A DNA stretch of 64,000 nucleotides from Rhodohalobacter sp. SW132 (GTDB lineage Bacteria > Bacteroidota > Rhodothermia > Balneolales > Balneolaceae). Positions within the stretch are counted from its first letter, which is position 1, and each line of letters begins with the position of its first letter. Location: contig NZ_QUOK01000007.1 in the NCBI RefSeq assembly GCF_003390325.1, forward strand, positions 1 through 64,000, in the 5' to 3' direction. The translations under genes were made by a program, and so were the position numbers. The notes beneath the pieces are model-generated. The model saw nothing but the letters and a program-made list of their open reading frames with translations, was not told where the DNA came from and made no database searches. Shown one piece after another: positions 1 through 64,000 of the stretch.

Positions 1-40
1 CTTTTTTGTTGCAACTCCAATTGTTGAAAAATCCATTGAA

Positions 41-73
41 CACCCCTCTAAATCTCCCCTTGGTAGGGGAGAC
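41..73. repeat. Dispersed CCCCTC/GAGGGG palindromic repeat fragment
   Basis: CACCCCTCTAAAT is followed by a CTCCCC-ttggta-GGGGAG hairpin. The same kind of text recurs in gaps near 13.9, 31.9, 38.2, 39.5, 43.3 and 44.4 kb, so this is one fragment of a dispersed intergenic repeat family. Nothing else is recognised in bases 1-122. Confidence 0.6.
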
Positions 74-122
74 TACTTCTTCGATGTACGGGTAATTCAT
101 CGCACCAAACCACCCAGGCTAT

Positions 123-989
123 ATGTTCAGAGAAATTTTCCACTTTATCCTTCACCTCCGGCTCCATTACCAGTTCCTGATACTCTCCGGCGGATATCTG
201 CTCGGCGGATTTATGGCAGGGGAGATGAACACGCAGCAGTTCTGGATGCAGTTTCTGAACGTACATATTCTGCTTTTTGGCGGCGCTACAGCCTACAACT
301 CCTTTTGGGATAAAGATACCGGCCCCATCGGCGGGCTGAAAAATCCACCCAAAATGACCCAATGGATGCACCCGGTTTCCATCCTCTTTATGTTTGCAGG
401 GCTGATTCTCTCCCTGTGGGTCGGCCTGCTCTACGCCCTGGTCTATTTCATCAGCCTGGTACTTTTCTGGCTCTACTCCACGCCGCTGGCACGCTGGAAA
501 GGCGATCCGATACTCAGTCTGATCGCAATTGGCATTAGCACAGGAATGGCGTCAGTACTGCTCGGAAACCTTGCAGCAGGCGGAGCGATTTCCTGGCCCG
601 TTTTGTTATCATCCGTGGGTGCCACATTCATATTGTTATCACTCTACCCTGTTTCACAGATTTTTCAGATGGAGGAGGATATGAAACGGAACGACCGCAC
701 ATTTGCCATCGCATTTGGCGTGACCGGCGTAAAACGATTTTTCACAACATCATATATCTCGGGTTCGCTGATATTGTTGTTATCCATATTCTGGGTGAGT
801 CCGGTTGCGGCAGCCGTACTATTTGTCGGAACCGCACTTTCAGGCATGTTTATTGCATCATTTATATACAGAATGACGGGAGATGCCGATGAATATGCGG
901 TGGTAATGAAAACGAAATTTTTTGCATCACTATTATTTGTAAGCTTTTTCCTGGTTGGAAATTTTATCCGCCACGGATGGATCACTTAA
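123..989 (+). CDS. UbiA-family prenyltransferase (integral membrane)
   Basis: A 288-aa polytopic membrane protein with about eight hydrophobic segments. Two Asp-containing loops match the UbiA layout: NSFWDKDTGP at residues 59-68 and QMEEDMKRNDRTFA around residues 181-194. In the family these loops bind Mg2+-diphosphate and transfer a polyprenyl chain to an aromatic or glyceryl acceptor in the cytoplasmic membrane. The first loop is NSxxDxD rather than the commoner NDxxDxxxD, as in several divergent UbiA members. Acceptor and pathway cannot be assigned: quinone, haem O and archaeal-type lipid synthases all share this fold, and no pathway gene is adjacent. The thioredoxin-fold gene follows after 31 nt on the same strand and may be co-transcribed. 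Length is normal for the family. The ATG at 123 was chosen because it begins just before the first hydrophobic segment. Confidence 0.85.
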   Translation: MFREIFHFILHLRLHYQFLILSGGYLLGGFMAGEMNTQQFWMQFLNVHILLFGGATAYNSFWDKDTGPIGGLKNPPKMTQWMHPVSILFMFAGLILSLWVGLLYALVYFISLVLFWLYSTPLARWKGDPILSLIAIGISTGMASVLLGNLAAGGAISWPVLLSSVGATFILLSLYPVSQIFQMEEDMKRNDRTFAIAFGVTGVKRFFTTSYISGSLILLLSIFWVSPVAAAVLFVGTALSGMFIASFIYRMTGDADEYAVVMKTKFFASLLFVSFFLVGNFIRHGWIT

Positions 990-1020
990 AATGATTTCAT
1001 AAAAAATTATCTACAGAACA

Positions 1021-1647
1021 ATGACAGAAGTAAAAAACAGGATCATTCCGCGTGAATTGATCGACGAAGCCTATACATATGAACAGTATCGGGAGATGAT
1101 TGACCGGCGCCTGGAAGAGGGAAAAACCACCGGTGAAAATCATTCAGAGGCGATGCTGCACTACACCAACATGAACGTTCACCGGATGAAACGGCATGAT
1201 AAGCGTACCGACCTGACCGATAAAGTGATCGAAAAATTGCAGCAGGTTGACCGAAACTGGATCTGGCTGGTTCTCACTGAGGCGTGGTGCGGAGATGCGG
1301 CACAGTCCATTCCTATTATCAGTAAAATGGCTGAAGAGAGTGAAAACATAGACCTTCGGCTTATACTCAGAGATGAGAACCTTGACGTGATGGATGAATT
1401 TCTGCACAATGGCAAAAGCCGCTCCATCCCCAAACTGATCTGCCTGGATGCCGACACACTCGAAGTTTTAGGAAGCTGGGGTCCGCGCCCTCATGAAGCA
1501 CAGGAGATGTATGATACGCTACGCGGTTCATCAGAGGTGGCCTACCAGGAAGTCGCTGAACATCTCCACAAATGGTACGCTGACGACAAAGGAAACGAAA
1601 TCCAGCAGGAGTTTTACTACCTGATCGATGAGTGGGAACGAGCCTGA
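1021..1647 (+). CDS. Thioredoxin-fold family protein with single active-site Cys (WCGDA)
   Basis: A 208-aa soluble protein with a thioredoxin-like core from about residue 75 to 175. Strand-forming WIWLVLTEAWCGDAAQ places W89-C90-G91-D92-A93 where classical thioredoxins have WCxxC, so the resolving Cys is replaced by Ala. IPKLIC around residue 137 supplies the cis-Pro region. This pattern is typical of the Thioredoxin_9-type proteins of Bacteroidota. The about 75-residue N-terminal helical extension and C-terminal helix are also usual there. Redox function is unproven: a one-Cys site argues against ordinary disulphide reductase activity and would fit a peroxidase-like or binding role (inference). 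It probably forms an operon with the UbiA gene upstream. Confidence 0.8.
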   Translation: MTEVKNRIIPRELIDEAYTYEQYREMIDRRLEEGKTTGENHSEAMLHYTNMNVHRMKRHDKRTDLTDKVIEKLQQVDRNWIWLVLTEAWCGDAAQSIPIISKMAEESENIDLRLILRDENLDVMDEFLHNGKSRSIPKLICLDADTLEVLGSWGPRPHEAQEMYDTLRGSSEVAYQEVAEHLHKWYADDKGNEIQQEFYYLIDEWERA

Positions 1648-1669
1648 CGCAAAACCTGCCAGGACTTTG

Positions 1670-1829
1670 AATATCGAACACCCAATAATGAATGAGCGGG
1701 TTGTTCTATATTCAGTGTTGGATATTCGATATTCGACAGTTTTTTTAATATCGAACATCCAATAACGAATGATGAATATTGAAAGAGGGTTTTTCGATAT
1801 TCAGAGTTGAACATTTGATGTTCGACATT
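1670..1829. repeat. Two tandem hairpin-forming intergenic repeat units (period about 77 bp)
   Basis: AATATCGAACA begins at 1670 and again at 1747. Each unit starts with AATATCGAACAyCCAATAAyGAATGA and ends with its degenerate inverse (TATTCAG...TTCGATATTCGACA or a variant), so each can fold on itself. The unit fills most of the gap between the thioredoxin-fold and aminotransferase genes. It has no coding potential and its function is unknown. Confidence 0.6.
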
Positions 1830-1913
1830 TCCACAAATCGCCACGTCCTCTGCACCATGCACTTTTCACCCTGCTTTCATCTATCATCTTTTATCTCTTA
1901 TCTTCCCTGAACC

Positions 1914-3101
1914 ATGCCAGACAACCGCTCCTCCTTTTACAACCACATCGCTCAAACCAGCGACGCCCCGATGGGCCTGGAGATCGAGAGGGCGGAGGGG
2001 TGCCGCATTCACACTACCGACGGCCGATCGTTTGTGGACCTGATCTCCGGAATTGCGGTCAGCAGCCTGGGGCACCGTCATCCGAATGTAATTAAAGCCA
2101 TTCAGCGGCAGCTTGATAAGCACCTGCACGTAATGGTTTACGGCGAATTTATCCAGGAGCCGCAGAGCGCATTTGCGCAGCTTTTGTGTGATCAGCTGCC
2201 GGAACAGCTCGACCGTGTCTACTTTGTGAACAGCGGGACGGAGGCAAATGAGGGTGCACTGAAACTGGCTAAGAAATCGACCGGACGCTCCAACTTTGTA
2301 GCGTTCAAAAACAGTTATCACGGCGATACCCACGGATCCCTCAGCGTAACCGGACGTGATGTATACCGCGATCCCTACCTGCCGCTTCTTCCCGGTATTA
2401 CGTTTTTGGATTTTAACGATCCGGATCAGCTTGACCGGATTGATGAGGAGACGGCGGCCGTAATTATGGAGCCGATCCAGGGCGAAGGAGGTATCATTCC
2501 CGCCGAAACCGAATGGCTGAAGGCGGTGCGCAGGCGGTGCGATGAAACCGGCACCGTGCTGATATTTGATGAGATCCAGACCGGGTTTTACCGCACCGGC
2601 AGCCTCTTTGCGTTTGAGCACTACGGCGTGGTACCCGATATTTTATGCCTGGCCAAGGCGATGGGCGGCGGTATGCCGATGGGAGCGTTTGTCTCCTCCA
2701 GCGACCGGTTTGAGGCGTTTAAACACGATCCGCCGCTGAACCACGTCACAACCTTCGGCGGCCATCCGCTGAGCTGCGCCGCCGCACACGCCAATTTGCA
2801 GACGCTTCTGGACGGTGATTTTGCCCAAAAAGCTAACCGTATTGCAGAAATAGCTTGCCACATGCTGCGAGGTGACGGAATTGAAGAAATCCGAGGACGC
2901 GGCGCCATGCTCGGTCTCCAGCTCCGCGATGCCGAACTAACCCAAAACGTGGTGAAATACTGCTTTAAAAACGGAATCATCCTCGGCTGGACCCTCCACT
3001 CCAACTCCCTGGTCCGCATCGCCCCGCCGCTCATTATCGAAGAGAAGCTTCTGGAGGAGTGTTTTCAAACAATTCTGGATGGGGTGGAAAAGTATTGCTG
3101 A
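1914..3101 (+). CDS. Class III PLP-dependent aminotransferase (acetylornithine/ornithine aminotransferase-like)
   Basis: A 395-aa fold-type I enzyme. Visible hallmarks are the phosphate-binding NSGTE at 106-110, the aromatic-stacking FKNSYHGDTHG at 131-141, IFDEIQTG with PLP-pyridine Asp219, and the Schiff-base Lys248 in CLAKAMGGGMPMGAF. HVTTFGGHPLSCAA at about 277-290 is the second subunit's phosphate-binding loop. The family moves an omega-amino group to 2-oxoglutarate. Length and motifs fit ArgD/RocD-type enzymes, but 4-aminobutyrate or other omega-amine substrates cannot be excluded. No arginine or proline pathway genes are next to it, so a symbol is not justified. The ATG at 1914 follows an A/T-rich leader without a strong Shine-Dalgarno sequence. 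Confidence 0.87.
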   Translation: MPDNRSSFYNHIAQTSDAPMGLEIERAEGCRIHTTDGRSFVDLISGIAVSSLGHRHPNVIKAIQRQLDKHLHVMVYGEFIQEPQSAFAQLLCDQLPEQLDRVYFVNSGTEANEGALKLAKKSTGRSNFVAFKNSYHGDTHGSLSVTGRDVYRDPYLPLLPGITFLDFNDPDQLDRIDEETAAVIMEPIQGEGGIIPAETEWLKAVRRRCDETGTVLIFDEIQTGFYRTGSLFAFEHYGVVPDILCLAKAMGGGMPMGAFVSSSDRFEAFKHDPPLNHVTTFGGHPLSCAAAHANLQTLLDGDFAQKANRIAEIACHMLRGDGIEEIRGRGAMLGLQLRDAELTQNVVKYCFKNGIILGWTLHSNSLVRIAPPLIIEEKLLEECFQTILDGVEKYC

Positions 3102-3179
3102 ACAGTTTCGTTCTAATACCATCTGAATTGCCCTGATTAGTCCCCTCATTCAACAAATCCACTTAAAAGATATATCCAA

Positions 3180-3686
3180 ATGAAATGTATACTGGGTAAT
3201 GCTTTTCCATTCACGGTATTCTGTTTGATTGTGATATTGATCACATCTTGTTCAAATCAAAAAGAAACGGATTCGGAAAATGAAAAGGAGCAGACCACAG
3301 AGGTATCAGAAAACGATCCCCCTGAAGTTTCAGATGAGTTATCTGAAACGGAAGAAATTGAGTTTTATATCGATAAACTGCCGGATCGTGACTTTACTGA
3401 AACCTACGGTCACGGGTACACATGGTACACCGCTGCAGAAGAACTTGGGATGATCGGAAAACCGGCCATCCCGCACCTGATTAGACAGCTGAGCTCTGAT
3501 GATGAGTATGTAGTGATGCTTTCATTATACGCATTGCAGCTGGCATCGCAGGATTCGGCGGTTACAGAAAAAACAGGCGGCGAATATATTGAACTGGAAG
3601 GAACCGTTCTGTCCAAAGAATCAAATTCCCGCAATATTCAGGTCGCCGAATCATGGTGGAATAAACACCGGCATCTCTGGGATTAG
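3180..3686 (+). CDS. Lipoprotein with short HEAT-like segment, unknown function
   Basis: A 168-aa protein with an N-terminal hydrophobic stretch ending in a lipobox (ITSC, Cys24), so it is probably an outer- or inner-membrane lipoprotein. Residues about 27-60 form an acidic, disordered linker (many Glu/Asp/Ser). Residues about 80-125 (AAEELGMIGKPAIPHLIRQL and the following helix) look like one or two HEAT/PBS-type helical hairpins, normally a protein-interaction surface. It stands alone, 79 nt after the aminotransferase, and may be read through from it. No enzyme motif is visible and the role is unknown. Confidence 0.7.
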   Translation: MKCILGNAFPFTVFCLIVILITSCSNQKETDSENEKEQTTEVSENDPPEVSDELSETEEIEFYIDKLPDRDFTETYGHGYTWYTAAEELGMIGKPAIPHLIRQLSSDDEYVVMLSLYALQLASQDSAVTEKTGGEYIELEGTVLSKESNSRNIQVAESWWNKHRHLWD

Positions 3687-3845
3687 TTTGTATTCGCTTA
3701 TTCATAAAACGCTGCTTAAATGAAATGCTACTTATTTTTGTCACTTCATTTAATCAAGCAAGCTTTGTCAGGCAATACTCTCATCAAGTCGCTAATCTTA
3801 CTATCAGCCTATTAGCATTTTATTTGGATATACTGAATTTCTAAA

Positions 3846-3902
3846 TCTTGACAATTTGTACGGAGTGGCGTATGATTATTTTGTAAACATAATCAATACC
3901 TC
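3846..3902 (+). promoter_or_regulatory. Orphan copy of the yefM-type promoter/operator
   Basis: TTGACA (3848-3853), a 17-nt spacer and TATGAT (3871-3876) form a near-consensus sigma70-type promoter. The spacer carries GTACGGAGTGGCGTAT, a near copy of the GTACG-N6-CGTAC inverted repeat in front of the YefM/YoeB genes at 6360. Similarity runs about 56 bp through TAAACATAATC. No antitoxin gene follows. Only a 35-codon open frame at 3919-4026 lies downstream, which I cannot call a gene. It is probably the remnant of a deleted or recombined toxin-antitoxin module. Confidence 0.55.
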
Positions 3903-4071
3903 CGTTTCCCACAATGCAATGAAGCCGCAAAGAGCCTCATTTCATATTCAAGGAATATATAGGGAAACTGTAGAAATGTATTTCGTATGTTACTCTTGTA
4001 AATTTTTTCAAAAAGTAAGCCTCTAATAATTTTCGATGCGTTATAAGAAACACTGACCCAATATTTAAATA

Positions 4072-4239
4072 CTATTTGGCTTCAATAGTTTTCGAATCCG
4101 ATAAGAATTTTTTCCTGGCCTCAGCACTTCTTTTTTTTAGGTCTGCAAATTGTTCATCCTGAGACATCTTTTTAGTTTTCTCGAAGTTTTCGTCTCTTAT
4201 CTGTCGAATAAATTTAACTGCATCAATCTTTTTCTTCAT
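4072..4239 (-). CDS. Small basic/charged protein (55 aa), putative accessory-island gene
   Basis: A short reverse-strand frame begins at ATG 4239 and stops at TAG 4072-4074. It encodes MKKKIDAVKFIRQIRDENFE followed by about 35 more residues, rich in Lys, Glu and Asp and predicted helical. Immediately upstream on the minus strand is GGGAGGTGA, an almost perfect Shine-Dalgarno sequence six bases before the ATG, which is unusually strong for this window and supports real translation. It lies in the toxin-antitoxin island, convergent with nothing and divergent from the HigBA module. Composition and size resemble antitoxin-like small proteins, but no partner toxin is seen beside it. Function unknown. 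Confidence 0.6.
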   Translation of the reverse strand: MKKKIDAVKFIRQIRDENFEKTKKMSQDEQFADLKKRSAEARKKFLSDSKTIEAK

Positions 4240-4385
4240 AATTTGTCACCTCCCGGGGTGAATAAAATATCTTTTTACTGGATTCGGGTACTCGGATTAC
4301 TGCTTGGCTGAATTCGGGGTAGACAGTTTTAAAGAGAATCAGATGTTATGCCTCCTCTTCTCTTAATAAAATAGCACTTGATTAA

Positions 4386-4403
4386 GTTAACATAATTGTT
4401 AAC
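4386..4403 (+). promoter_or_regulatory. Paired GTTAAC boxes, putative HigA operator
   Basis: GTTAAC at 4386-4391 and 4398-4403 are separated by 6 bp and end 9 nt before the toxin start. Each box is palindromic. The position immediately upstream of a HigBA-type operon suggests an autoregulatory operator for the downstream XRE antitoxin (inference from module layout). Confidence 0.45.
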
Positions 4404-4412
4404 ATTTGTTCT

Positions 4413-4758
4413 GTGAAAGAAATCAAGTTCTATAAAACCCAATTAGGCAAAGTTCCCGTAAAAGAGTTTTTGGACTCACTGAGTTCTAAACATGCTCAGA
4501 AAGTAACCTGGGTTCTTGAATTGGTTGAAAGACTGGATCAGATTCCGGTTCAATATTTCAAGAAATTGGAAAAGCACAGATGATATTTGGGAGGTTAGGG
4601 CAAGAATTGGATCGAATAGTTTTAGAATTCTTGGATTCATTGATGGTGATGAATTTATCATCCTGACGAATGGATTTTCCAAAAAATCACAAAAAACACC
4701 AAAGAAAGAAATTAAACTTGCAGAGCAGCGTAAAGCTGATTATCTGTCCCGAAAATGA
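4413..4758 (+). pseudogene. HigB/Gp49-like (DUF891) toxin, broken by +1 frameshift
   Basis: Read from GTG 4413, the first frame gives a typical HigB N-terminus (KEIKFYKTQLGKVPVKEFLD) and runs to KKLEKHR, then TGA. The adjacent frame continues the family pattern: [20 protein letters not shown], then [16 protein letters not shown] and [10 protein letters not shown] up to 4758. Removing one A from the GGAAAAGC run near 4577 joins the two frames into an about 114-aa [13 protein letters not shown] protein, the normal length for this RelE/ParE-superfamily ribosome-dependent mRNA interferase. The gene is therefore either inactivated, subject to slippage, or affected by a homopolymer base-call error. 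The antitoxin 8 nt downstream is intact. The order toxin-antitoxin is the HigBA order. Confidence 0.8.
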
Positions 4759-4766
4759 GGTAAAAC

Positions 4767-5045
4767 ATGAGTGATTTACAAGCTTATATCAGCGACCGCA
4801 AAAAACGAGATCCCGAGTTTGCCGAAGACTACGATGCAGGATTTCGCAGTTTCAAAATTGGTGTACTTTTAAAGAAAGCCCGCGAAGAAGCTGGCCTGAC
4901 TCAGGAAGAACTCGCCAAACAATTAAAAACAAAAAAAACAGCCATCTCACGAATCGAGAATCATGCCGAAGATATACGGCTTTCAACTTTAGAGAAGTAT
5001 GCCCAGGCATTTGGAAAAAAGCTCAGAGTTGAACTCGTAGAGTGA
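4767..5045 (+). CDS. XRE-family HTH antitoxin (HigA-like)
   Basis: A 92-aa protein with an HTH_3/XRE domain at about residues 31-86: [20 protein letters not shown], then [10 protein letters not shown] and [15 protein letters not shown]. The N-terminal about 30 residues ([12 protein letters not shown]) are typical of HigA antitoxins paired with DUF891 toxins. They neutralise the toxin and repress the operon by binding palindromes upstream; the GTTAAC pair at 4386-4403 is the likely site. It follows the frameshifted toxin by 8 nt. Its stop codon is only 5 nt from the first attC-like site, as expected for the last gene of an integron cassette. Confidence 0.87.
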
Positions 5046-5050
5046 GGCAG

Positions 5051-5139
5051 GCATAACCAGCGGTTCGTGCGATCGGTAAGCGATTGGTTGCCAATGGTCG
5101 TTTTTTCAGACCCGCCGCACAACCGCCAAGCCGTTATAC
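5051..5139 (+). other. attC-like integron recombination site 1
   Basis: GCATAAC (5051-5057) and GTTATAC (5133-5139) form the outer R''/R' pair. Inside, left-arm GCGGTTCGTGCG pairs with right-arm CGCACAACCGC, leaving one extra C on the left arm. An unpaired base at this position is the hallmark of attC hairpins, where it becomes the extrahelical G of the folded bottom strand. The 89-bp length is within the attC range. The site begins 5 nt after an ORF stop, the expected place. No integrase gene is in the window. Confidence 0.65.
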
Positions 5140-5174
5140 AACTTACTCAAGAATCCTCCCTTTTTGATTTACTA

Positions 5175-6215
5175 ATGAAGAAGTATAGATCGCATCTTAT
5201 TTTGTTTAATAGGGATTCAGCCTTAATAAAATCTCTAAATTTCGATAACCTTGAAATTGATCTAGAAATTAGTCCTGAACCGACCGGTACATTCTGGAAA
5301 TCTTCTGATGGTCGTTCTGAATCATGGCACAAAGAACCTCAAGAAATTCCATCATTAGAAGGAAAAATACCTGCAGATGAATTAATTATTATAGCTGAGA
5401 ACGAGGGAATTGCTGAGGACATTTTATCTACAATAAAAGGTGGAATACTTCTTGCGTACCCTGACTTTAATAATTTTCCACTTGCTGCAGATTTAAATAG
5501 TGTCGAAGAAATACCATTGGAAATTTATAAAGATGAATACTTCCGTAAATACTATAAGCAAGTTGACCATATCGGATATGGCTGTCGAGTACTAAAAGAA
5601 GCATACAAAAGAGCTGATTTTCAGTATGCAATTGAAAAGTTTAAACTCAGTTTGAAAATTAATTCAATGACTCCTCATTCGGCTAATCCTAAATATGGGC
5701 AAATGTTTGAGCATTATGATCTTGACAAAAGCTACCATACTAGCGGTGCTTTTGCCATAACAGCTGCTTTCTCAGTGGTTGAAGAATTAGGATTGGAAGT
5801 TAGGTCAAGTTCAAAAAAACCGAGATTTCTTGATAATGAAAAAGGCATCTGGAATCCATCTGTTTTAAATGATATTGAAGAGAGGCTAAAAAAAATTGGG
5901 ATTACTAAAAAAGACACATTTGATTGGATATTTAGAGGCGATAAAACAGAAGTTGAAAAAGATTTAAAACCCTATTTCGGTTATGATTCTGAGTGGACAA
6001 AACTAAATGAAGAAGTCAGGGATAAAACGTTATCCTTTCCAGAAGCTATTCATAACCTAAGCTATCTTAGAAACTTTATAGCCTCTCATAAATTTAGAAC
6101 ACTCACTCCGTTTATTAGTCCTTATGATATTTTCAATGCTCAAAGCCTGGCCCGGAATTTAATACTTAGAAGCTTAGGGCTTTGGAAAATTGACATCTAT
6201 AATCAATCCAATTGA
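5175..6215 (+). CDS. Uncharacterised 346-aa cassette protein
   Basis: A soluble, mixed alpha/beta-looking protein, A/T-rich compared with its neighbours. An upstream GTG at 5067 would extend the frame, but that extension runs through the attC-like site, so ATG 5175 (MKKYRSHLILFNRD) is preferred. Recognisable text includes GGILLAYPDFNNFPLAADLN and a conserved-looking HYDLDKSYHTSGAFAITAAF segment near the middle. The C-terminal half is helical (SYLRNFIASHKFRTLTPFIS). I do not recognise a family. It is bracketed by two attC-like sites, so it behaves as a single-gene integron cassette; cassette genes are commonly orphan, toxin-antitoxin or defence-related. A role in phage defence or stress is possible but unsupported. 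Confidence 0.65.
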   Translation: MKKYRSHLILFNRDSALIKSLNFDNLEIDLEISPEPTGTFWKSSDGRSESWHKEPQEIPSLEGKIPADELIIIAENEGIAEDILSTIKGGILLAYPDFNNFPLAADLNSVEEIPLEIYKDEYFRKYYKQVDHIGYGCRVLKEAYKRADFQYAIEKFKLSLKINSMTPHSANPKYGQMFEHYDLDKSYHTSGAFAITAAFSVVEELGLEVRSSSKKPRFLDNEKGIWNPSVLNDIEERLKKIGITKKDTFDWIFRGDKTEVEKDLKPYFGYDSEWTKLNEEVRDKTLSFPEAIHNLSYLRNFIASHKFRTLTPFISPYDIFNAQSLARNLILRSLGLWKIDIYNQSN

Positions 6216-6219
6216 AGTT

Positions 6220-6342
6220 GTATATCAAGGCGTTCTAAATCAGACGCGGACGGGGCGCGACGGGACTTGATTGCAAGGAATTAATTTCGCTACTTCAAAG
6301 AAATCATAATCCCCGTGCCTGTTAAACGCCGCACCGTTATAC
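6220..6342 (+). other. attC-like integron recombination site 2
   Basis: GTATATC (6220-6226, one change from GTATAAC) and GTTATAC (6336-6342) are the outer pair. Left-arm GGCGTTCTAA pairs with right-arm TTAAACGCC, again with a single extra C on the left arm at the equivalent place to site 1, and pairing continues through CAG, GC and ACGGG. Length is 123 bp. The left box begins 5 nt after the ORF stop. Two sites in direct orientation about 1.2 kb apart define one cassette from 5134 to 6336. Confidence 0.6.
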
Positions 6343-6359
6343 TATCTGACCTCATAAAC

Positions 6360-6388
6360 TTGACAATATGTACGGAATGGCGTACGTT
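6360..6388 (+). promoter_or_regulatory. Promoter and operator of yefM-yoeB module
   Basis: TTGACA (6360-6365), a 17-nt spacer and TACGTT (6383-6388). GTACG-gaatgg-CGTAC (6370-6385) is a perfect inverted repeat covering the spacer and the start of the -10, the right place for repression by the YefM/YoeB complex. The start codon is 32 nt downstream. A near-identical copy lies at 3846-3902. Confidence 0.65.
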
Positions 6389-6420
6389 TATTTTATAAAC
6401 ATAATCCATATCTCCATATC

Positions 6421-6663
6421 ATGAAGACATTAACTGCAACCCAAGCACGAAAAGATATTTACCGGTTATTGGATGAGGCTTCTGAAACTCATGAGCCCAT
6501 TCAAATTACCGGCAAGAGGAGCAATGCAGTACTCATCAGCGAGGATGACTGGCGTTCGATTCAAGAAACACTTTATCTCTCTTCCATTTCCGGAATGCAG
6601 GAATCCATTGTTGAAGGACTGCAGACTCCAATTGAAGAAACCGACGAAGAACTTGACTGGTGA
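6421..6663 (+). CDS. yefM: Phd/YefM-family antitoxin
   Basis: An 80-aa protein with the PhdYeFM fold: N-terminal ATQARKDIYRLLDEASETHEPIQITGKR is the DNA-binding and dimerisation part, followed by NAVLISEDDWRSIQETLYL and an acidic tail (PIEETDEELDW) that binds the toxin. In the family it neutralises YoeB and autorepresses. It overlaps the next gene by 4 bp (GTGA), indicating translational coupling. The promoter with a GTACG/CGTAC operator lies directly upstream. The symbol is used in the family sense. Confidence 0.9.
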   Translation: MKTLTATQARKDIYRLLDEASETHEPIQITGKRSNAVLISEDDWRSIQETLYLSSISGMQESIVEGLQTPIEETDEELDW

Positions 6664-6926
6664 GTAAATACAAACTCGTATATACAAAACAAGCAAAAAA
6701 GGATGCTAAGAAAGCAGCTTCTTCAGGATTAAAGCCAAAGATTGAAGAGTTACTGGAAATAATAAAGGAGAATCCTTTTGAAGAATATCCTCCTTATGAA
6801 AAGCTTGTAGGGAATTTAGAGGGGGCTTACTCCAGACGTATCAACATCCAGCACCGATTAGTTTACCAAGTGTTGGAGGAAGAAAAGATAGTTAAAGTGA
6901 TTAAAATGTGGACTCATTACGACTAA
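6660..6926 (+). CDS. yoeB: YoeB/Txe-family toxin (RelE superfamily)
   Basis: An 88-aa protein starting with GTG inside the antitoxin stop. The C-terminal block YSRRINIQHRLVYQV, then VIKMWTHYD, is the signature of Txe/YoeB ribosome-dependent endoribonucleases. The family's basic and C-terminal His/Tyr catalytic residues are present (R-R, H-R and the final HYD). Length and frame are intact, so the module should be functional. It blocks translation when the labile antitoxin is lost. Partner and regulation are given by the overlapping yefM gene. Confidence 0.92.
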   Translation: MSKYKLVYTKQAKKDAKKAASSGLKPKIEELLEIIKENPFEEYPPYEKLVGNLEGAYSRRINIQHRLVYQVLEEEKIVKVIKMWTHYD

Positions 6927-7133
6927 GCCAGTCGAATCCTCTTATCTAAGCAATCAGGCACGAAATATCCACTCACCTCATGATCGGCATTTAATTACGA
7001 CTTCCTCCCCGCCGATAAAACCACTTCTGAGATTACATGACTTAATCGAAGTTTATGATAACGAGACTTCAAAATAGAAGGGTTGAAGAAACCTTTTTCA
7101 ATAAAATCTCTTTTGACAAAACTCAATAAGACA

Positions 7134-7784
7134 ATGAAACCACTCTCATCTCTGCTAATCATTCTATTATTACTTACCGCCTGCAGCCAGGAGGAGACTT
7201 TTGAGAAAACGTCATATCGTGTCGCAGATATTTTTCCTGAGATATCCCTTTCTGACGAGTTCAATCTCTACGTGGATGAAACCGCTCAGCCGGCGAATGG
7301 ACACTACACCTCCAGCTATCAAAATGGATCCACACTGGCCGATATTACGTTCAGAGAAGGGATGATTTCGGAGGGCAAAATCTTCAGAAGTGATGGGTTG
7401 CAAGAGGTCAGTTACACGACCGAAAATGAAAGGATGAAGCTGACCTTCTATAAAGAAAATGGCGAGCCCCATTTGGTATCTGTTTATGGCGATGATATGT
7501 CGGATCGAAGAGAGTTTCACGCCTGGTATGAGAACGGCGTACGGTCCATAGAGAGTGATGAGACAAATTATAAAATGTGGTATGAAAATGGCCTGCCGCA
7601 ACTACAAATACCGTCAGTTGATGGGGAACTGCACGGCAGAGTGGTTTCATGGTACGAGACCGGCCAGGAAGAATACGAGATGAATTTTTATGATGGTATA
7701 GAACACGGAACGTTCAAAGAGTGGGATGAAGAGGGGAATATTACCAGTGAAAAAGTCTACGAGATGGGTGAATTGATCAAGTAA
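7134..7784 (+). CDS. YwqK/MORN-like repeat lipoprotein, copy 1
   Basis: A 216-aa protein starting at ATG 7134. An upstream in-frame start at 7083 would bury the signal peptide, whereas from 7134 a clean lipoprotein signal ending LTACS (Cys15) appears. The body carries MORN/YwqK-like strands (WYENGVRSIES, MWYENGLPQLQ, SWYETGQEEYEM, FYDGIEHGTFKEWDEEGNI), each a short beta-hairpin with a WYENG or EW motif. Proteins of this family are usually called YwqK-type antitoxins, but the toxin role is established only for a few members, so function is left open. It is 73% or more similar by eye to the next gene. A surface or periplasmic location is inferred from the lipobox. Confidence 0.75.
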   Translation: MKPLSSLLIILLLLTACSQEETFEKTSYRVADIFPEISLSDEFNLYVDETAQPANGHYTSSYQNGSTLADITFREGMISEGKIFRSDGLQEVSYTTENERMKLTFYKENGEPHLVSVYGDDMSDRREFHAWYENGVRSIESDETNYKMWYENGLPQLQIPSVDGELHGRVVSWYETGQEEYEMNFYDGIEHGTFKEWDEEGNITSEKVYEMGELIK

Positions 7785-7861
7785 GAGATGTAAAATTGAT
7801 TCTGCTGATGATCTTTGAAGTAGCTTCCAGCCAGGGAATTCATCAGAAGAAAACTGTCCCG

Positions 7862-7879
7862 AAATGAGCTCTTCGGGAT
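7862..7879 (+). terminator. Hairpin after lipoprotein copy 1
   Basis: CCCGAA (7858-7863 region) pairs with TTCGGG across a 7-8 nt loop, about 75 nt after the gene stop and followed by ATCCAGCGAAACTTTTT. It is plausible as a weak intrinsic terminator. The surrounding text recurs after copy 2 and again near 9660, so it may equally be a dispersed repeat. Confidence 0.35.
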
Positions 7880-8042
7880 CCAGCGAAACTTTTTAATTCC
7901 ACTCACCTCATGATCAGCATTTAATTTAGACTTCCATCCTGCCGATAAATCCACCACAGAGTTTCTCTGGTCCTATACTACGCTGGGATACCCGGATTAC
8001 TATTTGAGAAGATTGAAGGCTTTGCAAAACTCAATCAAGATT

Positions 8043-8693
8043 ATGAAACAGCTGTCATCGATACTATTCATTCTTATAATATCTGTCGCCTGCAGTCAGG
8101 AGGAGGTTTTTGAAGAAATTTCAAACGATATCACAGAAATTTTTACTGAGATTTCTCTTTCCGAAGAGCTCAATCTCTACGTGGATGAAACCGATCAGCC
8201 GGCAGATGGGCACTACACCTCAAGCTATCAAAATGGATCTACACTGGCTGATGTTACATTCAATGAAGGGATGATTTCGGAGGGGAAAATTTTCAGAAGT
8301 GATGGGTTGCAAACGGTTGGCTACACGGTTGAAAATGAAAGGATGAAACTGACCTATTACAATGAAAATAGCGAGCCCAAGCTGGTAACTGTGTATGGTG
8401 ATGACTTGTCAGAACGACGAGAGTTTCACGTATGGCACACGGATGGTACCCGGTTAGTTGAATCTGCTGAGAATACTTTTAATATGTGGTATGAGAATGG
8501 CCGGCCGCGGGTACAAATGCCGTCAGTGGATGGGGAACTCCATGGAAAAGTGGCAGTCTGGTACGAAAATGGCCAGATCGAATCCGAGCATCATTATTCG
8601 AATGGCGTAAAGCACGGTACGTTTACAGAGTGGGACGAAGAGGGGGCTGTAACCAGTCAAAAAGTCTACGAGATGGGAGAATTGATCAAGTAA
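8043..8693 (+). CDS. YwqK/MORN-like repeat lipoprotein, copy 2 (tandem paralogue)
   Basis: A 216-aa paralogue of the preceding lipoprotein with the same domain order: signal peptide ending SVACS, the about 80-residue LYVDETDQPADGHYTSSYQN region almost identical to copy 1, then four MORN/YwqK-like hairpins ending KVYEMGELIK in both. ATG 8043 is chosen because it starts the signal peptide; an upstream in-frame ATG at 8004 is less likely. Most substitutions are in the repeats rather than the N-terminal block. The flanking DNA (CCACTCACCTCATGATC...CATTTAATT) is also duplicated, so this is a recent segmental duplication of about 0.9 kb. Function unknown. Confidence 0.75.
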   Translation: MKQLSSILFILIISVACSQEEVFEEISNDITEIFTEISLSEELNLYVDETDQPADGHYTSSYQNGSTLADVTFNEGMISEGKIFRSDGLQTVGYTVENERMKLTYYNENSEPKLVTVYGDDLSERREFHVWHTDGTRLVESAENTFNMWYENGRPRVQMPSVDGELHGKVAVWYENGQIESEHHYSNGVKHGTFTEWDEEGAVTSQKVYEMGELIK

Positions 8694-8869
8694 GGGGTGT
8701 AGAAATAATTTTTCTGATGAGTTTTAACGCGGCTACCATTCAGTGAAACTCATCGGACGAAAACTGTCCCGAAAACTCATTCAGGATCCGACGAGGCTGA
8801 ACAATTCAACCTCGTACGCCATGCGAAACTCCACAGTACACACCTCTACGTTTAACCATACGATCCCGA

Positions 8870-8907
8870 TTGCCCAATCGTTCTGGATGTGTTACATTGC
8901 AGTACAC
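8870..8907 (+). promoter_or_regulatory. Promoter and operator of CopG/PIN module
   Basis: TTGCCC (8870-8875), a 17-nt spacer and TACATT (8893-8898). GTGTTAC-attgca-GTACAC (8889-8907) is an almost perfect inverted repeat over the -10, consistent with RHH-antitoxin autorepression. The start codon is 18 nt downstream. Confidence 0.5.
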
Positions 8908-8925
8908 GTAAAGAAATTAATCGAT

Positions 8926-9144
8926 ATGGATACAACCCTCACAATTCGAATTGATAAAGAGCTCGAACAACTCCTCGAAGAATCATCAAAGAGAACCGGC
9001 CAGTCAAAAAGTGAACTTGTACGGCAGGCGCTAAAGCGTCAGTTGCGCATCGAATCTTTCCAGCAGCTGCGAAAAGAGCTTTTGCCTTATGGAGAAGCGC
9101 AGGGATGGTTAACAGATGAAGATGTCTTCCGCGAAGTCTCCTGA
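8926..9144 (+). CDS. CopG/ribbon-helix-helix antitoxin-like protein
   Basis: A 72-aa protein from ATG 8926. A longer frame from 8743 exists, but the added residues are encoded by intergenic repeat and promoter DNA. TTLTIRIDKELEQLLEESSKRTGQSKSELVRQAL is a textbook RHH DNA-binding strand and helices. The C-terminal tail (LPYGEAQGWLTDEDVFREVS) would bind the toxin. The PIN-domain gene follows after 86 nt, so this is a VapB-like role by position. Confidence 0.85.
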   Translation: MDTTLTIRIDKELEQLLEESSKRTGQSKSELVRQALKRQLRIESFQQLRKELLPYGEAQGWLTDEDVFREVS

Positions 9145-9230
9145 GCAGTAATTTTAAGTAATAATGACTTCAGCATTCGCTTCAGAATCGGGTTCTATTC
9201 CATTCATCAGTACTCAAGCCGGGGTGTGAA

Positions 9231-9632
9231 ATGAGGATTTTTGCTGACACCAACATATTGGTTAGTGCTTTTACAGCGAGGGGACTATGTGCAGATTTAC
9301 TGGAAGTAATTCTTGCTGATCATCAATTGATGACAGGAGAAATTGTGTTGGAAGAGCTGAACCGTGTGCTGCTAATAAAGTTGAAGATTCCTGAGAGCAA
9401 AGCATCTGGCGTTATGGAGTTTCTCCGCAAGTACCATGTAGAACCTATACCTGATAAACCTTCTGAAGTTGAAGTCAGGGATGAAGATGATCGATGGGTA
9501 CTGGAATCAGCAATAAGAGCAAAAGCCGATATTTTAGTTACTGGAGATAAAGATCTATTAGATATATCAGGGAAAGTCCCCCAGGTAAAAATCATTTCAC
9601 CCCGCGGAATTTGGAAAATGCTGCAAAAGTAA
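9231..9632 (+). CDS. PIN-domain ribonuclease toxin (COG1569/TIGR00305-type)
   Basis: A 133-aa PIN domain: FADTNILVSAF carries the first acidic residue (Asp5), GEIVLEELNRVLLIK the second region, and VRDEDDRWVLESAIRAKADILVTGDKDLL the DEDD/TGDxDLL acidic cluster that binds the metal. The domain is complete. In the family these are VapC-like Mg2+-dependent RNases inhibited by the upstream antitoxin. The gap to the CopG gene (86 nt) is larger than in most VapBC pairs. GGGGTGTGA just before ATG 9231 serves as the ribosome site. Confidence 0.87.
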   Translation: MRIFADTNILVSAFTARGLCADLLEVILADHQLMTGEIVLEELNRVLLIKLKIPESKASGVMEFLRKYHVEPIPDKPSEVEVRDEDDRWVLESAIRAKADILVTGDKDLLDISGKVPQVKIISPRGIWKMLQK

Positions 9633-9654
9633 TTCAGGTTCGCTCAAACCTGTC

Positions 9655-9812
9655 CGGGAAAAGCCGGGACGAAAGCAGTCCGGAAAGTTTCCGGGATCCG
9701 ACAAAACTTAACCCTGCACGCAGTGCACCACTCAACAGTTCAACCTCACGCGCAGCGTGAATCTCAACAGTGCACGCAGCGTACCCCTCAACAATTCAAC
9801 CCCTTACACTAA
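9655..9812. repeat. Dispersed CACGC-type short-palindrome repeat cluster (copy 1)
   Basis: Contains TCCGGGAAAAGCCGGGA and GTCCGGAAAGTTTCCGG hairpins, then CACGCGCAGCGTG and GTGCACGCAGCGTAC mini-palindromes separated by CTCAACArTTCAACC spacers. Nearly the same string recurs at 10617-10712. It fills the gap between the PIN and DUF433 genes. No coding potential. Confidence 0.6.
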
Positions 9813-9912
9813 TACGAGCACTATAGATAGCACACCATTAATCCCGAAATACATTCCAGAGTTGTTGATCGTTAACGGATTATGTACATTTTCCTAAACA
9901 AACGCATAAACC

Positions 9913-10149
9913 ATGAGCCAAAATCTGTTAAACAGAATCACCAGGAAGCCGGATATTTGTCACGGCAAACCTACGATCCGCGGATTGCGATACCCGGTTG
10001 ACACCATGCTGGATTTATTGGCTTCAGATATGAGTATTGATGAAATACTGGCTGACTATCCGGATTTGGAGAGAGAGGACTTGTTGGCTTGCCTTGAATA
10101 TGCTGCCCAATTATCGCGAACGAAAAAATCGCAAAAAATTGTCCGGTGA
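9913..10149 (+). CDS. DUF433 antitoxin-like protein
   Basis: A 78-aa DUF433 protein: LLNRITRKPDICHGKPTIRG near the N-terminus and MSIDEILADYPDLEREDLLACLEYA in a predicted HTH, both typical of the family. DUF433 proteins are found paired with DUF5615 PIN-like toxins and act as antitoxin and autorepressor (established for some VapB45-type pairs, inferred here). It shares a 4-bp GTGA overlap with the next gene, so the pair is translationally coupled. Confidence 0.88.
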   Translation: MSQNLLNRITRKPDICHGKPTIRGLRYPVDTMLDLLASDMSIDEILADYPDLEREDLLACLEYAAQLSRTKKSQKIVR

Positions 10150-10499
10150 GAGTACTTGTTGACGCACATCTACCTAAACGCCTTTCTGAGTTCTTATCGA
10201 CTCATGAAATAGAATCAAAACATACTCTGGAGTTACCCAAAAAGAATGCGACACCTGATTCAGAAATCATTCAGACTGCAGATCAGGAAGAGCGAATTGT
10301 AATATCAAAGGACAGAGATTTTCTCGATAATTATATCCTGGATGGAAGCCCTGAAAAATTGTTAATTGTTTCAACCGGAAACATTAATAATCAGAATCTG
10401 ATTCGTTTATTTAAGAATAATTTAGAAACGTTAAAGTCACTGTTTGAAGAGAATTCAGTGATCGAGATCAACGAAGAAGAGATTCGGGTGCACTACTAA
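10146..10499 (+). CDS. DUF5615 PIN-like toxin
   Basis: A 117-aa protein with GTG start inside the upstream stop. MRVLVDAHLPKRLSEFLSTH and VISKDRDFLDNYIL are the acidic core of DUF5615 (Mut7-C/PIN-like nuclease) domains: Asp6, then KDxDF. The insertion PKKNATPDSEIIQTADQEER matches the family's nTxDxEIxxxA segment. It is probably an RNase toxin held by the DUF433 partner. The gene appears intact. Confidence 0.87.
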   Translation: MRVLVDAHLPKRLSEFLSTHEIESKHTLELPKKNATPDSEIIQTADQEERIVISKDRDFLDNYILDGSPEKLLIVSTGNINNQNLIRLFKNNLETLKSLFEENSVIEINEEEIRVHY

Positions 10500-10569
10500 C
10501 CCGGCCAGTTAGTAAGTATTTCCCCGAACAAGAAGTATGGAATTGGTTTGGGCGATGAGGTGTAAGGCG

Positions 10570-10712
10570 ACTTCCAGCCATGAACCCACCAATCCAACTT
10601 CACACACAGTGCGAAACTCACCTGCACGCAGTATACTCCCTCAACAATTCAACCTCACGCGCAGCGTGAATCTCAACAGTACACGCCGTGTACCCCTCAA
10701 CAATTCAACCCC
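10570..10712. repeat. Dispersed CACGC-type short-palindrome repeat cluster (copy 2)
   Basis: Shares CTCACGCGCAGCGTGAATCT, ACAGTACACG(C)...GTGTACCCCTC and the AACAATTCAACCCC tail with 9737-9811. These blocks are short palindromes spaced by about 18-20 bp. An open frame passes through (10537-10731) but encodes only low-complexity repeat text. The rest of 10500-10868 shows nothing recognisable. Confidence 0.6.
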
Positions 10713-10868
10713 ATTCCTTATTTTGCCATGATATAAGCCGAGCCCAAGTTTAAAAGCAAACTCGCTATTAAAAACTGTCTATTCTCGTTCCGCTGATGTT
10801 TATATTCCCGCTATCATTTCGCTGATCAAACACCTGAAAATAAACAAACCGGTAAAAAAGAATTCATC

Positions 10869-11921
10869 ATGAGTAAACAAAAGATTGTGATTTACGGAAG
10901 CTACGGCTACACCGGCCGGCTGATTGCCAGTCGCGCTGCTGAATTGTACAGCAATGTTTTGCTCTCCGGAAGAAATGAGCAGAAATTGAAAAAGCAAGCT
11001 GCGGAACTAAACCTGGATTACTTGGCAGTTGATACATCCGATCCACTTCGTTTGGAAAATCTTTTGAACGATGCACATCTTGTAATCCATTGTGCAGGTC
11101 CGTTTATCCACACCTGGCAGCCTATACTCGATTCCTGTATCCGAAATCGCTGCCATTATCTGGATATCACCGGGGAAATCGGGGTATTTGAAGGGATTAA
11201 AGCGAGGAGTGATGAAATTGCTGAAGCGAAAATCATGGCGATGCCCGGCGTTGGTTTTGACGTTGTTCCGACCGATTGCCTGGCGCTCTATCTGAAGAAA
11301 CAGCTTCCCGATGCGGATCACCTGGAACTCGCTTTTATGGGGCTCGGAGGCGGCGTATCTCATGGAACAGCGCTGACTATGGCTGAAAATCTCGGAGAAG
11401 GCGGGGCAGTCAGGGAAGATGGCAGGATCAAATCGGTGCCGGCGGCCTACAAAACCCGGTCGATAGATTTTGGCGAAAGGCAGAGAACGGCCGTGACCAT
11501 TCCGTGGGGTGATGTGTCCACGGGTCACCACACAACTGGGATTGATAATATTACTGTCTACACCGCCATGAAACCGTCCGCTATCCGCTGGCTGAAGCTC
11601 TCCAACTGGATTTCACCGATTTTGCGGCTGGATGCGGTTCGTAATCTGGCTAAAAAATGGATCAGCAAGAAGGTAACCGGACCGGATTCAAAAGCCCGGG
11701 AAACGGGTGAAAGTTACATCTGGGGAGAAGTGAAAAATCCCGGTGGAGAAACGATTACAGCACATCTTAAAACCCCGGAAGGTTACAGGCTTACCGCAAT
11801 GACCGCCATTCACATTGCACAGAAAGTACTCTCCGGTGATTTCAAACCGGGATACCAGACACCGGCCTCCGCATACGGTGAAGATCTGATTCTGGAAATT
11901 GAAGGCACGGAAAGGGTCTGA
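10869..11921 (+). CDS. Saccharopine dehydrogenase-like NAD(P)-binding oxidoreductase
   Basis: A 350-aa protein with an N-terminal Rossmann fold: VIYGSYGYTG (residues 7-16) is the dinucleotide-binding turn, followed by SGRNEQKLKKQAAEL and LVIHCAGPF at about 76-84. The remainder fits the trans-acting enoyl reductase/saccharopine dehydrogenase-like group: MPGVGFDVVPTDCLALYL at about 127-144 and GGVSHGTALTMAENLGEGG. The substrate is unknown. True lysine-pathway enzymes are longer, so lysine metabolism is unlikely. It stands alone with A/T-rich gaps on both sides. A promoter is not obvious. Confidence 0.82.
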   Translation: MSKQKIVIYGSYGYTGRLIASRAAELYSNVLLSGRNEQKLKKQAAELNLDYLAVDTSDPLRLENLLNDAHLVIHCAGPFIHTWQPILDSCIRNRCHYLDITGEIGVFEGIKARSDEIAEAKIMAMPGVGFDVVPTDCLALYLKKQLPDADHLELAFMGLGGGVSHGTALTMAENLGEGGAVREDGRIKSVPAAYKTRSIDFGERQRTAVTIPWGDVSTGHHTTGIDNITVYTAMKPSAIRWLKLSNWISPILRLDAVRNLAKKWISKKVTGPDSKARETGESYIWGEVKNPGGETITAHLKTPEGYRLTAMTAIHIAQKVLSGDFKPGYQTPASAYGEDLILEIEGTERV

Positions 11922-12134
11922 TCTATACGATCTTACAAAAACCAATACACCCAACGATCAAACGATCATTGTTTGAGCGAAGGGCGGCATGTAAAACTGT
12001 TTCAATTCACCTGATTCATTAATCAAACCTACACCAATAGAGAAATCAAAAAACCACTTCCACTCTAATTTTGGGAATACCGCTGCACCCCGTACATTAT
12101 CGGTTTAATGAACTGAAAACGGTATGATGTATCT

Positions 12135-13871
12135 ATGAAACGAATTTTTCCACTTTTTTTACTTCTGATTCTAACCGCATCCTGTATTCCCACGGAAGAT
12201 CAGATTCAGAACATATTTGACGATCACTGGGAGTATCGCCTGCAAAGCAATCCGCTCTTTGCCACCAACCAGGGCGATCATCGTTTTGATGACCGTCTGC
12301 CGCAATCGGATCTTGAGTTTATTGAGAGGGACTACTTCCGCACCCAGGAATTTCTCGCCCGGCTCAATAGAATTTCACTGGATGATCTGGACGAAACCGA
12401 CCGGATGAATTACGATATCTTTCGTCTTCAGCTTGAAAACGCTGCGCATGCTTACGAACATAATGATCACCTGCTGCCGCTGAACGGCTGGTGGGATTAT
12501 CACGCTACGTTTGCTGATCTCGCCAACCGCATGCCGCTGAATTCCACGGAGGATTATGAAAATTACCTGAGCCGGCTCGGGGCTTTTTCTGAGTACAATA
12601 CCGGCTATTTGGAGCGGATGGGACAAGGGCTTGAGCTTGGAGTTGTGCGTCCCCAGGTGGTATTTGATGATTATGTGGCGTCAGTTGAGGCTCATATCAC
12701 CGAAAGTGCCGAGGAGCACAATCTGTTTGAGCCATTCGAAGAATTTCCGTCGGGCGTGGAGGAGGAAGATCGCGAACGATTGCGAAATGAGGGAAAGCGG
12801 ATCATCGAAGAGGTGGTAGTGCCGGAATTTCAGCGTCTCCGCGATTTTCTTGTGGAAGACTATATTCCCGGAAGTGCAGAATCGATCGGGATTACCGGGA
12901 TTGAAGGCGGGGAGGAGTATTACAAATACCTGATCGCCACCTACACCACGCTTGACCTTACGGCAGAGGAAATTCATCAAACCGGACTGGATGAAGTGGC
13001 ACGAATCCGCGACGAGATGATGCAGATTGTGGAGTCGGAGGGGTTCGGGGATGATTTTGACGGGTTTGTGGAGTTTCTGCGAACCGATCCTCAATTTTAT
13101 GCAGAATCTCCGGAAGAGCTGATGAAAGAGACAGCCTTTGTTCTGAAAACGATGGACGGCAAGCTTCCCGAACTGTTCAAAACCTTGCCGCGTCTGCCAT
13201 ACGGTATCATGCCGGTACCGGATTATCTTGCGCCCCGGACCGCAACCGCTTACTACAGCAGGGGAGCCGCTGACGGTACCCGTGCAGGATTTTATGCTGT
13301 GAATACCTACGATCTTCAAAGCCGTCCGTTGTACGAGGTGACGGCCCTTTCGCTGCACGAGGCTGTGCCGGGCCACCATCTTCAGATCGCACTTCAGCAG
13401 GAGCTCGAGGATCTGCCTGATTTCCGAACCGTGGCCGGATTTACAGCATATACCGAGGGGTGGGCGCTCTACTCCGAACGGCTGGGCCTGGAAGTGGGGA
13501 TGTATGATGATCCCTACCAGAATTTCGGGCGGCTGAGTTACGAGATGTGGCGTGCGCTTCGCCTGGTTGTCGACACCGGGATGCACGCGATGGGGTGGAG
13601 CAGGGAAGAGGCAATCGAGTACATGGCAGAAAACTCCGCTCTTTCATTGCACAATATCCGCAGCGAGGTGAACCGATACATTTTCTGGCCGGGACAGGCA
13701 CTTGCGTACAAAATGGGAGAGATCAAGATCCGTGAACTGCGTGAGATCGCAGAAGAGGAACTCGGCAGAGATTTCGACGTGCGCGAATTTCACGATGTGG
13801 TGCTGACGAGCGGTGCTGTTCCCCTTGAGGTGCTGGAGAATAATGTATTGAACTGGATAGAAGATCAGTGA
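12135..13871 (+). CDS. DUF885 family lipoprotein (putative metallopeptidase)
   Basis: A 578-aa DUF885 protein with a lipoprotein signal (LTASC, Cys17). The conserved catalytic-looking motif HEAVPGHHLQ lies at residues 408-417 (His408, Glu409, His414/415), followed by FTAYTEGWALYSERLG, which supplies a further Glu. This is the zinc-binding layout expected for the family, some members of which are considered oligopeptidases. Length is normal. The N-terminal half is helical (RDYFRTQEFLARLNRI). It is probably anchored in the periplasm or outer membrane. It stands alone; downstream is only repeat DNA. Confidence 0.87.
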   Translation: MKRIFPLFLLLILTASCIPTEDQIQNIFDDHWEYRLQSNPLFATNQGDHRFDDRLPQSDLEFIERDYFRTQEFLARLNRISLDDLDETDRMNYDIFRLQLENAAHAYEHNDHLLPLNGWWDYHATFADLANRMPLNSTEDYENYLSRLGAFSEYNTGYLERMGQGLELGVVRPQVVFDDYVASVEAHITESAEEHNLFEPFEEFPSGVEEEDRERLRNEGKRIIEEVVVPEFQRLRDFLVEDYIPGSAESIGITGIEGGEEYYKYLIATYTTLDLTAEEIHQTGLDEVARIRDEMMQIVESEGFGDDFDGFVEFLRTDPQFYAESPEELMKETAFVLKTMDGKLPELFKTLPRLPYGIMPVPDYLAPRTATAYYSRGAADGTRAGFYAVNTYDLQSRPLYEVTALSLHEAVPGHHLQIALQQELEDLPDFRTVAGFTAYTEGWALYSERLGLEVGMYDDPYQNFGRLSYEMWRALRLVVDTGMHAMGWSREEAIEYMAENSALSLHNIRSEVNRYIFWPGQALAYKMGEIKIRELREIAEEELGRDFDVREFHDVVLTSGAVPLEVLENNVLNWIEDQ

Positions 13872-13875
13872 GATT

Positions 13876-13936
13876 AGGTCTCCCCTGAAGGGGAGATGAT
13901 AAAATGCGTTCAGCATTTTATCTGAGGGGTGTCCCA
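13876..13936. repeat. CCCCT/AGGGG palindromic dispersed repeat
   Basis: GTCTCCCCTGAAGGGGAGAT, then an inverted ATAAAATGC-gttca-GCATTTTAT, then GAGGGGTGTCCC. It belongs to the same family as 41-73 and 43286-43461. The rest of 13937-14180 shows nothing recognisable. Confidence 0.55.
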
Positions 13937-14184
13937 TGCGAATCGCTTGATGAGAGATATTCATTTATGCCCATATTCACTCAAGGACTATTGCGTTGAG
14001 TTAGGCCCCGAATGATGCCTCGATACGTCCATAGGCCATTGTAAATGTATCGCCTCTGTATATGGAATCAAGTCGCCATCAAATGGCAATAAACAGGAGA
14101 AACTCCGGAGCATACTTCATCGGTCTATTTCCACTCTCTTTCACAAACTGCCTGTTTTTTTAAGTGACGGAGTTTGCAGCTATT

Positions 14185-14222
14185 AAAAAATCCCGGAGGC
14201 TTTTACACACTCCGGGTTTTTT
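14185..14222 (-). terminator. Bidirectional intrinsic terminator of the BspA-like gene
   Basis: CCCGGAG (14192-14198) pairs with CTCCGGG (14210-14216) around an 11-nt loop, flanked by an A-run at 14185-14190 and a T-run at 14217-14222, so it can terminate both strands. It lies just past the stop of the minus-strand surface-protein gene. An identical stem-loop occurs at 18356-18380. Confidence 0.8.
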
Positions 14223-14232
14223 CTCTCCGTAT

Positions 14233-17200
14233 CTATTTGATCAGCGACAGTTTTCTCGTCTCTGTAAAATCACCCGCCTGGATACGGTAGAGATAGATTC
14301 CGCTCGACAGGGCAGAGGCGTCAAAGTTTATCGTGTGCCAGCCGGCCGACTTCTGTTCATCCACCAGCATCGCTACTCTTTGACCGATGATGTTATAGAC
14401 CTCCAGCCTGACCGGTGATGCCTCAGGAATGCCGTATCGAATGAGCGTGGATGGATTAAACGGGTTCGGATAATTCTGATTCAGGGTTAATTCCACCGGC
14501 CGTTCCTCGTTTTCAATAGAGGTAGTCAGTGCTGTTGTAAAGCTGAAAATTTCCGACCACGTGCCGTTCCCGGTCTCATTGCTGCCTCTTGCCCGCCAGT
14601 AATAGGTGCTTAAAGGGTCCAGACTTTCAGGTAGCTCAAACTCCGTTCCTCTGATATCTGAAAAGCTTGAAGTAATTTCATCAAACTCTTCTTCGAGTGA
14701 CAGCTCAAGTGAATAGTGGGTGGCAAATTCCGCTTCTTCCCAACTGAATGTTGGCGTCAAATTTACATCTTCAGCACCACTTTCAGGAAGCAAAAGTTGA
14801 GCCCGGGGCGGAAATGGATCTCCACCTGTACGATCTGTAAAGCGTATGGTTAATGTTTTTTCCAGTTCCAGGGTGGGGCTTGCCGTATCGGCTATTGCAA
14901 CTTCAATGACATCTCCCTCAAAGCCATTGGCTATGATATTGAAAATAAATGAATCGTCTCCCACAGGCTCTATCTTAAGCTTGTTTGGATCTGAAATCTC
15001 AAATTCGAACGGCAGTGTCTGAAATGAGAATGCTGTTTCGATTCGCACTCCAAGAGTATCATCGCCGGCCATTTCCAGTTCAATCACACCTTCGGGATTA
15101 TCCGGTGTAGCGTTTACGAGAATATCTACAGGAACACCGAAAAATTCGCTGGCATCAAAAAAGAGATTAATCTCGGAATCAACTCCCGTGTTGATATTAT
15201 CGGCAATGGTAATATTGAGTTCCCCGTCATCGCTTCTGCGGGCAGATGAGTAATTAAACCAGTAGAATGAATTACTTAAGCTTTCAAGTCTTTCTTGTAT
15301 ATCAACAAAATTGAGGACAATGTTATCAAAATCTTCTTCGATAATCGTACCGGCATTGCCAATGGCACGCAGTGTTTCCTCGTCAAAATCTTCCGGACGG
15401 TTTTCAACACCGATGGCAAACACCCGTTTTTCTCCCCGTGCTTCCAGCACCTCCTCGAGTGAGGTTGTTCCGGCAAGGTCACGGCCGTCCGTAAAGAGCA
15501 GCAAAAATCCTTGTGTGATGTTTGCAAAAGAAAATTCATCCTCCCAGAGATCCAGAGCTTTTACCACGGACCCGTGCACGTCTGTACCCGGTATATTGGT
15601 AATTGAAAAATCCTCGAGTGCAGAGAGCAGGGTATTTTTATCGGTAGTAAACGGAACCACCAGTTCAGAGTTCTCGGCAAAGATCTTAATGGCAATCTCC
15701 TGTTCCGGGGTTTTATTCCGGACGAACTCCTTGGCAGCTTCCTTAATCAATTCGATATTCTCCTCCCCGATACTCAGTGAATTATTGAGAAGCAGAACCG
15801 TTTTAAGCGCAGATTCAACATCCCCTTTTTGAGCCACCTGCAGGTTTGTTTCCGCTTCAACAATCGTGCGCCCGTTCTCAAGCAGCTGAAAATCATCCAG
15901 AGTGAGCGTAGAGATTCCCCTGCCATCCTGGTCAATAGCACTCAGAAATACGTTGATATTGCTTGGCCGGGATGTAAAGGCTGTATCGGCCCGTAATCGA
16001 ATGAAAAAGCCATAATCGCCATTAATGATCCAATTATATTCATCTATCAGAATTTGGCGGGCATCAGCACCAGGAGCAGTATAGGTTAATCCATCAGCTC
16101 CCAACTCAACCCCATTCTGCAGATTCACCTGTTCCGACCACCCAATTAGTGTACTATTGTAGTTCTCTATGGATAAGCTGCTGTTGTTCAGCATATTGCG
16201 CATATGGATAACATTACTCACATCCCAGCTGCCGATATTCTGGTTGAAAGAGTTTGCACCAGAGAACATATCAGTCATATATCTCACGCTGCTCACATTC
16301 CAGCTGCTGATATCCTGATTGAAGGAACTTGCATCATAGAACATTCGATGCATATTGGTAACGCTACTCACATTCCAACTGCTAATATCCTGATTAAATG
16401 AGCTTGCATTATAAAATATTTGTCCCATATCTGTCATGCTGCTCACAACCCAGTTGCCGATATTCTGGTTGAAAGAGCTTGCACCATTAAACATTAAATT
16501 CATTCTGGTTACGCTGCTTACATCCCAGTTGCCTATATCCTGGTTAAACGAACTCGCATCCCAGAACATCTCCCTCATATCTCTCACGCTGCTCACATTC
16601 CAGCTTCCGATATGCTGGTTGAATGAACTCGCACCTCTGAACATCCCACTCATAGTTGTTACGCTACTCACATCCCAGCTGCTGATATCCTGGTTGAAAG
16701 AGCTCGCAACAAGAAACATATACGACATACCGGTCACGCTACTCACATTCCAACTGCCGATATTCTGGTTAAACGAACTCGCATACCTGAACATCTCGCT
16801 CATATTGGTCACACTGCTCACATCCCAGCTGCCGATATCTTGGTCAAACGAAATAGCATCCCAGAACATCCCTCGCATATTGGTCACATTGTTCACATTC
16901 CAACTGCCGATATCTCCATTAAAAGATTCGGCATTCTGGAACATCCAAGCCATGCTGATTACGTTATTGACATCCCAGTTACCTATATCCTGGTTAAACA
17001 AAGTCGCAAGCCGGAACATCTCCCTCATATCTCTCACACTGCTTACATTCCAGCTTCCGATATTCTGGTTGAAGGAACTTGCCCCCCAGAACATCTCGCT
17101 CATATTGGTCGCACTGCTCACATTCCAACCGCTGATATTCTGGTTAAACGAAGTCGCAAGCCGGAACATCTCGCTCACATCGGTCACATTGCTCACATCC

Positions 17201-18159
17201 CAACTACCTATATCCTGGTTGAAGGAGCTCGCACCGGCGAACATCGAACGCATATCCGTCACACTGCTTACAACCCAACTGTTGACATCCTGGTTGAAGG
17301 AGCTTGCCCCCCAGAACATCTCAATCATATTGGTCACACTGCTCACATTCCAACTGCCGATATCCTTATTAAAGGAACTCGCATCTCTGAACATCCCTTG
17401 CATAGTTGTCACATTACTCACATTCCAGCTGCCAATATTCTGATTGAAAGAACTGGCACCAGAGAACATTCCCCGCATAGTTGTCACGCTGCTCACATCC
17501 CAACTGTCGATATCTCCATTAAATGATTCGGCATTCTGGAACATTCCTTGTATAGCACTCACACTGCTCACATTCCATCCGCTAATATCTTGGTTGAAGG
17601 AACTCGCACTGTTGAACATGCCTCCCAAAGTTATTACGCTGCTCACATCCCAGTCGCCGATATCCTGGTTGAAGGAACTCGCACCAAAGAACATACTATT
17701 CATATCCTTCACGTTGCCTACATTCCAACTACCAATATCTCCATTAAAAGATTTGGCATTTCTGAACATCCAACGCATATCGGTCACGCTACTCACATTC
17801 CAGCTGCTGATATCCTGGTTAAACAAACTTGCCCCGCCGAACATCCTTCTCATAGTGGTCACACTACTTACATCCCAGCTACCAATATCTTGGTTGAAAG
17901 AACTCGCGCCGTAAAACATCATATACATATCCGTAATCCCACTCGTACAGCTTGTTGAGGCATTATCGGTGGTAATCTGATCGCGGGTTCGCTTTGTGTA
18001 GGTCACACCGTTTACTTCTCCGCTGTCGCCCACTTCGGCATCTGTGCACATGACGGTTACGCCGTTTTCGTGGAGGAAGAAATCCTGGGCAGTTGCACTA
18101 TCTGGAGTGGCTGCAAGGGTTACAAGGAGTGTAAGTGGGAGAAGTAGCAGTGTTTTCAT
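14233..18159 (-). CDS. BspA-like (DUF285) repeat, VWA and T9SS-sorted surface protein
   Basis: A 1308-aa secreted protein. In order: signal peptide (residues 1-24, ending ATA); a short Cys-containing lead; 23 consecutive 25-residue DUF285 repeats (about 83-658) of the form [21 protein letters not shown]; a VWA-like domain at about 740-930 ([14 protein letters not shown] as degenerate MIDAS, later FTDGRD); beta-sandwich regions, one FnIII-like module (about 1110-1210); and a C-terminal T9SS sorting domain ([20 protein letters not shown] ... SGIYLYRI). It is exported by Sec, then type IX secretion, and displayed at the surface. BspA repeats often bind host or matrix proteins, but a ligand cannot be inferred. 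It is preceded by the 48-bp motif at 18245-18292 and separated from the next operon by a terminator. Confidence 0.9.
16186..17913 (-). repeat. 23 tandem 75-bp units encoding DUF285 repeats
   Basis: The units are exactly 75 bp with variable third bases and a mix of DVSSV/NVSSV/VVSSV and NQDI/NGDI/NQNI versions. The long in-frame reading frames on the opposite strand here are a by-product of the repetition. The regular length shows that repeat number can change by slippage or recombination without breaking the frame. Confidence 0.9.
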
Positions 18160-18244
18160 AGCAGGTGTCTGTGATCGTTAACCGGCTGCTCTCGGAGTTA
18201 CCGGATGATTTTATGTGCGGATTATGGAGATTGCCAGAGTGCTG

Positions 18245-18292
18245 TTATCGGGGATGAGCCGGATTTGTAAATACCTATAAATGAGTATATTT
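18245..18292 (-). promoter_or_regulatory. Conserved 48-bp upstream motif, copy 1
   Basis: Begins TTATCGGGGA and ends AAATGAGTATATTT. It matches 27347-27394 at 38 of 48 positions without gaps, the first 10 and last 14 being the best conserved. It lies about 90 bp upstream of the BspA-like gene. The core TACyTAkAAATGAGTA is an imperfect inverted repeat. It is probably a binding site or promoter of the surface-protein regulon. Confidence 0.6.
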
Positions 18293-18355
18293 CCATTTAT
18301 TTTGGCAGTCTGCTTCTTCCTAAGGCATGATGACATTTACCATGGATCAAAAAAA

Positions 18356-18380
18356 CCCGGAGGCTTTTACACACTCCGGG
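18356..18380 (-). terminator. Intrinsic terminator, identical stem-loop to 14192-14216
   Basis: CCCGGAG/CTCCGGG stem with a run of A before it on the plus strand, giving a T-run on the minus strand, so it terminates transcripts coming from the 18511-19311 gene. It separates the BspA-like gene from that unit. Confidence 0.8.
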
Positions 18381-18510
18381 TTTTGCTCTCAACGCCGATT
18401 TTATCAGCGTTATCTATCTCTGTTATTATCTCTTGATTTACCTGGTACTTGAATAACCCATTTTTTTCATTTCCACTTTTGTAGAGCAAGAAATCTGAGT
18501 AACTATGCCT

Positions 18511-19311
18511 TTATAAAATTATACCAAACGTCACCATTGTTATGCTTGTATTGATGGGCGTATCGTAATCAAAAATGCCGGAAGAGCCGCCGCCTGATAC
18601 GTGTTCGGTGTATTCTACATTCAGGTCACCAAAGGTCGTTTCTACTGAAAATAGTAAAGCACTGTAGCGCAGATTAAAACCGAGTCCGTGACGGAGGCCA
18701 TAAGCGAGCTCTTCTTCTACATAGAACCTTTGACTGAAATCGTCCATTTGAGCATCAATTTCAGGCGGTACTCCTAAAGAGAACATGGGATTGTAGAACA
18801 GGTCAACAACCAGGTTTTGCACGGGGCTGATTGCCAGCACCGGACCAATTTTGAAATCTACCAGGTGGAATGGAGTGCTTGCATTCGTATAAATCTCGCT
18901 TATATTTCCCCAGTTGGGGGTGGTTTGGGAATAGTGCAGGCCGTAGACCAGCCCCAGCTCAGCACGCAGAGATCCGCCTCCAATGTTGTTGACCGCGTGC
19001 CCGAGGGACGACATTCCATACGCACCAATGGTGAATCCGCTTTCAGCGCCAAATCCGGACTCACCTGAAAGCATGTCGGTAAATGAATTGTTCGGGCTTG
19101 GCAAAGTTCCATACATTCCGGCTGGATTTGCCCAGCCTCCTTTGATGATAAACTCACCATCAAAAAGGGATGTCTGGTTAGCGGTTGACCGCTCAGCTTG
19201 TCTCTCTTCCCGCTCTTCCTGGCCGCCGCCGGTAAACTGAGCAACAGCGTGAGTGCTAAAGGATAAAAGCAGAAAAATCGTTAGTAGTATTGAATAGCTA
19301 TACGTTTTCAT
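18511..19311 (-). CDS. Outer-membrane beta-barrel-like protein, unknown function
   Basis: A 266-aa protein with a signal peptide (residues 1-24, ending AVA) and alternating hydrophobic/polar strands typical of a small beta-barrel: FDGEFIIKGGWANPAGMY, SLRAELGLVYGLHYSQ, VDLFYNPMFSLGV, GLGFNLRYSALLFSVE. The C-terminus ends in a hydrophobic ITMVTFGIIL strand. A Gln/Glu/Arg-rich linker follows the signal (GGGQEEREERQAERS). It is the last gene of the minus-strand surface unit before the terminator at 18356. The cargo or role is unknown. Confidence 0.65.
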   Translation of the reverse strand: MKTYSYSILLTIFLLLSFSTHAVAQFTGGGQEEREERQAERSTANQTSLFDGEFIIKGGWANPAGMYGTLPSPNNSFTDMLSGESGFGAESGFTIGAYGMSSLGHAVNNIGGGSLRAELGLVYGLHYSQTTPNWGNISEIYTNASTPFHLVDFKIGPVLAISPVQNLVVDLFYNPMFSLGVPPEIDAQMDDFSQRFYVEEELAYGLRHGLGFNLRYSALLFSVETTFGDLNVEYTEHVSGGGSSGIFDYDTPINTSITMVTFGIIL

Positions 19312-19375
19312 AAGTCAGTCGTTTATTTCGAGTGTATAAGTGTAGTAATTCGTGAAATGGTTGATTTGGTAATCA

Positions 19376-20395
19376 TTAGTTTTCGGGAAAATTCATTCGC
19401 CACACGTTAAATTTCCCATCCTCATTTCCGCGCTGGGCAAGAAAGTAGACATGGTTGCCACCGGGCGACCAGACGGGGGATACGTCATGCCCGCCGTGAA
19501 ATGTAAGCTGCTGCAGCTGGGTTCCGTTAATCCTGACGCTGTAAAGATCCAGGTTTTGAGGGCGGTTTGATGTTGATCGGGTGGTTCCAACCATCACAAT
19601 GGTTTCTCCATCCGGGGAGATATTCGGGCTTGAAAATCCAATTTCTGAATCACGAATAATGACCGTTTCAGAACCTGAATTCATATTGATCATCCAGATT
19701 TCTCCGCGCCCTTTGCCGTCACTGCTGTTCCGGGTTACAATCAGGTTTTCACCGTCGGGGGTGAGCGCCGGTGTGAAACCGGATGAATACTGGGTTTGAA
19801 TAGAGGTGTTGAGATTGGTATTCCAGATAAAATATCGGTCACCATGCTGTTTAGTAAAGTAGATCGACTCTCCGTCCGGGGCGAACATCGGGCCTACCGC
19901 CACACCATCGCTCTGGCTGGTTACCTGCCGGATTGCCGCTCCTTCAGTGGCATTAATCATGTTGATAGTGCGTACACCGCTGTTACCGGAACCTCCGCGC
20001 TCTGTAAAGGCAATCCATCTGTCATCGGGAGAGAAGCTCATATCCAGAATATCCCGGTTAAAGGTACGCTGTGTGGTAGCCTGGCCACCACTGAGGTTTC
20101 GGATAATGATGTTGTTGAAGCTGTTTTCACGGCGCATATAGGCAATTCGCTCGTGATCATTCGAAACGGCGATCATCGGAGCCGCATACCAGCGCAGCAT
20201 CCCGTCTGTGTTGGTGAAGATGTTCGGAAAAACCAGGTTTTCGTCAGATCGCGTTATCTGTGTGAAATTGATGCCTCCTTCTTCTTCAACACTCACTTCA
20301 TGATAGTTTACCAGCGCCCCGGAAGGCACGCAGCTGATTAGTAAGAGTGTAAGTGATATGGCCAGTAAGGGCCATATCAGATTAATTTTATTCAT
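19376..20395 (-). CDS. PD40/TolB-like beta-propeller lipoprotein
   Basis: A 339-aa protein with a lipobox (LISC, Cys22). At least six PD40-type blades are visible, e.g. SFSPDDRWIAFTERGG, MFAPDGESIYFTKQHGD, ALTPDGENLIVTRNSSD, NISPDGETIVMVGTTRS, VWSPGGNHVYFLAQRG. The S/A-P-D-G-x-x-I/V pattern is that of TolB-type propellers. Such lipoproteins act as extracytoplasmic scaffolds or binding proteins; no catalytic motif is seen. It is separated by only 37 nt from the T9SS protein upstream, so they are probably co-transcribed. Confidence 0.82.
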   Translation of the reverse strand: MNKINLIWPLLAISLTLLLISCVPSGALVNYHEVSVEEEGGINFTQITRSDENLVFPNIFTNTDGMLRWYAAPMIAVSNDHERIAYMRRENSFNNIIIRNLSGGQATTQRTFNRDILDMSFSPDDRWIAFTERGGSGNSGVRTINMINATEGAAIRQVTSQSDGVAVGPMFAPDGESIYFTKQHGDRYFIWNTNLNTSIQTQYSSGFTPALTPDGENLIVTRNSSDGKGRGEIWMINMNSGSETVIIRDSEIGFSSPNISPDGETIVMVGTTRSTSNRPQNLDLYSVRINGTQLQQLTFHGGHDVSPVWSPGGNHVYFLAQRGNEDGKFNVWRMNFPEN

Positions 20396-20432
20396 AACTC
20401 TGTTCGTTTGGTTGATAGTTAGGTTTCGCCGT

Positions 20433-21959
20433 CTACTTCATCAGCGTCAGCTTTCTAGTCTCTGTAAATCCACCCGCCTGGATGCGATAGAGATAGATTC
20501 CGCTCGACAGGGCAGAGGCGTCAAAGTTTACCGTGTGCCAGCCGGCGGTTTTTTGTTCATCCGCCAGAAGGGCGACTCGCTGGCCTAACATGTTGAAAAC
20601 TTCCAGACGAACATCGGTTCTTTCTGGCAGGGCGTACTCTATTGTTGTAGTTGGATTGAAAGGGTTGGGATAGTTTTGGGTGAGGGCAATCTCATCAGGT
20701 AGATCAGAATCCCTTATGTCGGAAGATGTGGCTTCTCCCCCTAAAAATTTGAAATCGAGATAATCTAAATCGAACAAAGCCAACCCGTGTGATTCCTCTC
20801 CTTCCATTTCATTAAAACTCCCGCCAACATATAAGCTGTTTTCATGTGATGTAATGGCATACACAGTACTTGAACTACCTGTCGTTCCGAGCTCTCCGAG
20901 ATTTGAATAGGCTCCATCAGAAATCCTATATGCAACAAGATTACGCGATCCCCTTTCCCTGATAATGTCAGGATGTTCTCCTGTAAATATCGAGTCGAAT
21001 GACCCTCCTATATATAAAATACCATCCGCTATATGAAGAGCCGAAACCGTACCAGAAATATTAAATGGCAGCGTAGACCACGTTTCATCTTCAATATTAT
21101 AAACCGCAACACCCCTTACCGAAATGTCATTTAATTCATGTATGGTACCTCCTACGTATATATTACCATCATGTACCGCCATGGCTTCAATAAAACCCCG
21201 GACCGATCCATATCTAAGGGAGGTGATCAAGGGCTGCCATTCCTGGGTTATCAGATCGTATACTATCATTCCTCCGGCAGGTTCTTCCTCCATTTCTGAG
21301 AAACGCCCACCGATATACAATTTATCATCAACAACTAAATGATCTCTTGGGGTATTATCAATACCGGGATCCAGCGCACTCCACTGTCGTGACTCAAGGT
21401 TACCCGCAGCCATGTAGGTGTCATTCTCATTATTAAAGTGCCGGTTTCCAACAGACGCTCCGGTAAATACGGCTTCATTCCATATCGCAAAAGTTTTAAT
21501 AGCCGATAAGCGCAACTCACTTACCCCAACATCTAACCATTCATTATCATCTATATTGATTCCTGCAAATCGGTTTGAAGTAAAGCCATCACTACTAAGA
21601 GGTGAGTCGCCCGGCGGCACAATGTTAGTAAAATCGCCCCCCATATAAAGGGTATTTTCATGTATCTGTAAGTCTTTGATCCAGGACGAATTAACTCCGT
21701 TGTAGAGGTCTTTGTAAAAAGGGCTCCAGGAGTTCGTATCCAAGGAGTAAATGGCTATTGGCTGCGATTTGTTTGCATCTTCATCGTATGTTATAATTCT
21801 GCCTGATACGTACAGCCGATCATTAAGAGGAACAATAGAATAAACAGTTCCTTCACCAGGAATTCCAATTGGTGTCCATCCGTTTTGTGCCTCTGCAATG
21901 TCACTGATACAGAATGCCAGCACTGTAAGTACAAAAAAGTGGTTGAATATTTTTTTCAT
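20433..21959 (-). CDS. Kelch-like beta-propeller protein with T9SS sorting domain
   Basis: A 508-aa secreted protein from ATG 21959; upstream in-frame starts reach 22112 but lack a signal peptide, whereas here the signal (KKIFNHFFVLTVLAFCISDIAEA) begins. The body consists of repeated Kelch-like or galactose-oxidase-type motifs (LYVSGRI, LYMGGDFTN, LYIGGRFSEM, IYVGGTIHEL, LYIGGSFDSI, LYVGGSFNEM), each followed by an IYSLDTNSW or VYNIEDETW strand: roughly one propeller. The C-terminus has [18 protein letters not shown] and [19 protein letters not shown], the T9SS type A sorting tail. It is likely surface-bound or released, with unknown ligand. The gap to the upstream gene (163 nt) may hold a separate promoter. 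Confidence 0.82.
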   Translation of the reverse strand: MKKIFNHFFVLTVLAFCISDIAEAQNGWTPIGIPGEGTVYSIVPLNDRLYVSGRIITYDEDANKSQPIAIYSLDTNSWSPFYKDLYNGVNSSWIKDLQIHENTLYMGGDFTNIVPPGDSPLSSDGFTSNRFAGINIDDNEWLDVGVSELRLSAIKTFAIWNEAVFTGASVGNRHFNNENDTYMAAGNLESRQWSALDPGIDNTPRDHLVVDDKLYIGGRFSEMEEEPAGGMIVYDLITQEWQPLITSLRYGSVRGFIEAMAVHDGNIYVGGTIHELNDISVRGVAVYNIEDETWSTLPFNISGTVSALHIADGILYIGGSFDSIFTGEHPDIIRERGSRNLVAYRISDGAYSNLGELGTTGSSSTVYAITSHENSLYVGGSFNEMEGEESHGLALFDLDYLDFKFLGGEATSSDIRDSDLPDEIALTQNYPNPFNPTTTIEYALPERTDVRLEVFNMLGQRVALLADEQKTAGWHTVNFDASALSSGIYLYRIQAGGFTETRKLTLMK

Positions 21960-22122
21960 TTTATTCCAGTGGTTTAAGAGAATTAAAATTTTTGATCCGG
22001 TTTGAAAAAGACTATGTAATAAGACTGTCCGGTTATGGAGTGAATTCTTCCATACATATTGCAGTGTCCGGACCCAGTCAGTTTCAGGCAGACAGAAAAG
22101 TCTTCTGCCCACCTGTTGATGT

Positions 22123-24894
22123 CTACTTCATCAGCGTCAGTTTTCTGGTCTCAGTAAATCCACCTGCCTGAATACGATAGAGGTAAATTCCGCTCGACAG
22201 GGCAGAGGCGTCAAAGTTTACCGTGTGCCAGCCGGCGGTTTTCTGTTCATCTACGAGGATTGCAACACGTTGCCCGATGATGTTATAGACCTCCAGCCTG
22301 ATCGGTGACGCTTCAGGTATGCCGTAGCGAATAAGCGTGGAGGGATTAAACGGGTTGGGGTAGTTCTGGCGAAGTGTAAACTCTGCCGGGATCTCTTCCC
22401 CTTCAATGGATGTAGCCATCCGGGTAGTGAATGACCAGACGTCGCTCCACTCTCCGATACCGCCGCCGCTTGATGCATTCACCCGCCAGAAATACTCCGT
22501 GCCTGAATCGAGATCCTCGCCAACCAGAAGTTCAGCTCCCTCTACACCGGAGGTATCAGCTACCAGGTCATCGCCCTCAAATGATTGGGTGAGCGACAGT
22601 TGCAGCCGGTATGACAGAGCATCGTCAGACGGCTCCCAGCTAAGCACCGGGCTGACTTCGATATCCGGAGCACCATCTTCAGGAGTTAATAGTGCAACCT
22701 GTGCCGGCGGGGCCGGCAGCGTGCTGAAATTCCACACGTTGCTCCACTCACTTTCGCCGCCATCATTCACAGCTTTTACGCGCCAGTGATAGGCGGAGTC
22801 AAAATCGATTAGCCCATCTGCCGCGAGGCTGGTATCGGCCAGTGTTGAATCAAGTACAACGTTTTCAAACGTGTTGCTTTCTGAAAGCTGAAGACGGTAG
22901 TGATTCACCTCTTCGCCGGCAAACCATATCAGTGATGTATCCGGCGCTACATCTGCAGTACCATCATTGGGGGCAAATAGCTCTACAACCTCAGGCTGTT
23001 CAGGGATGGTCGTAAAGCTCCAGGTACTGCTCCATTCACCGGTTTGCCACTGATTCAATCCGCGAACCTTCCAGTAGTACTGCGTGGAGAACCCGAGCTC
23101 ATCCGCCAGGGAAATAGTGATTGTCTCTTCATTATCTATGGTCCCGGATCCTTCAACCGAAATGCCCGTTGAGTCTGAGATGATTTGAGTAAACTCATCA
23201 TCAAGGGCGAGTCTGAACTCATACTCCTCAGCCGATTCACTGATTTGCCAGCTGAATTCCGGCATGAGGTTGACCGATGCGGTATCGCTGGCGGGAGATT
23301 GCAGCAGAATTTCAGCTACGTGATTCGGAACCTGGTTGTTGAAGAATACGGTATCGGCCGTTATTGCAGCACCGGATTCCTGAAGCGTAATCAATCGGCT
23401 TCCATCTGTACCAGTCCCGACGTTTTCCTCCCACACACCATTTTCGGCATCACCGGGTGGGGCGTAGTAGAATCTGTATTCTATTTCATCGCCCTCTTCA
23501 CCGAACACATTTTCTGCAATCCCTTCATAGATTCCGGGTGAAGATTCTTCCATGAGTGTAAGGTCGAATCCATTGAAATCTGCCCTGATATAAACGTTTT
23601 CGCTCTCCGGATCGAACTTTTGGTCGTTTTCATATACGGACATATCTACCGAAAAGGTGATATCACGAAACGCATCAGAAATTGTAAACGATTCTGTTTT
23701 CGGAATACCCCAGGTGCCGGATTCACTCCGGGCGCGCACAGACAGGTTGTAATTTCCGGCTTCAAAACCGGATGTTGGAAGAAGGGTTTCGATATCGATC
23801 TCCACCCCGGGACTCACCTGGATGGCCGTTCCCTGCCCGGTTCCGGGATCATCCCCGAAGAAATATTCGAGTGAAGCGATCGGTTCCGGTTCCCCGACAA
23901 CTCCTTCGGGTGTAATGTAGAAAGGCCGTGCTTCGGGCAGTCCCCAGCTTCCGCTCCCATTCTGAGCCCGAATAAAAAGGGTGTGGAAACCTGCATCCAG
24001 TGACGCCGTTGCCAGCGCATCCTGCAGATCGATTTCAGTTCCTTCCGTAATGCTTAGTGGGGTTCCATTACCGGTTCCCGGATCATCATTGAAGAAGTAC
24101 TCCATCTGTGTGATGGGGGACGGCTCAGCCACGGAGGGAGCATCGGTGATGTAAAAAGGCCGAGCTTCGGGAAGCCCCCAGCTTCCGCTCTCATTTTGAG
24201 CCCGTACAAAGAGGGTATGGAAACCTGCATCCAGTGACGCCGTGGCCAGTGCATCCTGCAGATCGATGTCGGTTCCTTCCGTAATACTTACCGATGTACC
24301 ACTGCCGGTTCCGGGATCATCATTGAAGAAGTACTCCATCTGTGTGATGGGGGATGGCTCAGCCGCTGAGGGAGCATCCGTGATATAAAAAGGGCGCGCT
24401 TCGGGCAGTCCCCAGCTTCCGCTCCCATTCTGAGCCCGAACAAAGAGGGTGTGAAATCCTGCATCCAGTGACGCTGTGGACACCACATCCTGCAGATCGA
24501 TGTCAGTACCTTCCGTGATGCTCACCGGTGTTCCACTGCCGGTTCCCGGATCATCATTTAAAAAGTACTCCATTTGTGTGATGGGGGATGGTTCAGCCGC
24601 GGATGGAGAATCCGTAATATAAAAAGGCCGCGCTTCAGGCAGGCCCCAGTCGCCATCACTGTTTTGAGCCCGTATAAAAAGGGTATGAAAACCGGCGCTG
24701 AGCGATTCGGTCGTAATGGAGATGTTTTGGTCAATTTCCGAACCGCTGGTTATAGCTATGGATGTTCCGTTTCCATAGCCGGGATCGGTGTTGATGAAAT
24801 ACTCCATAGCTGTGATGTCGGACTTCGCCTGGCCGAGTGTCGGCAGAAATATCACACAGAGCAAGAGTGCAGAAAATCGTAATAAATATTTCAT
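22123..24894 (-). CDS. Large multi-repeat, FnIII-like, T9SS-sorted surface protein
   Basis: A 923-aa secreted protein: signal peptide (1-23); five 78-residue modules starting about residues 27, 105, 183, 261 and 339 (ITQMEYFFNDDPGTGSGT ... GFHTLFVRAQNGSGSWGLPEA); a segment (DITFSVDMSVYENDQKFDP...) resembling a starch-binding or CBM-like domain; then three FnIII-like domains with SYWRVKA/YWRVN strands and repeated EWSDVWSFTT; and the T9SS tail. Modules 2-4 are nearly identical. FnIII modules and a CBM-like piece suggest a spacer or glycan-binding protein. It shares its C-terminal DNA with the other two T9SS genes. It follows the upstream gene by 20 nt. Confidence 0.85.
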   Translation of the reverse strand: MKYLLRFSALLLCVIFLPTLGQAKSDITAMEYFINTDPGYGNGTSIAITSGSEIDQNISITTESLSAGFHTLFIRAQNSDGDWGLPEARPFYITDSPSAAEPSPITQMEYFLNDDPGTGSGTPVSITEGTDIDLQDVVSTASLDAGFHTLFVRAQNGSGSWGLPEARPFYITDAPSAAEPSPITQMEYFFNDDPGTGSGTSVSITEGTDIDLQDALATASLDAGFHTLFVRAQNESGSWGLPEARPFYITDAPSVAEPSPITQMEYFFNDDPGTGNGTPLSITEGTEIDLQDALATASLDAGFHTLFIRAQNGSGSWGLPEARPFYITPEGVVGEPEPIASLEYFFGDDPGTGQGTAIQVSPGVEIDIETLLPTSGFEAGNYNLSVRARSESGTWGIPKTESFTISDAFRDITFSVDMSVYENDQKFDPESENVYIRADFNGFDLTLMEESSPGIYEGIAENVFGEEGDEIEYRFYYAPPGDAENGVWEENVGTGTDGSRLITLQESGAAITADTVFFNNQVPNHVAEILLQSPASDTASVNLMPEFSWQISESAEEYEFRLALDDEFTQIISDSTGISVEGSGTIDNEETITISLADELGFSTQYYWKVRGLNQWQTGEWSSTWSFTTIPEQPEVVELFAPNDGTADVAPDTSLIWFAGEEVNHYRLQLSESNTFENVVLDSTLADTSLAADGLIDFDSAYHWRVKAVNDGGESEWSNVWNFSTLPAPPAQVALLTPEDGAPDIEVSPVLSWEPSDDALSYRLQLSLTQSFEGDDLVADTSGVEGAELLVGEDLDSGTEYFWRVNASSGGGIGEWSDVWSFTTRMATSIEGEEIPAEFTLRQNYPNPFNPSTLIRYGIPEASPIRLEVYNIIGQRVAILVDEQKTAGWHTVNFDASALSSGIYLYRIQAGGFTETRKLTLMK
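23659..24816 (-). repeat. Five tandem 234-bp modules
   Basis: The repeat period is 78 codons. Copies 2-4 are the most alike, containing CATCATTGAAGAAGTACTCC and GCATCCAGTGACGC runs in each. They behave as recently amplified in-frame modules. Copies 1 and 5 are more divergent and appear to be older ends. Confidence 0.8.
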
Positions 24895-24914
24895 GATGTT
24901 CTCCTGATTTGTGA

Positions 24915-25991
24915 TTAATTCCCTCTTGCGCGGATGGTTACGTCAAGATTCTGATCCTGTCCTATGAGTGCGGGAACATCTAATAGCTGGATAAGAGGTA
25001 AGGGCACACCGGTTATGTCGAATGGGTTTGAACCTCCGGAGATTCCCATGTCAGTACCATCGCTGCCGGCGTCAATGGCCGGGGAGCCGGCTTCAAGGTC
25101 AGGGTTCCATGCAAAATCCCATGCCGATCGGGTCTGTTCGAGATTTACGAACTGGGGATCCTGGCCTTCAATATTACCCGATCCTGTATTGCCTTCCTCC
25201 CCTATTGGAAACTGATCATTTGCCGGTGCAAAAAGCAGATTGTTGGTAAAGACCGTGTTTCTTGCACCATAGTTCGTGCTCGTAGTGATACCATTTCCGT
25301 AGAAGATATTATTTCTCACAACAGCGTCATCCAGTTTAAAAGGACTTCCCCCCGTATCATTAATAAAGAGATTATTGCGAATTACGGCGTTGTTATTAGC
25401 ATGAATAAATGACGAATATGAAGTACTATTACTTCCGCGGGTAAAAATGTTGTTGGATATTAGTACGCTTCCTGAGTCATAAATATCCAGTGCGAACGTC
25501 GATGTACCAACACTGGAACGCCAAATATTGTTTAGGACAATCAACCCGCCAACAATGTCATCATTAACTGTAAAAACACGGTCGTCGAACACATTTTTAC
25601 TGAACACAAGTTGATCTGCGCCTTCATGAATTTGAACGGTACCTGTAAACCACAATCCCATTGCGGAGCTGCCGGCAGAGTTGCTTTGGAAGTTGAGGCC
25701 ATCGATTCGTGCAGGTACACTGGTTTCGTTATCAGGATTAAAGCCGACCCCGTAAAGCGATACTTTCTTGTTGATATCGGCACGCTCATACGTTGTGCTT
25801 CCAGGGATAATATGAATAATATCCCCGTCACTGGCCGCATCTACAGCCGCTTGAATCGTACCATATACATTGCTGCCGCCTGGTGTCCCGGCATTATTAT
25901 TCACCACGTGCACAGATTGTGCATAGACATTACCAGTTATGGTAATCAGTGACAGGAGTGTGATTAGGGTGATTTTTATTGTGTTTTTCAT
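24915..25991 (-). CDS. Secreted right-handed parallel beta-helix protein (copy 1)
   Basis: A 358-aa protein with a signal peptide (residues 1-24). It starts VHVVNNNAGTPGGSNVYGTIQAAVDAASDGDIIHI, the N-terminal cap seen in pectate-lyase-like helices, followed by short stacked turns with N-rich ladders (LISNNIFTRG, VIRNNLFIND, VVRNNIFYG). It ends DVTIRARGN and has no sorting tail in the standard sense. No catalytic residues of polysaccharide lyases can be assigned. It is a close paralogue of the next gene upstream (same cap, same AGSDGTDMGISGGSNPFDITG C-terminal block). It may bind or process glycans; that is uncertain. Confidence 0.82.
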   Translation of the reverse strand: MKNTIKITLITLLSLITITGNVYAQSVHVVNNNAGTPGGSNVYGTIQAAVDAASDGDIIHIIPGSTTYERADINKKVSLYGVGFNPDNETSVPARIDGLNFQSNSAGSSAMGLWFTGTVQIHEGADQLVFSKNVFDDRVFTVNDDIVGGLIVLNNIWRSSVGTSTFALDIYDSGSVLISNNIFTRGSNSTSYSSFIHANNNAVIRNNLFINDTGGSPFKLDDAVVRNNIFYGNGITTSTNYGARNTVFTNNLLFAPANDQFPIGEEGNTGSGNIEGQDPQFVNLEQTRSAWDFAWNPDLEAGSPAIDAGSDGTDMGISGGSNPFDITGVPLPLIQLLDVPALIGQDQNLDVTIRARGN

Positions 25992-26057
25992 TTTGATAGC
26001 TCTTTTTTATGAATTGTGACATTTAAAATGTTGGACTGAGGTATTGCTTTGAGACGA

Positions 26058-26088
26058 GACCTGTCAGGTTTCGGAAACCTGACAGGTC
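26058..26088. repeat. Perfect 31-bp palindrome (15-bp arms, 1-nt loop)
   Basis: GACCTGTCAGGTTTC pairs with GAAACCTGACAGGTC. It lies in the 118-nt gap between two paralogous genes. It can act as a very stable hairpin but lacks a clear T-run on either side. The text CCTGTCAGG is familiar to me as a widespread intergenic palindrome in this phylum (recollection, not checked). Confidence 0.7.
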
Positions 26089-26109
26089 TTAATGAGAGTT
26101 GAATTAAAA

Positions 26110-27180
26110 CTAATTCCCTCTTGCGCGAATCGTTACATCAAGGTCCTGATCGGTGCCAATCATGGCAGGCAGATTGAGCGTCTGGATGAGCGGACGCGGC
26201 ACGCCGGTAAGATCAAAGGATGCGGAGCCGCCAAAAATTCCGAGATCAGATCCGTCGGTACCGGCACCGATGGCAGGAGAGCCGGTCTGGAGAGTGGGGT
26301 CCCAGGTGAAATTCCAGGTACTGTTTGTTGTAGCCAGATCCACAAACTGAGGATCTGCATTTTCCAGATTCCCGGAACCGGTATTATTATCCTCGCCGAT
26401 GGGGAATTCACCCCCTTCAAATACAAGGTTATTTTGGAAAGATGTGTATTGAACGCGTGTAGCAGATGTACTTGTGCTATTAGGACGAATACCATAAAAG
26501 ATATTGTTAAAAACCTGTGCGTTATTTAGCGAGCCAAAAGCTGAGTCGGTGCTTGAAGTTCCAATGAACATGTTATGAGAAATCAATGTTTGATTTCCCG
26601 CAGTAACATAGTGTGAAGATCTAATAAAAATATTGTTGGTTATTATGACATTTGAGGTGCTATTTCCGGTATGAAGATTTATAGTTGCCGAATTTGAACT
26701 ACTATCTTCAAATAAGTTGTTTTGAATAATCAGGCCATTTATTGTACTGCTTACATTCTGCCTGATATTGCTACCAAACCGATTGTTTCTGATCGTCAGA
26801 TTCGAAGTCGCAACATCACTATTTATTGTTATTCCGCTGAGCCAGAGCCCTTCAATGGTTGTTCCGTTTGCATTATTTTCAATGGTAATCTGACTAACCC
26901 TGCTCAGGATAGGCGCCTGCTTATCCGGATTGATCCCGATGCCGAAGATTTGGAGCTGCTTGTCAACTGTAAAACTGCCATAATTCTCCTGGCTGGGGAC
27001 GATGTGAATAATATCTCCGTCAACGGCGGCTGTTATAGCGTCATCGACGGAGGTGTATACGTTGCTGCCCCCCGGTGAGCCGGGAGTGTTATTTACCACA
27101 TGTATGGTTTGAGCGCTTAAAGTGACTGCTCCTGAGAGAAACAGAATGAATATGATGGTAAGAGTATGAAGTGGTTTCAT
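26110..27180 (-). CDS. Secreted right-handed parallel beta-helix protein (copy 2)
   Basis: A 356-aa paralogue of the preceding protein. ATG 27180 (KPLHTLTIIFILFLSGAVTLSA) gives a clear signal peptide; an upstream in-frame start at 27324 does not. The same cap (TIHVVNNTPGSPGGSNVYTSVDDAITAAVDGDIIHI), asparagine ladders (LTIRNNRFGSN, IQNNLFEDSS, NNIFIRSSHY) and the final PAIGAGTDGSDLGIFGGS, then DVTIRARGN, are present. It is the first gene of the minus-strand block and lies about 170 bp downstream of the second 48-bp motif copy, divergent from the PAS-LuxR gene. Enzyme activity is not evident. Confidence 0.82.
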   Translation of the reverse strand: MKPLHTLTIIFILFLSGAVTLSAQTIHVVNNTPGSPGGSNVYTSVDDAITAAVDGDIIHIVPSQENYGSFTVDKQLQIFGIGINPDKQAPILSRVSQITIENNANGTTIEGLWLSGITINSDVATSNLTIRNNRFGSNIRQNVSSTINGLIIQNNLFEDSSSNSATINLHTGNSTSNVIITNNIFIRSSHYVTAGNQTLISHNMFIGTSSTDSAFGSLNNAQVFNNIFYGIRPNSTSTSATRVQYTSFQNNLVFEGGEFPIGEDNNTGSGNLENADPQFVDLATTNSTWNFTWDPTLQTGSPAIGAGTDGSDLGIFGGSASFDLTGVPRPLIQTLNLPAMIGTDQDLDVTIRARGN

Positions 27181-27346
27181 GGTAATTGTTTTTATATAGG
27201 GTGCGTAGTTACTGTTTTCTTTATGGGGGATTGGATCATTTTCCCATCCCTGTATGTATCTAAACTCGATTAAAGCAATCCATCGCAGACTGTACATTTG
27301 TTCTGGTCTTCTGATGTAAGCCAACCATTTTCGTGGATTTAGACTA

Positions 27347-27394
27347 TTATCGGGGAGTGGTCGCGTTCGTGAATACTTAGAAATGAGTATATTT
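27347..27394 (-). promoter_or_regulatory. Conserved 48-bp upstream motif, copy 2
   Basis: Ungapped match to 18245-18292 (38/48). It lies between the divergent beta-helix gene (start 27180) and the PAS-LuxR gene (start 27600), so it could serve either or both. AATACTTGATAAAT at about 27568 resembles its central part and may be a second, weaker site. Confidence 0.6.
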
Positions 27395-27599
27395 GTGGTG
27401 TTTTTGCGAACACCCTCTCTCTTTTTGTTTAACCCTGAGCCTTCAGAATACAGATTGGTGTTCTATGGTATCACCTGCTATTCTCCTGATTTATTATCGA
27501 ATTGATGGTATTAGATTATCTCGTACAAATAAATTAGGAAATTGTTACTTTGACCAAAGTTGGCACATAAATACTTGATAAATATCATCTGAATTACCC

Positions 27600-28349
27600 A
27601 TGAAGTGGATTCATCAGAATGTGAAATATCTCCGGGAAAATCGACTCAGTGTCCATGATCCTCAAAAAGAGATAGACAGAGCCCTTGAAAGCATAAAGAG
27701 TTTCAAACCCATTGGGAATCAATTTGTCTATGCTGCAAGTTACTTTACGGAGGATCTTTCCATGCCTTATATATCATCCGGTGTAAAACGTGTATTGGGA
27801 TATGAGCCTCAGCAGATCAAAAATCTCTCCTTTTTTTATGATCGGATTCACCCGGATGACCTTGACTCAGTCAAAGATCTGACTGCAGATGCAATAGATG
27901 CTTTATCGGGTAAATCCGGTATCAAGCTGCTTGACCATGTTTTTCATCTTACCTATCGCATGAGGCATAAAAACGGAAGTTATGTGAATGTGCAGCGGCA
28001 AACCGGTTTGCTCACAAGGGATGGCAATCACAATATGCTCACGTCATTCGGGATTTATACGGATGTAACTCACCTAACCAATAGCAGCGAAGTTCAGGCG
28101 ATGATGAGCGGGCCGGAAATTCCCGGATTTAATTTTGGAACTCCGGAATCCAACTCAAATCCTAACTTCACAAAACGCGAAAAAGAGATTATCGATGAAC
28201 TTGCCGCGGGATTGAGCAGTGATGAGATTGCAAAAAAACTATTCATAGCCAAAGTTACGGTAAATACCCATCGGCGAAATATTCTGCGAAAAGCCGGTGT
28301 AAGCAATACCGCCGGTTTGATTGCATATGTATTTAAAAATGGGCTTTAA
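27600..28349 (+). CDS. PAS-domain LuxR-type transcriptional regulator
   Basis: A 249-aa regulator. A PAS_3-like sensor occupies about residues 45-165 (YISSGVKRVLGYEPQQI, RIHPDD, RMRHKNGSYVNVQRQTG). A GerE/LuxR HTH lies at about 190-245 (FTKREKEIIDELAAGLSSDEIAKKLFIAKVTVNTHRRNILRKAG) with the usual spacing. There is no receiver domain. Small-molecule or redox sensing through PAS is possible but no cofactor motif is visible. It is divergent from the surface-protein block, sharing the intergenic region that contains the second 48-bp motif, so it is the natural candidate for that block's regulator (inference). Confidence 0.88.
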   Translation: MKWIHQNVKYLRENRLSVHDPQKEIDRALESIKSFKPIGNQFVYAASYFTEDLSMPYISSGVKRVLGYEPQQIKNLSFFYDRIHPDDLDSVKDLTADAIDALSGKSGIKLLDHVFHLTYRMRHKNGSYVNVQRQTGLLTRDGNHNMLTSFGIYTDVTHLTNSSEVQAMMSGPEIPGFNFGTPESNSNPNFTKREKEIIDELAAGLSSDEIAKKLFIAKVTVNTHRRNILRKAGVSNTAGLIAYVFKNGL

Positions 28350-28355
28350 ACCGGG

Positions 28356-29195
28356 TTAACTCTCCCTGGAATCAACAAAAGAGATGTATTCGGCAAGTAA
28401 GCTATTAACAGCTTCAGAGGCCTCAAGCTGAACACAATGCCCTGCTTCGGGAATAATTTGAGGGCTGTTTTGCCAGCCGGTTGATTCGGCAATTTCCTTC
28501 ACGTAGTCTGCATTGATCAGCTCATCCTTTTCACCCAATACCAGTGCAGGTGCAATTCCAATGCTGACGAGTTCCCGTAATTCGTCTTTATAATCACCGG
28601 TTGCAACTGATTGCCCCAGGCTGCTTCTGAGTGTTGGATCTGTTTTCGAAAAAGCATTTTTGATTTTTTTCGAAGCGTCAGCCGAACCGTTATGCATGGA
28701 GTCTGCAAGAATGTCCAGCTCTTCTCTTGTTAATTCATCTTTGAAAAGCAGACCCATCGCTGGGTGATCATTAAAAGGAGCTGCCGGCATTTCTGATGTT
28801 GTAAGCGGAGGTGTGCCCATTAAAAAGAACCCCTTCAAACCGTCAATATCTGAAGCTGCCTGGATGCACAGATGGCCGCCCAGTGAATGCCCCATAAGAA
28901 TAAGGTCCTCATCAATCACATTTCCGGCAAATTCACTGATAAAGTCAGCCATCCCTTTAATCGAAAACCGGGATGTATCAGTTTTACTATTTACCTCAGT
29001 ATCTCCATTGCCCGGTAAATCCACTGCAATCAGGCGATATTGATCAAGCTGTTCAGATTCAAGCTGAGGGAGAAACGTTTCTTTTGACAATGAGTTGCCA
29101 TGCACCATCAGAATGGTTGCAGAGGCATCATTTGCGGTTTTTTCAAAATACGAAGCGTGACAGGAAGAGAGTTTAACAGATTTTTTTGAGAGCAT
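28356..29195 (-). CDS. Alpha/beta hydrolase
   Basis: A 279-aa alpha/beta-hydrolase. The oxyanion-hole region LMVHGNSLSKETF is at about 29-41, and the nucleophile elbow is MGHSLGGHL with Ser104. The catalytic His is in PEAGHCVQLE near residue 257, and Asp is probably in LVLGEKDELIN. ATG 29195 was chosen because the alternative upstream start (29339) would run through the terminator-like hairpin at 29261-29302. Substrate is unknown; esterase, haloperoxidase-like or epoxide-hydrolase-like roles remain possible. It converges on the PAS-LuxR gene 7 nt away, end to end. Confidence 0.87.
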   Translation of the reverse strand: MLSKKSVKLSSCHASYFEKTANDASATILMVHGNSLSKETFLPQLESEQLDQYRLIAVDLPGNGDTEVNSKTDTSRFSIKGMADFISEFAGNVIDEDLILMGHSLGGHLCIQAASDIDGLKGFFLMGTPPLTTSEMPAAPFNDHPAMGLLFKDELTREELDILADSMHNGSADASKKIKNAFSKTDPTLRSSLGQSVATGDYKDELRELVSIGIAPALVLGEKDELINADYVKEIAESTGWQNSPQIIPEAGHCVQLEASEAVNSLLAEYISFVDSRES

Positions 29196-29260
29196 ATTAT
29201 CTGAAAGAGATTGGTTAATGGGAACCCACAAACCTACCATTGTAATTTTAAATATAAAAA

Positions 29261-29302
29261 AACTCAACCCTGATTGGAGCCCGCCACAATCAGGGTTGAG
29301 TT
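29261..29302 (-). terminator. Strong hairpin with minus-strand T-run upstream of the hydrolase
   Basis: AACTCAACCCTGATT (29261-29275) pairs perfectly with AATCAGGGTTGAGTT (29288-29302). Read on the minus strand it is followed by TTTTTTATATTT, a strong intrinsic terminator. It sits 66 nt before the hydrolase ATG and has no gene upstream on that strand for about 160 bp. It could be an attenuator or the end of a small RNA. Confidence 0.6.
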
Positions 29303-29453
29303 TCTTTAAGGGTAAATCTATTCTCTCAACACCCATCACATAAACTTCTCAAATCATTGCAATAGTATATTTCTATTTATTCCGGAACTCATATGAGTAA
29401 ATGATTTGGTAAGTTTACACCATAGAAAATAGGTGATAAAAAATTTAACGTAA

Positions 29454-31763
<2,310 letters not shown>

Positions 31764-31797
31764 AGAAAGGATCCGCTTATAACGCGGAAAAAATATA

Positions 31798-31834
31798 AAG
31801 GCAGTTCTGATTTATTTCAGGACTGCCTTTTTTT
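31798..31834 (+). terminator. Intrinsic terminator of katG
   Basis: AAGGCAGTTCTGA pairs with TCAGGACTGCCTT around a short loop, with a T-run directly after (31828-31834). It lies 34 nt after the stop codon. Confidence 0.85.
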
Positions 31835-31914
31835 GTTTATAACTTGAGTTCTATTGATAATCTATTTCATTTATTGAGTATCAAGTCTACCCTAAAAAGG
31901 GACTCATTTTTTAA

Positions 31915-32013
31915 ACACGCAGCGTAAGCGTAGTGAAATTTAGAGGGGTGTACATCGGGTTTTTCACAGATCTGATGGACATCCCCCTCAATCCCCCTTT
32001 TCTAAGGGGGACT
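31915..32013. repeat. GAGGGG-type dispersed repeat between katG and ric
   Basis: Contains AACACGCAGCGTAAGCGTAG, TTTAGAGGGGTGTA and CCCCCTTTTCTAAGGGGGAC. The text resembles pieces at 41-73, 38203 and 39650. It carries no genes. Confidence 0.5.
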
Positions 32014-32078
32014 TTTTTATCCATAATTCAAGAACTCAGGTTTATAGCTTTTAGGTTCAACTACCACGCTAAACCACT

Positions 32079-32810
32079 TCAGACAAGCTGCTCTGCTTTT
32101 TTGAACAGGATATTGTTCTCTAAATGAACATGTTTATGAAGGTCTTCTTCAAATCCGGCCAGGTTTTGATATAATATTTGCCAGGTTCGGCAGGCTCCTT
32201 CTGGCGGATTGAAATTGTTACTCAGCTGCCTGATTTCCTTCATCAGATCTCCGGCATTTTCATGCTCCGATTCCATCTGCTCCAGTTCCTTCCGGAGTGA
32301 TTGGTTCATCTCTTCAGAAACGGACTCACCCCGCATACGGGTTTCATAGATCTCCCGGATTAAGGGAAACACCCGCTGTTCTTCAGATTCAAGGTGGTCG
32401 AGCATTTCCTGTGAGAGAGCAAGAAACAATTCGTAGATCTTCACATTTTCAGGATGCCTTTCACCATGTACTCGGGCCACTTTTTCGGCATAGCCGGTAA
32501 TTTCTGATGTTTTGGTTCGCACAAATCTATGATGCGTTTTTTCTATATGATCGATTAAAAAACCGGGCTCCCAGGCGCTGTAGTTTTGGTCCGGGTTTTC
32601 ATTGGTCTGTGCAACAAGGATTAATTTTTCCAGCACATCTTTAATTTCCAATCCTTTAGTCCGGCACGCCTTTTCAAGCGTAATTCCGCCCCCGCAGCAA
32701 AAATCAATACCAAACTCTTTAAAAATTCCTGCTGCATGATAATTACCAGCTACTATGTCGCCAATTCGTTCGGTAGCCAGATCGCTTTGTTTTACATCTG
32801 TTTGTTTCAT
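32079..32810 (-). CDS. ric: Di-iron Fe-S cluster repair protein RIC (ScdA/YtfE)
   Basis: A 243-aa protein from ATG 32810. The N-terminal ScdA_N domain has GIDFCCGGG (Cys38, Cys39), then a hemerythrin-like four-helix domain with His residues in DHIEKTHHRFVRTK, RVHGERH, EMLDHLESEE and KHVHLENN that would bind the di-iron centre. In the family it repairs Fe-S clusters damaged by NO or peroxide. It is divergent from the 601-aa gene, with a shared inverted repeat (TTTAAGA-N8-TCTTTTA at 32929-32950) between them, as also occurs before the Rrf2 genes. This links it to NO or redox control. Confidence 0.93.
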   Translation of the reverse strand: MKQTDVKQSDLATERIGDIVAGNYHAAGIFKEFGIDFCCGGGITLEKACRTKGLEIKDVLEKLILVAQTNENPDQNYSAWEPGFLIDHIEKTHHRFVRTKTSEITGYAEKVARVHGERHPENVKIYELFLALSQEMLDHLESEEQRVFPLIREIYETRMRGESVSEEMNQSLRKELEQMESEHENAGDLMKEIRQLSNNFNPPEGACRTWQILYQNLAGFEEDLHKHVHLENNILFKKAEQLV

Positions 32811-32928
32811 GGATAACGTATTTAGTTGAAATAATCGGTGATACGGCACATTGTCAAAGTATATATCTGAAATGGCACCGGTGTGACTTCATTTAAGAAA
32901 GAATAAAAATGTGAAGCCAATATAAATA

Positions 32929-32950
32929 TTTAAGAGTATTTTGTCTTTTA
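32929..32950 (+). promoter_or_regulatory. Putative Rrf2 operator, ric / 601-aa gene intergenic
   Basis: TTTAAGA (32929-32935), 8 bp, TCTTTTA (32944-32950). It is one of four same-spaced inverted repeats in the window (others at 34908, 35414 and 48260). It lies 58 nt before the 601-aa start and 119 nt before ric. Confidence 0.6.
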
Positions 32951-33007
32951 TAAAATTTCACTCTATCTTTCTCATTCCGTTTTAAAAACTATGATTAATT
33001 AAATACC

Positions 33008-34813
33008 ATGTTTCAAAACCAACACACATTTCATATTCCGGTGATGGGAACCGGGCACTCTATTGATACTCCCATTCGCGTAGCTCACCTGGGCATTCAT
33101 TCCGTGATATCTGTAGTGGATGACCTGCTTTGCGAAAAAATCAGAAAACATTATTGCAGTGAATTTGATCTGGCATATAAAAATATACCCAGGTCAGCTG
33201 TGGATGGGCGTGCCGAACGAATTAAAGCCTATCTTGAGACGGTACATGAAATTGTTACCCGAAAGTTTCAAGAAATCAAAGAGTTACCGTTATTTGAAGG
33301 CAATGAAAAAGATCGCTATTTCAATCTATTACCGGGTTCCAATCCATTAAAGAGCGCTTACCAGTTTATCGAACATCTTTCTGATCGTGAGATGAGAGAG
33401 CGTCTGATTGAAGATCTGAATAACAAAATGCGTCCGGGTTCCATCGACGTGAATATTATGGCCAAAGTGGATGCCCTGGGTACGGATAAAGATGATCAGC
33501 CTCTGAGCAGTGAGTACAGCGACGCAAGTGCCGCTCTTCGGGGGTATGCCAACAGTTCGCTGTCATCCTCTCTTGTACTCTCGGCCGGTTTTAACCCCCG
33601 GTTATACAGTTATATTTCTGATTTTAAAGATTTTTACAGGGACACATCAGGCGAGATTAAGAAGAAGGTTATTTTAAAAGTCAGTGATTTCCGATCCGCC
33701 CTGATACAGGGGAAATTTCTTGCCAAAAAAGGTATTGAAGTGGCTGAATTCCGAATCGAATCAGGACTGAATTGCGGAGGACATGCGTTTGCCTCGGATG
33801 GTTCATTGCTTCCTGTACTTTTAGAGGAGTTTCGTGAAAAGCGGGATCAGTTGAGGGAGACGTTTCTTCCAATGGTTCAGAGTTTCTATGAAGCGCAGGG
33901 CTGGGAGTACCCCGAAGTGAGTGATGAACAGCAGTCGCCCCGCATTACTGTGCAGGGAGGAATTGGAACAAACGGCGAAATGGAGCGTCTGCTTACAGAG
34001 TATGGAATGGATGCAACAGGCTGGGGGAGTCCCTTTTTATTGGTTCCGGAAGCTACGTGTGTTGATGATTTTACATCACAGCTTCTGGCCAATGCAGCAG
34101 AAAAGGATCTGTACCTGAGTGGCGTATCACCGCTGGGTGTGCCGTTTAACAATATCCGGGGATCGGGGTCAGCGATTCATACGGAAGAACTTATCAAAAA
34201 AGGGAAACCGGGTTCTAAATGTCCCAAGGGCTTCCTGGTGTCAAATACTGAATTTACGGAGAATCCAATCTGTACAGCATCGGCCGAGTACCAGATACTG
34301 AAAATAAATTCCATTGATGAGAGCGCTGATACAGAAGAGGAGAAGGAGAGGCAGAAAAATAAAGTTATGGAGAAAACATGCCTCTGTACCAACCTTGGGA
34401 CCGGTTCGCTGATCCGACTCGGAATCATGAAACCTACATACGGCCGCCAGGCGATCTGTCCGGGTCCCAACATCGCATGGTTCAATCGCGAATATTCGCT
34501 GGATGAGATGGTGAATCACATCTACGGCCGGGGAGAGTCACTCGTACCGGAAGAGCGTCCGCATATGTTTGCCAAGGAGCTTGTCATGTATGTGGATTAC
34601 ATCAGTGAACTATCATTGCTGACTGATCCGGGTGATGCAGAGTGGAAAAAGCTGGTTCGAATGCAGAAAAACCTGGAAAAAGGGATGGATCTCTGTATGG
34701 AGATTGCCGAAAGTGAAGCGTATGAAGGCGAAAACCTGGAATCACTGCGCCTCACTGTAGAAAAGCAGAGGATGCGGCTTGCAGATATTTTCCAAAATAA
34801 TTTAGTCTTGTAA
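33008..34813 (+). CDS. Uncharacterised protein with TIM-barrel (nitronate monooxygenase-like) core and Cys-rich C-terminus
   Basis: A 601-aa cytoplasmic protein. I see ESGLNCGGHA (251-260), VQGGIGTNGE (315-324) and ATGWGSPFLLVPEAT (336-350), spaced like the GG(H), GGIG and GxxFLxxPEA segments of nitronate monooxygenase-type FMN TIM barrels; this is recognition by eye only. From about residue 400 a cysteine-rich tail follows: Cys405, Cys422, Cys458, Cys460 and Cys484, in CPKGF, NPICTAS, KTCLCTNLGTG and AICPGPN, which could bind an iron-sulphur cluster. A Lys/Glu coil lies at 437-455. It sits between ric and the Rrf2 gene and shares the RIC operator, so a role in NO or nitro-compound detoxification is inferred. 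No described function is known to me. Confidence 0.7.
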   Translation: MFQNQHTFHIPVMGTGHSIDTPIRVAHLGIHSVISVVDDLLCEKIRKHYCSEFDLAYKNIPRSAVDGRAERIKAYLETVHEIVTRKFQEIKELPLFEGNEKDRYFNLLPGSNPLKSAYQFIEHLSDREMRERLIEDLNNKMRPGSIDVNIMAKVDALGTDKDDQPLSSEYSDASAALRGYANSSLSSSLVLSAGFNPRLYSYISDFKDFYRDTSGEIKKKVILKVSDFRSALIQGKFLAKKGIEVAEFRIESGLNCGGHAFASDGSLLPVLLEEFREKRDQLRETFLPMVQSFYEAQGWEYPEVSDEQQSPRITVQGGIGTNGEMERLLTEYGMDATGWGSPFLLVPEATCVDDFTSQLLANAAEKDLYLSGVSPLGVPFNNIRGSGSAIHTEELIKKGKPGSKCPKGFLVSNTEFTENPICTASAEYQILKINSIDESADTEEEKERQKNKVMEKTCLCTNLGTGSLIRLGIMKPTYGRQAICPGPNIAWFNREYSLDEMVNHIYGRGESLVPEERPHMFAKELVMYVDYISELSLLTDPGDAEWKKLVRMQKNLEKGMDLCMEIAESEAYEGENLESLRLTVEKQRMRLADIFQNNLVL

Positions 34814-34907
34814 ATACAATATTGTCAGCGGCTTATTAAGATTTTATTGATCATTTTCAGGAGCAATCAAACCGAATAAAGTTGACAATAATGTTAAAAG
34901 GGCTTAA

Positions 34908-34929
34908 TTTAAGATAAAGTACTCTTAAA
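34908..34929 (+). promoter_or_regulatory. Putative Rrf2 operator before rrf2-1
   Basis: TTTAAGA-taaagtac-TCTTAAA is a perfect inverted repeat (arms 7, spacer 8), 17 nt before the start of the Rrf2 gene, so it would give autoregulation. TTGACA at about 34882 could be its -35. Confidence 0.65.
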
Positions 34930-34946
34930 ACTTATATATAAAAAAG

Positions 34947-35399
34947 ATGCTACTGTCAAAAACTTGTATTTACGGATTGAGAGCTTCGGTGCTGCTGGCT
35001 GCCAAACAGGGTACGGAGTATGTGACAATCCGTGAATTGAGTGATGAGTTAGGTATCTCATTCCATTTTTTGACAAAGGTGCTGCAGAAACTGACAAAGT
35101 CTGAACTACTTATATCTTATAAGGGACCGAATGGTGGAGTAAAGCTGGCTAAAAATGCTGCTGCAATTACCTTTATGGATGTAGTGATATCGATAGACGG
35201 TGATTCCATTGTTCATGAGTGTGCACTTGGTCTGCCCGGATGTGGTATACTTAAGCCTTGTCCATTGCATAGCCAATGGTCAGGGTTGAAAGAGAACATT
35301 CTAACCATGATGACTACCATAAGTCTTGCTGATTTAGCCGGTAATCATGATGATATTTATATGCTGTTTCAGGAAGCCAAAAAATTAGATATGGACTGA
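34947..35399 (+). CDS. Rrf2-family transcriptional regulator (NsrR/IscR-like), copy 1
   Basis: A 150-aa winged-helix regulator: LLSKTCIYGLRASVLLAAK, a helix-turn-helix (TIRELSDELGISFHFLTKVLQKL), wing PNGGVKL, and the cluster ligands Cys92, Cys99 and Cys105 in ECALGLPGCGILKPC. This three-cysteine spacing is that of NsrR- and IscR-type Fe-S sensors. The neighbours (ric, nos genes) favour NO-sensing, so NsrR-like, but the exact sensing role is inferred. A palindromic operator lies directly in front. A second copy at 48299 is similar throughout, including all three cysteines. Confidence 0.9.
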   Translation: MLLSKTCIYGLRASVLLAAKQGTEYVTIRELSDELGISFHFLTKVLQKLTKSELLISYKGPNGGVKLAKNAAAITFMDVVISIDGDSIVHECALGLPGCGILKPCPLHSQWSGLKENILTMMTTISLADLAGNHDDIYMLFQEAKKLDMD

Positions 35400-35413
35400 T
35401 TTTTTTACCCATA

Positions 35414-35435
35414 AATAAGACTTAATACTCTTAAA
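35414..35435 (+). promoter_or_regulatory. Putative Rrf2 operator upstream of the cytochrome c-nosZ unit
   Basis: AATAAGA-cttaatac-TCTTAAA, the same arms and 8-bp spacing as the sites at 32929, 34908 and 48260. It lies 168 nt before the cytochrome c ATG and 15 nt after the Rrf2 stop, so it probably controls the nos genes. The rest of 35436-35602 shows no feature. Confidence 0.6.
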
Positions 35436-35602
35436 TCATGATTTTCAACTACTTAACAATTATTGAATACGCAAAAACACCACCATCTATAAACCATTGT
35501 AAGGCATTTTCTTACAAAGGGTACAGGCCCCGGACTACCAAAAAGCTTTAAATCTAACACTACCTTTTAATCGTAAAAAATAAGATAGAAAACACAAAAG
35601 TT

Positions 35603-36076
35603 ATGAAACTAAGAATATTACTCCCCCTATTAGCGGCATCTCTCATTTTATTTGCTTGTGGAAATAACGGTGAGAGCACAGACAGGACCGGAGCTGCAGC
35701 CGAAACCGAAGAACAGGGACTTACTGATTTTGAACTCGAGCACGGCGTTGGACCCATCACCGAACGAGTGGATGTTGGCGATGACATTGATGGTGAATTG
35801 GTAACAAAAGGTCGCAACATCTACGAAATGAAATGCGAAATGTGTCACAACATGGAAGGGCGGATGGTTGGGCCTGAACTTGGTGATGTAATGGAGCGGC
35901 GCAGCCCCGAGTTCGTGATGAACTTTATCCTAAACCCATCCGGTATGGTGCGCGAGCACCCGGAAGGTCAGCGACTGCTGCAGGAGTATATGACCGCCAT
36001 GCCCTATCAAAACGTGAAAGAAGATGAGGCAAGAGCGATTGTGGAGTTCCTCAGAGATTACAACAAAAACAACTGA
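35603..36076 (+). CDS. Monohaem cytochrome c lipoprotein, probable NosZ electron donor
   Basis: A 157-aa lipoprotein (LFAC, Cys19) with a CEMCH haem-binding motif at 78-82 and a C-terminal AMPYQN supplying the likely axial Met. The domain is class I cytochrome c sized. The acidic linker (about 20-60) fits a membrane-tethered periplasmic protein. It precedes nosZ by 30 nt, the common position in Bacteroidota nos clusters, so it probably passes electrons to the nitrous oxide reductase. It would be exported by Sec and need cytochrome c maturation. Confidence 0.88.
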   Translation: MKLRILLPLLAASLILFACGNNGESTDRTGAAAETEEQGLTDFELEHGVGPITERVDVGDDIDGELVTKGRNIYEMKCEMCHNMEGRMVGPELGDVMERRSPEFVMNFILNPSGMVREHPEGQRLLQEYMTAMPYQNVKEDEARAIVEFLRDYNKNN

Positions 36077-36106
36077 TACAATACCAAACCTACAAACAAC
36101 AGAACA

Positions 36107-38083
36107 ATGAAGAATCAAAAATCAAACAAACTACGCAGCTTATTGGTGGGCGTTGGCCTGATTGCAGTTGCCGGCCTCATCTTTGCCGGATGTCCCTCGC
36201 AACAACGTGTGATGGACAGCGGTGATGCTGCACAAAAAGTGTACGTGGCTCCAGGTGAGCATGACGAATACTACGGCTTTTTCTCCGGTGGCTACAGCGG
36301 CCAGTTAAGCGTGTGGGGATTGCCTTCATCGCGCTTTCTAAAAGTAATACCGGTATTTTCACAGGATCCTGAAACCGGTTATGGCTACTCAGAAGAGACC
36401 AAGCCTCTCCTGCAAACCAGCTACGGATTTATCCCCTGGGATGATTCCCACCATCCTCATATTTCCCAAACCGATGGGAATGCCGATGGACGCTGGATCT
36501 ACATCAATGCCAATAATACACCACGTATTGCACGGATTGATCTGAAAACATTTGAAACCAAAGAGATCCTGGAGCTGCCAAATACGGGTGGTAACCACGC
36601 ATCTTCCTTCGTAACTGAAAATTCAGAGTACGTAATCGGAGCTACCCGTTTCAGCATTCCGTATGAAATGGATCTGGATGTGCCGATCGATAGCTACAGC
36701 GATGAGTTCAGGGGAGCGCTTTCCTTTATCGAACTCGATCCGGAGACCGGAATGATGAATATGGATTTCCAGATTCTTGTACCTCCATATAACTATGACC
36801 TTGGACGTGCAGGAAAAGGCCCATCTGGTGACTGGGTGTTCTTTACCACCTACAACACAGAAGAAGCCCACACCATGCTTGAAGTGAACGCTTCACGGTA
36901 TGATAAAGATTACATCGCGGCCGTAAACTGGAGAAAAGCAGCTGAGTTGGTTCGCAATGGCGCCGGTGAAACGATGGATGCCGAGTACTATCACAACTAT
37001 TACGAGGGCAACCAGGGAATCGCTATCAATGATGTTAAAAACCAGGTTACTGTTTTGACACCGGAAGATGGACAGGATTTCATCTACTTCCTGCCGACTC
37101 CTAAATCACCTCATGGTGTGGATATTGATCCAACCGGTGAATATATCGTTGCTGGTGGTAAACTTGCGACAGTCATCCCGGTTCACTCTTTCTCTCAAAT
37201 GATTGATGCGATTGAAAACGAGCGGTTTGATGGTCACGTGGAAAATATTCCCATCCTCGACTACGATGCAACAATCGTAGGTGAAGTAGAAAATCCGGGT
37301 CTCGGACCGCTTCACACCGAGTTTGATGGCCGCGGATATGCTTACACCTCCGTATATATCTCTTCCGAGATTGTGAAATGGTCGCTTGATACATTCGAAG
37401 TAGTGGACAGAATTGACGCCTACTATTCCATCGGTCACCTGATGATTACCGGCGGCGACACTAAAAATCCGGATGCGCGCTACATGATTGGTCTGACCAA
37501 GACCGCGAAAGATCGCTATCTGCCAACAGGACCGAAGCAAAATCACCCGGCGCAGCTGTATGATATCTCCGGCGACAGAATGGAGCTTCTGCTCGACTTC
37601 CCGACGATTGGCGAGCCTCACTACGCGCAGGCGATCCATGCAGATTTAATTAAAGATAATGTAGCACAAATCTACGAAATGGAAGATAACGATCACCCGC
37701 ATGCGCTTCGAAGAATTGCGGACAACCGTATTGAGCGTGATGGTGATGTAGTGCGGGTCTATATGGGATCTGTAAGAAGTCACTTCCGCCCTGACAACAT
37801 CGAGGGAATTCGTGTGGGTGACACCGTTTACTTCCACCTCACAAACCTTGAGCAGGAGTGGGATGTGGTACACGGAATCGGAATTAAAGGAGCCAACAAC
37901 GCTGAGATTCTCGTAGCACCGGGTCAGACTAAAACCCTGAAATGGGAGCCGACCCGAACCGGAATCTATCCGTTCTACTGCACCGCTTTCTGCTCTGCCC
38001 TCCACCAGGAGATGCAGGGATACGTGAGAGTATCTGCAGCTGATTCGGATGTGGAATTAACCTGGCGAACAGGTACCAATTAA
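36107..38083 (+). CDS. nosZ: Nitrous oxide reductase NosZ, clade II (Sec-type, lipoprotein signal)
   Basis: A 658-aa periplasmic N2O reductase converting N2O to N2. It lacks the twin-arginine signal of clade I and has a Sec/lipoprotein signal (FAGC, Cys29). The CuZ beta-propeller includes the DDSHHPH ligands at 112-118 and further His in GGNHASS, SPHGVD and GPLHTEFD. The C-terminal CuA cupredoxin carries Cys625, Cys629, His633 and Met636 (CTAFCSALHQEM). This domain order and signal are those of clade II (atypical) NosZ enzymes. It is followed by a terminator-like hairpin and repeat, then the remaining nos genes. No nirK, nirS or norB was seen in the window, so N2O reduction may be uncoupled from full denitrification. 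Confidence 0.97.
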   Translation: MKNQKSNKLRSLLVGVGLIAVAGLIFAGCPSQQRVMDSGDAAQKVYVAPGEHDEYYGFFSGGYSGQLSVWGLPSSRFLKVIPVFSQDPETGYGYSEETKPLLQTSYGFIPWDDSHHPHISQTDGNADGRWIYINANNTPRIARIDLKTFETKEILELPNTGGNHASSFVTENSEYVIGATRFSIPYEMDLDVPIDSYSDEFRGALSFIELDPETGMMNMDFQILVPPYNYDLGRAGKGPSGDWVFFTTYNTEEAHTMLEVNASRYDKDYIAAVNWRKAAELVRNGAGETMDAEYYHNYYEGNQGIAINDVKNQVTVLTPEDGQDFIYFLPTPKSPHGVDIDPTGEYIVAGGKLATVIPVHSFSQMIDAIENERFDGHVENIPILDYDATIVGEVENPGLGPLHTEFDGRGYAYTSVYISSEIVKWSLDTFEVVDRIDAYYSIGHLMITGGDTKNPDARYMIGLTKTAKDRYLPTGPKQNHPAQLYDISGDRMELLLDFPTIGEPHYAQAIHADLIKDNVAQIYEMEDNDHPHALRRIADNRIERDGDVVRVYMGSVRSHFRPDNIEGIRVGDTVYFHLTNLEQEWDVVHGIGIKGANNAEILVAPGQTKTLKWEPTRTGIYPFYCTAFCSALHQEMQGYVRVSAADSDVELTWRTGTN

Positions 38084-38136
38084 TAGACACGGGTTTACCC
38101 TTCATCCGGTAGCAATGCCGGGTGTTTGATCCCAAT

Positions 38137-38173
38137 CCCGGATCCGGCCTCAACTCCGGATCCGGGAATTTTT
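38137..38173 (+). terminator. Intrinsic terminator after nosZ
   Basis: CCCGGATCCGG pairs with CCGGATCCGGG across an 8-nt loop, followed by AATTTTT. It is 53 nt after the nosZ stop and separates the cytochrome c-nosZ pair from the downstream nos genes. Confidence 0.75.
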
Positions 38174-38202
38174 AACTGTTCTTTTTTTTGATGATGGGGT
38201 TT

Positions 38203-38311
38203 AGTCTCCCCTCGAGGGGAGTACGGCGAAGCCGGGAGGGGTGTTCATCCCCCTGTTCGCTCCGCTCACTTCCCCCTTCGAAGGGGGACTAAAATTCCAC
38301 TCTCAAGAGGG
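38203..38311. repeat. Dispersed CCCCTCGAGGGG-type repeat
   Basis: GTCTCCCCTCGAGGGGAGTA, ACGGCGAAGCCGGGAGGGGTG and CCCCCTTCGAAGGGGGAC are nested palindromes. Related copies are at 39476-39568 and in the elements at 43286 and 44343. Non-coding. Confidence 0.65.
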
Positions 38312-38367
38312 GACCATTCAACCCCATCATCAAAAAAAATCCAGTTTCACATATAGGAAATTAAACC

Positions 38368-38940
38368 ATGAAAATTCAATCAAAAATAATGATGGCTTTG
38401 GGCGCTCTGATGCTCATCGGACTCTATTACCAGCCATTTTGGACGATCAACATGTCGGCTCCGCAATACCCGGAAGGGATCGGTATGCACATTCACATAG
38501 ATGACGTAACCGGACACAACCGGCACGACCTGCAGAGTATCAACACACTAAACCATTATATCGGGATGGCGGAAATTCATAAAGAAGATTTCTGGGAGTT
38601 CGAGATCATGCCTTGGGTTATAGGCTTCCTGATTGCGTTTGGCCTGCTGGCCGCCGCAGTTGGAAATATAAAGCTGGTAATTACATGGCTTGTGTTGATG
38701 GTGCTTCTGGGTATAGTAGGACTGGTCGATTTTTACATGTGGGGACATGAATATGGCCATAATCTGAGTCCTGATGCACCGATTAAAGTGCCGGGCATGA
38801 GCTATCAACCGCCACTTCTTGGATGTAAACAACTTTTAAATATCAACGCCTGCTCCTGGCCCTACACCGGGTCGATTTTCATTGGCCTTTCTATGGTGCT
38901 GGCCGCAGGAGTTGTCTGGATTGAAAAATTCAAAAAATAA
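38368..38940 (+). CDS. Nos-cluster-associated integral membrane protein
   Basis: A 190-aa protein with four predicted hydrophobic segments (about 10-28, 76-98, 102-124, 168-186). A periplasmic loop holds MHIHIDDVTGHNRHDLQ and LNHYIGMAEIHKEDFWEFE, rich in His/Met/Asp. HEYGHNL and two Cys (LLGCKQL, NACSWPY) are possible metal ligands. Proteins like this sit between nosZ and nosL in many clade II clusters; their role is not known, although copper handling is a natural guess (inference). It is followed within 12 nt by the NosL-like gene, so they are an operon. Confidence 0.75.
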   Translation: MKIQSKIMMALGALMLIGLYYQPFWTINMSAPQYPEGIGMHIHIDDVTGHNRHDLQSINTLNHYIGMAEIHKEDFWEFEIMPWVIGFLIAFGLLAAAVGNIKLVITWLVLMVLLGIVGLVDFYMWGHEYGHNLSPDAPIKVPGMSYQPPLLGCKQLLNINACSWPYTGSIFIGLSMVLAAGVVWIEKFKK

Positions 38941-38952
38941 CGGATCAACACA

Positions 38953-39468
38953 ATGAAGAGTAAACTATCAGCTATGCTTATTCTCCTTCTGCTTGTTGCA
39001 GCGGGATGCAGTGAGCAGACAGAGACCAACAACAATGTATTCACATACACCAATCACCTTGATATTGATTATGGTGAGGATATCTGCGCTTACACCAACA
39101 AGCCGATTGAACGGGTACGGTTTGGCGGACGGATGATAATGAATGAGGGAGAGGCCCTGAAATTCATGTCAGCCGAAGCCACCGCAGGGTACTACCTGGA
39201 GATGGAAAATCGCGATCAGGTCAAATCGATCGAAATTGTAGATTTCGCCCATGGCCAGCAATACCTGCCCGTTTATGAACTTGTATACCTGCAAAGCAGC
39301 CTTCAGCCCAGCCCGAACGGACTGTTCCTGACGCCTGTGGATGCATCCAACGAAAGGATGAAAAACTATATCTATGACGCATATCCCGGCACATTTTACA
39401 GCTGGGAAGAAGTACTGGAGCTGGTCAGCGAGGAATGGGATCTCCCCGCCGCCGATGCTCGTGAGTGA
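38953..39468 (+). CDS. NosL-like lipoprotein (divergent copy)
   Basis: A 171-aa lipoprotein (AAGC, Cys19). DICAYTNKPIERVRFGGRMIM at about 43-63 occupies the place of the NosL copper-binding segment, here with one Cys (Cys45) and no CxxC or CxM pair. The C-terminal half (LFLTPVDASNERMKNYIYDA, SWEEVLELV) matches the NosL fold. NosL delivers Cu(I) to NosZ; this copy may have a different metal preference. It is followed by a repeat-filled gap of about 315 nt before the second, better-conserved copy. Confidence 0.8.
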   Translation: MKSKLSAMLILLLLVAAGCSEQTETNNNVFTYTNHLDIDYGEDICAYTNKPIERVRFGGRMIMNEGEALKFMSAEATAGYYLEMENRDQVKSIEIVDFAHGQQYLPVYELVYLQSSLQPSPNGLFLTPVDASNERMKNYIYDAYPGTFYSWEEVLELVSEEWDLPAADARE

Positions 39469-39475
39469 TGATTAA

Positions 39476-39772
39476 ACTCTCCCCTCGAGGTGAGTACGGC
39501 GAAGCCGGGGGGTGTCAATCCCCTCTCGAGAGGGGACAGTCACGCCGACGGCGTGACAGGGGTGTGTTAGTGAGGGTTGCAAACCTTTGATTAAATCATA
39601 ATCAGATCAACGTTCAGTAACATCCCCCAGAGCATACGCTGCACGCGTCTGCTCGTCCCCCTTCAAAGGGGGACTTTTAATCACAAAACCATAATCAACC
39701 CCAAAACTCCTTAAAGAGTCCCCCCTCTCTACCTGTAGAGAGGGGGCAGGGGGTGAGTAAGGGGTGAGTCAA
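39476..39772. repeat. Cluster of dispersed palindromic repeats between nosL copies
   Basis: Contains CCCCTCGAGGTGAG, ATCCCCTCTCGAGAGGGGAC, TCACGCCGACGGCGTGA, CCCCCTTCAAAGGGGGAC and CCCTCTCTACCTGTAGAGAGGG hairpins in succession. No gene is recognised. Confidence 0.65.
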
Positions 39773-39783
39773 ACGGATCAACA

Positions 39784-40269
39784 ATGAAGGGTAAATTTAA
39801 AATAACAACACTTTTAGCAATGCTGCTGATCGTGCTCACAGCATGCGAACCCGAACCGCAGCCGATTCAGTTCGGAAGCGACCAGGGTGACTACTGCCGC
39901 ATGATGATTACCGAACCGCAGTTTGCATCGCAAATCCTCAACAATCAGGGGCGCGCTTTCAAATTCGACTCCATTGAATGCATGGCGGCCTACGCACTGA
40001 CGGCTGAAGACTCAGATAACTTCCACTCTCAGTGGGTTCCCAACTTTACCAACCCTGATGAATGGCTGCAGGCCGAAGACGCCTTTTTTCTCCACAGTGA
40101 AACCCTGCGAAGCCCGATGGGCCTATATCTCTCAGCTTTTCCCGACCGGGAAACGGCTGAAGAATTTCTGCAGGAATACCGGGGAGAAATCGTGGGCTGG
40201 AACGAGGTGAAAGAAATTGTACGATCCGAATGGCTGACCGGCAACGGTAACAGCCAGCATACGCACTAA
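39784..40269 (+). CDS. nosL: NosL copper-chaperone lipoprotein
   Basis: A 161-aa lipoprotein (LTAC, Cys21). DYCRMMITEPQFASQILNNQGRAFKFDSIECM contains the family's C-R-M-M motif (Cys38, Met40/41) and the second Cys in ECM, the Cu(I) ligands. LRSPMGLYLSAFPDRETAEEFL is the conserved C-terminal part. NosL supplies copper for the NosZ active site in the periplasm. It is followed 18 nt later by the His/Met-rich outer-membrane gene. Confidence 0.87.
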   Translation: MKGKFKITTLLAMLLIVLTACEPEPQPIQFGSDQGDYCRMMITEPQFASQILNNQGRAFKFDSIECMAAYALTAEDSDNFHSQWVPNFTNPDEWLQAEDAFFLHSETLRSPMGLYLSAFPDRETAEEFLQEYRGEIVGWNEVKEIVRSEWLTGNGNSQHTH

Positions 40270-40287
40270 TTTTATTTGGAGAAAACC

Positions 40288-41346
40288 ATGAAACTCAGAA
40301 TCACAATCTTACTATCGCTGCTGTTTATCATCACAGGTTGTTTTAGTGCCAAAGTGGTTCAGGCGCAGCATGCCGATCATCACGAGCACTGCGAAACTGA
40401 ACATGTAAGCATGCACACATCTCACCAGGTAGCTTCACCGGCGGGAATTATGGGTGATCACGTGCACAGCAAAGGAAGCTGGATGTTTTCCTACATGTAC
40501 ATGGGTATGCAGATGGACGGACTCTATGACGGCCGTTCGGAATTAAATTCCACACAGCTGAATAGAAATTATGAAATGACGCCTGATAATATGTTTATGC
40601 AGATGCATATGATCGGTGCAATGTATGCGGTGAGTAACCGGGTTACGCTGATGGCAATGGTTCCGTTTCTTCAAAAAGAGATGGGGCATTTTCATACTGG
40701 ACACCAACACCATCAAAGCAGCATGAACAGTGCCGGACTGGGAGATATCAAACTGTCTGCCATCACACCACTCTACAGGAAAAACGGAAACAATCTGATC
40801 CTGAACGGTGGCATCATACTTCCAACAGGATCTATTGATGTGGCTTCGGATGGCCATATGGGCATGGAATCGCGTATGGGCTATGGAATGCAGCTGGGTT
40901 CAGGAACAACGGATCTGCACGGGTTGATCAGCTACTCCGGTCAGGCCGGAAACTGGGGATTCGGCTCGCAGGTCGGCGGTTTGATTCGGCTAGGAAATAA
41001 CAGCGAACAGTATCGTCACGGCAACAGTGCCGAGCATTCCGTTTGGTTAGGACGTCAGATTGCGTTCCCGCTAACGGCTACGGTCCGGCTGAACTCAACC
41101 TGGCAGGATCATATCCATGGTCAGGACAGCAACATCAATCCAGCGATGATTGCCACTGCAGACCCGTATTGCTACGGCGGACTCCGAAGCCGGGCAATGG
41201 GCGGACTTAATCTGCAATTGGGTTCTGTTCTTCCAGTGAGCGGCACCTTTGGAGTTGAAGCCGGTGCGCCAATCTACCAGAATTTGAACGGCCCGCAAAT
41301 GGGTGAAAGCTGGATGATTCTTTCAGCTATTCGAATCTCACTATAG
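40288..41346 (+). CDS. His/Met-rich outer-membrane beta-barrel-like protein, putative copper transport in nos cluster
   Basis: A 352-aa protein from ATG 40288 (a TGGAG ribosome site is just upstream; a TTG 12 nt earlier is less likely). Its leader could be read as a lipobox (ITGC) or as a signal peptidase I site (VQAQHADHH). After it comes HADHHEHCETEHVSMHTSHQ, an exceptionally His-rich segment, then Met-rich text (FSYMYMGMQMDG, MFMQMHMIGAMYA) and beta-strand patterns (GLISYSGQAGNWGFGSQVG, NLQLGSVLPV). The composition suggests copper binding or passage through the outer membrane. The barrel part resembles meta-pathway porin-like proteins, which is not a strong assignment. Encoded between nosL and nosD. 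Confidence 0.7.
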   Translation: MKLRITILLSLLFIITGCFSAKVVQAQHADHHEHCETEHVSMHTSHQVASPAGIMGDHVHSKGSWMFSYMYMGMQMDGLYDGRSELNSTQLNRNYEMTPDNMFMQMHMIGAMYAVSNRVTLMAMVPFLQKEMGHFHTGHQHHQSSMNSAGLGDIKLSAITPLYRKNGNNLILNGGIILPTGSIDVASDGHMGMESRMGYGMQLGSGTTDLHGLISYSGQAGNWGFGSQVGGLIRLGNNSEQYRHGNSAEHSVWLGRQIAFPLTATVRLNSTWQDHIHGQDSNINPAMIATADPYCYGGLRSRAMGGLNLQLGSVLPVSGTFGVEAGAPIYQNLNGPQMGESWMILSAIRISL

Positions 41347-41348
41347 CC

Positions 41349-42593
41349 ATGAAACGTAAAACCTACATATCACTTTTACTGCTCGGAATAATCTTGTTAC
41401 CTGGACTTCTCGCAGCACAGCAGATCCGCGTGTCACCCGATGGTGAAGTTCGAAGCATCAAAGAGGCCGTGGAGATGGCTCAGCCCGGAGATCATATCCT
41501 GGTTGAGGCGGGAACGTATACGGAGAGTGAAATCAAAATCACCAAACCGCTGACGCTTGAAGGCGTGGATCGTCCTGTGATTGACGGCAACCGGGAGGGG
41601 AATATCCTGATTATTCGCGCCGACAGCGTTACGGTGAAGGGGTTCATGATCAAGAACACCGGCCGTAGTTACGTCCGTGATTACTCCGCCATCCTCCTTG
41701 AAAATTCCAAGGACTTTCTGATCGAAGATAACGACCTGGATAACGTCTACTTTGGCATCTACCTGGCGGAAACAGATAGGGGGATTGTCCGCGGCAACCG
41801 GATCGAATCATACGACCGGCGTGAAGCCGCCTCGGGCAATGGCATTCATCTCTGGAGTGTGAGGAATCCCAAAATTCTAGACAATACGGTTATGGGGTTG
41901 CGTGATGGAATCTATCTTGAGTTTGCCGAAGGAGCCGAAATCTCCGGAAACCGAAGCAATGATAATAACCGGTATGGCCTGCACTTTATGTTTTCGGATA
42001 ACAGTGTGTACCACAATAATATTTTCCGAAGAAACGGGGCCGGTGTTGCGGTGATGTACTCCGAAAACGTGGATATGACTGAAAATTTATTCGAACATAA
42101 TTGGGGGGCATCGGCATACGGACTGCTGATAAAAGATATGCAAAAAAGCCGAATTGAAAGCAATCGCTTCTATCGAAATACAGTTGCCATCTATTCAGAA
42201 TCCAGCTCTGATATCAGCATCCATCGGAATAATTTTGAGCTGAATGGATATGCCGTAAATATCAAATCGAGCAGCCGGAACAACAATTTTACAGAAAATA
42301 ATTTTATCGAAAACAGTTTTGATGTAACCACCGACAGCCCCCGAAATCCCAACACGTTCGACAGTAACTACTGGAGCCAATACGAAGGCTACGATTTGGA
42401 CCGCGACGGAATCGGGGATGTACCCTACCGCCCGGTGCGGTTGTTTTCGGTGATCACGCAGCGTCAGCCTGAAGCTCTGATTCTTCTCAGAAGCATGCTG
42501 ATTACCTTGCTCGATACCGCAGAACGAATTATGCCGGTTTTAACACCACAGACGCTGACGGATGAACGTCCAAAAATGGAGCGAATTCAATGA
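41349..42593 (+). CDS. nosD: Periplasmic copper-processing protein NosD
   Basis: A 414-aa secreted right-handed beta-helix (NosD/CASH family). Signal peptide at 1-22 (ending LLAAQ). Coils include ILVEAGTYTESEIKI, IDGNREGN, GNGIHLWSVRNPKIL, GIYLEFAEGAEISGN, YGLHFMFSDNSVYHNN, AVYHNN-type asparagine turns, and the NosD signature SNYWSQYEGYDLDRDGIGDVPYRP near the C-terminus. It works with NosF and NosY, probably in delivering sulphur or copper for CuZ assembly. It starts 2 nt after the preceding gene and overlaps nosF by 4 bp (ATGA). Confidence 0.95.
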   Translation: MKRKTYISLLLLGIILLPGLLAAQQIRVSPDGEVRSIKEAVEMAQPGDHILVEAGTYTESEIKITKPLTLEGVDRPVIDGNREGNILIIRADSVTVKGFMIKNTGRSYVRDYSAILLENSKDFLIEDNDLDNVYFGIYLAETDRGIVRGNRIESYDRREAASGNGIHLWSVRNPKILDNTVMGLRDGIYLEFAEGAEISGNRSNDNNRYGLHFMFSDNSVYHNNIFRRNGAGVAVMYSENVDMTENLFEHNWGASAYGLLIKDMQKSRIESNRFYRNTVAIYSESSSDISIHRNNFELNGYAVNIKSSSRNNNFTENNFIENSFDVTTDSPRNPNTFDSNYWSQYEGYDLDRDGIGDVPYRPVRLFSVITQRQPEALILLRSMLITLLDTAERIMPVLTPQTLTDERPKMERIQ

Positions 42594-43303
42594 TACGAAT
42601 AGAAAATTTATTTAAGCAGTTTGGGGACCTCGATGTCCTTAAAGGAATGAACCTGGAGATCCCTGAAGGTCAGGCTACAGGCATTGTAGGGCCAAATGGT
42701 GCCGGCAAAACCACAATGATAAAAACACTGCTGGGCCTGGTCAAACCCGATTCCGGCATGATCCATGTGGATGGAGTAAAACTTAACGGTAACTGGCTGT
42801 ACCGCGAAAATCTCGGATATATGCCACAGGTTGCCCGCTATCCGGAAAACATGAAAGTATATGAACTTCTGGAATTCATCAAAGGCCTCAGGAACCAGGA
42901 AGCTGTATTTGAACAGGAATTGATTGAGCAGTTTAACCTGGGCCCTGAGATGGAAAAGCAGTTGCGCACGCTGTCGGGAGGTAATCGTCAGAAAGTAGGC
43001 GCCACGCTGGCGATGATGTTCGACCCGAAACTGCTCTTTTTTGATGAGCCCACAGCCGGGCTCGATCCGCAGGCGAGCCACAAGTTCAAGCAGCGTGTAC
43101 AGGCTGAAAAAGAGCGCGGCAAAACTGTGATTATCACCTCGCACATTATGAGCGAGCTGGAGCAGCTGGTGGATCACGTGGTCTTTATCCTGGATGGGAA
43201 AATTCGCTATTACGGATCGATGCAAAACCTGTTAACCGAAAACAAAGAGGAGCGTCTGGAAGGAGCTATCGCAAAAATGATGGATCAAAAAATCCCTTCT
43301 TGA
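42590..43303 (+). CDS. nosF: ABC transporter ATPase NosF
   Basis: A 237-aa ABC ATPase. Walker A GPNGAGKTT at about 34-42, signature LSGGNRQ at about 139-145, Walker B LLFFDEPTAGLD, and the H-loop IITSHIMSEL. It powers the NosDFY complex. The last codons (KIPS) and the stop are encoded by the left end of a dispersed repeat (43286-43461), so the original C-terminus may have been altered by its insertion. The final HMMxQK-like tail is not conserved in the family as far as I can tell. Confidence 0.95.
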   Translation: MIRIENLFKQFGDLDVLKGMNLEIPEGQATGIVGPNGAGKTTMIKTLLGLVKPDSGMIHVDGVKLNGNWLYRENLGYMPQVARYPENMKVYELLEFIKGLRNQEAVFEQELIEQFNLGPEMEKQLRTLSGGNRQKVGATLAMMFDPKLLFFDEPTAGLDPQASHKFKQRVQAEKERGKTVIITSHIMSELEQLVDHVVFILDGKIRYYGSMQNLLTENKEERLEGAIAKMMDQKIPS

Positions 43304-43461
43304 GAGGGGAAATGCGAAAACAAAATGGCGAAGCCAATTTTGTTAAACGAGGGGTGTGTTACGTGAAGTTGATGATCACTGACAAAGAAAATGTTCAGAT
43401 TAACGCTCCGTAACACCCCTCGCCTTCGCTACGCTTCGGCACTCCCCTCCAGGGGAGACTA
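43286..43461. repeat. Composite 175-bp palindromic repeat, copy 1 (after nosF)
   Basis: Begins AAAATCCCTTCTTGAGAGGGG, contains ACAAAATGGCGAAGCCAATTTTGT and CGAGGGGTGTGTTAC, and ends in the inverted counterpart GTAACACCCCTCGCC, TTCGCTACGCTTCGGC and CTCCCCTCCAGGGGAG. Copy 2 at 44343-44516 has the same blocks in the same order, so nosY is flanked by direct copies. CCCTCTCTATCCCGATAGAGAGGG at 43506-43529 is another hairpin in this gap. Confidence 0.75.
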
Positions 43462-43543
43462 AACAAAGCCATCAAACTTAAATCAAATTAAAACCTAATT
43501 ATTGAGTTCCCCCTCTCTATCCCGATAGAGAGGGGGACAGGGG

Positions 43544-44344
43544 ATGAGTCCCATGAAACTACTACTACACATAGCCCAAAATGAATGGAAATCTCTAATC
43601 CGCGGAAAGTGGGTCATCGGGTATGGATTGATCTTTTTAATCCTGACCGATACTCTGCTCCGGTTCGGAGGCGGCGGCCCAGAGGTTTTGCTGAGCATCT
43701 CCAACGTGATGCTGCTTTTTATCCCGCTGGTCGGGATGATTTACGGAATCTTATACATCTACCAGTCACGTGAATTTGTGGAGCTTCTGCTCACGCAGCC
43801 CATCAACCGAAAAACGCTCTACTGGGGACTTTTCGGTGGAATATCCCTGCCGTTGACCGCAGCGTTTATCCTTGGCGCTATTCTGCCGCTGAGCTGGCAT
43901 GGAATTGTAATGCAGGATTTTGTTGCATCTGCGATGGTACTCGGCCTGGGTGGTGTTCTGACCCTTATTTTTGTCGCTCTTGGATTTGTCCTGGGGCTCG
44001 CTTTTTATGATGACCGTATCAAAGGGTTCGGGTTTACCATCGTGATCTGGCTCTTCATGGCTATTTTGTATGACGGATTGATTCTGATGGCGGTGTTCAC
44101 GTTTGGCGATTACCCGCTTGAGCAGTTTGTGATTGCGGCCACGATGTTGAATCCAATAGATCTTGCAAGAATTATGGTGCTGCTGGAATTCGATATCTCC
44201 GCACTGATGGGCTACACCGGGGCAGTGTTCAACCGATTTTTTGGTTCAAGTATGGGCATCATCACCGCAAGCGGAATGCTCGCCATCTGGCTGGCCGTCC
44301 CCGCGTGGATTGGGATGCGGGTGTTTAACCGAAAAGATTTTTAA
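43544..44344 (+). CDS. nosY: ABC transporter permease NosY
   Basis: A 266-aa polytopic protein with about six hydrophobic segments, ABC-2 type. It starts ATGAGTCCCATG; either Met (43544 or 43553) is possible and GGGGA nearby serves both. The opening KLLLHIAQNEWKSLIRGKWVIGYGL is typical of NosY N-termini. With nosF it forms the membrane part of the Nos maturation complex. It lies 240 nt from nosF, the space being filled by a repeat, so the operon has been interrupted but not necessarily transcriptionally separated. Confidence 0.92.
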   Translation: MSPMKLLLHIAQNEWKSLIRGKWVIGYGLIFLILTDTLLRFGGGGPEVLLSISNVMLLFIPLVGMIYGILYIYQSREFVELLLTQPINRKTLYWGLFGGISLPLTAAFILGAILPLSWHGIVMQDFVASAMVLGLGGVLTLIFVALGFVLGLAFYDDRIKGFGFTIVIWLFMAILYDGLILMAVFTFGDYPLEQFVIAATMLNPIDLARIMVLLEFDISALMGYTGAVFNRFFGSSMGIITASGMLAIWLAVPAWIGMRVFNRKDF

Positions 44345-44516
44345 AAAATCCCCTCTCGAGAGGGGAAAGTGAAAACAAATTGGCGTAGCCAGATTTGTTG
44401 AACGAGGGGTGTGTTGGCAGGGCTGATAATTATTGATGTACATCAATACCATATCAACGTTTCGTAACACCCCTCGCCTTCGCTGCGCTTCGGCACTCCC
44501 CTTGAGGGGAGATTAA
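44343..44516. repeat. Composite 175-bp palindromic repeat, copy 2 (after nosY)
   Basis: AAAATCCCCTCTCGAGAGGGG, ACAAATTGGCGTAGCCAGATTTGT, CGAGGGGTGTGTT, then GTAACACCCCTCGCC, CGCTGCGCTTCGGC and CTCCCCTTGAGGGGAG: the same blocks as 43286-43461. The central about 50 bp differs between copies. Confidence 0.75.
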
Positions 44517-44518
44517 TC

Positions 44519-44623
44519 TCGTCACGCTGCTCTGCAGCGTGACGAAAAGCTGACAGCTCCGCTGTAGATCTATTTGCATCGGAGTTGCTAACCCCTCGTA
44601 CCTGTGCTGAGCACCGGTACGAG
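44519..44623. repeat. REP-like hairpins upstream of ctaA
   Basis: TCGTCACGCTGC-tct-GCAGCGTGACGA (44519-44545) is a perfect hairpin. A small ACAG-ctccg-CTGT hairpin lies at about 44552-44564. CTCGTACCtGTGCT/AGCACcGGTACGAG is at 44595-44623. These belong to the REP-like family clustered around the RAYT gene. Confidence 0.75.
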
Positions 44624-44673
44624 AAAGGGAGATTTTTGGCTCTTAAACACAAAAAATATCATCAACTAACCAA

Positions 44674-45714
44674 ATGACACCCAAAGACAAAAAGCACGTC
44701 CGCATCTGGTACTGGAGCGGAGCAACGATGGTGTTTTTCATTCTGGTAATCGGCGGCATCACCCGGCTGACCGGCTCCGGCTTGTCGATGACGGACTGGA
44801 AGCCGATTATGGGCGCTATTCCCCCCATCACGGAAGCGCAGTGGGAAGATGCATTTGAGCAGTACAAACAGTTTCCGGAATACCAGCAAGTCAACCGGGG
44901 GATGAGTCTTGGTGAGTTTCAGTTTATCTTTTTCTGGGAGTATCTGCACAGGATGATCGGCCGGTTAATCGGGATCGTTTTTATCATTCCATTCGGGTAC
45001 TTTCTGTTCAGAAATAAACTCGATGCAACACAGATCAAACGGGCTCTCATATTATTAGGTCTTGGTGCTTCACAAGGTTTGATGGGCTGGTTTATGGTGC
45101 AAAGCGGACTAATTGATGTTCCGAGGGTGAGTCCGTACCGGCTTGCAGCGCATCTCTCCCTCGCTTTTATCATATTCGGATGCTGCGTCTGGTTTGCGCT
45201 TGATTTGAAATCAAAACGAAAATCTCTTGGCAGAGGAACCGGCGAGCTAAAAACATGGCTTTGGGCGTTTCTTGCAATTCTCTCTCTGCAGGTGGTTTGG
45301 GGTGCTTTTGTGGCGGGACATCACGCGGGTCTTGTTTATAATACATTCCCGAAAATGCATCAATACTGGGTTCCGCCTGAACTTTGGCTGATGGAACCAT
45401 GGATCATTAATTTCTTTGAAAATATGGTCACCGTCCAGTGGATTCACCGGGTAATGGCAACTGTTCTCGGAGTGATGGCGATCGGGATTTGGATACGGTC
45501 TTTCCAACTGAACACGTCGTTTACTGCCAGAATGTGGATACTGGCTCTGTTTGCAATCGTTTTGATTCAATACCTGATCGGAGTTTTAACACTGATCTGG
45601 CACGTGCCGCTCTGGCTCGGGGTTCTCCATCAGGCAGTAGCAATGATTCTTTTTGGCGTTGTAATTGGCGCGATACATTTTGTGACCAAACAAACTTTAA
45701 CCTCGACTCGCTAA
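44674..45714 (+). CDS. ctaA: Haem A synthase CtaA/COX15
   Basis: A 346-aa polytopic COX15/CtaA protein. The N-terminal block VFFILVIGGITRLTGSGLSMTDWKPI is the family signature. Haem-binding histidines are in EYLHRMIGRLIG, RLAAHLSLAF, QWIHRVMAT and GVLHQAVAMI, in the four expected helices. It oxidises haem O to haem A for cytochrome oxidases in the cytoplasmic membrane. It is the type 1 form with a long periplasmic loop (AQWEDAFEQYKQFPEYQQVN), typical of Bacteroidota. It lies between two REP-like hairpin pairs. Confidence 0.93.
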   Translation: MTPKDKKHVRIWYWSGATMVFFILVIGGITRLTGSGLSMTDWKPIMGAIPPITEAQWEDAFEQYKQFPEYQQVNRGMSLGEFQFIFFWEYLHRMIGRLIGIVFIIPFGYFLFRNKLDATQIKRALILLGLGASQGLMGWFMVQSGLIDVPRVSPYRLAAHLSLAFIIFGCCVWFALDLKSKRKSLGRGTGELKTWLWAFLAILSLQVVWGAFVAGHHAGLVYNTFPKMHQYWVPPELWLMEPWIINFFENMVTVQWIHRVMATVLGVMAIGIWIRSFQLNTSFTARMWILALFAIVLIQYLIGVLTLIWHVPLWLGVLHQAVAMILFGVVIGAIHFVTKQTLTSTR

Positions 45715-45720
45715 TCTAAT

Positions 45721-45826
45721 CTCGTCCCGCTGCTCTGCAGCGGGACGCCAGTTAGCAACTCTGTTGCAAAAGAGTTCGACAGCGGAGCTGTCAGCTTTTC
45801 GTCTCGCTGCAGAGCAGCGGGACGAG
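45721..45826. repeat. REPIN-like inverted pair of REP hairpins
   Basis: Left hairpin CTCGTCCCGCTGC-tct-GCAGCGGGACG (45721-45747); right hairpin GTCTCGCTGC-aga-GCAGCGGGACGAG (45801-45826), in inverted orientation. Between them is GACAGCGGAGCTGTC. The 106-bp unit overlaps the 5' part of the next long reading frame, which therefore must start later. Confidence 0.8.
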
Positions 45827-45838
45827 ATAGGAGGGGAG

Positions 45839-47074
45839 ATGATTACGGTATTCATAAAGAATAGAAAACAGATGAACCATTTGGCAACCTTCAAACAAAT
45901 CTGGCAATTCTCCATGCTGAGCTTCATCATCGCGGCGCTGACCGGATTTCTATATCGCTACGGAATGCTTTATCCGCTGCCGGAGTGGATCAACTTTGCC
46001 AATATACGCCACGCCCACTCCCACCTGATGTTCTTCAACTGGATCTGTCCGCCCATTATGATCTGGATGATATCCAAAGTAATTACATCCGAACAAACCG
46101 CTGAAATTGCTGGATTCAAGAGATGTTTATATACAATGATAGTTCTCGGTTTTCTCTCCTGGCCATTGTTCCTGCTCTACGGTTATCATTCTGTTGCGAT
46201 CGGTTCCGCTTCTTTGCCGCTGGCTGCTATCGTATCCGGACTTGTCATGATCACCTGGTACTGGTTTGCCTGGCTCTGGTACAGATTAAGAAAAAACACA
46301 GATTCGAGCCTTTCGCTGTTATTTTATGATGCCGCGATTGCTGCACTTCTGATCAGCTCTCTGGGTGCCTGGGGTGTCTCCATCTTTCAGTTCACACCGG
46401 TTGACAGTCCCCAAATTTCCTCCGCTATGACCCATTTTTTTCTTGCGGTGTTCACCGAAGGGTGGGCCGTACTTGGGGTTCTCGGGATTATTTGGCATAA
46501 AGCAGATGCCGTTCAAATTCCGATCAAAACCGCATGGCTCTGGCAACCGATTCTGTTCGGGTCGATGCTGATCTTCCCCTTCAGCTTAAACCAAAGCATG
46601 ATCACTCCGACCATGCACTACACAGCAATTGCCGGAGCCCTGCTGATTGCCGGCTCTTTTGGGTTGAATCTTTTCCTGTTGCTAAAATCGGGAGCGCTGA
46701 AAGGACTCATCTGGAAAACCATTTTTTGTCTGATGGCGGTTAAAATCCTGCTTCAGACCGCCACTATCCTCCCGCTCGATATCTGGCCCGGCGAACACGG
46801 TTTGAGAGTGCTCTATCTACACATCTTCTTGCTTGGAATTATCTCCATTCTGTTTTTTGAAGTCTTCTATCCCAATACATTCCCATCATCCAAAAAACTG
46901 TTTGGAGCCACAGTTCTTCTGGTGCTCATCTCCCTCACGATGATCAGCGGATACTGGCCGGTGCGGTGGACACCCACCAATTTTTATTTTTGGGTGATGA
47001 TGATTGCCCTGTTACCCGCTCTCCCTGCACTGTGGATATTTTCCCGGGATGTGTTGGCGAATCGTTCTGATTGA
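45839..47074 (+). CDS. Conserved polytopic membrane protein, possible haem-copper oxidase-related
   Basis: A 411-aa protein with about 12 hydrophobic segments. ATG 45839 is chosen since any earlier start is inside the REP pair; ATG 45872 is also possible. INFANIRHAHSHLMFFNWICPP near residue 42-63 contains the HAHSH motif that I associate with a Bacteroidota membrane protein family of unknown role. MTHFFLAVFTEGWAVLGVLGIIWHKA and MTPTMHYTAIAGALLIAGSFG have His residues in membrane helices that could bind haem or metal. The fold resembles NorB-like subunits by length only. It follows ctaA by 124 nt and is probably part of respiratory metabolism (inference). Confidence 0.6.
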   Translation: MITVFIKNRKQMNHLATFKQIWQFSMLSFIIAALTGFLYRYGMLYPLPEWINFANIRHAHSHLMFFNWICPPIMIWMISKVITSEQTAEIAGFKRCLYTMIVLGFLSWPLFLLYGYHSVAIGSASLPLAAIVSGLVMITWYWFAWLWYRLRKNTDSSLSLLFYDAAIAALLISSLGAWGVSIFQFTPVDSPQISSAMTHFFLAVFTEGWAVLGVLGIIWHKADAVQIPIKTAWLWQPILFGSMLIFPFSLNQSMITPTMHYTAIAGALLIAGSFGLNLFLLLKSGALKGLIWKTIFCLMAVKILLQTATILPLDIWPGEHGLRVLYLHIFLLGIISILFFEVFYPNTFPSSKKLFGATVLLVLISLTMISGYWPVRWTPTNFYFWVMMIALLPALPALWIFSRDVLANRSD

Positions 47075-47096
47075 AATCTAATAATACTGCTTTGTC

Positions 47097-47226
47097 CAAA
47101 CCTCGTTTCACTGCTCCGCCCACTATTTCGTATCACTGCTCCGCACCGATACGTACTGGGAACAGCTCCCCTGTTTTCTGCAGCGGAGCTGCACATCGCC
47201 GTCACAGTGCAGAGCACTGTGACGAG
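47097..47226. repeat. REP-like hairpin group between the membrane protein and RAYT genes
   Basis: CGTATCACTGC near 47134, a GCAGCGGAGCTGC hairpin near 47180, and a perfect CGTCACAGTGC-aga-GCACTGTGACG at 47200-47224 followed by AG. The stem changes compensate one another when compared with 44519, 45721, 48061 and 48141. Confidence 0.75.
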
Positions 47227-47314
47227 AATTCTGGAATTTTTTCAAAAAAAGTGTAAGGATTTTCATGATTCTGAATCATACATGTGAAACTGTGCTTAAT
47301 CTCAATCAGAAACA

Positions 47315-47851
47315 ATGCCCAGGTCCAGGTATCGAATCTACGAAGCGGAATATCCTTACTTCATCACAAGCAGTGTGGTTGAGGGATATCCCATCTTTTC
47401 GTTTCCGGAAGCTGCTGAGATACTTCTTGAGGCACTAACATTTCTACAAGAAAAGAGATCGACTACACTATTTGCATATGTCATCATGGAAAATCACATC
47501 CACATGATTGTCCAGTCTGATGAGTTAAAGAATCACATGAAAGCATTTAAATCCTGGACAGCTCGTGCAATAATTGATTGCTTTCAACACATTGGCCGAA
47601 CTCGTCAGCTAAGAAAACTTCGCTATGCTAAAAATCCAGCGCACTATGATTCGGTCCATCAACTCTGGCAGGAGGGTCTTTTTCCAAAACAAATCTTTAG
47701 TGATGATATGATGATTCAGAAAATCGACTACATCCATAAAAATCCTGTTAAGCGGGGTTTCGTAAACTGTCCTGAACACTGGAATTATTCATCTGCGAGA
47801 AATTATTTGGGGATAAAAGGAGTGATACCGGTTACGATGTTTGGGTTATAG
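47315..47851 (+). CDS. REP-associated tyrosine transposase (RAYT/TnpA_REP, Y1 HUH family)
   Basis: A 178-aa Y1_Tnp protein. HUH motif ENHIHMIVQ (His61, His63), with nucleophile Tyr139 in KIDYIHKNPVKRGFV. The N-terminal YRIYEAEYPYFITSSVVEG and the C-terminal EHWNYSSARNYLG are typical of RAYTs. In the family it cleaves single-stranded DNA at the foot of REP hairpins. The many covarying hairpins on both sides (44519-48165) are the natural substrates. The gene is intact. A Shine-Dalgarno sequence is not obvious. Confidence 0.92.
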   Translation: MPRSRYRIYEAEYPYFITSSVVEGYPIFSFPEAAEILLEALTFLQEKRSTTLFAYVIMENHIHMIVQSDELKNHMKAFKSWTARAIIDCFQHIGRTRQLRKLRYAKNPAHYDSVHQLWQEGLFPKQIFSDDMMIQKIDYIHKNPVKRGFVNCPEHWNYSSARNYLGIKGVIPVTMFGL

Positions 47852-47989
47852 TTTTCAAACGAATTCTGTATATCTGCGAATAAATCCCAATCCTCGCTTC
47901 ACTACTCTGTTATCACACTCGCATTATTTTCTCACATCACTCATCCACCACCTCTTGCATCACTGCCTGCCTTTTGCAGCGGAGCTGTA

Positions 47990-48165
47990 GTTCGCCGTTA
48001 CAGTGCTGAGCACTTTAACGAGGATGGAAATGAGAAGTGCACTGGGGCATTCTTCCACCTCGTATCACTGCTCAGCAGTGATACGCGAGTACCGGCAGCT
48101 CTGCTGTCGAAACAGTTCGCAGCGTAGCTGGCAACCTCTCCGTCACATTGCAGAGCAATGTGACG
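47990..48165. repeat. REP-like hairpin group downstream of RAYT
   Basis: Three hairpins: CGTTACAGTGC-tga-GCACTTTAACG (about 47996-48020), CGTATCACTGC-tca-GCAGTGATACG (48061-48085, perfect) and CGTCACATTGC-aga-GCAATGTGACG (48141-48165, perfect). Between them are GCAGCGGAGCTG and GGCAGCTCTGCTG mini-hairpins. Ends are CGT/ACG with flanking CTCG or CGAG. No gene is present between 47852 and 48298. Confidence 0.8.
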
Positions 48166-48259
48166 AGGGTCAAAAGTGACGAGGGCTAACGAAATTTATA
48201 TTTAAAAAGGGGAGGGAGTAACCGAAAAACTTAATGAAACCTTCATCAAAGATATTTAT

Positions 48260-48281
48260 TTTAAGACAAAAGACTCTCAAT
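48260..48281 (+). promoter_or_regulatory. Putative Rrf2 operator before rrf2-2/hemN
   Basis: TTTAAGA-caaaagac-TCTCAAT, with the same arms and 8-bp spacer as the site at 34908 with two changes on the right. It lies 17 nt before the Rrf2 start, the same distance as at rrf2-1. Confidence 0.55.
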
Positions 48282-48298
48282 AGTCACTAATAACGCTT

Positions 48299-48757
48299 AT
48301 GCTATTATCAAAATCGTGTGTTTATGGCCTGCGGGCCGCAATCTTTCTGGCCACCAGGGATAACAGCCAGTATATGCCGATCAAAAAAATGAGTGAAACT
48401 CTCGAGATATCACATCACTTTTTGACAAAAATTCTTCAGCAGTTAACGGCAAATGATCTGCTGGATTCTTATAAAGGTCCAAATGGTGGTGTAAAGCTCA
48501 GAAATTCCCCCTCCGAAATTACGCTGATGGATATCGTTCTTGCAATAGATGGCCCCGACTTGTTAACACAGTGTGCGCTGGGTTTGCCTGGCTGCGGACA
48601 TCAAAATCCTTGCCCGATGCATGATGAGTGGGCAAAAACCCGGGATTCAATCCGGCATATGCTGGAATCCTCATCTCTTGAAGAACTTGCCATTAAAAGC
48701 AAAAAGGAAAATTTGAGACTGACAAGTGAAGGCGGTTTCGAAAAACTTTTAAAATAA
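48299..48757 (+). CDS. Rrf2-family transcriptional regulator (NsrR/IscR-like), copy 2
   Basis: A 152-aa paralogue of the regulator at 34947: same N-terminus (LLSKSCVYGLRAAIFLATR), wing PNGGVKL, and Cys92, Cys99 and Cys105 in QCALGLPGCGHQNPC. The cluster-binding set is complete. It is followed after 8 nt by hemN, so the pair forms an operon; the arrangement suggests control of anaerobic haem synthesis by NO, redox or Fe-S status (inference). Function as a distinct or redundant sensor cannot be decided. Confidence 0.9.
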   Translation: MLLSKSCVYGLRAAIFLATRDNSQYMPIKKMSETLEISHHFLTKILQQLTANDLLDSYKGPNGGVKLRNSPSEITLMDIVLAIDGPDLLTQCALGLPGCGHQNPCPMHDEWAKTRDSIRHMLESSSLEELAIKSKKENLRLTSEGGFEKLLK

Positions 48758-48765
48758 GTAAACGG

Positions 48766-50145
48766 ATGATTCAGAACAGAAATGAAATTCTCGAAACCGT
48801 TGAGAGGTATAATGTTGCGGGCCCAAGGTACACATCATACCCAACAGCCGTTCAGTTTACGGAATCGTTCGATCGGGAAACGTTAGACCGGGCACTGGAA
48901 CAGAGAGGAGAAAAGGTTCAGGATCTTTCACTCTATTTCCATATCCCGTTCTGCTTTTCGCTCTGCTGGTATTGCGGCTGTACTAAAATTATCACTCGCG
49001 ATCAGGACAGGGGAGATGTCTATCTCGACTATCTCGCAAAAGAAATCAATCTTGTAAAACAGACGATTCATCCCGAATCAACTGTCCGGCAGGTCCATTT
49101 CGGAGGCGGTACCCCCACATTTCTGACGCCAGTTCAGCTTCGCAGACTTGGAGCCTTGATAAACAACGGATTCAACATTCACGAAGATGTTGAGTTCAGC
49201 GTTGAAATCGATCCGAGAAGGTGCGGTGAAGAGCATATTATTGCACTTAGCGAGATCGGCTGCAACCGGGCCTCACTTGGTGTGCAGGATACGAACCCGG
49301 ATGTGCAAGAGGCAATCCATCGAATTCAGCCGTTCAGTATAACCCGACAGGTGACCGAGCTCCTGAGAAAACACGGAATTTCCGAGATAAACTTTGATCT
49401 TATTTACGGCCTGCCGAGACAGTCAACGTCTACCTTCAATCAAACAATAGATGATGTTATCCGTCTGGATCCCGACCGCCTTGCCGTTTACAGTTATGCA
49501 CACCTGCCGGCGCTGATGCCTGCCCAGAAACTGCTCAGTGAGGATGAACTCCCATCACCCCGCGAAAAACTGGAGATGATGATGGCTGCCGTGGAAAGAT
49601 TTCCTGAAATGGGCTACCGGTTTATTGGAATGGACCATTTTGCAAAAGAAGAAGATGAACTTTCGATTGCACTGGATGATGGAACACTGCAAAGAAATTT
49701 CCAGGGATATAGCACCCATTCCGGCCTGGAGATGATCGCGTTCGGAATGTCTGGAATCTCGCAGGGTGATGATCTCTATTATCAGAATGAGAAAGATCTG
49801 GCCCAGTATTATGAAGATCTGGATGAAGGCCGCCTGCCCGTAAAAAAGACGCTGTTTCTATCCGAAGATGACAAAATCAGACGGGATGTCATTATGCAAA
49901 TAATGTGTCAGGCTACGATTCGTTTTGAGACATTCAGAGAGAAGACAGGGTTTCATTTTAAAGAGTATTTTTCGGCTGAAATTGAAAAACTACAACCGAT
50001 GGAAGCCGAAGGATTTTTACTGGTGATGGACGATCAGCTCATCATACGTGAAAAGGGCAGGCTTTTTCTCCGGAATATTGCAATGACTTTCGACTGGCAT
50101 TTATCCCAAAAAAGAGGCCATACAAATTACTCAAAAACGGTCTGA
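48766..50145 (+). CDS. hemN: Oxygen-independent coproporphyrinogen III oxidase HemN
   Basis: A 459-aa radical SAM enzyme. The N-terminal RYTSYPTAVQF is the HemN hallmark, the [4Fe-4S] cluster motif is PFCFSLCWYCGC (Cys63, Cys67, Cys70), and HFGGGTPTFL follows. GMDHFAKEEDELSIAL and the YSTHSGLEMIAFGMSGI part are seen only in true HemN, not in HemW or HutW. It converts coproporphyrinogen III to protoporphyrinogen IX without oxygen in the cytoplasm. Length is normal for the family. Coupling to the Rrf2 gene links it to micro-oxic or N2O-respiring growth. Confidence 0.95.
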   Translation: MIQNRNEILETVERYNVAGPRYTSYPTAVQFTESFDRETLDRALEQRGEKVQDLSLYFHIPFCFSLCWYCGCTKIITRDQDRGDVYLDYLAKEINLVKQTIHPESTVRQVHFGGGTPTFLTPVQLRRLGALINNGFNIHEDVEFSVEIDPRRCGEEHIIALSEIGCNRASLGVQDTNPDVQEAIHRIQPFSITRQVTELLRKHGISEINFDLIYGLPRQSTSTFNQTIDDVIRLDPDRLAVYSYAHLPALMPAQKLLSEDELPSPREKLEMMMAAVERFPEMGYRFIGMDHFAKEEDELSIALDDGTLQRNFQGYSTHSGLEMIAFGMSGISQGDDLYYQNEKDLAQYYEDLDEGRLPVKKTLFLSEDDKIRRDVIMQIMCQATIRFETFREKTGFHFKEYFSAEIEKLQPMEAEGFLLVMDDQLIIREKGRLFLRNIAMTFDWHLSQKRGHTNYSKTV

Positions 50146-50240
50146 TTTCCGTTTCGATGTGGTTTGAAGCGCAAATCCAAACCCGTTCAAATACCTCACT
50201 CATCTTTTAATTGGCCACTACTGATTACCGGTGAAAGCTT

Positions 50241-50402
50241 CTAATTATTCATTTGGTTCTCTATGAGCTGCATCAAATGACTAAGCGCCAATTCCTTACC
50301 CGACAAAATGTGATTCCGGTTTTGATATCCATCAGGATGAATGGCAAAAGTCCATTCATTTGGGTAATCAAATTTCGTGCATAGCAAAGAAGCTATGGTT
50401 TT
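50241..50402 (-). pseudogene. Possible gene remnant (C-terminal fragment)
   Basis: A minus-strand frame without ATG reads KTIASLLCTKFDYPNEWTFA and then IHPDGYQNRNHILSGKELAL up to a stop at 50241. The residues look like a real protein C-terminus, with no start codon nearby. I do not recognise the family. It may be the end of a deleted gene. The remainder of 50146-50558 shows nothing. Confidence 0.3.
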
Positions 50403-50558
50403 TTAGCAGTATATCAGTTATGTGTCTTCCTCTCTATTAAAAGCGTGTATAATAGGTATTGGGTACCGATATAATGGTACTGTTTAGCATATCATAAAAT
50501 GGTGGTGACAGTTTCATTTCGAGATCTCAAAAAAATATGATGAGTTCGGTTAGGGATC

Positions 50559-51149
50559 ATGGTGAATAGCGAATCTGCTTATGAAAATGAACAGCGCTGG
50601 ATCGAAATGATTCGTGAGGGCGATGAATACGCTTTTGAGCTACTGTTTAAAGAATACTATGAACAGTTGACCCGCTTTTCGTGGAGGTTTGTGAAATGCA
50701 AAGCCGTTGCTGAAGGCTTGGTGCAGGATATCTTTTCCGATCTTTGGGAGAACAGGGGAAATATGGAACTTACCGGATGTATTCGCCCATATCTTTATAA
50801 AGTGGTCAAAAACCATTCATTAAACTACATTAAACACCAGGAAGTACAGAATAAATATGATCCCCTGTGGATGGATCAAAAGGAGGTTCCAATGATCAAA
50901 TATGGGAAGGAAAAAAGAGAAGAGCAGATTCGTGAAGCAATTAAGCAGGCCGTTGAAAAATTACCGGAAAGAAGCAGGATGACGTATAAACTTCACCGTC
51001 ATGACGGACTTACCTACAAGGAAATAGCCGAGGTAATGGATGTATCAGTAAAAACCGTAGAATCTCAAATGACACGAACCCTGAAGTTGTTAAGGGAACA
51101 ATTGGCCCATCTGCTTCCTTTTTTAGCTGTCGGGTGTATTTTGATATAG
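50559..51149 (+). CDS. ECF sigma factor (FecI-like, Bacteroidetes type)
   Basis: A 196-aa RNA polymerase sigma-70 family protein. Region 2: YAFELLFKEYYEQLTRFSWRFV, VQDIFSDLWENRG. Region 4: LPERSRMTYKLHRHDGLTYKEIAEVMDVSVKTVESQMTRTLKLLREQL. The hydrophobic tail AHLLPFLAVGCILI is unusual. In the family it activates the polysaccharide-utilisation genes when released by the FecR anti-sigma factor. FecR, SusC (with STN domain) and SusD follow, so this is the expected signalling cassette. It is 541 nt ahead of fecR, the space containing a MITE. Confidence 0.9.
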   Translation: MVNSESAYENEQRWIEMIREGDEYAFELLFKEYYEQLTRFSWRFVKCKAVAEGLVQDIFSDLWENRGNMELTGCIRPYLYKVVKNHSLNYIKHQEVQNKYDPLWMDQKEVPMIKYGKEKREEQIREAIKQAVEKLPERSRMTYKLHRHDGLTYKEIAEVMDVSVKTVESQMTRTLKLLREQLAHLLPFLAVGCILI

Positions 51150-51317
51150 TGAAAAGTGGAATCCGTAGCTATTGAGGCTGCATTCGTGTGAGTTTCATGA
51201 CCAAAAAGATTATGATTCTTCCCGTTGGATAATACAATTGAGAGCAAGAAAAAGAGAGAACTAATCAATGCACGGACTGCCATTGAAGGTTTGCATAACC
51301 TGAGTTCTAAAATTGAG

Positions 51318-51504
51318 TTAAAAAGTGGCTGATACTGTCCAAAAGGGCGTACAACAAGGAATACTCATCATCAGTACTGTCATACCGGACTTTGCTCCGG
51401 TATCTCCTGCCTGTATTTGGATAGGAGATCCCGCATCCCCCGAAGGGATCCCCGCGGGAAAGTGCGGGATGACGCTCTTTTAGACAGTATCAGCCACTTT
51501 TTAA
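51318..51504. mobile_element. MITE-like element (33-bp terminal inverted repeats, TTAA flanks)
   Basis: Left end TTAAAAAGTGGCTGATACTG (from 51318) is matched by its inverse at 51472-51504, ending CAGCCACTTTTTAA; the 33-bp arms differ at only a few positions. The outermost TTAA can be read as a target-site duplication. The 187-bp interior has no gene but contains a CCCGCATCCC...GGGATGCGGG-type palindrome. No transposase for it was seen here. Confidence 0.7.
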
Positions 51505-51689
51505 CATGTAATTTAAATAAGACATTATTAATAGAATTCGGGTGCATAATATTTGATGCCATACAAAGAAAAAAATGCCAGTGGATAAAGGTTCAGCTTT
51601 AGGTGATCTCACTACATCAAAAAAAAATAAAAAAAATTACAGGGTACCGGTTTTTTCAATTGTATTGATTGTAACAACAGTTAAACAAA

Positions 51690-52775
51690 TTGCATAATAC
51701 ATTGAATTTAGACTTGAAAGATTGGGTTCTCATACAGCGTTATGTTACGGGCAACGCTACCTCTGAAGAGATCCATTTAATAGAACAATGGATGTCCAGT
51801 GACCCGGAGAATCGCCAGCTTGTTCAGGAAATAAAAGAGATTTGGGATCTGACTACTGAAGAGCATTTTAATGTAGACGTGCAGGAAGCCTGGAAGAAGT
51901 TTCAGGCAAGAAAGGAAAAAAAAGAGAGGGGAGGAAAAGCTATTGAATCGAATAGGATATTTAAGTTTCAGCGTAAAACTCCAAGAACCATTTATCATAT
52001 TTATAAAGCGGTAGCTTTTATCCTGGTAGCTGTGGTAGCCGGATTTTTCTTTCAGCACATTTCTAACATCCAGTCTGACGCAGAGCTTGCTGCGGGCCAG
52101 TCACAATCTTACACCCTGGAAGAACTGGCAACAGATCGAGGCGAAAAAGCACGGGTTACTTTTTCTGATGGAACCGAAGTCACGCTAAACTCTTCCAGTT
52201 CGATCCGTTTCCCCCAGAAATTTCATGGTTCAACCAGAGAAGTCTACTTGGATGGTGAGGCATACTTTAACGTGGTTTCTGATCAGGGACAGCCCTTCAT
52301 TGTAAAAACAAAAAATGTCAACGTGGAAGTTTTGGGTACCGAATTTAATGTCCGCGGCTGGAGTAATGATGAAGCCGTTGATGTGATTGTTCGAGAAGGG
52401 AAAGTTTCGGTTCGTACAGATGACCAGGATCCCGGAAATGAAGTGGTTCTCACCGAAGGGTTTAAAACGTCGGTGAAGGCTGGTGAGTCACCTCTTGCTG
52501 CCCAAAAGGCGGATATCGCTAGTAATCTGCTCTGGATTAACGGTGGGCTGCATTTCGACTCTGTACCGTTTGCTCAGGTGATTATTCAGCTCGAACGCAG
52601 GTTTAATGTGAATATTTCAATAGACGAACATGATCTGTTGAACGTGCCATATACAGGCACATTTAAATATGCGGAACTGGATGAGGTATTGATGGTAATT
52701 GCAGCATCGATGGATATAGAATTCATACGGGAAGGATCGAATGTAGAATTTAAGAACTCCTGGAACCATCAATGA
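51690..52775 (+). CDS. FecR-family anti-sigma factor
   Basis: A 361-aa protein. Residues 1-75 form the cytoplasmic anti-sigma part (LIQRYVTGNATSEEIHLIEQWMSSDPENRQ). One membrane segment is at about 105-128 (AVAFILVAVVAGFFFQHI). FecR domain at about 140-240 (RVTFSDGTEVTLNSSSSIRFP, EVLGTEFNVR), DUF4974 at about 285-355 (FAQVIIQLERRFNVNISID, YTGTFKYAELDEVLMVI). No ATG fits; TTG 51690 is the longest start and a second TTG at 51702 is also possible. It receives the signal from the STN domain of SusC and controls the sigma factor. Confidence 0.9.
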   Translation: MHNTLNLDLKDWVLIQRYVTGNATSEEIHLIEQWMSSDPENRQLVQEIKEIWDLTTEEHFNVDVQEAWKKFQARKEKKERGGKAIESNRIFKFQRKTPRTIYHIYKAVAFILVAVVAGFFFQHISNIQSDAELAAGQSQSYTLEELATDRGEKARVTFSDGTEVTLNSSSSIRFPQKFHGSTREVYLDGEAYFNVVSDQGQPFIVKTKNVNVEVLGTEFNVRGWSNDEAVDVIVREGKVSVRTDDQDPGNEVVLTEGFKTSVKAGESPLAAQKADIASNLLWINGGLHFDSVPFAQVIIQLERRFNVNISIDEHDLLNVPYTGTFKYAELDEVLMVIAASMDIEFIREGSNVEFKNSWNHQ

Positions 52776-52885
52776 AAGGAGTAAAAATATGATGTTTAAA
52801 TATATAGAAGCGCTTTTTATTTGAAAATGGTCTAAAAATTAATTCACAACGATTCACGATAGAACACAAAACATAGGTGATAGGA

Positions 52886-55800
52886 ATGAGAATACGCAGA
52901 CTGATACAAAACACATTAACGGTGATTCTGTTTTTAGTGCTTCTGGGATTTACGCCTGAAGTATTAGAAGCAGGGCAGGTACATACGACTGCTCAAGCTC
53001 AGAGGGTTACCTCTGCGGAGCTTCAACAGAAATTTTACAAAGCGGATATTGAGATGGAGATCAATATTACGCTGGAAGAAGAAACACTGGATGAAGCGCT
53101 TAAACAGATTGCAACTAAAACGGGGTTAAAACTCTCCTATCGCGGAGACATTATAGATGATGAAAAAGTTACCCTGCTGAGTGAGAGCATTAGTGTTAGT
53201 AATGCACTTGATCATATTTTAGAAGGGACTGACCTTGAGTATAAAATTTCTCAGGATGGGTATTTATTAATTACTAAAAGTAATGATGTCACTGACTCAG
53301 AAATATATCAGGAAACTGTTACCGGTACAATAACTGACGCTCAAACCGGGGAATCGTTACCTGGTGTAAATATTTTAATAGAGGGCACCAATATTGGAAC
53401 TTCAACGAATGTTGATGGTGAATTCAGTCTGTCTGTTCCAAACCTGGAGGTAACCTTAATCATTTCTTATATAGGTTATCAAAGCCAGGAAGTTGAGTTG
53501 GATGGCCAGTCATCGCTGGAGATCGCATTACAACCAGCTGCAGTAGTTGGAGAAGAGTTGGTTGTTATTGGATATGGCACAATGCGTCAGAGAGATTTAA
53601 CCGGGTCTATTTCATCGGTACAGGTTGAAGAGCTTAACACAGTTGCCCAAAGCTCGGTCAATCAAATGTTGCAGGGGCGGGTTCCGGGACTTAATATGAC
53701 AACCCGGAGTGCTCAGCCTGGCAGTGGTGTTACCGTTAACATACGTGGAGCCATTTCATCCGGAGGAGAAGCTGGTAACAGGCCGCTATATGTTATTGAT
53801 GGTGTGCCGATGACAAGTTACAACTCCACAGTACCCGGCCTTACCGCGTCGGATCTCGGTTTTGGAGGTGGTGTTGACAGAGATCCTCTTAGTTTCCTGA
53901 ATCCGTCAGATATTGAATCCATTTCAGTAATGAAGGATGCGAGTGCAGCGGCTATTTATGGTTCTGCAGCAGCCAATGGTGTTATTTTAATTACAACACG
54001 TGGCGGCCGCTCCGGTGATCTTCAAGTAGAGTACAGGGGAAGTTACAGTATACAATCACCTAAAGAGTATTTTCCGCTATTAAATGAACGCCAGTTTATG
54101 GAAGAGCAATCTCGGCTCTCTTACGATTGGTATCTGTATGATCATGGTCTTGCACCCTATGGAACAAATACCACAGCCGACGTTCCATTTTCTCCGATGT
54201 ATTCCGAATCTGACATCTCCAATGCAGGAGCAGGAACGGACTGGATTGACCAGGTTACAAGAACAGGCAGTATTCAAGAGCACAATCTGGTTTTGAGTGG
54301 TGGGTCTGATCAGACTCGTCTTTATGGCTCGTTTAGCTTTCATGATAACCAGGCAATCCTGCAAAATTCCAGGTACACCCGATACACAGCAAGAGTAAAT
54401 CTTGATCAGACCGTATCTGATGCCATAGAATTCCGCATGAGATTTAATGTCGGTCGCCAGGACGGGCAGAACGCTACGTCAGGTTCAAGCGATGGAGGTG
54501 CTGAAAAATTTCACATGATCGAGGCAGCAACTTCTGTTTCTCCAACCATCCCGGTGCGTAACCCGGATGGCAGCTATGCCCAGCACTACAATCCTCTGAT
54601 TATGAATCCGGTATCGTTTATGGATATCAGAGATGAATCTGAGACCAATAATTTGTTTTTAGCCCCAACACTTGAGGTTAATATTTCAGAAAACCTGCGG
54701 GCAAATATTACAGGGCAAATAGACAGAGAGGGAACTACCAGGGGTTTCTATCTGCCAAGGTCTTCTAACCATGCTCTGCTGTCTGAAGGTATGGCGCAGA
54801 AACATGAAAACAACCGGACCAATTATACTGGTGAAACGTTCTTAACATACGATAACTCATTTAGAGATCACAGCTTTACAGTAATGGGTGGAGCAGGAAT
54901 TTACCGTGCTGAAAATTCAGGATTCAATGTAGAAGCTAATGGATTCTTTACAGATGCTTTTCAGGATTTTAACATTGGAGTAGCTCACAACTTGCAGCAA
55001 ACCCGTCTGGGTTCTTATAAAAATGAACAGACGAAACTATCTCAGTTTATGCGGATCAACTATTCTTATATGGATAGATATATGCTGACTCTGGTAGGTC
55101 GCCGCGATGGGTCAAGTATTTTTGCGGAAAATCACCGGTATGGTTTCTTCCCGGGTATTTCAGCTGCATGGACTCTAACTGAAGAAAGGTTTTTACGTGA
55201 AGTTGATGCAATATCAGAATTAAAACTTCGTGTTGGTTACGGGCAGTCAGGTAATGAAACAGTTCTGGCTGGAAACACGCTTCAACTCTACAGTCCGGGC
55301 AATCAATATGTGATTGGAAATACTGTGCGAAGTGGTGTAGCGCTGAATCAGATTGCGAATCCGGATTTAACCTGGGAGACGATTACAACGCTAAATGCCG
55401 GTGTTGATTTTGGGTTTTTACGAAATCGAATCCGGGGTTCTTTAGATGTATATCAGAGAACAGCAACGGACAGGTTGGACTATAATCCTTTACCCTTCAA
55501 TAGTCCAATCAGTGTAGTGGCTGATAATGTCGGTTCAACCCAGGGGTATGGTGTAGAACTTTCACTTTCCACTCTGAATATTGCAACTCCAACGGTTAAT
55601 TGGTCTACTGATTTTAACATTAGTTGGTCTGAGGCGCGATGGCTGGAACGTAATCCGCGGGTACCGCTGGATCCATGGGTCGGTGAGCGGGATCTTTTAG
55701 GCACAATCTATGGGGTTCGTACAGCAGGTATCATTCGAAGTGAAGAGGATATTCCGGCTCATCAACCGAATGCGAATTTGGGTAATGTAATCTATGTAGA

Positions 55801-56341
55801 TGAAAATGGGGATGGAGTATTAGACAACGAAGATATTGTAATCCTCGGTAATAACAGGCCGAAGTGGTCTTTAGGATTTAGAAATAATGTGGCGTATCGT
55901 AATTTCAATTTAAGTGTGTATGTCTACGGAAATCTTGATTTCCTTCGTGGAAATACATATAACCCAGATCCTGGAGCACTGCGAGTACATGGCGTTCCTG
56001 ATAATACGTTAACTAACGTATCAGAAGTTTGGTCAGCTGATAACCCTGATGGGTGGAGGCCTGGAGTAGCACCAAATCCACACAGCGGTGACTTCTCAAC
56101 CGGATCTGATTTTAACTTATACGATGCCAGCTTTATTCGCATTCAGGATATCTCGTTAGGCTATAACTTGCCTCAAAATGTTCTTTCGGCACTGGGTGGA
56201 ATCAGAAGTGCGAGAGTTTTCTTCACTGTTGAAAACATCGGCGTGATAACAAATTATCCGGGTTTTGATCCTGAGTTCACAGAGGCAAATCCTTACCCTC
56301 ATGCATACAATACATCTGTTGGCGTTGATATTCGATTTTAA
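52886..56341 (+). CDS. SusC/RagA-family TonB-dependent outer-membrane transporter with STN domain
   Basis: A 1151-aa protein. ATG 52886 is chosen over the GTG 9 nt upstream, which lies inside the AGGTGA ribosome site. In order: signal peptide (ending LEA), STN domain at about 50-130 (ITLEEETLDEALKQIATKTGL), carboxypeptidase-regulatory-like domain at about 140-215 (TGTITDAQTGESLPGVNILI), TonB plug at about 230-360 (VVIGYGTMRQRDLTGSISSV, VLIDGVP-type PLYVIDGVP), then the 22-strand barrel to the end. The STN domain is the sensor that speaks to FecR, so this is a transducing SusC. It imports oligosaccharides with SusD. Confidence 0.95.
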   Translation: MRIRRLIQNTLTVILFLVLLGFTPEVLEAGQVHTTAQAQRVTSAELQQKFYKADIEMEINITLEEETLDEALKQIATKTGLKLSYRGDIIDDEKVTLLSESISVSNALDHILEGTDLEYKISQDGYLLITKSNDVTDSEIYQETVTGTITDAQTGESLPGVNILIEGTNIGTSTNVDGEFSLSVPNLEVTLIISYIGYQSQEVELDGQSSLEIALQPAAVVGEELVVIGYGTMRQRDLTGSISSVQVEELNTVAQSSVNQMLQGRVPGLNMTTRSAQPGSGVTVNIRGAISSGGEAGNRPLYVIDGVPMTSYNSTVPGLTASDLGFGGGVDRDPLSFLNPSDIESISVMKDASAAAIYGSAAANGVILITTRGGRSGDLQVEYRGSYSIQSPKEYFPLLNERQFMEEQSRLSYDWYLYDHGLAPYGTNTTADVPFSPMYSESDISNAGAGTDWIDQVTRTGSIQEHNLVLSGGSDQTRLYGSFSFHDNQAILQNSRYTRYTARVNLDQTVSDAIEFRMRFNVGRQDGQNATSGSSDGGAEKFHMIEAATSVSPTIPVRNPDGSYAQHYNPLIMNPVSFMDIRDESETNNLFLAPTLEVNISENLRANITGQIDREGTTRGFYLPRSSNHALLSEGMAQKHENNRTNYTGETFLTYDNSFRDHSFTVMGGAGIYRAENSGFNVEANGFFTDAFQDFNIGVAHNLQQTRLGSYKNEQTKLSQFMRINYSYMDRYMLTLVGRRDGSSIFAENHRYGFFPGISAAWTLTEERFLREVDAISELKLRVGYGQSGNETVLAGNTLQLYSPGNQYVIGNTVRSGVALNQIANPDLTWETITTLNAGVDFGFLRNRIRGSLDVYQRTATDRLDYNPLPFNSPISVVADNVGSTQGYGVELSLSTLNIATPTVNWSTDFNISWSEARWLERNPRVPLDPWVGERDLLGTIYGVRTAGIIRSEEDIPAHQPNANLGNVIYVDENGDGVLDNEDIVILGNNRPKWSLGFRNNVAYRNFNLSVYVYGNLDFLRGNTYNPDPGALRVHGVPDNTLTNVSEVWSADNPDGWRPGVAPNPHSGDFSTGSDFNLYDASFIRIQDISLGYNLPQNVLSALGGIRSARVFFTVENIGVITNYPGFDPEFTEANPYPHAYNTSVGVDIRF

Positions 56342-56388
56342 TTGATCAACAAAATGCTCCACAACATAAAATATTAAAAGGTGCAATT

Positions 56389-57870
56389 ATGAAATTATTC
56401 AATTACAAATTAGTCATAGCTTCTTTAGTAGCTGTTTGCAGTATCTTCATTGCAAGTTGCGATGACGTATTAGAACCTAAAGTTTATTCGGAATTAACCC
56501 CGGAAACATTTTTCAATTCTGAAGATGATTTTAATCAGGCTTTGGTATCCATATATAGTCCATTCAGTCTTGATTGGGGGAACCTATATAATGCTGATCC
56601 CAGTAGGTATTTCGGACAAAATATGATAACGACCGAGGAACTACACTCACAATGGTGGGATGTATTTACCCATTTTAGCTGGGGCCCTTCTACCGGTCAG
56701 TTTAGTAATACATTTAATAGCGTAAGAACTGTAGCGTCGGCAACCGATATTATACATCAGCTGGAAACATCTGATGTCGCTATGCCTGATGAAGTACGAA
56801 ACCGATATATAGCCGAGGCGAAAGCTCTTAGAGGTTGGCTGAATCATATTCTCTACGATATGTTTGGTCCGGTTCCTGTTCGTATGCAAGCAGAAGAACT
56901 TTATGATCTTGAGATTGATGCCCGACCTTCGGAAGAAGAATTCCTGGGATATATTATTGATGATCTCACCGACGCTATTCCGGATCTTGCAGATAACTAT
57001 CATGGAAATATGGAGGGATGGGGCCGAATGAGCAAAGGTGCTGCGCGGATGGTCCTGTTACGTACGTATATGAATACCCATCAGTGGAGTTTAGCTGAAG
57101 ATGTTGCCAGGGATATCGTGGATATGGGTATTTACCAATTACAGGACGACTATTACAGTGTTTTCGTTGATCGGGCTAATCTCGAAGTGATTCACGCCAT
57201 TCCCGGTTCAGAAGGTGCGCCCAACTGGTGGATGCCTGAAGTACTAACTGGAAATTTTGGCAGAACTGTGGATGGTGCTCCAATTGAATTCAACCCGAAC
57301 TTTACAGGCTGGACGGTTTATTGGATGCCATGGAGTTTCTATGATACGTTTGCCCCTGAAGATCAACGATTAGACGGGATCCTGGACCGGTATATTCACA
57401 CCGACGGGTCATTGGTTGACAGAGAAGGTACTGAAGGATCGGTTATGCAGGGTGCTATTCCATTAAAATATACCGAGCTGGCCAATCTTAACAACCAGGG
57501 GCAGCCGATTGATAAACCGGTATTCCGTTATGCTGAAGTCCTGCTCTCTTTAGCAGAAGCCATTAACGAACAAAATGGTCCTACCGGGGAAGCTGAGGGA
57601 TATCTCAATGCAGTAAGAGAACGGGTAAACTTAGATCCTTTAAATGGATTAAGTCAGGCTGATTTCCGTGATGCGTTACTTCGCGAAAGAGGACATGAAT
57701 TTTATAATGAAGGGCTACGGCGACAAGATTTAATCCGTCATGGTAAATTTGTAGAAAATGCCCAGGAACGCGGCCGGCCGGCAGAGCCTCACCATGTGAG
57801 ATTTCCAATTCCTAACTGGGTTATAACACAAAGTGATGGCGCTATTGAACAAAATCCTGGCTATAACTAA
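56389..57870 (+). CDS. SusD/RagB-family glycan-binding lipoprotein
   Basis: A 493-aa lipoprotein (IASC, Cys24). It shows the SusD pattern: N-terminal EDDFNQALVSIYSPF, the TPR-like ADAKALRG-type region (YIAEAKALRGWLNHILYDMFGPVPV), and the C-terminal RYAEVLLSLAEAINEQ and RERGHEFYNEGLRRQDLIRHGKF. Together with SusC it captures glycans on the outer membrane. It lies 47 nt after susC, the normal arrangement. Substrate specificity cannot be read from the sequence; the neighbouring hydrolases suggest plant- or algal-type glycans. Confidence 0.95.
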   Translation: MKLFNYKLVIASLVAVCSIFIASCDDVLEPKVYSELTPETFFNSEDDFNQALVSIYSPFSLDWGNLYNADPSRYFGQNMITTEELHSQWWDVFTHFSWGPSTGQFSNTFNSVRTVASATDIIHQLETSDVAMPDEVRNRYIAEAKALRGWLNHILYDMFGPVPVRMQAEELYDLEIDARPSEEEFLGYIIDDLTDAIPDLADNYHGNMEGWGRMSKGAARMVLLRTYMNTHQWSLAEDVARDIVDMGIYQLQDDYYSVFVDRANLEVIHAIPGSEGAPNWWMPEVLTGNFGRTVDGAPIEFNPNFTGWTVYWMPWSFYDTFAPEDQRLDGILDRYIHTDGSLVDREGTEGSVMQGAIPLKYTELANLNNQGQPIDKPVFRYAEVLLSLAEAINEQNGPTGEAEGYLNAVRERVNLDPLNGLSQADFRDALLRERGHEFYNEGLRRQDLIRHGKFVENAQERGRPAEPHHVRFPIPNWVITQSDGAIEQNPGYN

Positions 57871-57967
57871 ACCGAAATATTTTTGCGGCAGGATTAAAAG
57901 CAGTAAAGATTAATAGAGGGCTAAATAAAAAAAATACGAATTGTTCTGAGTGTTAGCTTAGCTCAAT

Positions 57968-58013
57968 TGGGGAGGAAGGGATATGATAAAATATCCTTCT
58001 CCATATTTTAGCC
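57968..58013 (+). terminator. Probable intrinsic terminator after susD
   Basis: GGAGGAAGGGATAT pairs imperfectly with ATATCCTTCTCC across a 6-nt loop, followed by ATATTTTA. It is about 100 nt after the susD stop and closes the susCD unit. The rest of 57871-58242 shows nothing else. Confidence 0.6.
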
Positions 58014-58242
58014 TTCTGTTTTTTGCCAAACGGGATCACTCGTTATAGAAATAGTGAAGTAAAGATGTATATAAGTTGTTAGTTAATTCAAATCCATTCC
58101 ATTGACAAACTTTTCGGCTTCTGTACAATTAATACATCCATCAAATAGTGGCGGTAGTGCATGAAATTGTACCAAGAAAAGGATTCATTCTTTTTTACAG
58201 GTCCGGAAATGGTAGTTCGTCTTCAAATCAAATAATTGGAAC

Positions 58243-60870
58243 ATGAATATGAAAAGTAATTTCTATAAAGATACAATTTTAAAAAACTGGTTTATCATGC
58301 TGTTGTTTTTCAGCATTACTGTACCGGTTGCGGCACAGGACACATCAGTTGACCCGGAGCGGGTTGTTATCGAAAACGGGGTAATGTATTGGGGGGAGTC
58401 AGGTGAAGAGGTGCAGCTGTTTGGAGTCAACTATTACACCCCATTTTCACAAACCTACCGGGGGCTGAATGTGATGCGCAGAGATCACAAGGAAGCTATT
58501 GATGAAGATATTTATCATTTGGTTCGCATGGGAATGGATGCCTTTCGGACCCATATGTACGAGATTGAAATCACAGACAGTTTGGGGAACCTGCTTCAAA
58601 ATCATCACCTGGATCTGCATGACTATTCACTTTACAAGATGAAAAAGCATAATATCAGAACAATCATCACTCCAACAATCTATTATGGCGCTGGCTGGCC
58701 AGAAGGAAATGTAGTGGAGCCACCAGGGTTTGCGAATTATATTTCAAAAGCAGGAGCACCACGAAACAAGGAATACTGGCCGGTAATCCAAAATTACCTG
58801 GAGCAGGTCATCCACCATGTTAATCCCTATACTGGATTGAATATGATTGATGATCCAAACATCATTGCAATTGAAGTGGACAATGAGCCTTCACACAGTG
58901 GTTATGAAAGAACGCTGGAGTTTGTGAACAGTATGGCCAATCATCTTCGCGAAAGCGGATGGGATAAACCCATATTTTATAATATCACCCATGGAGTTCC
59001 GGAAGCGTATCTCGATGCTGATATTGACGGAGTAACCTTCCAGTGGTATCCGGCCGGTTTGTATGAACAGAGAGAAAAACGGTCTAACTATTTCCCTTTT
59101 GTAAGCAGTTACGATACTCCTTGGGAAGATGATGACAGATATCAGAATATGGCAAAAATCGTGTACGAATTTGATCCGGCGGATAACCTGAATAATTATG
59201 CCATTCCCATGTCAGCCAGAAGCTTCCGGGAGCACGGTATGCAATTTGCCGCCCATTTTGCATATACGGCACTTGGCATAGCACAAGCCAATAATGACTG
59301 GATTTCACACTATCTGAATTTGGTTTACACTCCGGGCAGGGCCGTAAGTATGATGATCGCCGGAGAAATTTTTCGAGAAATTGGATATATGGAGCAGTTT
59401 GATGATTTCCCGGCGGACACCACGTTTGGTGACTTTCTCATGAGTCACCATATGAACCTCAGCCAGATGAACTCTGATGAGGCATTTTTATACTCAAATG
59501 ATACCGAATCATCCCCGCGGAATGAAGCATCACTTGAGCGCATTGCCGGTGTTGGCTCTTCCCCTGTAATCTCTTATTCGGGGACAGGTGCTTATCTATT
59601 AGACAAATTGGAGAGCGGAGTGTGGCGCCTGGAGGTTTTTCCTGATGCAATTCCGGTGATGGACCCGTTTGAGGGACCCGCAGATATAAACAGGTATGTA
59701 ACTCATATCGAGTGGGGTGATCATCCAATGGTAATCAGCCTGAGTAATCTTGGCGAATCGTTTTCTGTAAAAGGACTTAACGAAGGGAATGAGATGACTA
59801 CAACAGCGAGTGGGAAATCATTTACGGTTTCACCAGGAACCTATTTGCTGACACGAGAGGGAGTATCTAATGATGAATGGACACCAGAAAGTAGTTTTGG
59901 AACTCTTCAACTGGGTGACTATCACGCTGTTCCGTCCAATGCCGATCAGCCAGCCGTATGGCATATTCCGTCTGAGCAGGCTGAAGCTGGCGAACCTTTG
60001 ACTATTTCAGCCAATGTCGCTGGTCTGAGTGATGATGATTTGGTGTTACTGAATGTTAAAACTGAATCTGGTGAAAACACAAGTGTTGAAATGGAAGAGG
60101 TTAGCCCTCATAAATATGTAGCGAATATTCCTGCCCAGATTGTCAATAATGGGGAGATACGATACTGGATTGTCATAGACCGTGAAGAAAGTACCCGGTT
60201 TATCACGTTCCCAGGCAATGTGCCGAGTGCTACATGGAACTGGGAAGATGAATACATCCAGAAGTGGACTTCCAGGGTTATAAACCAGGGCAACCCAATC
60301 CTGTTATGGGATGCTGAAACGGATGAAAATGATACGTTTCAAGGCTTTGGCGGATCTGGTGGAGCGAACTCTTCTGAGATGGTTTCAATTGATGGTTCCG
60401 ATAAGGTAGCCCGGTCTGTTTCTTCAACTCAACCCACTGTAGGAAGACATACGCTGGGTTTTTCCACATTTATTGGAGATCGAATCGCTGGAATTACGTC
60501 CAATAAGCTTGATTCCTACCAGGAGATAGTTGTTCGTGCAAAGACGGATTTCGATAATCCAGCAGATTTAAAAGTCATTTTACTCGACAATGATGCGAAT
60601 GCCTATAGTGCACCGATTCCAATTGACGGAACATTTAGCGAACACCGGATTCCTTTGAGTGCTTTTGAGCCGGATCGCTTTATGATGCTGCCAAGAGCAT
60701 ACCCGAGTGTGATGGGTGTGTGGTATGAAACGGGAGTGCCAGGACCGGTACAACCCCGAAAAATTGAGGAAATTCAATTCTACATTGATACCTCAGAAAA
60801 TCCCGACTATGAAGGGGGCGATCGATACGGGTTCGCGGTTGAGGCGGTTTGGCTGGAAACTGGTGATTGA
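58243..60870 (+). CDS. Secreted glycoside hydrolase, clan GH-A-like
   Basis: An 875-aa protein with a signal peptide (ending VAAQ). The N-terminal catalytic barrel spans about 35-420: NYYTPFSQTYRGLNVMRRDH, MGMDAFRTHMYE, IRTIITPTIYYG, and AIEVDNEPSHSGY, whose Asn214-Glu215-Pro is the acid/base NEP motif of clan GH-A. The second catalytic Glu is not certain. From about 600 onward are beta-sandwich domains, one resembling a CBM-like jelly roll (ILLWDAETDENDTFQGFGG ... EIQFYIDTSENPDYEGGDRYG). It has no T9SS tail. The family (GH5/GH39/GH42-like) cannot be fixed. It is probably the main depolymerase of this locus. Confidence 0.82.
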   Translation: MNMKSNFYKDTILKNWFIMLLFFSITVPVAAQDTSVDPERVVIENGVMYWGESGEEVQLFGVNYYTPFSQTYRGLNVMRRDHKEAIDEDIYHLVRMGMDAFRTHMYEIEITDSLGNLLQNHHLDLHDYSLYKMKKHNIRTIITPTIYYGAGWPEGNVVEPPGFANYISKAGAPRNKEYWPVIQNYLEQVIHHVNPYTGLNMIDDPNIIAIEVDNEPSHSGYERTLEFVNSMANHLRESGWDKPIFYNITHGVPEAYLDADIDGVTFQWYPAGLYEQREKRSNYFPFVSSYDTPWEDDDRYQNMAKIVYEFDPADNLNNYAIPMSARSFREHGMQFAAHFAYTALGIAQANNDWISHYLNLVYTPGRAVSMMIAGEIFREIGYMEQFDDFPADTTFGDFLMSHHMNLSQMNSDEAFLYSNDTESSPRNEASLERIAGVGSSPVISYSGTGAYLLDKLESGVWRLEVFPDAIPVMDPFEGPADINRYVTHIEWGDHPMVISLSNLGESFSVKGLNEGNEMTTTASGKSFTVSPGTYLLTREGVSNDEWTPESSFGTLQLGDYHAVPSNADQPAVWHIPSEQAEAGEPLTISANVAGLSDDDLVLLNVKTESGENTSVEMEEVSPHKYVANIPAQIVNNGEIRYWIVIDREESTRFITFPGNVPSATWNWEDEYIQKWTSRVINQGNPILLWDAETDENDTFQGFGGSGGANSSEMVSIDGSDKVARSVSSTQPTVGRHTLGFSTFIGDRIAGITSNKLDSYQEIVVRAKTDFDNPADLKVILLDNDANAYSAPIPIDGTFSEHRIPLSAFEPDRFMMLPRAYPSVMGVWYETGVPGPVQPRKIEEIQFYIDTSENPDYEGGDRYGFAVEAVWLETGD

Positions 60871-61051
60871 ATTAGTGTAATCTCAGATACATGTCGTATA
60901 GTCTTCGGATGAGTTTTTCGAAAAATTAAGTCACGCAGTTCAAGAAATAATTCATTGATGACTCATCTGAGGACTTATGGCTTTGAATAGATTACCATAT
61001 ACGCATCTTTAGTTGAAAACTTAATTGTATTATAAAACAGGATTTGCTCAT

Positions 61052-61089
61052 AACCTGAGTTCGGGTTTGAAAAAAATCGAACTCAGGTT
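61052..61089. repeat. 12-bp inverted repeat upstream of beta-lactamase-fold gene
   Basis: AACCTGAGTTCG (61052-61063) is inverted at CGAACTCAGGTT (61078-61089). The motif AACCTGAGTTC also occurs at about 51297 and, inverted, at about 32033. It could be a terminator for the glycoside hydrolase gene or a dispersed repeat. Other parts of 60871-61138 show nothing. Confidence 0.55.
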
Positions 61090-61138
61090 CATATAATACT
61101 TTTATCAAATAATTTCATAGTAAAACACTCAAAAAAAT

Positions 61139-62467
61139 ATGAAGAGAATCATCCTCTATGCTGCATGTATCGTTGTCTCAATGTGGCTGCTCGGTTGTAG
61201 TAGTGAAGCAAACACCTCTGAAACGCCTCAGCAATTTAATAGTGAAGTGAACCTGAAGAATGCCGGAACCAGTGCGGCTAATGTGGCAAGTGTGGATTCC
61301 CTGCTTCAGTCTTTCGTGGATGAAAACAAAGCCAGCAGCATTGCAGCTTTTGTGGCCCGGGGTGGGGATATCGTATATCATAAAGCGTTCGGCTGGAAGG
61401 ATATTGAGACCCGGGAACCTGCCACTATCGATGACTACTATATCTTGTTCTCACAAACAAAAGCAATAGTGACCGTTGCATTTATGACGCTTGTGGAGCA
61501 GGGATTAGTGGCTGCAGATGACCCGGTTTCAGATTACTTTCCCGGGATATCTGACCAAGTAGTGACTTCAGTCAACGAAGACGGGACGTATGAAACTCGC
61601 CCTGTTAACTCACCGATGACATTTGCCCATTTGATGTCACACTCATCAGGTTTAAATGCAGGTCCCGTAGGTCAGATCCGTCGCGAGGAGATGCAAAGGG
61701 TCCGGCAGTCTGCAAATGTGAGTGAAAATGATTCGCCAGCGGGGCAGCGCAGCGGTGGCAGTGATCCCGAAGCACGATTTTTGGAAGATGAGATGCTTTC
61801 CCTGGCCGAGTACCCGCTTGGCTTCGATCCCGGGACAGAATGGGGCTATCATATCAGTACAAATATGCTCGGTTATATGATTGAGCGAATAACCGGCAAA
61901 CCGCTACGTGTATATGTGAAGGAAACAGTGTTGGACCCGCTCGGCATGGATGATACGGACTGGTACTATGATGATCCCGCTGTACTCGATCGCTTTGTGA
62001 AGGCCTACAATGCCGTTGACGGAGAGTTGGAACCTGCATCCAACAGATTTAGCCAGGCCACCGTCAGCAATCAGCAGACTTACGCAGAGGGTGCAATTGG
62101 TCTGAACGGTCCGATTGAAGATTATGCCAAATTTTGCCAGATGCTGCTCAACAAAGGTGAATTCAACGGACAACGCATATTACAGCCGGAAACGATCGAA
62201 CAGATGACAACCGTGAACCAGCTGCCTGAGGTGAATTCAGGGGGAGAGGGCTTTCAGTTTGGGCTCGGATTTGAACTCTACAATGAACAGAAAAAACCGT
62301 CGCCTGAAGTTTCAAGCACGGCATTTGCTTGGGGCGGACTTTACGGAACGTCATATATTATCGATCCTGAGAACGATATGATCGCTCTGTTCTACCTGAA
62401 TATGCCCCGCCACGAACCGCTATACCCGCAGTTCCTCAGTAAAGCATATCAACTGTTCGAAGAATAA
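61139..62467 (+). CDS. Serine hydrolase of the beta-lactamase/DD-peptidase fold (lipoprotein)
   Basis: A 442-aa class C beta-lactamase-like protein with lipobox (LLGC, Cys20). The SxxK motif is SQTK (Ser105, Lys108) and the Tyr motif is WGYHIS (Tyr237), lacking the usual YxN. HSSGLNAGPVG and the insertion RRSANVSENDSPAG between them are typical of EstB-type esterases rather than true lactamases. LYGTSYIIDPENDMIALFYL near the C-terminus replaces the KTG box with YGTS. A role as esterase for acyl groups on glycans fits its position in the sugar locus (inference); antibiotic resistance is not indicated. Confidence 0.85.
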   Translation: MKRIILYAACIVVSMWLLGCSSEANTSETPQQFNSEVNLKNAGTSAANVASVDSLLQSFVDENKASSIAAFVARGGDIVYHKAFGWKDIETREPATIDDYYILFSQTKAIVTVAFMTLVEQGLVAADDPVSDYFPGISDQVVTSVNEDGTYETRPVNSPMTFAHLMSHSSGLNAGPVGQIRREEMQRVRQSANVSENDSPAGQRSGGSDPEARFLEDEMLSLAEYPLGFDPGTEWGYHISTNMLGYMIERITGKPLRVYVKETVLDPLGMDDTDWYYDDPAVLDRFVKAYNAVDGELEPASNRFSQATVSNQQTYAEGAIGLNGPIEDYAKFCQMLLNKGEFNGQRILQPETIEQMTTVNQLPEVNSGGEGFQFGLGFELYNEQKKPSPEVSSTAFAWGGLYGTSYIIDPENDMIALFYLNMPRHEPLYPQFLSKAYQLFEE

Positions 62468-62597
62468 GTTATGGGTATACTGATACCTTCAGCCGGAATA
62501 ATGGATAAGTCCCCAACCAATTGGCAACGAATGTGTTGGGGGAGTGGGGGAATCGGTTTCTCTCCATTTTGGATGAATATCCCCCTTTCCCATTGCT

Positions 62598-63512
62598 CTA
62601 TTCAATGTTCTTCTTCTGAACGGTCCAATGGGGAGATTCAGAAAGGCCGCTGGGCGAACCGGTAAACATCTTGCCGGCTTCTTTATCACCTTTTAGCTGC
62701 CAGAGATACCATGCTGTGGCTACCTTAGCAAATTCACCCCCGTGAGGCTCTGCATAGGTTCCCCCATGCCCAACATCCATGTTGGCCACGAAAACCGGTA
62801 CATGGTTGATTCGCTTGAAGTCATCCATACCATTATTGTAAGCAATATCAGATTCACCGCCTAACATATAGAGAGTAGGTGAGTGCAGTTTTTCCAGCTG
62901 TTCTTTCGAAAGTGAAGGCATACCCTCCATCCCGTTATCAGGATTTGGCAAAATGCCGCTATTGAATACACCAACAGTTGCAATTCGTTCATCCGGGGCT
63001 ACTTCAAGAGCCTGAAGGCCACCACATGACATACCGCTTACAGCGATATTCTCTATATCAATTTTGTTGTGATAGGAACTCTCGTTGTCACTGTTTTGTG
63101 CTATAGCCCAGTCTAAAGCATCTATTAACATAGAAGGCTCTGACTTATCCCTTGCCTGCTCCCCTTCCTTTGGCATGGGACCAATCGCAATTACCAGAAA
63201 GCCATGAGAAGCCACTTCACTCAAAAAGTTCACATGTTCCCAGGGAGAATTATTACACGCCCCGTTACCCCAGGTTATGACGGGTAATTTATTTTCATTC
63301 CCAAAAACATTCAGATTTTCAGGTCGAAATACAGTATGGGTGGGTAGAGTCTTTTCCGATAACATTAATGCTTTGTAGGTTCCGGTGCCTCCATCTTCTA
63401 CAGTTCGTGATTGATTTTGGGCATAGGCCGAATTTAAAAAACCCGATCCGATGAGCAGCAGGGCAATAAAGATATAGTTCCAGATCTTCTTGCGATGTAA
63501 AGGTGATTTCAT
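62598..63512 (-). CDS. Secreted alpha/beta hydrolase (dienelactone/PET-hydrolase-like)
   Basis: A 304-aa protein with a signal peptide (residues 1-31, ending AYA). The oxyanion region LPVITWGNGACNNSPWEHVNFLSEVASHGFLVIA and nucleophile elbow GMSCGGLQA (Ser162) are clear; the Asp/His partners are probably in GGESDIAYN and DVGHGGTYA. This layout is that of the chlorophyllase/PET-hydrolase-like group of esterases. It would act on acyl or cinnamoyl esters in the periplasm or outside the cell. It is convergent with the upstream gene. Substrate unknown. Confidence 0.82.
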   Translation of the reverse strand: MKSPLHRKKIWNYIFIALLLIGSGFLNSAYAQNQSRTVEDGGTGTYKALMLSEKTLPTHTVFRPENLNVFGNENKLPVITWGNGACNNSPWEHVNFLSEVASHGFLVIAIGPMPKEGEQARDKSEPSMLIDALDWAIAQNSDNESSYHNKIDIENIAVSGMSCGGLQALEVAPDERIATVGVFNSGILPNPDNGMEGMPSLSKEQLEKLHSPTLYMLGGESDIAYNNGMDDFKRINHVPVFVANMDVGHGGTYAEPHGGEFAKVATAWYLWQLKGDKEAGKMFTGSPSGLSESPHWTVQKKNIE

Positions 63513-63766
63513 AAGTTGTTTATTAATGTGTTATTGAGTAACTGATGATACCTGCAGATTACACCGTAAATAATAATCGTATAGAGGATATCTGTGTCAC
63601 TAAACCTGTGTTTTGCCCCATTTCATTGTTGTCCTGGAATGGAAGTTATCATAATCAAATTCCCCTCACCTGGCAATAATTTTTACAGATAAATACACTT
63701 TCTCTCTTTGGTGTTAAACTCTTTTTATTCACATTACTTTGTTCTTTCTAAAGAAATATAAATACC

Positions 63767-64000
63767 ATGAGATTACTATTTTTCGCATTGATTTTGATTC
63801 TGAATTTTTCTTCTGTTTTTGCTCAACGCGGGGTACCCGAAGTAAGAGAAGATGTTCCTTTAGACTCTATCAGACTTAGCGACCCAGCTATTCTTGCTGA
63901 TGAAGAAACACAAACCTACTACATGACCGGAACGGGTGGTTTGCTTTGGGAAAGCAAAGATCTGCGTACGTGGACGGGTCCTTTTAAGGTTGCAGAAACC
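63767..64000 (+). CDS. GH43-like glycosidase, 5' part only (runs off the window)
   Basis: The first 78 codons of a secreted protein starting at ATG 63767. The signal peptide (RLLFFALILILNFSSVFA) is followed by SIRLSDPAILADEETQTYYM, TGTGGLLWESKDLRTWTGPF. DPAI..D...YYM.GTG and SKDLRTWTGP are the five-bladed propeller opening of GH43/GH117-like enzymes (the Asp in DPAI is the catalytic base region). The remainder is outside the window. The 254-nt gap before it, shared with the divergent hydrolase gene, holds the likely promoters but no clear motif was found. Confidence 0.75.
   Translation, partial: MRLLFFALILILNFSSVFAQRGVPEVREDVPLDSIRLSDPAILADEETQTYYMTGTGGLLWESKDLRTWTGPFKVAET

Follow-up and report, generated by a model that had tools for sequence, protein, structure and literature searches.

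The window, a 64-kb stretch of DNA, belongs to contig C7 of the 5.08-Mb, 45-contig genome (G000) of Rhodohalobacter sp. SW132. Between two core genes it carries a short cluster of genes and recombination sites whose relevant features are listed here, with scores from the attC model (R1) and the attI profile (R2) described below.

1914–3101, + strand: left flanking core gene, encoding an argD-like aminotransferase
4273–4350, + strand: attI relic, corresponding to the right half of an attI (crossover G at 4345, TT at 4346)
4346–5133, + strand: cassette 1, a HigBA-like toxin-antitoxin pair with attC1
4413–4758, + strand: HigB/Gp49-like toxin gene (Pfam PF05973 on the downstream part; a frameshift near 4575 splits the frame)
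4767–5045, + strand: HigA-like HTH antitoxin gene, intact (Pfam HTH_3, E = 1.6e-13)
5051–5139, + strand: attC1, 89 nt (R1 31.9 bits, E = 9.3e-6)
5134–6336, + strand: cassette 2, with G|TT boundaries
5175–6215, + strand: gene for a 346-aa protein, a candidate HEPN-like protein
6220–6342, + strand: attC2, 123 nt, with a mutated R'' core (R1 78.2 bits, E = 1.1e-17)
6421–6926, + strand: YefM-YoeB-like toxin-antitoxin pair after attC2 (Pfam)
7912–8004, + strand: second attI relic, ahead of a gene for a MORN-repeat lipoprotein (R2 18.3 bits, E = 0.012 genome-wide)
10869–11921, + strand: right flanking core gene, encoding a saccharopine-dehydrogenase-like oxidoreductase

The left flanking gene is present in 54 of 58 family genomes. 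In a sister species of the same genus (G077) the two flanking genes lie only 195 bp apart and thus form an empty site, from which it follows that about 7.7 kb are inserted in the window. Two other relatives are occupied at this site: G078, of the same genus, has a ParDE cassette and, ahead of the right flanking gene, an array, and G072, of another genus, has two attCs after the aminotransferase gene. No attCs were found at this chromosomal site in 20 other family genomes. Just left of the attI relic, at about 4072–4239 on the minus strand, we also observed a 55-aa antitoxin-like ORF with a Shine-Dalgarno-like GGAGGTGAC.

attC sites fold as bottom-strand hairpins with extrahelical bases. The first-pass annotation had described two attC-like sites with complementary outer boxes, pairing inner arms and an extra C on the left arm, and all of these elements can be read in the sequence, with both sites on the + strand. 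The outer boxes are GCATAAC (5051–5057) and GTTATAC (5133–5139) in attC1, and GTATATC (6220–6226) and GTTATAC (6336–6342) in attC2, each pair being complementary at six of seven positions. AAC/GTT is intact in attC1; the R'' core of attC2 is mutated to ATC (GTATATC where GTATAAC is expected). The inner arms pair in both sites, and the extra C stands at the equivalent place (GCGGTT-C-GTGCG / GGCGTT-C-TAA). Each site was also said to start 5 nt after an ORF stop, which is correct for attC1 (HigA stop at 5045) but not for attC2, which lies 4 nt behind the stop of the 346-aa ORF (6215).

A covariance model had been proposed as a check on these sites. We built a lineage-specific model (R1) from 22 attCs of intI-adjacent arrays in other Balneolaceae genomes, the sites of the window being excluded. 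Applied to the 64-kb window at E ≤ 10, R1 gave exactly two matches, at the positions of attC1 (31.9 bits) and attC2 (78.2 bits). The same model returned 143 matches, all on the expected strand, in 319 kb of integrase-linked loci (training sites included), and none at E ≤ 0.1 in a further 213 kb drawn from 20 family genomes. Array attCs in relatives fall mostly into two length classes of about 90 and 125 nt, both of which are represented in the window (89 and 123 nt). Furthermore, attC2 is close in sequence to array attCs of four loci (L058, L044, L045 and L055), and attC1 is 83% identical to that of the ParDE cassette which occupies this site in G078. An Rfam scan of the window gave no match at the gathering threshold. 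Bottom-strand folding, the other proposed check, came out only partly in favor: a stem forms in attC1 and a less stable one in attC2, with energies moderately beyond those of shuffled sequences (z = -2.2 and -1.3, respectively), so that folding alone is no proof of an attC. Judged by the covariance model and the sequence comparisons, both hairpin sites are confirmed as integron attC sites.

An integron cassette consists of one gene and one attC. The annotation had taken the 346-aa gene for one cassette and the HigBA pair ahead of it for another, and both proposals are borne out. Cassette 2 is bounded by G|TT at both ends, and a relative of its gene in G042 is flanked by two attCs. At 4346–5133, the 5' end of cassette 1 (TTATGC with the preceding G) is complementary to the attC1 R'' (GCATAAC) at seven of seven positions. 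Relatives of the 346-aa gene occur in two other species, G042 and G069, at 87–88% identity; the one in G042 occupies a different chromosomal locus and has a different attC behind it. The protein itself has no Pfam or NCBIfam match, PADLOC and PHROGs gave no function, and its AlphaFold model (pLDDT 34) is too low in confidence to use. It has a weak match to a Cas13a profile and a conserved RNFIASH motif of the Rx4-6H type, and the gene for a homologue on a Roseovarius plasmid (33% identical) overlaps an MNT-type nucleotidyltransferase gene. HEPN proteins carry an Rx4-6H motif in an all-helical domain and are often paired with MNT; we infer that the 346-aa protein is a candidate HEPN-like protein.

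The YefM-YoeB-like pair has no attC behind it, R1 giving no further match in the window. Two similar promoter- or operator-like stretches (TTGACAATNTGTACGGARTGGCGTAYG) were noticed at 3852–3907 and 6361–6417; yefM-yoeB follows the second, and no gene of this kind follows the first.

To the left of cassette 1, the head of the array (4273–4350) is not matched by R2, a sequence-only profile of five integrase-linked attIs. Compared directly with the head at the same site in G078, it scores 23 (shuffle maximum 17, n = 2000), and against the integrase-linked attI of its own genome it scores 22, a value reached by one of 2000 shuffles. The similarity extends over 68–76 bp, is gapless over 68 bp against the own linked attI, and lacks the left half of attI. 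In G078, G072 and G042 the stretch that precedes the first crossover is similar to what separates intI from its first cassette, and R2 recognizes all three heads (63, 50 and 72 bits, respectively); those of G078 and G072, at the chromosomal site of the window, are full-length attIs. These comparisons indicate that the left end of the array is a decayed attI, that is, a relic. The cluster thus begins at this relic and is more than a series of attCs: it is a platform with an attI at its head. The second relic (7912–8004) scores higher than any of 1000 shuffles, and a diverged duplicate of it near 6982–7035 is weak (81 of 1000 shuffles as high). The surrounding stretch, 6968–8693, is a tandem duplication of an attI-relic and MORN-repeat lipoprotein gene unit, with stretches 81–84% identical. 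The window copy is largely fossil: half of attI is lost, the attC2 core is mutated and HigB is frameshifted. It probably no longer exchanges cassettes efficiently.

The classification of the cluster as a CALIN-type array stands, with two close attCs and intI not nearby; neither intI nor an intI relic was found in or beside the insert, and the locus does not classify as a complete integron. The statement that the array is without integrase is true of the locus and not of the genome, because an intact IntI is encoded on contig C15 (945–1883). It is the one true integron integrase of this genome, scores 433 bits with TIGR02249 (cut-off 265), contains no stops and has its own attI and attC. The search for IntI and for further attCs outside the window, suggested by the first-pass annotation, thus yielded both: R1 matches 14 places across the genome at E up to 1, one of them beside the integrase at the extreme end of C15. 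In other genomes, attC arrays were found in 19 of 20 stretches upstream of intI, on the strand opposite to intI; the exception, in G078, is a sequence that stops about 370 bp past intI. Of 92 family genomes, 50 carry an integrase above the TIGR02249 cut-off. The earlier remark that this lineage has few descriptions of integrons agrees with our literature search, in which no match paired 'integron' with Balneolaceae; most subscription papers lay outside its coverage. The IntegronFinder 2.0 survey names Salinibacter ruber M1 as the complete integron detected in Bacteroidetes proper, and reports CALINs to be about as numerous as complete integrons (PMC9024848).

Across the family, R2 detected 42 attI sites in 20 of 89 genomes, and only five of these adjoin intI. 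We examined each locus of the remaining 37 sites, which lack an intact intI (hereafter orphan attIs). The genome studied here has two well-preserved ones on contig C1 (70 and 53 bits), and downstream of both there are attCs that point the same way; an intact orphan attI on C1 spans 153532–153665. Overall, 23 of the 37 orphan attIs have an attC downstream on the same strand, with no opposite-strand attCs in these loci; of the 14 lacking one downstream, seven have a contig end within 800 nt. In 15 of 21 testable orphans the heptamer at the attI crossover pairs without mismatch with the R'' of the first attC (shuffle mean 1.6, maximum 8, n = 20000), which is the signature left when a cassette is joined precisely at that crossover.

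Two orphan attIs in G043 are identical to the linked attI at 141 and 137 of 145 positions, and the sequence directly upstream of them is unrelated. For eight of nine orphan attIs the closest integrase-linked attI is that of their own genome, one of the eight being nearly tied. Even orphans that occupy a common site in G042, G043 and G045, behind the same 811-aa gene, show this closeness, which points to recopying or concerted evolution. The G043 copies lie far inside long contigs; one of the copies close to their own linked attI, in G061, is followed after 121 nt by the end of its contig (C51) and may reflect an assembly effect. No intI was detected in eight of the 20 attI-carrying genomes, several of those assemblies being incomplete. 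In G042 the orphan attI and the attI of the resident integrase belong to different types, which makes trans activity doubtful in that genome. With the attI of G009 (genus g3) as the one query tried, G009 itself yielded no copy other than the linked one, and the dispersal pattern is therefore not universal. As a common target of orphan attIs, tRNA genes were rejected, since ARAGORN detected a tRNA gene at just two of the 31 loci.

Two of the loci show further features. At L234 (G000, C1:930000–946000) an orphan attI lies downstream of a tRNA-3'-end-like sequence, and the cassettes there encode a trypsin-like peptidase protein, a HerA-like ATPase and then HigB/HigA. At L222 (G059, C304) three attI copies, one of them partial, stand in the same orientation on one short array contig.

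The window holds a small, partly decayed CALIN, headed by an attI relic and lodged between core genes; we consider it likely that its cassettes were inserted by IntI and that in this clade one integrase has several platforms. Circular cassettes would have entered the attI copy in the window at its G|TT crossover, with IntI recombining the folded bottom strand of an attC with the double-stranded attI; the enzyme would have been supplied in trans or would formerly have been encoded nearby. A promoter-like stretch on the attI copy would express the first cassette. The recurrence of the clade's attI copies at several intI-less places, where most resemble the resident attI, is what one integrase with several platforms would produce. 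More tentatively, and at slightly less than even chances, we hypothesize that in the Rhodohalobacter-like clade an attI unit of about 145 bp has been dispersed, that its intI-less copies head many arrays and are kept similar by recopying or concerted evolution, and that one IntI serves them in trans, forming a multi-platform integron.

This interpretation has to be weighed against several others. The moderate fold z-scores would suit inverted repeats of another kind, such as terminators or REP elements; that the two sites are of this sort we find hardly credible given E-values of 1e-17 and 9e-6 from a model trained without window sequences, the cassette boundaries and the syntenic array in G078. 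It is also very improbable that the cluster is an assembly artefact, namely the broken-off end of the integron on C15. Arrays do break assemblies, and C15 ends inside an attC, but the insert is internal to C7 and is flanked left and right by core genes that adjoin each other in G077, and the G043 orphan sites are far from any contig end. Cassettes away from an integron are known to arise by attG insertion (Loot et al., 2024, as reported in citing papers), in which case they would have entered a random chromosomal G|TT and the array head would be ordinary flanking DNA. A weak head missed by R2 fits such an origin; however, this head resembles attI beyond shuffles, and full-length attIs occupy the same site in G078 (63 bits) and G072 (50 bits). 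Because the head is attI-like, we rejected attG insertion as the sole origin of the window array, and we regard an attG-type origin as improbable.

CALINs are usually attributed to integrase loss. Every attI-headed cluster could once have been a complete integron whose intI was deleted or decayed, and the window would be a fossil integron. None of the orphan attIs has an intact intI beside it; fragments occur only in L214 (truncated, next to attI) and L223, and intI leader sequence is kept in L216 and L217. These remnants favor integrase loss, as does the decay of the window copy, and the truncated intI kept at two orphan loci means that some orphans arose in this way. Integrase loss thus explains two orphan loci or more and is the chief competing account. 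As a plain explanation for every cluster we nevertheless think it unlikely, if far from negligible: most orphan loci have no trace of intI though their attI is well preserved, the similarity does not reach beyond the left edge of attI, and orphans are nearer to the linked attI of their own genome than to orthologous orphans. L214 and L216 (G070), with a truncated intI or the intI leader only, are likely intermediates of integrase loss.

The components of such a system are already known, including attC sites, cassettes, CALINs, toxin-antitoxin cargo, trans mobilization and secondary attG insertion; the part that appears to be novel is the general pattern, proposed here, of one integrase with many attI-headed platforms. 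With the CALIN class of IntegronFinder (PMC9024848) the window array shares two same-strand attCs about 1.1 kb apart, intI not nearby and toxin-antitoxin cargo, but it is headed by an attI relic, whereas the class is defined without attI. Xanthomonas CALINs away from ilvD (PMC12444791) offer a parallel in that intI is at one locus and clusters lie at other conserved chromosomal loci, and they are considered mobilizable in trans. In the passages of that paper retrieved by keyword, attI copies at these loci are not described, whereas in the present family such copies stand at the head of the clusters and are similar to the resident attI. The attG insertions of Loot et al. (2024), as presented in citing papers, likewise place cassettes at chromosomal G|TT away from the integron; here an attI, either complete or a relic, is present at the docking site. 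Delta-attI-type cassettes of class 1 and 2 integrons (PMC12901181) also have extra attI pieces outside the primary position, but in these the attI piece replaces the attC at the cassette 3' end inside the integron, unlike the attI of about 145 bp found here upstream of the first cassette at remote loci.

Our literature search found no report of dispersed attI copies heading integrase-less arrays, which is weak evidence with most subscription papers outside its coverage. IntegronFinder does not detect attI outside class 1 (PMC9024848), and because such attIs are not sought, the software would be blind to the dispersed pattern. Should attI copies spread on their own and head arrays, one integrase would run several platforms, each with a slot next to its own promoter, and cassettes may still be able to dock at many of the clusters now regarded as 'orphan'.

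Several minor observations concern mobile or repeated sequences. Within a cassette array at L100 (G078, C37) we noted transposase-like (IS91-type by appearance) and tyrosine recombinase genes. In the window, short repeats with the CTCAACAATTCAACCTCACGCGCAGCGTGAA motif surround PIN-domain and DUF433/DUF5615 gene pairs at 8797–10712, and 22 direct repeats with a period of 75 nt, a multiple of three, extend over 16117–18006. Between 38170 and 48085 there are families of GC-rich palindromic repeats (REP-like), some of them in inverted pairs.
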